Position numbers and translations under genes: made by a program. A stretch of DNA of 17,858 nucleotides. Origin: Clostridia bacterium (GTDB lineage Bacteria > Bacillota_A > Clostridia > Oscillospirales > CAG-272). Below the pieces are notes generated by a model that did no database searches, had not been told where the DNA came from, and saw nothing but the letters and a program-made list of their open reading frames with translations. Position 1 is the stretch's first letter. Every line of letters begins with the position of its first letter. This document shows positions 1 through 17,858 of the stretch, piece by piece. The stretch lies in the NCBI GenBank assembly GCA_017652965.1, contig JAGBZZ010000035.1, forward strand, positions 1-17,858, in the 5' to 3' direction.

Positions 1-73
1 AGATGTTTTTGCTTCGTTTTCCTCGTTTTTTCTCTGTTTTTCTCGAATTCTTAATGAGACAGCCCCTTTGCAT

Positions 74-586
74 TTACTTGAGTAAGAGAATAAGCAGCCA
101 AAGGGCAAAGAGGAGCCAAAGGGCGGCAAAGCCCGCCGGCAAAAGCCAGCGAAGGCGCCGCTTCCCTTGCTTGCGGGTAAGACCGCAGATCAGCCCCGGC
201 ACCAGGGGGACAGCAGGAAGCACAAAGCCTAAGATGGCATAAATAACGTAGAAGATAATGGCGTTGGCACGGAGGTTTCCCGGGTCCTCCTCCTCCTCGA
301 GGACGGCCTCGTCTGCCTCATACCACTTGACCTGTGGGTATTCATAGGAAAGATCCTCTACCGTATCCTGGAGAAGGCCTGCCGTCTCCGCGTCAAGGAT
401 GGTCAGTGGCAGCTCTCCCGAGCGGAGAGAAAGATTGCCGGAGGCATCGAAAAAGCCGTTGCCAAGCGTCATGTGATCCACAAAGCCGTATTCCTCGGCC
501 GAAAGACGGAAGACAGTACCGCGGGTGTACATCATGGCCTTGTCGGGGCTTTCCCGGTTTACGGTGTAGGAGGCGGCGTTTTTCAA
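74..586 (-). CDS. Two-TM membrane protein, probably the C-terminal half of a split gene
   Basis: 170 codons from a TTG at 584-586 that overlaps the TGA of the upstream gene (TTGA). I do not recognise the family. Residues 1-105 are polar and acidic (E-rich stretch near 93-101) and contain no signal peptide. Two hydrophobic segments follow at about 110-134 and 147-169, separated by a basic loop (TRKQGKRRLRW). A soluble N-terminal domain rich in Y, G and D before C-terminal membrane helices looks extracytoplasmic, yet nothing here would export it, while the gene just upstream has a signal peptide and no membrane anchor. I therefore infer that both reading frames are parts of one protein joined by a -1 frame change. 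Alternatively it is a separate, translationally coupled protein. It is the last gene of the ABC operon. Confidence 0.55.
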   Translation of the reverse strand: MKNAASYTVNRESPDKAMMYTRGTVFRLSAEEYGFVDHMTLGNGFFDASGNLSLRSGELPLTILDAETAGLLQDTVEDLSYEYPQVKWYEADEAVLEEEEDPGNLRANAIIFYVIYAILGFVLPAVPLVPGLICGLTRKQGKRRLRWLLPAGFAALWLLFALWLLILLLK

Positions 587-1065
587 AACCCTACCGAAAC
601 GTTGCGCGTTTCCCCGTCTGCATTAAGCAGTGCGGCAAGCAGGGCCTCACTCATCTCGGCACGGTAGTTTTCGTACGCACCGTCGATCAGGATCGGCGTT
701 CCCTCCTCACCCGCTAGGAAGGCGGCATACTCGGCGGCGGCCTCCTCGGTCACAAAAAAGTGGTCGTAGTCTCCGCTCACGTACAAAAGGCCCGAGTCGC
801 GGGAGGGGGAGTAGATCTCGTGGTAATAGTCCTGCAGATAGACACCGTTATAGTAGCAGTATCGGATGCTGTAAAGGCTTGCCTTTAGGGGCTGGGGGGA
901 ATCCGTGATGGCGTAAAAGATCCGCCCGTCGTCACAAAGGACGGTATTGCCGTTGGCACTGATCTCCCACTCGGCGGCCATCACACGGGCAGAGGCGGAC
1001 ACGGGCATCATGACCGCCGCAAGGACAAGAAGGCAGAGAAGCGAAAAATATCCGAATCTTTTCAT
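583..1065 (-). CDS. Exported protein of unknown function, probably the N-terminal half of a split gene
   Basis: 160 codons. The start at 1065 is chosen over an upstream in-frame start at 1104 because a strong AAAGGAGGGG ribosome binding site lies 4-5 bases before it and because it puts a clean signal peptide at the N-terminus: MKRF, hydrophobic core about 6-22, ASA cleavage site near residue 26. The mature part is rich in aromatic and acidic residues (many Y and D) and has no membrane anchor or motif I recognise. The frame stops (TGA) immediately before the TTG start of the next gene, inside a TTTTGAAAAA run. The gene lies 13 bases after the permease gene, in the same operon. Function unknown; an extracytoplasmic partner of the ABC transporter is possible from position only. 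Confidence 0.6.
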   Translation of the reverse strand: MKRFGYFSLLCLLVLAAVMMPVSASARVMAAEWEISANGNTVLCDDGRIFYAITDSPQPLKASLYSIRYCYYNGVYLQDYYHEIYSPSRDSGLLYVSGDYDHFFVTEEAAAEYAAFLAGEEGTPILIDGAYENYRAEMSEALLAALLNADGETRNVSVGF

Positions 1066-1078
1066 ATCTTCCCCTCCT

Positions 1079-1894
1079 TTACGGCAGATTGAGCTTGCGC
1101 TCAATGAAGTGCAGGGTCAAAAGATGCAAAAGGGATCCCAGCGTGGCAAGCAGCGCCGCCCCGATCAAAAGGGCAAGCGAAAGCACGGCGTGCCAGCCGT
1201 CCTCCGGCAGGTTCTCGGACAGAACAAGGAAATGCGGGGAAAGGAGGGCGGTCAGCATAAGGGCCAGCACCTCTGCGACCCCACCGAGGACCGAGTTGCC
1301 GAGATAGTAGATAAGGATGGCGACGACGACCTTCCCCTTTTTCAGGATGGTTGCCCCCAGCGTGATGCACAGATACACAAATGCGGTATTCAGGTAAAAG
1401 GCGGCAAACACGAAAATGGCAAAGCTGATAAGGTCAAGCGAGGAGAACACCTCGAAAAGATCTTTTATCAGACTGATACTGAAATACAGACCGTTGCTTT
1501 CGGGTGTCAGCAACAGGCACAGCCAAAGCGTCAGCCCTGCGATCACCGCGCCGATCACACCGAAAAGAAGGGTGCAGAAAAGCTTGGCATTCAGGATCTC
1601 GTGCCGCTTGACAGGCAGGGTGAAGGTGAGATAGCCCTCGTCGGTGAAGAGGTTTTTATAAAAGCGGAAATAACAAAAGACGGGCAGGACGGCCATGCTG
1701 AGCGGGGGCAGGAGATACAAAAAGCTGAGCCCGAGCGTCAGAAGAAGCGCGAGGATGGAATCGGCATCGTCAAGGGCGGCAACGGCATGCTCACAGGCGA
1801 TAAGCAGGGCGGCGGCCGAAAGGTTGATCAGCACAAGCAGGGAAAGCGGCCGCGCCATCATCCGCGCCTCATGCACAAAAAGCTTTCTCAGCAT
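1079..1894 (-). CDS. ABC-2 type transporter permease
   Basis: 271-residue integral membrane protein with about six hydrophobic segments (roughly 17-36, 48-76, 103-130, 150-175, 185-215 and 235-260) and a cytoplasmic N-terminus (MLRKLFVHEARMM) followed by a helix, as in ABC-2 permeases. The stretch FFTDEGYLTFTLPVKRHEIL-like (here NLFTDEGYLTFTLPV, about residues 83-97) is commonly seen in Firmicute permeases of this type. The start ATG at 1894 overlaps the end of the ATPase gene by 7 bases, so the two are translationally coupled and should form one transporter, two permease copies with two ATPase copies. Substrate cannot be read from the sequence. Relatives often act in antibiotic or envelope-stress export. 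Confidence is high for the class, low for the role. Confidence 0.85.
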   Translation of the reverse strand: MLRKLFVHEARMMARPLSLLVLINLSAAALLIACEHAVAALDDADSILALLLTLGLSFLYLLPPLSMAVLPVFCYFRFYKNLFTDEGYLTFTLPVKRHEILNAKLFCTLLFGVIGAVIAGLTLWLCLLLTPESNGLYFSISLIKDLFEVFSSLDLISFAIFVFAAFYLNTAFVYLCITLGATILKKGKVVVAILIYYLGNSVLGGVAEVLALMLTALLSPHFLVLSENLPEDGWHAVLSLALLIGAALLATLGSLLHLLTLHFIERKLNLP

Positions 1895-2595
1895 CGGAAC
1901 ACCTCCCGGAAAAGGGCATCCAGCGACATGCCCCGCTCGGCACGGGTCGCCTCGGCATTGCCGGCAAGGATGATCTTGCCCGATTTGCCGAGAAAGGCAA
2001 ACTCGTCCAGCACCTGCTCGATATCGTGGATCAGATGGGTCGTGATCAGGATCGTGGAATTCTCGTGCCGATTTTTTAGGATGGTATCCAGGATGTAGTC
2101 CCGCGCGGCGGGATCCACCCCGGCGATCGGCTCGTCAAGCAGGTAAAGCCGTGCGCGGCGCGCCATCACCAGGATCAGCTGTACCTTTTCCTTGGTACCC
2201 TTGGAAAGGGTGCGCAGTCTGGCCGAGGGATCAATGCCGAGATCGGTCAGCATCTCGCGGGCACGCACCTCGTCAAAGTCCTTGTAGAATTCGGTAAAAA
2301 AGCGAAGAAGGGCATCCACCTTCATGGAAGGGGTGAAATACGGGCGCTCGGGAAGGTAGGAGACGAGGGCACACGTGGCCTCGCTTCTTTCCTCTCCGGC
2401 TACCACGATGCGCCCCTTGTCCGGCACCAAAAGTCCGGCAATCAGCTTGATCAGCGTGGACTTGCCGCATCCGTTCGGCCCCAGTAGGCCCACGATCTTC
2501 CCTGCGGGTAGGGCACAGGAAAAGTCACTCAGCACCGGCACACCGGCGGCGTAGCTTTGGGTGACGCCCTCGCACAGCAAAACGGGATCTTGCAT
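1888..2595 (-). CDS. ABC transporter ATP-binding protein
   Basis: 235-residue ABC ATPase that energises the permease encoded just downstream. Walker A GPNGCGKST lies at residues 39-47, the signature motif at 130-137 reads LSKGTKEK instead of LSGGQ, Walker B LYLLDEP at 150-156 and the switch histidine in TTH at 187. The LSKG signature and the sequence around DEPIAGVDPAARDYI resemble the YtrB-like and BcrA-like ATPases of Firmicutes. The start at 2595 is preferred to an upstream in-frame start at 2625 because TAAGGAGG sits 7-8 bases before it and homology begins at once. It is the first gene of the operon, about 47 bases after the predicted transcription start. The GntR-type regulator often found upstream of such pairs is not present here. 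Confidence 0.92.
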   Translation of the reverse strand: MQDPVLLCEGVTQSYAAGVPVLSDFSCALPAGKIVGLLGPNGCGKSTLIKLIAGLLVPDKGRIVVAGEERSEATCALVSYLPERPYFTPSMKVDALLRFFTEFYKDFDEVRAREMLTDLGIDPSARLRTLSKGTKEKVQLILVMARRARLYLLDEPIAGVDPAARDYILDTILKNRHENSTILITTHLIHDIEQVLDEFAFLGKSGKIILAGNAEATRAERGMSLDALFREVFRC

Positions 2596-2648
2596 AGCGG
2601 TCCTCCTTAATAAAATAATGCGCAAGTGGGTGGGGGGATTCTGCCTCT

Positions 2649-2677
2649 ATCATACACCCTCCCGCACGATTTGTCAA
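2649..2677 (-). promoter_or_regulatory. Sigma-A type promoter of the ABC operon
   Basis: On the minus strand, TTGACA (2672-2677) and TATGAT (2649-2654) are separated by exactly 17 bases. The -35 is perfect and the -10 has one mismatch. The predicted transcript starts near 2642 and reaches the ATPase start at 2595 with a short leader containing only the ribosome binding site. Confidence 0.85.
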
Positions 2678-2704
2678 GTGCGCGATAAGCGGTGGCACAT
2701 AAGC

Positions 2705-2739
2705 AAAAAGGAATATCGGCACATCTACGCCGATATTCC
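2705..2739 (-). terminator. Intrinsic terminator after the four-helix-bundle gene
   Basis: Perfect 11-bp stem: GGAATATCGGC (2710-2720) pairs with GCCGATATTCC (2729-2739) around an 8-base loop. Read on the minus strand the stem is followed by TTTTTG (2704-2709). It lies 31 bases after the stop codon at 2771 and before the ABC promoter, so it insulates the two units. Confidence 0.8.
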
Positions 2740-2770
2740 GTAAAATGAAAATAAAACTATGCAAAAAAAC

Positions 2771-3124
2771 TCAGGAAAGGTTTTCTTTTGCCGTTTTGCA
2801 GGAGGAGATCAGCAGTCTGCGGATGTTGCCGCAAAGCCGCTCTAACCTCAGATAAGACTCGGAATCGACTCTTTTGGTTTCGTTTAACAGCTTCAGCCAG
2901 TAGCTCGTTTCGTTGGCTTCCTTCAGGGCGATCTCCAGCTTGGAAACGAAATCCTTTTTGCTTTGGGCGTATTGCGCCTCATGGATGTTGGCACCGACCG
3001 ATGTGCCGGCCCTTGCCAGCTGGTCGGTCATATAGGCGCTTTTGGGGGCTGATATGCCGTCGATCAGATGGACGACCGCTACAGCAAATTCGAAGGATAA
3101 GTCAAGCAGCTTGTTTTCGGACAT
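2771..3124 (-). CDS. Four-helix-bundle protein, S23 / 23S rRNA intervening-sequence family
   Basis: 117 residues, almost entirely helical. The central block QLARAGTSVGANIHEAQ (about 35-51) followed by SKKDFVSKLEIALKEANET and YWLKLL is the hallmark of the family first seen in 23S rRNA intervening sequences of Leptospira (TIGR02436 / PF05635). The fold is a four-helix bundle that oligomerises and is shared with Avd, the accessory protein of diversity-generating retroelements. The cellular role is unknown, and nucleic-acid binding is suspected for the family. The start at 3124 has an AAGGAGG site 8 bases upstream. The frame stays open upstream to 3310 through the hairpin array, so a longer 179-residue form cannot be excluded but lacks family support. 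No rRNA is nearby: the gene stands alone beside the array at 3171-3334 and a tRNA. Confidence 0.9.
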   Translation of the reverse strand: MSENKLLDLSFEFAVAVVHLIDGISAPKSAYMTDQLARAGTSVGANIHEAQYAQSKKDFVSKLEIALKEANETSYWLKLLNETKRVDSESYLRLERLCGNIRRLLISSCKTAKENLS

Positions 3125-3170
3125 TACGAGATCCTCCTTGACGCGTTTTGGGGTTCTGAAGAACAAAAAT

Positions 3171-3334
3171 GATATATCGCGAGGCGATATGATATACGGC
3201 GGCGCCGTATGATATATTTCCGCGTTGCGAAAATATGATATGATATCCGTTCCTCTATACGCATAGCGTATCTCATCCGCATAGCGGATATCATAGCGAA
3301 GATATATCACCCGGTCCGGCAGGAACGGATATCA
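3171..3334. repeat. Array of distinct 3-base-loop hairpins upstream of the four-helix-bundle gene
   Basis: Consecutive perfect or near-perfect hairpins: H1 ATATCGC-GAG-GCGATAT (3174-3190); H2 ATACGGC-GGC-GCCGTAT (3194-3210); H3 arms 3214-3223 and 3227-3236, 10 bp with one mismatch, loop GTT; H4 ATACGC-ATA-GCGTAT (3257-3271); H5 ATCCGC-ATA-GCGGAT (3275-3289). H1, H2 and H3 are each bounded by exactly GAT, and H4 and H5 are separated by CTC. All loops are 3 bases. Stem ends are AT-rich (ATAT) and stem tops are GC-rich and different in each unit. A 14-bp perfect long-range pairing (3241-3254 with 3321-3334) encloses H4, H5 and a degenerate tail. The structure forms on either strand. It lies just upstream of the start codon at 3124. 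Confidence 0.85.
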
Positions 3335-3338
3335 TTAC

Positions 3339-3375
3339 AAAAAACTCTCTCGGCCACCGGCCGAGAGAGTTTTTT
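3339..3375. terminator. Strong bidirectional terminator hairpin
   Basis: Perfect 17-bp stem, 3339-3355 with 3359-3375, loop ACC. The arms begin with A6 and end with T6, so it can terminate transcription in both directions. It separates the hairpin array from the tRNA-derived repeat. On the minus strand it follows directly after the duplicated tRNA 3' end, mirroring how the true tRNA is followed by its own terminator. Confidence 0.85.
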
Positions 3376-3378
3376 GCG

Positions 3379-3398
3379 TGGTGCCGGTGGCGGGGGTC
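3379..3398 (-). repeat. Duplicated 3' end of tRNA-Leu (attachment-site-like direct repeat)
   Basis: The 20 bases are identical to 3567-3586, which is the 3' end of tRNA-Leu including CCA, the acceptor strand and part of the T stem. Identity stops abruptly on both sides. Spacing between the two copies is 188 bases, in direct orientation. Direct repeats of a tRNA 3' end are the classical footprint of integration at a tRNA gene. No integrase is present in the window. Confidence 0.8.
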
Positions 3399-3537
3399 AT
3401 CTCACCGCGGCGTCAGGAAAGGCGAGGGGATTTCGCCTTTCCTCCGCGGCTCGGTCAGTCGCGGCTCTGACACGCCCCCGGCGTGTCATTCACTACCGCT
3501 CCCGTTCGCCCCCCAAAACCACAATGGCAAAAAAACA
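3399..3537. other. Structured non-coding segment between the two tRNA-end repeats
   Basis: No convincing gene. It contains an 11-bp hairpin (3415-3425 with 3433-3443, loop 7) nested within a CCGCGG/CCGCGG pairing (3405-3410 with 3444-3449), and a second perfect 9-bp hairpin TGACACGCC-CCC-GGCGTGTCA (3468-3488). An open reading frame crosses it on the plus strand and continues through the tRNA into htpG, which marks it as chance. It may be a small dispersed repeat, or an RNA read on the minus strand downstream of the tRNA terminator. This is inferred from structure only. Confidence 0.5.
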
Positions 3538-3566
3538 AAACGCCCCAAAAAGGGCGTTTCGTTTTT
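3528..3566 (-). terminator. Terminator of tRNA-Leu
   Basis: AAACGCCC (3538-3545) pairs with GGGCGTTT (3552-3559) around CAAAAA. On the minus strand the stem is followed by TGTTTTTTT. It starts 7 bases after the CCA end of the tRNA. The other side is also T-rich (GTTTTTT, 3561-3567), so it may work both ways. Confidence 0.85.
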
Positions 3567-3653
3567 TGGTGCCGGTGGCGGGGGTCGAACCCGCACGGTA
3601 TCGCTACCACCGGATTTTGAGTCCGGCACGTCTGCCAATTCCATCACACCGGC
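3567..3653 (-). tRNA. tRNA-Leu (anticodon CAA)
   Basis: 87 bases including an encoded CCA. Acceptor stem GCCGGTG (5' end at 3653) pairs with CACCGGC (3571-3577), discriminator A, CCA at 3567-3569. The anticodon stem CCGGA/TCCGG carries the 7-base loop CTCAAAA, giving anticodon CAA, which reads UUG. The long variable arm (about TGGTAGCGATACC) is typical of class II leucine tRNAs. The T arm GCGGG-TTCGACC-CCCGC is canonical. It has its own promoter and terminator and is transcribed away from htpG. Confidence 0.95.
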
Positions 3654-3664
3654 GTGTGGATATC

Positions 3665-3693
3665 AGTATACCACAGCAGGAAGGAAAAATCAA
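3665..3693 (-). promoter_or_regulatory. Promoter of tRNA-Leu
   Basis: Minus-strand TTGATT (3688-3693), 17-base spacer, TATACT (3665-3670). The predicted start near 3658 is only a few bases before the mature 5' end of the tRNA at 3653, as expected for a single tRNA transcript. Confidence 0.85.
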
Positions 3694-3734
3694 GGCAAAA
3701 GCCAAAAAAACTGCAAAAAATATCAAAAAGACGA

Positions 3735-3763
3735 TTGATATTGGTAGGAAAATGCGGTATAAT
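3735..3763 (+). promoter_or_regulatory. Promoter of the htpG operon
   Basis: TTGATA (3735-3740), exactly 17 bases, TATAAT (3758-3763): a strong vegetative promoter. No CIRCE element (the HrcA operator) is visible around it, so heat control by HrcA is not supported. The divergent tRNA promoter lies 41 bases upstream. Confidence 0.85.
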
Positions 3764-3768
3764 AAGAT

Positions 3769-3819
3769 GGGGCTGAAAGCCCCCCTTATTACGATGCATA
3801 TCCCCGAGGGGGAGGAGGA
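3769..3819 (+). promoter_or_regulatory. htpG leader with two hairpins, one overlapping the ribosome binding site
   Basis: The roughly 54-base leader starts with GGGGCT-GAA-AGCCCC (3769-3783). A second hairpin TCCCC-GAG-GGGGA (3801-3813) uses the first three bases of the ribosome binding site GGAGGAGGA (3811-3819). This could stabilise the 5' end and partly hide the site at low temperature. Regulatory function is inference. Confidence 0.4.
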
Positions 3820-3823
3820 CAAG

Positions 3824-5662
3824 ATGGACGAAATGAAAAAAACCAAGTCGGGTGGGATCTCGGTCAGCACCGAGCATATCTTTCCGATCATCAAAAAGTG
3901 GCTGTATTCCGAGCGCGAGATCTTTCTGCGTGAGCTGGTTTCCAATGCGGCGGATGCCGTTACCAAGCATCGGCGCCTGGTCTCCTTGGGCGAGGCCGAG
4001 GAGGCGGCCGCCCCTTACCGCGTCACGGTAACCGTGTCGGAAACGGCCGGTACGCTGACCGTGTCGGACAACGGCATCGGTATGGATGAGGCTGAGGTTG
4101 AAAAATACATTTGCAATATGGCGCTTTCGGGCGCACTTGAATTTATCGAAAAATACGAGGGCGAGAGCGGCGGTGCCGGCATCATCGGGCATTTCGGCCT
4201 TGGCTTCTATTCCGCCGTTATGGTGGCCGACACGGTGGAGCTTGTCAGCCGCTCCTACCGCGGCGGCAGTGCCGTGCACTGGTCGGCAAGCGAGGCCGGC
4301 GACTACACCCTTTCGGAGGGAGAGCGTGACGGGCAGGGCACCGACGTGATCCTGCACCTGAACGAGGACAGCCGCGAGTATCTGAAGGCCGCACGCCTGC
4401 GCGAGATCCTGAACCGCTACTGTGCCTTTATGCCGGTAGAGATCTATCTCGTCGATGCCGATGCCGCCATTACCGAGGACGGGGAGGAAAAAGAGCCGAA
4501 GCCGGTCAACGATACCGCCCCGCTTTGGCAGAGCCCCGCCTCCGAGGTGACCGACGAGGAGTATCTTGCATTCTACCGCCGTGTGTTCGGTGATTACCGT
4601 GAGCCGCTCTTTTCGATGCATCTTGTGGCCGACTATCCCCTGAACTTCAAGGGTGTCCTCTTCTTCCCCAAGCTTTCGCGCAATTTCGAAAGCCTTGAGG
4701 GACAGGTCAAGCTCTATTACAACCAGGTCTTCGTGGCCGACAATATCCGCGAGGTCATTCCCGAGTATCTTCTCCAGCTGCGTGGGGTGATCGACTGTCC
4801 CGAGCTGCCCCTGAACGTGTCGCGCAGTTATCTGCAGGATAGCGCGTACGTGAAAAAGGTGGCCGCCTACATCGTCAAAAAGGTGGCCGATAAGCTGGTT
4901 TCGCTTCTGAAGGCCGACCGTGCGGACTACGAGGCCAAGTGGGCCGATCTTTCCACCTTTGTGGAGTACGGATGCATCTCGGATCGCAAGTTCTATGACC
5001 GTGTGGCCTCTGCCGTGCTTCTGCCGATGGCGGACGGCAGCCGCAAGACCCTGGATGAGGTGTTTGCCCTTGCCACCGAGGAGGGACACGAAAATATCAT
5101 CTACTACGCCACCGACCCGGCACGCCAGGCGGGGCTTATCGAGGCACACCGTGCCCGCGGGCTTTCTGTCGCCGTGGCCGCCGATATGATCGACGTCCGC
5201 TTCCTTGAGACCCTCGAGACCTACCGTGAGGGTGCCAAGTGCCTGCGCATCGATGCCTCCACCGATGCCCTGAAGACCGGGGACGCCGCCGAGGAAAGCG
5301 ACCGCGCCGCCGCCCTTTACGAGGGGATCACGGCCGAGGGGATGACCCTTACCGTGCGGTGCGAGCATCTCGGGGAGGCCGCCGCCGCGATCCTGACTGC
5401 GGCCGAGGAGGATGTGAGAATGCAGGAGATGATGCGCTACTACGCGCCGGATGCCCCTGCCGCCCCCCTGCCCGCGACCCTGGTCCTGAACCTTGACCAT
5501 ACCGTGACCGCCCGCCTTCTCGACGGTGCCTTTGGTGAGGAGGGGACGGCCATTGCCCGTCATCTTTTGTCTCTGGCGCTTCTTTCGCACCGCCCCCTGT
5601 CGGCTGAGGAGATGGCCGCCTTCCAGGCTGAAAGCTACCGTCTCCTGTCGCTTCTCCCGTGA
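3824..5662 (+). CDS. htpG: Molecular chaperone HtpG (Hsp90 family)
   Basis: 612 residues, full length for bacterial Hsp90, a cytosolic ATP-dependent homodimeric chaperone. The N-terminal GHKL ATPase domain (about 1-220) shows ELVSNAADA at 37-45 (catalytic Glu37, Asn41), SDNGIGM at 81-87 (nucleotide-binding Asp82), and the lid region with GHFGLGFYS at 122-130 and GTDVILHL. The middle domain has LPLNVSRSYLQDS with the conserved arginine that contacts the ATP phosphate. The C-terminal dimerisation domain is alanine-rich and less conserved. The start at 3824 follows GGAGGAGGA. The open frame extends to 3374 through the tRNA and is not coding there. First gene of a six-gene operon with overlapping junctions. 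Confidence 0.95.
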   Translation: MDEMKKTKSGGISVSTEHIFPIIKKWLYSEREIFLRELVSNAADAVTKHRRLVSLGEAEEAAAPYRVTVTVSETAGTLTVSDNGIGMDEAEVEKYICNMALSGALEFIEKYEGESGGAGIIGHFGLGFYSAVMVADTVELVSRSYRGGSAVHWSASEAGDYTLSEGERDGQGTDVILHLNEDSREYLKAARLREILNRYCAFMPVEIYLVDADAAITEDGEEKEPKPVNDTAPLWQSPASEVTDEEYLAFYRRVFGDYREPLFSMHLVADYPLNFKGVLFFPKLSRNFESLEGQVKLYYNQVFVADNIREVIPEYLLQLRGVIDCPELPLNVSRSYLQDSAYVKKVAAYIVKKVADKLVSLLKADRADYEAKWADLSTFVEYGCISDRKFYDRVASAVLLPMADGSRKTLDEVFALATEEGHENIIYYATDPARQAGLIEAHRARGLSVAVAADMIDVRFLETLETYREGAKCLRIDASTDALKTGDAAEESDRAAALYEGITAEGMTLTVRCEHLGEAAAAILTAAEEDVRMQEMMRYYAPDAPAAPLPATLVLNLDHTVTARLLDGAFGEEGTAIARHLLSLALLSHRPLSAEEMAAFQAESYRLLSLLP

Positions 5663-6528
5663 TGGGGGAGGCACTGGCCGCTCCGCTTGCCGACCTTTCG
5701 GAGAATGCCGTAAGGCTTTCGCGTGACAGGGAAAAGCGGTACGGGTATCTCTCCGAGGCCGCAACGGCTCTTGTGATGCACCTTGCCTCTTTGGGGGAGG
5801 GAGAGTCGCCCGCGGCTCTGTATGCGGCGGCGGCCGCTGACCTGCCTGCGCTTCCCCCCGGGGATGCCGTGGATTTTTCCGCCCTCTTTTTGCGGGCGGT
5901 GGAGGGGCAGGTCGGCCGTCCGCTTACCCTTCTTGACCTGCCGGACGGGGCGCGCGTCCCCCCGGGGCGCCACCGCATCGTATATGTGGAAAGTCCGATC
6001 TCGGCGGATGCCTGTGCGCGCTTTGCCGCGCTGTTCACGGATGCCGTTTGCCACACCCGCATGACACTGCGTGAGCTTTGTGACGACGTGGAAAACGGGT
6101 ATGCCGAGTATGCGATCCTGCCGCTTTTTGCCGACGGGGCGGCTATTCCGTCCGTGACGGCACTGCTTGAGGAGCGGGGCCTGGCGATCGCCGCCACCGT
6201 GCGCTGTCCCGTAAGGGAGGGGGAGATCGTGTACGGGCTTCTTTCGGCCTCTCCCGTGCTTCTTTTTCCACCGACGCATTTCTTCCTCCGTTACCGTGCG
6301 GAGGGGGAGACGGGGGCATCCCCGGTGCTTGCGGCGCTTGCCGAATTTCCCCTTGCGGTGGAGTATCTGGATACTCTGCCGTCCTCCTATGACGGGGCGG
6401 TCTTCCGCATCCTTGTCCGTGGGGAGGAGGGGACGTTTTTGCAGCTTCTTTCGTATCTTTTGCTGTATGTCCCGACCTTTATGGGCTACGGCTTCTATAC
6501 CGAACTTACCGGAAAGGAACTCTTATGA
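5662..6528 (+). CDS. Uncharacterised protein with faint prephenate-dehydratase-like features
   Basis: 288 residues from ATG 5662, which overlaps the htpG stop by one base (TGATG); a GTG at 5659 is an alternative. I do not recognise the family with confidence. The middle region has a short strand-like start (RIVYVESPISADACARF, about 108-124) and then LRELCDDVENGYAEYAILPLF, which recalls the prephenate dehydratase pattern of an effector gene product with 'V..G.A+Y.++P' before a helix and SVTALLEERGLAI. The typical catalytic Thr-Arg-Phe motif is not seen. There is no signal peptide or membrane segment, and it is alanine-rich in the first 80 residues. It sits inside a translationally coupled operon (next overlap ATGA), so it is surely expressed, but its role is unknown. 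Confidence 0.75.
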   Translation: MGEALAAPLADLSENAVRLSRDREKRYGYLSEAATALVMHLASLGEGESPAALYAAAAADLPALPPGDAVDFSALFLRAVEGQVGRPLTLLDLPDGARVPPGRHRIVYVESPISADACARFAALFTDAVCHTRMTLRELCDDVENGYAEYAILPLFADGAAIPSVTALLEERGLAIAATVRCPVREGEIVYGLLSASPVLLFPPTHFFLRYRAEGETGASPVLAALAEFPLAVEYLDTLPSSYDGAVFRILVRGEEGTFLQLLSYLLLYVPTFMGYGFYTELTGKELL

Positions 6529-6791
6529 AAACCATCTCTTACCGTACGCGCGGCGTTTGCGCCGGGCGGATCGATGTCGCTATCCGCGGCACGGTTCTTG
6601 AAAGCGTGAAATTTATTGGCGGTTGCTCGGGCAACACGCAGGGGGTTGCCGCCCTTGTGGTGGGCATGGAGGCCGATGAGGCGGTTCGCCGTCTGCGCGG
6701 CATCCGTTGCGGGATGAAGCCCACCTCCTGCCCCGATCAGCTGGCAAATGCCATTGAGGCCTGCCTTGCCCTGGGGGAGGAGGACGCATGA
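6525..6791 (+). CDS. TSCPD domain-containing protein (TIGR03905-like)
   Basis: 88 residues. Four cysteines at 12, 34, 62 and 69 lie in the contexts GVCAG, GGCSGN, IRCG and TSCPDQLA. The last is the motif that names the TSCPD domain, which is also found at the C-terminus of some class II ribonucleotide reductases. The cysteines look like a metal (zinc) site. Length and GGCSGNTQG match the stand-alone Firmicute family. Function is unknown. The start overlaps the previous stop (ATGA at 6525-6528), and its own stop overlaps the start of pgcA (ATGA at 6788-6791). Confidence 0.9.
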   Translation: MKTISYRTRGVCAGRIDVAIRGTVLESVKFIGGCSGNTQGVAALVVGMEADEAVRRLRGIRCGMKPTSCPDQLANAIEACLALGEEDA

Positions 6792-8515
6792 AGGACTACC
6801 GTAAGGAATACGACCGTTGGCTGAATTGCCCTCTCCTTAGTGAAGAGGAGCGGGCCGAGGTCGCGGCGATCACCTCGCGTGAAGAGCGCGAGCTTGCCTT
6901 TGGCACGACCCTCACCTTCGGTACGGCGGGGCTCCGCTCGTCGATGTCGATGGGCCCCGGCCGCATGAACGTGTACACCGTGGCCTGGGCGACCCGTGGG
7001 CTTGCCGAGCTTGTCCTTTCCAAGGGGGATGCGGCGCGCGGTGTGGTCATCGCCTACGACAGCCGCCACCGCTCGGTGCTTTTCTCCCGCGTGGCCGCCG
7101 AGGTTCTGGCCGCCGCCGGTATCCGCGTTTACCTCTTTGACGGCCTGCGCCCGACGCCTGAGCTTTCCTTTGCCGTGCGGCGCCTTGGCTGCCAGGCGGG
7201 TATCAACGTGACCGCCTCGCACAATCCGCGCGAGTACAACGGCTATAAGGTGTACTGGGAGGATGGCGCCCAGCTTTCCCCCGAGGATGCCGCCACCGTC
7301 AGCGCGATCATGTCGGGGATCGATATCCTTGGCGACATTCCGCGCATCCCGTTTGAGAATGCCGTCAGCGAGGGGAGGATCCTGCTTCTTGACGAGCGCT
7401 TTGACGAGGAATATTTAGCCGCCCTTGACGCTACCCTCATTGACCGCGAGGTGCTTGCACGTGCCGCCAAGACCCTGTCGGTCGTATATACCCCGCTTCA
7501 CGGGGCGGGATACCGCCTGGTGCCCGAGGTGCTTCGGCGCGCGGGGCTTTGCCACGTGTACCCTGTTGAAGAGCAGATGATCCCGGACGGGAGCTTTCCG
7601 ACCGTGCATAAGCCGAACCCCGAGTATGCCGAGGTCTTCCGCCTTGGGATGGCGCTTGCCGAGCGCGTCGAAAGCGATATCGTGATCGCCACCGACCCGG
7701 ACTCCGACCGTGTGGGGGTAGTGACGCGCACGCGCGAGGGGGGCTTTGAGACCATCAGCGGCAACAAGATGGGCGCCCTGCTGCTTGACTATATCATCGG
7801 CGCACGCCGCCGCACCGGTACCATGCCGCCGGAGGCCTTCACCATCAAAAGCATCGTCTCGACCGACCTTGTCACCAGGATCGCCGCGGAAAACGGCATC
7901 CGTCTTTATGACGTTCTGACCGGCTTCAAGTATATCGGTGAGGTCATCAAGAACCATGAGGAGTGCGGGACGGAGGATAACTTCATCTTCGGCTTTGAGG
8001 AAAGCTACGGCTACCTCACCGGCACCTACGCGCGTGACAAGGACGCTGTCGGCACGACCCTGATGATCGCCGAGATGACCGCCTATTACGAGGAGCGGGG
8101 CATGACCCTGGCCGACGCCTTGGACGAGCTGGATAAAAAATACGGCATCTACCGTGAAAAGACCACCGAGATCTATATGGAGGGGCTTGACGGCCTGGAA
8201 CGCCAGAGGCGCGTGATGCAGGCCCTGCGCGAGTGCCCGCCGAAGCAGCTTGGCGGCCTGCATGTCGTCTCTATCGGTGACTACAGTAAAGGATACTTTA
8301 CAAACGTCGATACCGGAGAGCGCACCGAGATCACCCAGCCGCAAAGCGACGTTTTGTACTTTGTGACCGAGACCGAAGATAAGGTCGTGATCCGCCCGTC
8401 TGGCACCGAGCCGAAGATCAAGCTTTACTTCCTGGTCCATGGGGACAGGGAGGAGGAGGCGGAGGAAAAGATCCGCCGCTTTACCGAGGACACCGCCGCC
8501 TTTGCGGAGGCATAA
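6788..8515 (+). CDS. pgcA: Phosphosugar mutase (phosphoglucomutase/phosphomannomutase), PgcA type
   Basis: 575 residues, the usual length of the Firmicute alpha-phosphoglucomutase that interconverts glucose-1-phosphate and glucose-6-phosphate through a phosphoserine. Visible motifs: [10 protein letters not shown] at 44-53, catalytic TASHNP at 142-147 (Ser144), metal loop DPDSDR at about 303-308, sugar-specificity loop [12 protein letters not shown] near 401-412, and phosphate-binding [10 protein letters not shown] near the C-terminus. It supplies sugar phosphates for cell-wall and glycan precursors or glycogen. It is translationally coupled to the TSCPD gene, and a 23-base gap leads to lepA. 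Mannose activity is possible in this family. Confidence 0.95.
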
Positions 8516-8538
8516 CCTGTAGAATGGGAGATTCACCT

Positions 8539-10353
8539 GTGACTGACAAACAGAAAAAGATCCGAAACTTTTCAATCATTGCCCATATTGACCACGGCAA
8601 ATCCACCCTGGCCGACCGGATCCTGGAGGCGACCCGTGCGGTGGATTCGCACGATATCGAGGCGCGCATGCTGGACAATATGGATCTTGAGCGAGAGCGT
8701 GGCATCACCATCAAGGCCCGCACCGTGGCGCTGACCTACCGCGCCGAGGACGGCGAGGAGTATTACTACAATCTGATCGACACCCCCGGGCACGTGGACT
8801 TTGGCTATGAGGTCTCCCGCTCGCTGAAGGCGTGCGAGGGGGCGATCCTGGTGGTGGATGCCACCCAGGGGGTCGAGGCACAGACCCTGGCCAATGCCTA
8901 TCTTGCCATCGACAGTGACCTCGAGGTCCTGCCGGTCATCAATAAGATCGACCTGCCGTCTGCCGACGTTGCCCGCGTGCGGGACGAGGTGGAGGAGATC
9001 ATCGGTATCCCTGCCGAGGGATGCCCTGCTGTATCGGCCAAGACCGGGCAGAACATCCGCGACGTCCTTGAGGCACTGATCACCGACGTTCCCGCCCCGC
9101 AGGGCGACCCGGACGCCCCCCTTAAGTGCCTGGTCTTTGACTCCTACTATGACAGCTACCTCGGCGTTGTGGTCTACGTCCGCGTCTTTGACGGCCGCCT
9201 GCGTACGGGCGACAGGATCCGCATCATGAGTACGGGTGCCGAGTACGAGGTCGTCTCGGTCGGTACGCCGGGTGCGTTTGCGATGAACGAGACGGGGGTT
9301 TTGGAGGCCGGCGAGGTCGGCTATCTCACTGCCAGCATGAAGACGGTGGGCGACACCCGTATCGGCGACACCATCACCCATGCCGAGGGGGGCATCACCG
9401 AGCCCCTGCCCGGCTTCCGCCCGGCACGCCCCATGGTGTACGCCGGTATCTACCCCGCAGACGGAGCCCGCTACGGCGACCTGCGCGAGGCACTGGAAAA
9501 GCTGCAGCTGAACGATGCCGCCCTGTCCTTTGAGCCTGAGACCTCGGCCGCCCTTGGCTTTGGCTACCGTTGCGGCTTCCTCGGTCTTCTGCACATGGAG
9601 ATCATTGAAGAGCGGCTTGAGCGCGAATTTAACCTTGATCTGATCACCACCGCACCGAGCGTTATCTACAAGATAGCCCTGCGCGGCGGCGAGACGGTGA
9701 TGATCGATAACCCTGCAGGCTACCCCTCGCCCGATGAGATCGACAAGGCCTACGAGCCGATCGTGCGTGCCTCGATCATCACGCCGACAGAGTATATCGG
9801 CGGGCTGATGGATCTGTGCCAGGAGCGCCGCGGTGTCTATCTTGATATGAAGTATCTTGATTCCACCCGTGCCGAGCTGCACTACGACCTGCCGCTGAAT
9901 GAGATCGTATACGATTTCTTTGACGCCCTCAAGAGCCGCAGTAAGGGCTATGCCTCGCTGGATTACGACTTCCTCGAATACCGCGAGAGCCGCCTTGTCA
10001 AGCTTGACTTCCTTCTGAACGGCGAGCAGGTGGACGCCCTGTCCTTTATCGTACATGAGGAAAAGGCCTATGGCCGTGCCCGTAAGATCGCCGAAAAGCT
10101 GAAGGATAATATCCCGCGCCAGCTCTTCGAGATTCCGATCCAGGCTGCCATCGGCGCCAAGATCATCGCCCGTGAGACTGTTAAGGCTATGCGCAAGGAC
10201 GTGCTTGCCAAGTGCTACGGCGGTGACATTACCCGTAAGAAGAAGCTGCTTGAGAAGCAGAAGGAGGGTAAAAAGAAGATGCGCAAGCTCGGCTCGGTGG
10301 AGGTCTCGCCCGAGGCCTTTATGGCCGTCCTTAAGCTGGACGACGATGACTGA
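8539..10353 (+). CDS. lepA: Elongation factor 4 (LepA), ribosome-associated GTPase
   Basis: 604 residues, full length. It binds translating ribosomes and acts in back-translocation or in 30S assembly. G-domain motifs: AHIDHGKST at 15-23, RGITIKA switch I, DTPGH at 81-85, NKIDLP at 135-140. Domain IV is followed by the LepA-specific C-terminal tail with [21 protein letters not shown] place the start at GTG 8539 rather than ATG 8524: GGGAG at 8527-8531 is well spaced for the GTG, no site precedes the ATG, and family members begin [12 protein letters not shown]. The stop overlaps the hemW start by 8 bases, a lepA-hemW pairing common in Firmicutes. Confidence 0.95.
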
Positions 10354-11473
10354 CCGGAAAAGGCTTGGGCTGTATCTCCATCTCCCCTTTTGCAAAAGGC
10401 GATGCGCCTATTGCGATTTCTGCTCGTCTGTCGGGCGGGAGGGGGATATCCCCGCCTACGTTGACGCCCTCCTTGCCGAGATGTGCCGCCGCCCCGCCCC
10501 CGGCTATACGGTGGACACCGTTTACCTTGGCGGCGGCACGCCCTCACTGCTTCCCCCCGAGGAGACAGAACGGCTTCTTGCCGGCATCCACCGTCACTAC
10601 AGGGTAGACCCCCTTGCCGAAATTACCTGCGAGGTCAACCCCTGTACGGTTGATTTTGAAAAGTTTTCTTTACTTAGATCCTTCGGCATCAACCGGGTCA
10701 GCATTGGGGTGCAGTCGCTTTCCGACCGCGCCCTTGCCGCCCTTGGGAGGCTGCATACAGCCTCTGAGGCGGTCGCGGCTTATCGCGATGCCCGCCGCGC
10801 GGGCTTTGACAATGTCTCGATGGATCTGATGCTGGGGCTTCCCGGTGAGACCCCCCGTGAGCTTGCGGGGACGGTGGAGGAGATGATAGCCCTCGCCCCC
10901 GAGCATATCTCGGCCTACGCCCTGATGCTGGAGGAGGGGACACCCCTCTTCACCTCGCCCCTTTGCGAGAGCATCCCGGGCGACGACGAGGCCGCCGATG
11001 CCATGGAGGCAACCGCCGCGCGGCTTGCCGCCGCGGGATACCGCCGCTACGAGATCTCAAACTACGCACAAGAGGGGCGGGAAAGCCGCCACAACCTCAG
11101 ATATTGGCGGGGTGAGGAGTACGTCGGGCTTGGGGTGGCCGCTTATTCCTATTTTGAGGGCGAGCGCTTCGGCGCACCGCGCGACCTTGACGGCTACCTC
11201 GCGGGTAGGATCCTGCCGCGCGTGGACGTGGAACGCCTGGATCATGCCGACCGTGAGGCCGAGCGCGTGATGCTCTCCCTGCGTCTTGCCGACGGCATCG
11301 ACCGTGCCGCCTATCTTCGCGATTTCGGCCGCGATCCGCACCTTCTGTTTTCGGAGGTGCTTTCCCGCTATCCCGCCTACTTTGTGCGCAGCGACTCTGC
11401 AGTCGCCCTGACGGGGAAGGGGATGAACGTTTCCAATACCCTGATTGCAGAATGTCTTGCGTGCTTGGCGTGA
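10346..11473 (+). CDS. hemW: HemW-type radical SAM heme chaperone (coproporphyrinogen III oxidase-like)
   Basis: 375 residues. Radical SAM cluster motif CKRRCAYC (Cys16, Cys20, Cys23) after the family opening LYLHLPF, then VYLGGGTPS at 59-67 (SAM binding), [19 protein letters not shown], and the HemW region [15 protein letters not shown]. The C-terminal HemW domain includes [18 protein letters not shown]. HemW binds heme and inserts it into target proteins; it lacks true coproporphyrinogen oxidase activity in characterised members, although often so annotated. The ATG at 10346 overlaps the lepA end and fits the family N-terminus; the longer frame from 10172 overlaps lepA and is rejected. Last gene of the operon, followed by a terminator. 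Confidence 0.93.
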
Positions 11474-11500
11474 GAGGCATGAACCTTCTGACAAAAATAA

Positions 11501-11557
11501 AAAAGGAACAGGTGATGTGGACCGAATGCGGTTCACTTCCATGCCTGTTCCTTTTTT
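11501..11557. terminator. Bidirectional terminator between convergent hemW and the beta-helix gene
   Basis: AAAAGGAACAGG (11501-11512) pairs with CCTGTTCCTTTT (11544-11555), and an inner GTGGACCG/CGGTTCAC pairing (11517-11535, one mismatch) extends the stem. T6 ends the plus strand and A-rich sequence gives T-runs on the minus strand. It serves both convergent units. Confidence 0.85.
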
Positions 11558-11564
11558 CGTACAG

Positions 11565-13607
11565 TCAGTGCGGGATCCTCGGATCCCACTCGTCGGGGGG
11601 CTCGCAGGTGCTGCCCTCGTCCATTCCGTAAATGCCTTGCCATTCGTCAAGCGTGACGGGGTGCGGGCCGCCCTCGGTGGCGGCGGTGTGTAAGACGGGC
11701 GCGTGCCCGTCTATATGCCAGAAGCGGTTGCGGGAGGCGCGCAGGACGCTGCAAAGCAGGGCAGGGGCTGTCGTATGATAGATCGGTACTGTGCCGTCTG
11801 CTATCATGGTGTTCCCCTCCAGGATCACCCCAAGGTGCGCATCCTCCTTACGCGTGCCGATGCTTACGATGGCTTCGCCGCCAAAGGCAAAGGTGTTGTC
11901 CCGCACCGTATTGTAGGCACCGTAATGCTGGAAGAAGCAGGTCGAGCGGCAGCTTGTGACAAGGTTGCGCTCCACCGTGACGTAGGAGGAGCCCTCGTCG
12001 GTATAGATGCCGTAGCCGCCGTAGTGGGCGCTTTGCACGTCATGAACGTAGTTTTCCTCGACCACCGTGCCGCTTTGTATCCCCAAGAGATAAATGCCCG
12101 CCATATCCGAAAGAAGACCGATGCCGATATGGTGGATATGGTTGCGGCGGATGCGGTTGCCAAAGGTGCGGCTTTCGGTATACCCCCAGACCCAACCGAC
12201 CGAGATGCCCGAATAGACGGTGTAGGAGATCTCGTTCTCGCTCACCTCGTTTTGCGAGGCATGGCAGATGAGGATGCCCGTCGCGGCGGCATAGCGCAGG
12301 CCAATGTGGGATATGCTGTTGCGAATAATGGTACAATGTGAGGTTTTGTTTACATCCTCATTGCCGTTCGTATGGCCGAAGATCTTGACCCCGCCGCCGC
12401 CAAGCTCGGAAAAGCTTGACCCCTCGATACGGATGCCCTCGCACCCGTCCAGGATCTCGACGGCGTGCAGGCCAAGCGCTGTAAAGCGGCAATCCTCTAC
12501 GGTACAGCCCCCGGCATAGGCAAAGCGGACGGCACCGTAGGCATCGGCGGCCGATTGCGGGTCGGCGGCGTAGCCCTCGGGGGCGGGCACCGGGACAGGT
12601 GCATCGCTTGGATCCTTGGCGTTGCTGGCGTAGTCACCGCGGCTGCAGATAAAGTCGAGATGCCGCAGGCGGATCCCCGTGGCGGGGGCATCGGGGGTGC
12701 CCGTCACCGTCAAAAGCTGTGTAAGCGTCGGGGCAAGCACCTCAAGGCCTCTGGGGTCGGCGGTCGGATCCTCGGGGATGTAGTACAGCATGCCGTGGGG
12801 CACGTCGAGGTAAAAGTCACCCGGGCGGCCAAAGCCCGCAGGCAGATTTTCAAGGTAGTAGCAAAGCTCGCTTGCCGCGTTCTGCCCGTACTGCACGCTG
12901 TTTTTGTAGCGTGAGCGGTAGGCCATCGTGATCCTTCCGGTCTCGGGGTCATAGGATTCCACGGGAGAGTGCTCGTCTACCCAGTAGTGGTAAAAGGAGA
13001 CGGTGGCGTTTTCGATCCCGTCGATCCCCTCAAGATCCCGCTTGTCGGCAATAAACCAGCGCGAGCCGTCATGCAGGGAGGTCCAGGCGCTCGGGCCGCT
13101 TTCCCGCTCTACAGCCAGGGCGTGCAGGGTACCCTCTCTCGGGTAGCGGGCGGGGGTGGCGCGGCGGCCGTTTACATACAGATCGGTAAAGTGCCAGCTG
13201 CCGTTTTCCACGTCGGGCAGATGCACCGAAAGGCAGGGGGTACCGCGAAAAACGTCGGGGGCAAGCCCCTCGATGCGGCGCCCACCGACAAGGCGTGCCC
13301 GTCCCTTGCCGTAGGATTCCAGGGTGATGTCGCACATCCGGTACCCCGCGGCAAGAAGGGCGGGGGAGAGCGAAAACGAGAGCGGGGCGCTAAGGTAATG
13401 GTCGCCCTCTATGCGCACCGTTATGGGGCATCCGCGCCCCGGGACGCGAAGGCCGGCAAGAAGCTTCATGGCGCGTGCCAGCGTGCGCACGGGCCCCTCA
13501 AAGCAGCCAAGGGGGGTCTTGACGGGATGCGGGGCAAAGCCGCCGTACAGGTCGTTTCCCTCGGTGGCCGAAACGTAGATGGTGGCCGAGCTTCTGTAAT
13601 CGATCAT
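11565..13607 (-). CDS. Right-handed parallel beta-helix protein, probable glycan-active enzyme
   Basis: 680 residues. The N-terminus TIYVSATEGNDLYGG followed by a RTLARAM segment is the usual opening of beta-helix glycosidases and lyases. A middle beta-rich domain (about 120-310) has LYVNGRRATPARYP, then GDFYLDVPHGMLYY, as in GH141- and GH120-like enzymes. The helix itself (about 320-640) shows repeated N-rung patterns (NEVSENEISY, NRIRRNHIHHI, VEENYVHDV, VERNLVTS, VRDNTFAFG). The conserved-looking GGYGIYTDEGSS and FFQHYGA are plausible active-site rungs. No signal peptide, so it is likely cytosolic and acts on imported oligosaccharides. The start at 13607 has AAGGAGG in front; the longer frame to 13688 overlaps the MFS gene. 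Exact family and substrate are uncertain. Confidence 0.85.
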   Translation of the reverse strand: MIDYRSSATIYVSATEGNDLYGGFAPHPVKTPLGCFEGPVRTLARAMKLLAGLRVPGRGCPITVRIEGDHYLSAPLSFSLSPALLAAGYRMCDITLESYGKGRARLVGGRRIEGLAPDVFRGTPCLSVHLPDVENGSWHFTDLYVNGRRATPARYPREGTLHALAVERESGPSAWTSLHDGSRWFIADKRDLEGIDGIENATVSFYHYWVDEHSPVESYDPETGRITMAYRSRYKNSVQYGQNAASELCYYLENLPAGFGRPGDFYLDVPHGMLYYIPEDPTADPRGLEVLAPTLTQLLTVTGTPDAPATGIRLRHLDFICSRGDYASNAKDPSDAPVPVPAPEGYAADPQSAADAYGAVRFAYAGGCTVEDCRFTALGLHAVEILDGCEGIRIEGSSFSELGGGGVKIFGHTNGNEDVNKTSHCTIIRNSISHIGLRYAAATGILICHASQNEVSENEISYTVYSGISVGWVWGYTESRTFGNRIRRNHIHHIGIGLLSDMAGIYLLGIQSGTVVEENYVHDVQSAHYGGYGIYTDEGSSYVTVERNLVTSCRSTCFFQHYGAYNTVRDNTFAFGGEAIVSIGTRKEDAHLGVILEGNTMIADGTVPIYHTTAPALLCSVLRASRNRFWHIDGHAPVLHTAATEGGPHPVTLDEWQGIYGMDEGSTCEPPDEWDPRIPH

Positions 13608-13624
13608 GTTGTCCTCCTTGTTTG

Positions 13625-13654
13625 AAAAACACGCGCACCGCGTGGGTGCGCGTG
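13625..13654 (-). terminator. Terminator-like hairpin between the MFS and beta-helix genes
   Basis: Perfect 10-bp GC-rich stem CACGCGCACC (13630-13639) with GGTGCGCGTG (13645-13654), loop 5, followed on the minus strand by TTTTTC. The ribosome binding site of the beta-helix gene begins a few bases later. It would reduce read-through from the upstream amidohydrolase-MFS pair or act as an attenuator. Confidence 0.7.
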
Positions 13655-13660
13655 AAGGCT

Positions 13661-14959
13661 TTATGCTTCGTTTTTCCGCACGAGCCAAAGCGGCAGGGCG
13701 GCTACCGTGGCAATGATCGCCCCGGCTAAGAAGATGGTGTAGGGGGGAATAAACCCGTCCCCGTTCATGCCCATGGCGTCAAGGCCGATGAAAAGCGAAA
13801 CGATCGGTCCGATGATCATGGGGATAAGGACGGTAAAGCACATCCGTACCCCTTGAAAGCGCCCCTCGCACCCCTCGGGGATGCGATCCTGGAAGGCGGC
13901 GGTCAGCGCCCCGCTAAGGGCAAGGACACCGCCCATCATCAGAACACCGCCGATATAGAGGACGGCGGTCATCGCCCCGCCCGAGAGATAGCGGAGCAGA
14001 TACATGGCGAGCATCCCGGCTACGGCCAGGGCCAAAAGGGGATAGTAGAACCGACGGCGGCCGAGGCGGTCGGTCAGTACTCCGACCCCGCCGGTCAGGG
14101 CGGCCGCCCCCACGATGATCACGGCCATCGGGATGACGAAGCTGTCGCCAAGCCCGAGGGTGATCACCACGAAGTTAATAAGATAGGAAAAGAAGGTCTG
14201 CTGGGCAATGCCGACAAGGCAGGCGGCAAGGAGGGTGACGTACATCATGGGGTGACGGCGGATAACGGCGGGTGAAAAGCCGTAGAAGGTGTCGCGCAGA
14301 TACCCCTCCCCCGTGCGGGGCAGAAGCCCCTCGGCATCCCGGAAGAGCAAAAGGGCAAGCAGTCCGGCAAGAAGCGGGATCAGCCCCAGCACCAGAAAGA
14401 AGGTAAGGTTGGTCTCGCTTTTTGCGTTGTAAAGCGGCCCGAGAGCCAGAAAGACGATCACCACAGCAAAGACAGGGAGGGTGGAAAGCACTCCGTTGAC
14501 CCGCCCGCGGTTTTCGGGGGAGGTCACGTCGGCTACCCAGGCGTTGAAGGCGGCGTCATTGGCCGCCGAGCCGCACATGGTCATCAGACAGTCAAAAAGC
14601 ACAAGCAGGACGCATACCGTCAAAATCATAGCCCCCTCTGCCCGCATCGGGACAAGGCCGAAGAGCATGATCGTGACGCCCCACACGAGATAGCCGTACG
14701 CCACCAGCGGGCGGCGCTTGCCGATCCTGTCGGAAAAGCCCCCGGCAAGGATGGTGGTGGCCGTGGCCGTCAGCGCCGAGAAGATGACCATCAGGGTGGT
14801 GACGATATAGGAAAGATCCGGGCGGCCGGAGTTGGCGAGGATATCCTGGGAAAGGGTGGCAAAGTACATGTTTTCCACGACCCATGCCACCTGCCCCACA
14901 AGGCCGAAGAGGATCGCAGAAAACCAGATGCGCCCCGAAAGGCGGGAGCCGCCGCCCAT
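13661..14959 (-). CDS. Major facilitator superfamily transporter (sugar-type, SLC45/GPH-like)
   Basis: 432 residues with about 12 hydrophobic segments, a secondary transporter of the inner membrane. The opening LFGLVGQVAWVVENMYFATL and the loop AFNAWVADVTSPENRGRVNG between helices 4 and 5 (the MFS D-x-x-x-x-x-x-R-G motif) point to the group that moves sugars or small glycosides with cations. GGFSDRIGKRRPLVAYGY (about residues 74-91) is the MFS motif A between helices 2 and 3, and LTDRLGRRRF its repeat in the second half. The start ATG at 14959 overlaps the amidohydrolase stop by one base (TGATG); a TTG at 14962 is less likely. The substrate may be the compound processed by its neighbours. Confidence 0.9.
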   Translation of the reverse strand: MGGGSRLSGRIWFSAILFGLVGQVAWVVENMYFATLSQDILANSGRPDLSYIVTTLMVIFSALTATATTILAGGFSDRIGKRRPLVAYGYLVWGVTIMLFGLVPMRAEGAMILTVCVLLVLFDCLMTMCGSAANDAAFNAWVADVTSPENRGRVNGVLSTLPVFAVVIVFLALGPLYNAKSETNLTFFLVLGLIPLLAGLLALLLFRDAEGLLPRTGEGYLRDTFYGFSPAVIRRHPMMYVTLLAACLVGIAQQTFFSYLINFVVITLGLGDSFVIPMAVIIVGAAALTGGVGVLTDRLGRRRFYYPLLALAVAGMLAMYLLRYLSGGAMTAVLYIGGVLMMGGVLALSGALTAAFQDRIPEGCEGRFQGVRMCFTVLIPMIIGPIVSLFIGLDAMGMNGDGFIPPYTIFLAGAIIATVAALPLWLVRKNEA

Positions 14960-16116
14960 CAATAGTTCCCTCTCATCACGTACTCAAAAAAGATACGCGG
15001 GCCGTATGCCAGTGCCTTTTCGCTGGGGTTGAAGCGGCAGTTGTGCAGGGGAATGTTCTCGTCCCCCTCGTCACGTGCGCCGATGCGGAAGTACGCCCCC
15101 GGCACCTTCTGCAGGAAGAAGGAGAAGTCCTCTGCCCCCATCGAGGGGTTGATGTCGGTGCGTACGGTGGCATCCGGCAGGGCACGGCGGGCGGCGGCGG
15201 CCACCTCACGGGCGACGGTGGGATCGTTATAGAGGACGGGGTAGTGCTTGGTCGTTACCAGCTCTGCCCGTCCGCCCGCATCCTCGGCAAGGCATTTGGC
15301 GATCTCGCCGATGCGGCGGTAGATGTATTCGTCGTGCGCCGTTTCGTGCGTGCGGATGGTGCCGTGCATATGCACGTGGTCGCAGATGATGTTGTTGGCC
15401 GAGCCGCCGTGAAATTCGCCCACCCCCACGATCGCACAGGCAAGGGGGGGCAGCTCACGCGAGCGCATGATCTGGATATCGTTGTAAACGCGGCAGGCAA
15501 TGGCGATGGCGTCCACCCCCTGGTGGGGCTGTGCCACGTGCGAGGTCTTGCCGTAAATATCAAGGAAGAAGCCGTGGCTGGAGGCGCTCATCACACTTTC
15601 GTTCAGTGCCACCGTGCCAAGCGGCATGACCATGTTGACGTGGCAGGCAAGGATCGCATCGACCCCCTCGCACACCCCGTCCTCGGCCATCAGCTTGGCG
15701 CCGCCGGGGGCATATTCCTCGGCCGCCTGGAAAAAGAGAAGCACCCGGCAGGGAAGCTCGTCCTCCACCTCCTTCAGCATCTTGGCCGCGCCAAGCAGCA
15801 TGGCGGCGTGGCAGTCATGCCCGCAGGCGTGCATCTTACCCTCGTGACAGGAGGCAAAGGGGAGGCCCGTCTCCTCGGCCACCGGCAGGGCGTCAATGTC
15901 GGCACGTAGGGCTACCGTCTTTTCGGCATCCTCGCGCCCGAGGTAACCCACAAGGCTGGAACGGCCGTATTTATTGGTATAAGGAATGCCAAGCGCATCT
16001 AACTCGCGCTTGATAACGGCCAGGGTTTTCGGCAGGTCAAAGCCCACCTCGGGGATGCGGTGCAGCTCGCGCCGTACGGATACGATATAGTCAAAGTCGG
16101 GATCACGGAAGATCAT
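14959..16116 (-). CDS. M20 family metallo-amidohydrolase (M20D, amidase/deacylase type)
   Basis: 385 residues. It hydrolyses an amide bond of an N-acyl or carbamoyl-type substrate in the cytoplasm using a binuclear metal site. Motifs: LRADIDALPV at 70-79, MHACGHDCH at 95-103 (metal ligands Cys98, His100), catalytic and metal glutamates in AAEE at 131-134, CHV with His159, the dimerisation (lid) domain starting near HGFFLDIYGKTSHVAQP, and C-terminal LHNCRF supplying the last metal histidine. These match M20D enzymes such as hippurate hydrolases, N-acyl-amino-acid hydrolases and N-acetyl-diaminopimelate deacetylases; the substrate cannot be assigned. Start at 16116 has AAGGAG 8-9 bases before it. 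First gene of the unit, coupled to the MFS gene. Confidence 0.93.
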   Translation of the reverse strand: MIFRDPDFDYIVSVRRELHRIPEVGFDLPKTLAVIKRELDALGIPYTNKYGRSSLVGYLGREDAEKTVALRADIDALPVAEETGLPFASCHEGKMHACGHDCHAAMLLGAAKMLKEVEDELPCRVLLFFQAAEEYAPGGAKLMAEDGVCEGVDAILACHVNMVMPLGTVALNESVMSASSHGFFLDIYGKTSHVAQPHQGVDAIAIACRVYNDIQIMRSRELPPLACAIVGVGEFHGGSANNIICDHVHMHGTIRTHETAHDEYIYRRIGEIAKCLAEDAGGRAELVTTKHYPVLYNDPTVAREVAAAARRALPDATVRTDINPSMGAEDFSFFLQKVPGAYFRIGARDEGDENIPLHNCRFNPSEKALAYGPRIFFEYVMRGNY

Positions 16117-16152
16117 GGCGACAGTCTCCTTGCGTTTCGTTTTTACATTACT

Positions 16153-16180
16153 ATTATAGCACGCGCTTGCAGAAAAGCAA
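16153..16180 (-). promoter_or_regulatory. Promoter of the amidohydrolase-MFS unit
   Basis: Minus-strand TATAAT (16153-16158) is a perfect -10. The best -35 is TTGCTT (16175-16180) with a 16-base spacer, a weak match that suggests dependence on an activator or on regulation. The predicted start is near 16146, about 30 bases before the ATG at 16116. Confidence 0.65.
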
Positions 16181-16254
16181 GGTGTAGGCTCTGAAAAAAA
16201 TCCGGAAAAAGACGAAAATTTTTTTCGAAAGGTGGGCGAAAAATGAAATAAAAA

Positions 16255-16269
16255 TGAAAAAAAGTTTCA
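16255..16269. promoter_or_regulatory. Palindrome TGAAA-N5-TTTCA, candidate regulator site
   Basis: Short inverted repeat in the spacer between the amidohydrolase and the RpiR gene. RpiR/MurR family operators are often TGAAA/TTTCA-type palindromes, so the adjacent regulator is the likely binder. In so AT-rich a region such a palindrome can also arise by chance. Confidence 0.35.
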
Positions 16270-16325
16270 CCTATCGGCAAAATGACACCAAAATTAACAC
16301 AAAATATACGAAAATCATTTTTATT

Positions 16326-16341
16326 TGTGAACTTTTTCACA
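16326..16341. promoter_or_regulatory. Palindrome TGTGAA-N4-TTCACA, candidate regulator site
   Basis: Perfect 6-bp arms around CTTT, 26 bases upstream of the -35 of the regulator promoter. It shares the TGAA/TTCA core with the palindrome at 16255-16269. A CRP-like or RpiR site is possible from the half-site alone. Confidence 0.4.
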
Positions 16342-16367
16342 ATTCTTCTAAATAAATATTTTTTTTG

Positions 16368-16396
16368 TTGACAAATTGCGTGATTTATAGTAAAAT
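16368..16396 (+). promoter_or_regulatory. Promoter of the RpiR-family regulator and acetate kinase genes
   Basis: TTGACA (16368-16373), 17 bases, TAAAAT (16391-16396). The predicted start near 16403 leaves a leader of about 54 bases before the ATG at 16457. Confidence 0.85.
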
Positions 16397-16456
16397 GTTA
16401 TGTAGTGAAAAAACTTTTTGCATCCGGCCGAAAAAATCGTTTAAAGGAGAGACGTG

Positions 16457-17302
16457 ATGAACAGAACACTGCTTCAGGCCCAGCTCCTTTATGACGAGAT
16501 GGGGAAGAGTGAAAAAAAGGTGGCCGATTGGCTGCTCTCTCACCCCGGTGAGGTGCTGCCCTATTCCATCACCGCACTTGCCGAGCTTGCCGAAAGCTCG
16601 GAGGCAACGATCGTACGGTTTTCCAAGCGCCTCGGCTTTTCGGGATACCAGGAGCTGAAGCTTTCCTTGGCGCAGGAGCATGAGAACCGCGTGGTCTCGC
16701 CCACCATCACCTCGACCGATTCCTGCTTTGAGATCCTCGAAAAGGTGTGCAACGATGCCTACCTGTCGCTGGAGCGTACCAAGCGCCTTCTGGTGGCGGA
16801 TGGGATGACGGCTGCCGCCGAGCGGATCGCCGCCGCGCGCAAGTGTGTCCTTATCGGCCTCGGCTCCTCGGCCTCTGTGGCGGTGGATGCCGCCAACAAG
16901 TTCCTGCGCGCCGGCTGTAACAGCTATGCCTACAGCGATACGCATATGCAGACCATTGCCATTTCTCGCCTCGGGGAGGGGGACGTGGTGGTCGGCATTT
17001 CGCAGTCCGGCTCCTCCAAGGATATCGTGGACGGTCTGCGGCTGGCCCGTACCCGCGGGGCAACCACCATCTGCGTAACGGGGACCGAGCGCTCGCCCAT
17101 CGTCCGCCAGAGCGATATCGTGCTTCTGACCGACACCGAGGAGGTGCGGCACGGCACCCTGGCCCTCAACTCGCACATCTCGCGCCTGATGGTGCTGGAT
17201 GCGCTCTGCTACTACATCGCCTACCGGAACGGCGAAAGGATCACCGGCTCGCTCCGCGAGACCGAGGGAACACTCGAATCCAAGCGTGTGCATGAGGAAT
17301 AA
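16457..17302 (+). CDS. MurR/RpiR family transcriptional regulator
   Basis: 281 residues. N-terminal RpiR-type helix-turn-helix (about 1-77) with ITALAELAESSEATIVRFSKRLGF at 38-61, typical of the family, followed by a SIS phosphosugar-binding domain (about 122-260) with KCVLIGLGSSASVAVDAANKF and GDVVVGISQSGSSKDIVDGL. Such regulators bind a sugar phosphate and usually control adjacent sugar catabolic genes. ATG 16457 is preferred over GTG 16454 because AAAGGAGAG precedes it at proper distance. It diverges from the amidohydrolase-MFS unit, which is the natural candidate target, and is 59 bases ahead of the acetate kinase gene with no terminator between. Confidence 0.93.
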   Translation: MNRTLLQAQLLYDEMGKSEKKVADWLLSHPGEVLPYSITALAELAESSEATIVRFSKRLGFSGYQELKLSLAQEHENRVVSPTITSTDSCFEILEKVCNDAYLSLERTKRLLVADGMTAAAERIAAARKCVLIGLGSSASVAVDAANKFLRAGCNSYAYSDTHMQTIAISRLGEGDVVVGISQSGSSKDIVDGLRLARTRGATTICVTGTERSPIVRQSDIVLLTDTEEVRHGTLALNSHISRLMVLDALCYYIAYRNGERITGSLRETEGTLESKRVHEE

Positions 17303-17361
17303 GCCTCGCCGCGCAGAAGATATTCACCTTGCATCAATTTTTACGGAGGATAGAACCACTT

Positions 17362-17858
17362 ATGAAAATCCTGGTCATTAACGCCGGCAGCTCGTCCCTC
17401 AAATACCAGCTGTTTGATATGGACACCGGCAACGTGATCGCTAAGGGCCTTTGCGAGAAGATCGGCATCGGCGGTGCGATCACCCACAAGCGCCCGGGGC
17501 AGGAGGACTACTACGCGGAGGTCACCTTCCGCGATCATGACGATGCCATCGCGCTCGTTCTGAAGCTCCTGACCGACGAAAAGCTCGGTGTGATCGCCGA
17601 CCTTTCCGAGATCGATGCCATCGGTAACCGCGTGGCTCACGGCGGTGAAAAGCTTCGCCGCTCGATGCTCGTTGGGGACGATGAGATCGCCTACCTCAAC
17701 TCGATCGTGCCGATCAACCCCCTGCACGGCCCGCCGGCCATCAAGGGGATCGAGGCCTGCCGCCGTCTGATGCCCGGCAAGCCGCTGGCCTGCGTGTTTG
17801 ACACCTCGTTCTACGGCACGCTTCCGGATTACGCCTACATCTATCCGATCCCGTATGA
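17362..17858 (+). CDS. ackA: Acetate kinase, 3' end cut by the window edge
   Basis: 165 complete codons of an enzyme normally near 400 residues; the frame is open to the window edge. It converts acetyl phosphate and ADP to acetate and ATP. Visible residues correspond to those of the well-studied archaeal enzyme: Asn7 in VINAGSSSLKYQLFD, Arg90 in NRVAHGGEKL, His122 in NPLHGPPA and Asp147 in VFDTSF. Two normally conserved spots differ: the usual HNP after PLH is HGP, and the usual FDTAFH is FDTSFY. These may mark a divergent clade or another member of the acetate/propionate kinase family. GGAGG lies about 12 bases before the ATG, a little far. Likely cotranscribed with the regulator. Confidence 0.88.
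   Translation, partial: MKILVINAGSSSLKYQLFDMDTGNVIAKGLCEKIGIGGAITHKRPGQEDYYAEVTFRDHDDAIALVLKLLTDEKLGVIADLSEIDAIGNRVAHGGEKLRRSMLVGDDEIAYLNSIVPINPLHGPPAIKGIEACRRLMPGKPLACVFDTSFYGTLPDYAYIYPIPY

Follow-up and report, generated by a model that had tools for sequence, protein, structure and literature searches.

A hairpin array upstream of a clostridial S23 gene: the probable left end of a tRNA-anchored mobile cassette

Upstream of a small S23-family gene, in a 17,858-nt stretch of clostridial DNA that was analysed as a whole (the window), lies a regular row of short hairpins, which raises the question of what kind of genetic element it belongs to. S23 (PF05635) is a family for which we know of no settled function; its proteins share their fold with Avd of diversity-generating retroelements. 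The answer developed here, to which we assign a probability of about 0.68, is that a mobile cassette carrying S23 came in at the 3' end of a tRNA-Leu gene and that the array is its structured left end.

The hairpin row and its neighbours in the window

A first-pass annotation, made from the sequence alone, had described five triloop hairpins spaced by GAT and CTC and a 14-bp pairing that closes part of the row. All of its features are found in the sequence: the five hairpins and their spacers can be read directly, and the long pairing proves to be a perfect one of 15 bp (3240-3254 with 3321-3335). What it lacked were the tRNA 3' end, the terminator-like palindrome, the cargo gene of the relatives and the heptamer rule. 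The features of the locus are the following:

3567..3653, minus strand (the S23 strand): tRNA-Leu gene, anticodon CAA, the anchor (ARAGORN; Rfam RF00005 at 3570-3653)
3379..3398, minus strand: 20-nt exact copy of the tRNA 3' end (3567-3586), immediately preceding the palindrome (direct repeat D2)
3338..3376, minus strand: terminator-like palindrome with perfect 18-bp arms and a 3-nt loop, putative left end of the cassette (inverted repeat I1)
3169..3335, minus strand: heptamer-hairpin array with conserved pairing (covariance model R1, 160.2 bits)
3321..3335, minus strand: one arm of the closing stem (inverted repeat search, I2)
3240..3254, minus strand: the other arm of the closing stem (inverted repeat search, I2)
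3257-3271 and 3275-3289: triloop hairpins 4 and 5, with CTC between them
3214-3236: triloop hairpin 3, then GAT
3194-3210: triloop hairpin 2, then GAT
3174-3190: triloop hairpin 1, then GAT
3133-3138: ribosome-binding site AGGAGG of the S23 gene (sequence)
2771..3124, minus strand: S23 (23S_rRNA_IVP) gene, 117 aa (PF05635, TIGR02436, protein search, sequence)
2710..2739, minus strand: terminator-like hairpin downstream of S23 (sequence, by eye)

Read on the minus strand, the locus presents tRNA-Leu(CAA), a short stretch ending in the copy of the tRNA end, the palindrome (3376-3338), the array (3335-3169) and S23 (3124-2771), behind which no cargo gene was recognised in the window. The assignment of the gene to S23, already made at first reading, is secured by profile matches to PF05635 (E 2.8e-24; 85.8 bits against a curated cut-off of 33.8) and TIGR02436 (95.2 bits against a cut-off of 24), and its nearest solved structure by sequence is 2rld. 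Within the array, a long stem around small hairpins is followed on the minus strand by three hairpins, with ATGATAT or ATATCAT as spacers, and the predicted minus-strand fold consists of these triloop hairpins and the long stem. Compared with dinucleotide shuffles, the fold of 3100-3360 has a z of -3.11 on the plus strand (0 of 200 shuffles as good) and -2.42 on the minus strand (3 of 200). The tRNA is the sole match of the window to Rfam at gathering thresholds, the array itself matching no Rfam family; its R1 score of 160.2 bits is not independent, the window being one of the 47 sequences behind that model.

Between tRNA-Leu and the 20-nt copy, within 3379-3586, lie about 170 nt full of inverted repeats, and the whole of 3379-3586 has the appearance of a mini-insertion flanked by repeats of the tRNA 3' end. 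Similar copies of tRNA ends precede some arrays at other loci.

Conservation of the array and of its tRNA anchor

A protein search yielded 3537 S23 relatives. One scan of genome contigs, from which the best 80 loci were kept, led to Clostridia and related metagenome-assembled genomes (MAGs), many of them ruminant, and most of the 29 loci inspected show the same order as the window. An array upstream of S23 homologues was found to be the rule, directly adjacent in 70 of the 71 loci with at least 420 bases of upstream sequence (the 9 of the 80 with less being left out). L015 fails this adjacency test and gives a partial R1 match of 27.8 bits; the array of L042 is a weak match only. Apparent annotation artefacts were encountered in the form of long S23 frames in databases (129-192 aa among those inspected) that cross the array.

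From the 68 arrays extracted, 47 were aligned, giving a consensus of 53 pairs; in 22 of these both partners have changed, where shuffles give 11.7 ± 1.6. The stems covary, in keeping with the selection on structure suggested at first reading: double-change cells number 195 against 55.4 ± 8.0 (0 of 500 shuffles), the share of paired cells is 97.9% compared with 89.5 ± 0.3% in shuffles, and although kinship can lift sequences above such shuffles, slid structures score far below. Among the non-Watson-Crick cells on the S23-sense strand, G-U outnumbers A-C by 72 to 13 when four near-constant stem-base pairs are excluded and by 240 to 13 when they are included. The pairing is kept on the S23-sense strand, which is the tRNA-sense strand too.

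The spacers obey a heptamer rule, with ATGATAT in the first half of the array and its complement in the second. Among 40 arrays picked by hand, 35 contain a 6-mer that recurs in the first half and whose reverse complement recurs in the second, compared with 20 of 692 pairings between array families. A fold that pairs the heptamers across the two halves is improbable: for the one array considered, it is 12.2 kcal/mol worse than the best fold as RNA and 2.7 worse as DNA.

Searching eight MAGs with R1 produced 2-26 matches per MAG, of which 24 reach at least 100 bits; compared by eye, S23 stands behind 12 of these. The proposed tie of the array to S23 is weakened in that not every array requires the gene, half of the strong arrays having no S23 behind them. 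In the more divergent matches the architecture is retained while the spacers differ (ATGAAAT, GTGATAT, GCGATAT and GTGATGC among them). GCGATAT-spaced arrays also occur in series behind protein genes at two loci (L115:500-8500, which is G005:C14, and L116), each array preceding a lipoprotein-like or other gene. In two MAGs (L007 and L026), a shared insert of about 75 nt, also visible in protein P0089, splits the array between the long stem and the fourth hairpin.

The end of a tRNA or tmRNA, of 12 kinds in all, lies 30-59 nt ahead of 55 of the 70 arrays, and each of the 55 gaps measured contains a palindrome with arms of 8 bp or longer. For the other 15 arrays, no tRNA lies closer than 90 nt; about 7 of them start by eye with an apparent tRNA 3'-end fragment. 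A tRNA end lies no more than 350 nt upstream of 51 of 71 S23 genes as opposed to 8 of 522 other ORFs at these loci. The general order is that of a tRNA or tmRNA 3' end (CCA), a terminator-like palindrome, heptamer-spaced hairpins, S23 and, often, a variable cargo gene.

Such an arrangement might be read as coincidence at a tRNA hot spot, the array serving the host in regulation or insulation and S23 lying nearby often but without any relation to it. Many integrases are drawn to tRNA 3' ends, and integrase elements typically come with copies of the tRNA 3' end; such copies adjoin some arrays, the window's included, and arrays are also seen ahead of genes other than S23. We nonetheless consider the chance of this remote: array and S23 move between tRNAs as one piece, as described below, the heptamers stay with S23 at a great distance from tRNAs as well as in other phyla, and ARAGORN detected no tRNA at any of 30 S23 loci sampled from the same phylum.

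Cassettes, their cargo and the search for a mover

At 37 of the 80 loci a different gene begins within the S23 stop codon (ATGA). The cargo scan covered 55 of the 69 first ORFs behind S23, among which those without S23 overlap may be host genes, and identified, among others, methyltransferases (8), GNAT acetyltransferases (6), RrnaAD (5), nucleotidyltransferases (3) and the histidine phosphatase family (2); no recombinase occurs in the best 25 of the 57 cargo families of these ORFs. Defence genes were discarded as the usual cargo, the commonest PADLOC match in the 55 proteins being the methyltransferase-like mad2 (8).

Where loci agree in their cargo, the sequence they have in common runs from behind the tRNA up to a right-end motif that closes with CA; past this motif, a further palindrome often opens the next cassette. 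One such cassette, 99.0% identical over 1354 nt, lies at tRNA-His in one MAG and at tRNA-Tyr in another. At a tRNA-Val locus followed through five genomes of one genus, G006 carries an array-S23-cargo unit of about 1.0 kb between the CCA and a second cassette, which in the related G009 begins directly at the CCA; the remaining three genomes carry other structures, one with another S23. This locus is the single clean with/without comparison, its cut point being ambiguous within the shared CA and the A's that follow. Together, the tRNA-His/tRNA-Tyr copies and the tRNA-Val presence/absence give substance to the mobility of a palindromic element, which had been one of several possibilities raised by the first-pass annotation. 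At a tRNA-Leu locus, an S23 cassette is present in G006 and absent from G010 and G011; the contig ends there in G012, and G009 is without a full match.

Two related MAGs (L010 and L027) have the tRNA-Gly, array and S23 in common, with different genes behind S23, and their sequences diverge at the S23 stop, give or take a few bases. Carriage of close relatives by phages was dismissed, none being found in viral contigs. Two unannotated records of a phage collection from human faeces (L182, L183), both of which may represent host DNA, hold a more distant S23 accompanied by arrays of the GTGATAT and ATGAAAT types, in one case behind tRNA-Arg.

Candidate movers were sought in 12 cassette genomes; many of the genomes surveyed are MAGs. 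A reverse transcriptase (RVT_1) occurs in 0 of the 12 against 3 of 14 control rings, the MAGs being possibly incomplete; the link to diversity-generating retroelements hinted at by the shared fold was accordingly not borne out, and the retroelement reading is ruled out or at least weakened. The Y1 transposase (Y1_Tnp), found in 5 of 12, and serine recombinases, found in 9 of 12, are unlikely as common movers, the former being absent from G006, G009, G010, G011 and G012 of the genus with the tRNA-Val locus. Tyrosine recombinases occur in 11 of 12, and the recurrent ones inspected, a subset, resemble XerC/XerD by neighbourhood; in one genome, the pair inspected adjoins smpB and tmRNA and resembles XerC and XerD. 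No dedicated integrase, the integron integrase included, was recognised among the recombinases inspected in the 12 genomes, nor was a mover common to all of them found. The few cassette joints viewed by eye show CA and no GTT core.

These observations bear on a further reading, in which the array is a folded single-stranded DNA site of the attC or IS200/IS605 kind that serves as recombinase substrate, with S23 as passenger or accessory. The array lies between the terminator-like palindrome and the S23 start, and in many relatives a promoter-like sequence separates it from S23. Such a position suits a DNA site and makes transcription of the array putative, which we count against our preferred explanation. 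The left-end palindromes, the cleavage-like CA at the tRNA, the palindrome end and the right end, and the existence of S23-less cassettes point the same way, and selection on one strand fits single-stranded DNA equally well. On balance, however, we regard this reading as unlikely: the array stands 30-59 nt off the insertion point, some cassettes lack it altogether, the Y1 transposase is confined to 5 of 12 genomes and to none of the five in the genus with the with/without locus, no dedicated integrase was seen in the 12 genomes, and S23 elements within 23S rRNA and RNase P RNA, described below, point to RNA.

S23 and heptamers in other settings, and known systems

The association of S23 with tandem heptamers extends beyond the strong arrays. 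Of 33 S23 matches in eight MAGs, 12 have strong arrays, one lies in L108 and another sits where a contig ends; the remaining 19 were fetched, and tandem heptamers accompany 11 of these, whereas 10 of 465 control ORFs have them. Repeats of 6-mers whose complements recur too are found at all 19, yet also at 120 of the 465 control ORFs, and this test was set aside as unspecific. S23 relatives are present in 25 plasmid records, mostly of Cyanobacteria and also of Bernardetia, Treponema, Chlorohelix and Monoglobus (a second S23 place in two records is outside this count). Tandem heptamers flank S23 at 22 of the 25 loci (S23 starts of L178, L189 and L192 set by hand), the Monoglobus locus being marginally under the cut-off that 3 of the 25 miss; among lags of 3 to 15, only 14 reached the cut-off besides that of the heptamer. 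By shared 6-mers, the S23 flanks of these plasmid loci are inverted in 19 cases, direct in 5 and neither in 1. In an even sample of 199 genomes from the phylum to which G006 belongs, S23 occurs in 35, and loci from 30 of these show tandem heptamers in 21 cases (9 miss the cut-off) against 6 of 58 locus-end windows, with lag 14 reached at 8 loci and lag 11 at 2. L125 and L227 are one gene, so two samples share one locus.

Plasmid S23 genes often lie within clusters annotated as defence genes (L176, L181, L196, L178, L198, L199, L193, L197, L195): between cas2 and cas1, ahead of cas1, between hsdS and hsdR, behind drmD, between DUF1156 and Swt1-HEPN genes, and ahead of an N-6 DNA methylase.

Heptamers could in principle be a general genome background that lies beside S23 by chance. 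Short tandemly repeated repetitive (STRR) heptamers are known from cyanobacteria, and a 45-kb stretch of a Nostoc plasmid has 5 genes out of 36 that pass the cut-off, including S23 and its downstream neighbour; in 45 kb of a Bernardetia plasmid, 2 of 41 genes pass. Against this, the cut-off, which was fixed after the pattern had been seen, is reached by 3 of 1000 Markov shuffles and, in random stretches of L001-L080, by 8 of 2000; a stricter cut-off leaves only places beside S23 in both 45-kb stretches, and Treponema, Bernardetia and Chlorohelix loci pass as well. A mere background is hence highly improbable.

Among the 30 same-phylum matches, Rfam places 5 inside 23S rRNA (one, L231, a partial S23) and 2 inside RNase P RNA, with heptamers flanking S23 in both kinds of gene; one further match adjoins tmRNA on the opposite strand. 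The RNase P RNA copies (L222:1229-2003 and L220:1229-2003) are 98.8% identical and may represent one lineage. Their insert carries a 118-aa S23 ORF and is placed at the model's stem after ACCGCC, here taken as P12, a peripheral stem that the heptamers lengthen.

Our best reading of the array in the window is that of a hairpin-interleaved repeat end of an S23 element, kin to the intervening sequences (IVS) of 23S rRNA and here taking the form of a tRNA-anchored cassette. Thanks to its heptamer repeats, the inserted RNA would fold up by itself as a closed stem or a row of hairpins, and insertion into RNA genes may be tolerated because the repeats fold on their own, the host RNA staying functional while the insert is trimmed or ended. 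At the tRNA, the palindrome beside the CCA probably terminates the transcript. S23, as the element's own protein, would be the likely reader of the heptamer structure, and new cassettes may enter beside the CCA in integron-like fashion through a putative recombinase acting in trans.

More tentatively, at somewhat less than even odds for the proposal taken jointly, S23 and heptamer-repeat stems might define a single class of bacterial mobile elements with structured-RNA genes and operon gaps as its habitat. It would count the 23S IVS as members and the cyanobacterial STRR and trnL P6b heptamers as members or remnants; its form in gut Clostridia would be an integron-like gene capture at tRNA 3' ends, with S23 reading the heptamers. 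If true, this would link the 23S IVS with the heptamer repeats of cyanobacteria and with P12, the variable stem of RNase P RNA, and the clostridial cassette chains behind tRNA genes, with no integrase recognised, would represent a further route of gene exchange in gut bacteria. With a recurrent partner in the heptamers and a habitat in structured RNA genes, the function of S23 becomes directly testable. In the literature searched, which included few subscription papers, no paper connects S23 to cassettes at tRNA genes or, more broadly, to heptamers.

Among known systems, the 23S rRNA IVS share with the clostridial cassettes the protein family, the insertion into a stable-RNA gene, exemplified by the 5 of 30 same-phylum matches above, and heptameric repeats ahead of S23p in the Coxiella IVS, which PMC4990558 terms selfish and reports to be excised by RNase III. 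The clostridial insertion differs in lying behind the tRNA CCA and not within the mature RNA; its heptamers alternate with hairpins, all upstream of S23, and its cassettes stack, often with a variable cargo gene behind S23. The window copy is outside 23S rRNA, behind tRNA-Leu.

Cyanobacteria offer a second likeness: the P6b stem of Nostoc trnL, within a tRNA intron, consists of 7-nt repeats with side stem-loops (PMC4476775), and an STRR within RNase P RNA is indicated by the title of Vioque 1997, as cited in PMC2858038. The accessible part of PMC4476775 does not name S23, whereas here S23 lies inside or beside the repeats. REP/RAYT and IS200/IS605 systems likewise tie palindromes to one small protein and have solo copies, but S23 belongs to a four-helix bundle family (a 2rld relative) and is no HUH nuclease; for IS200/IS605, the presence of Y1_Tnp in only 5 of the 12 cassette genomes is a further difference.

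Integrons resemble the cassettes in their exchangeable chains with the newest member beside a fixed anchor, in the folded sites (attC in integrons) and in a short common core (here CA). They differ in that here the anchor is a tRNA 3' end, S23 recurs, the cassettes have promoter-like sequences of their own and, among the recombinases inspected in the 12 cassette genomes, an integron integrase was not recognised. With tRNA-targeting integrative elements, finally, the cassettes have in common the insertion at tRNA 3' ends and, at some copies such as that of the window, a repeat of the tRNA 3' end; unlike those elements, they measure about 1 kb, show no integrase of their own, stack upon one another, and employ a single array family at 12 kinds of tRNA or tmRNA.
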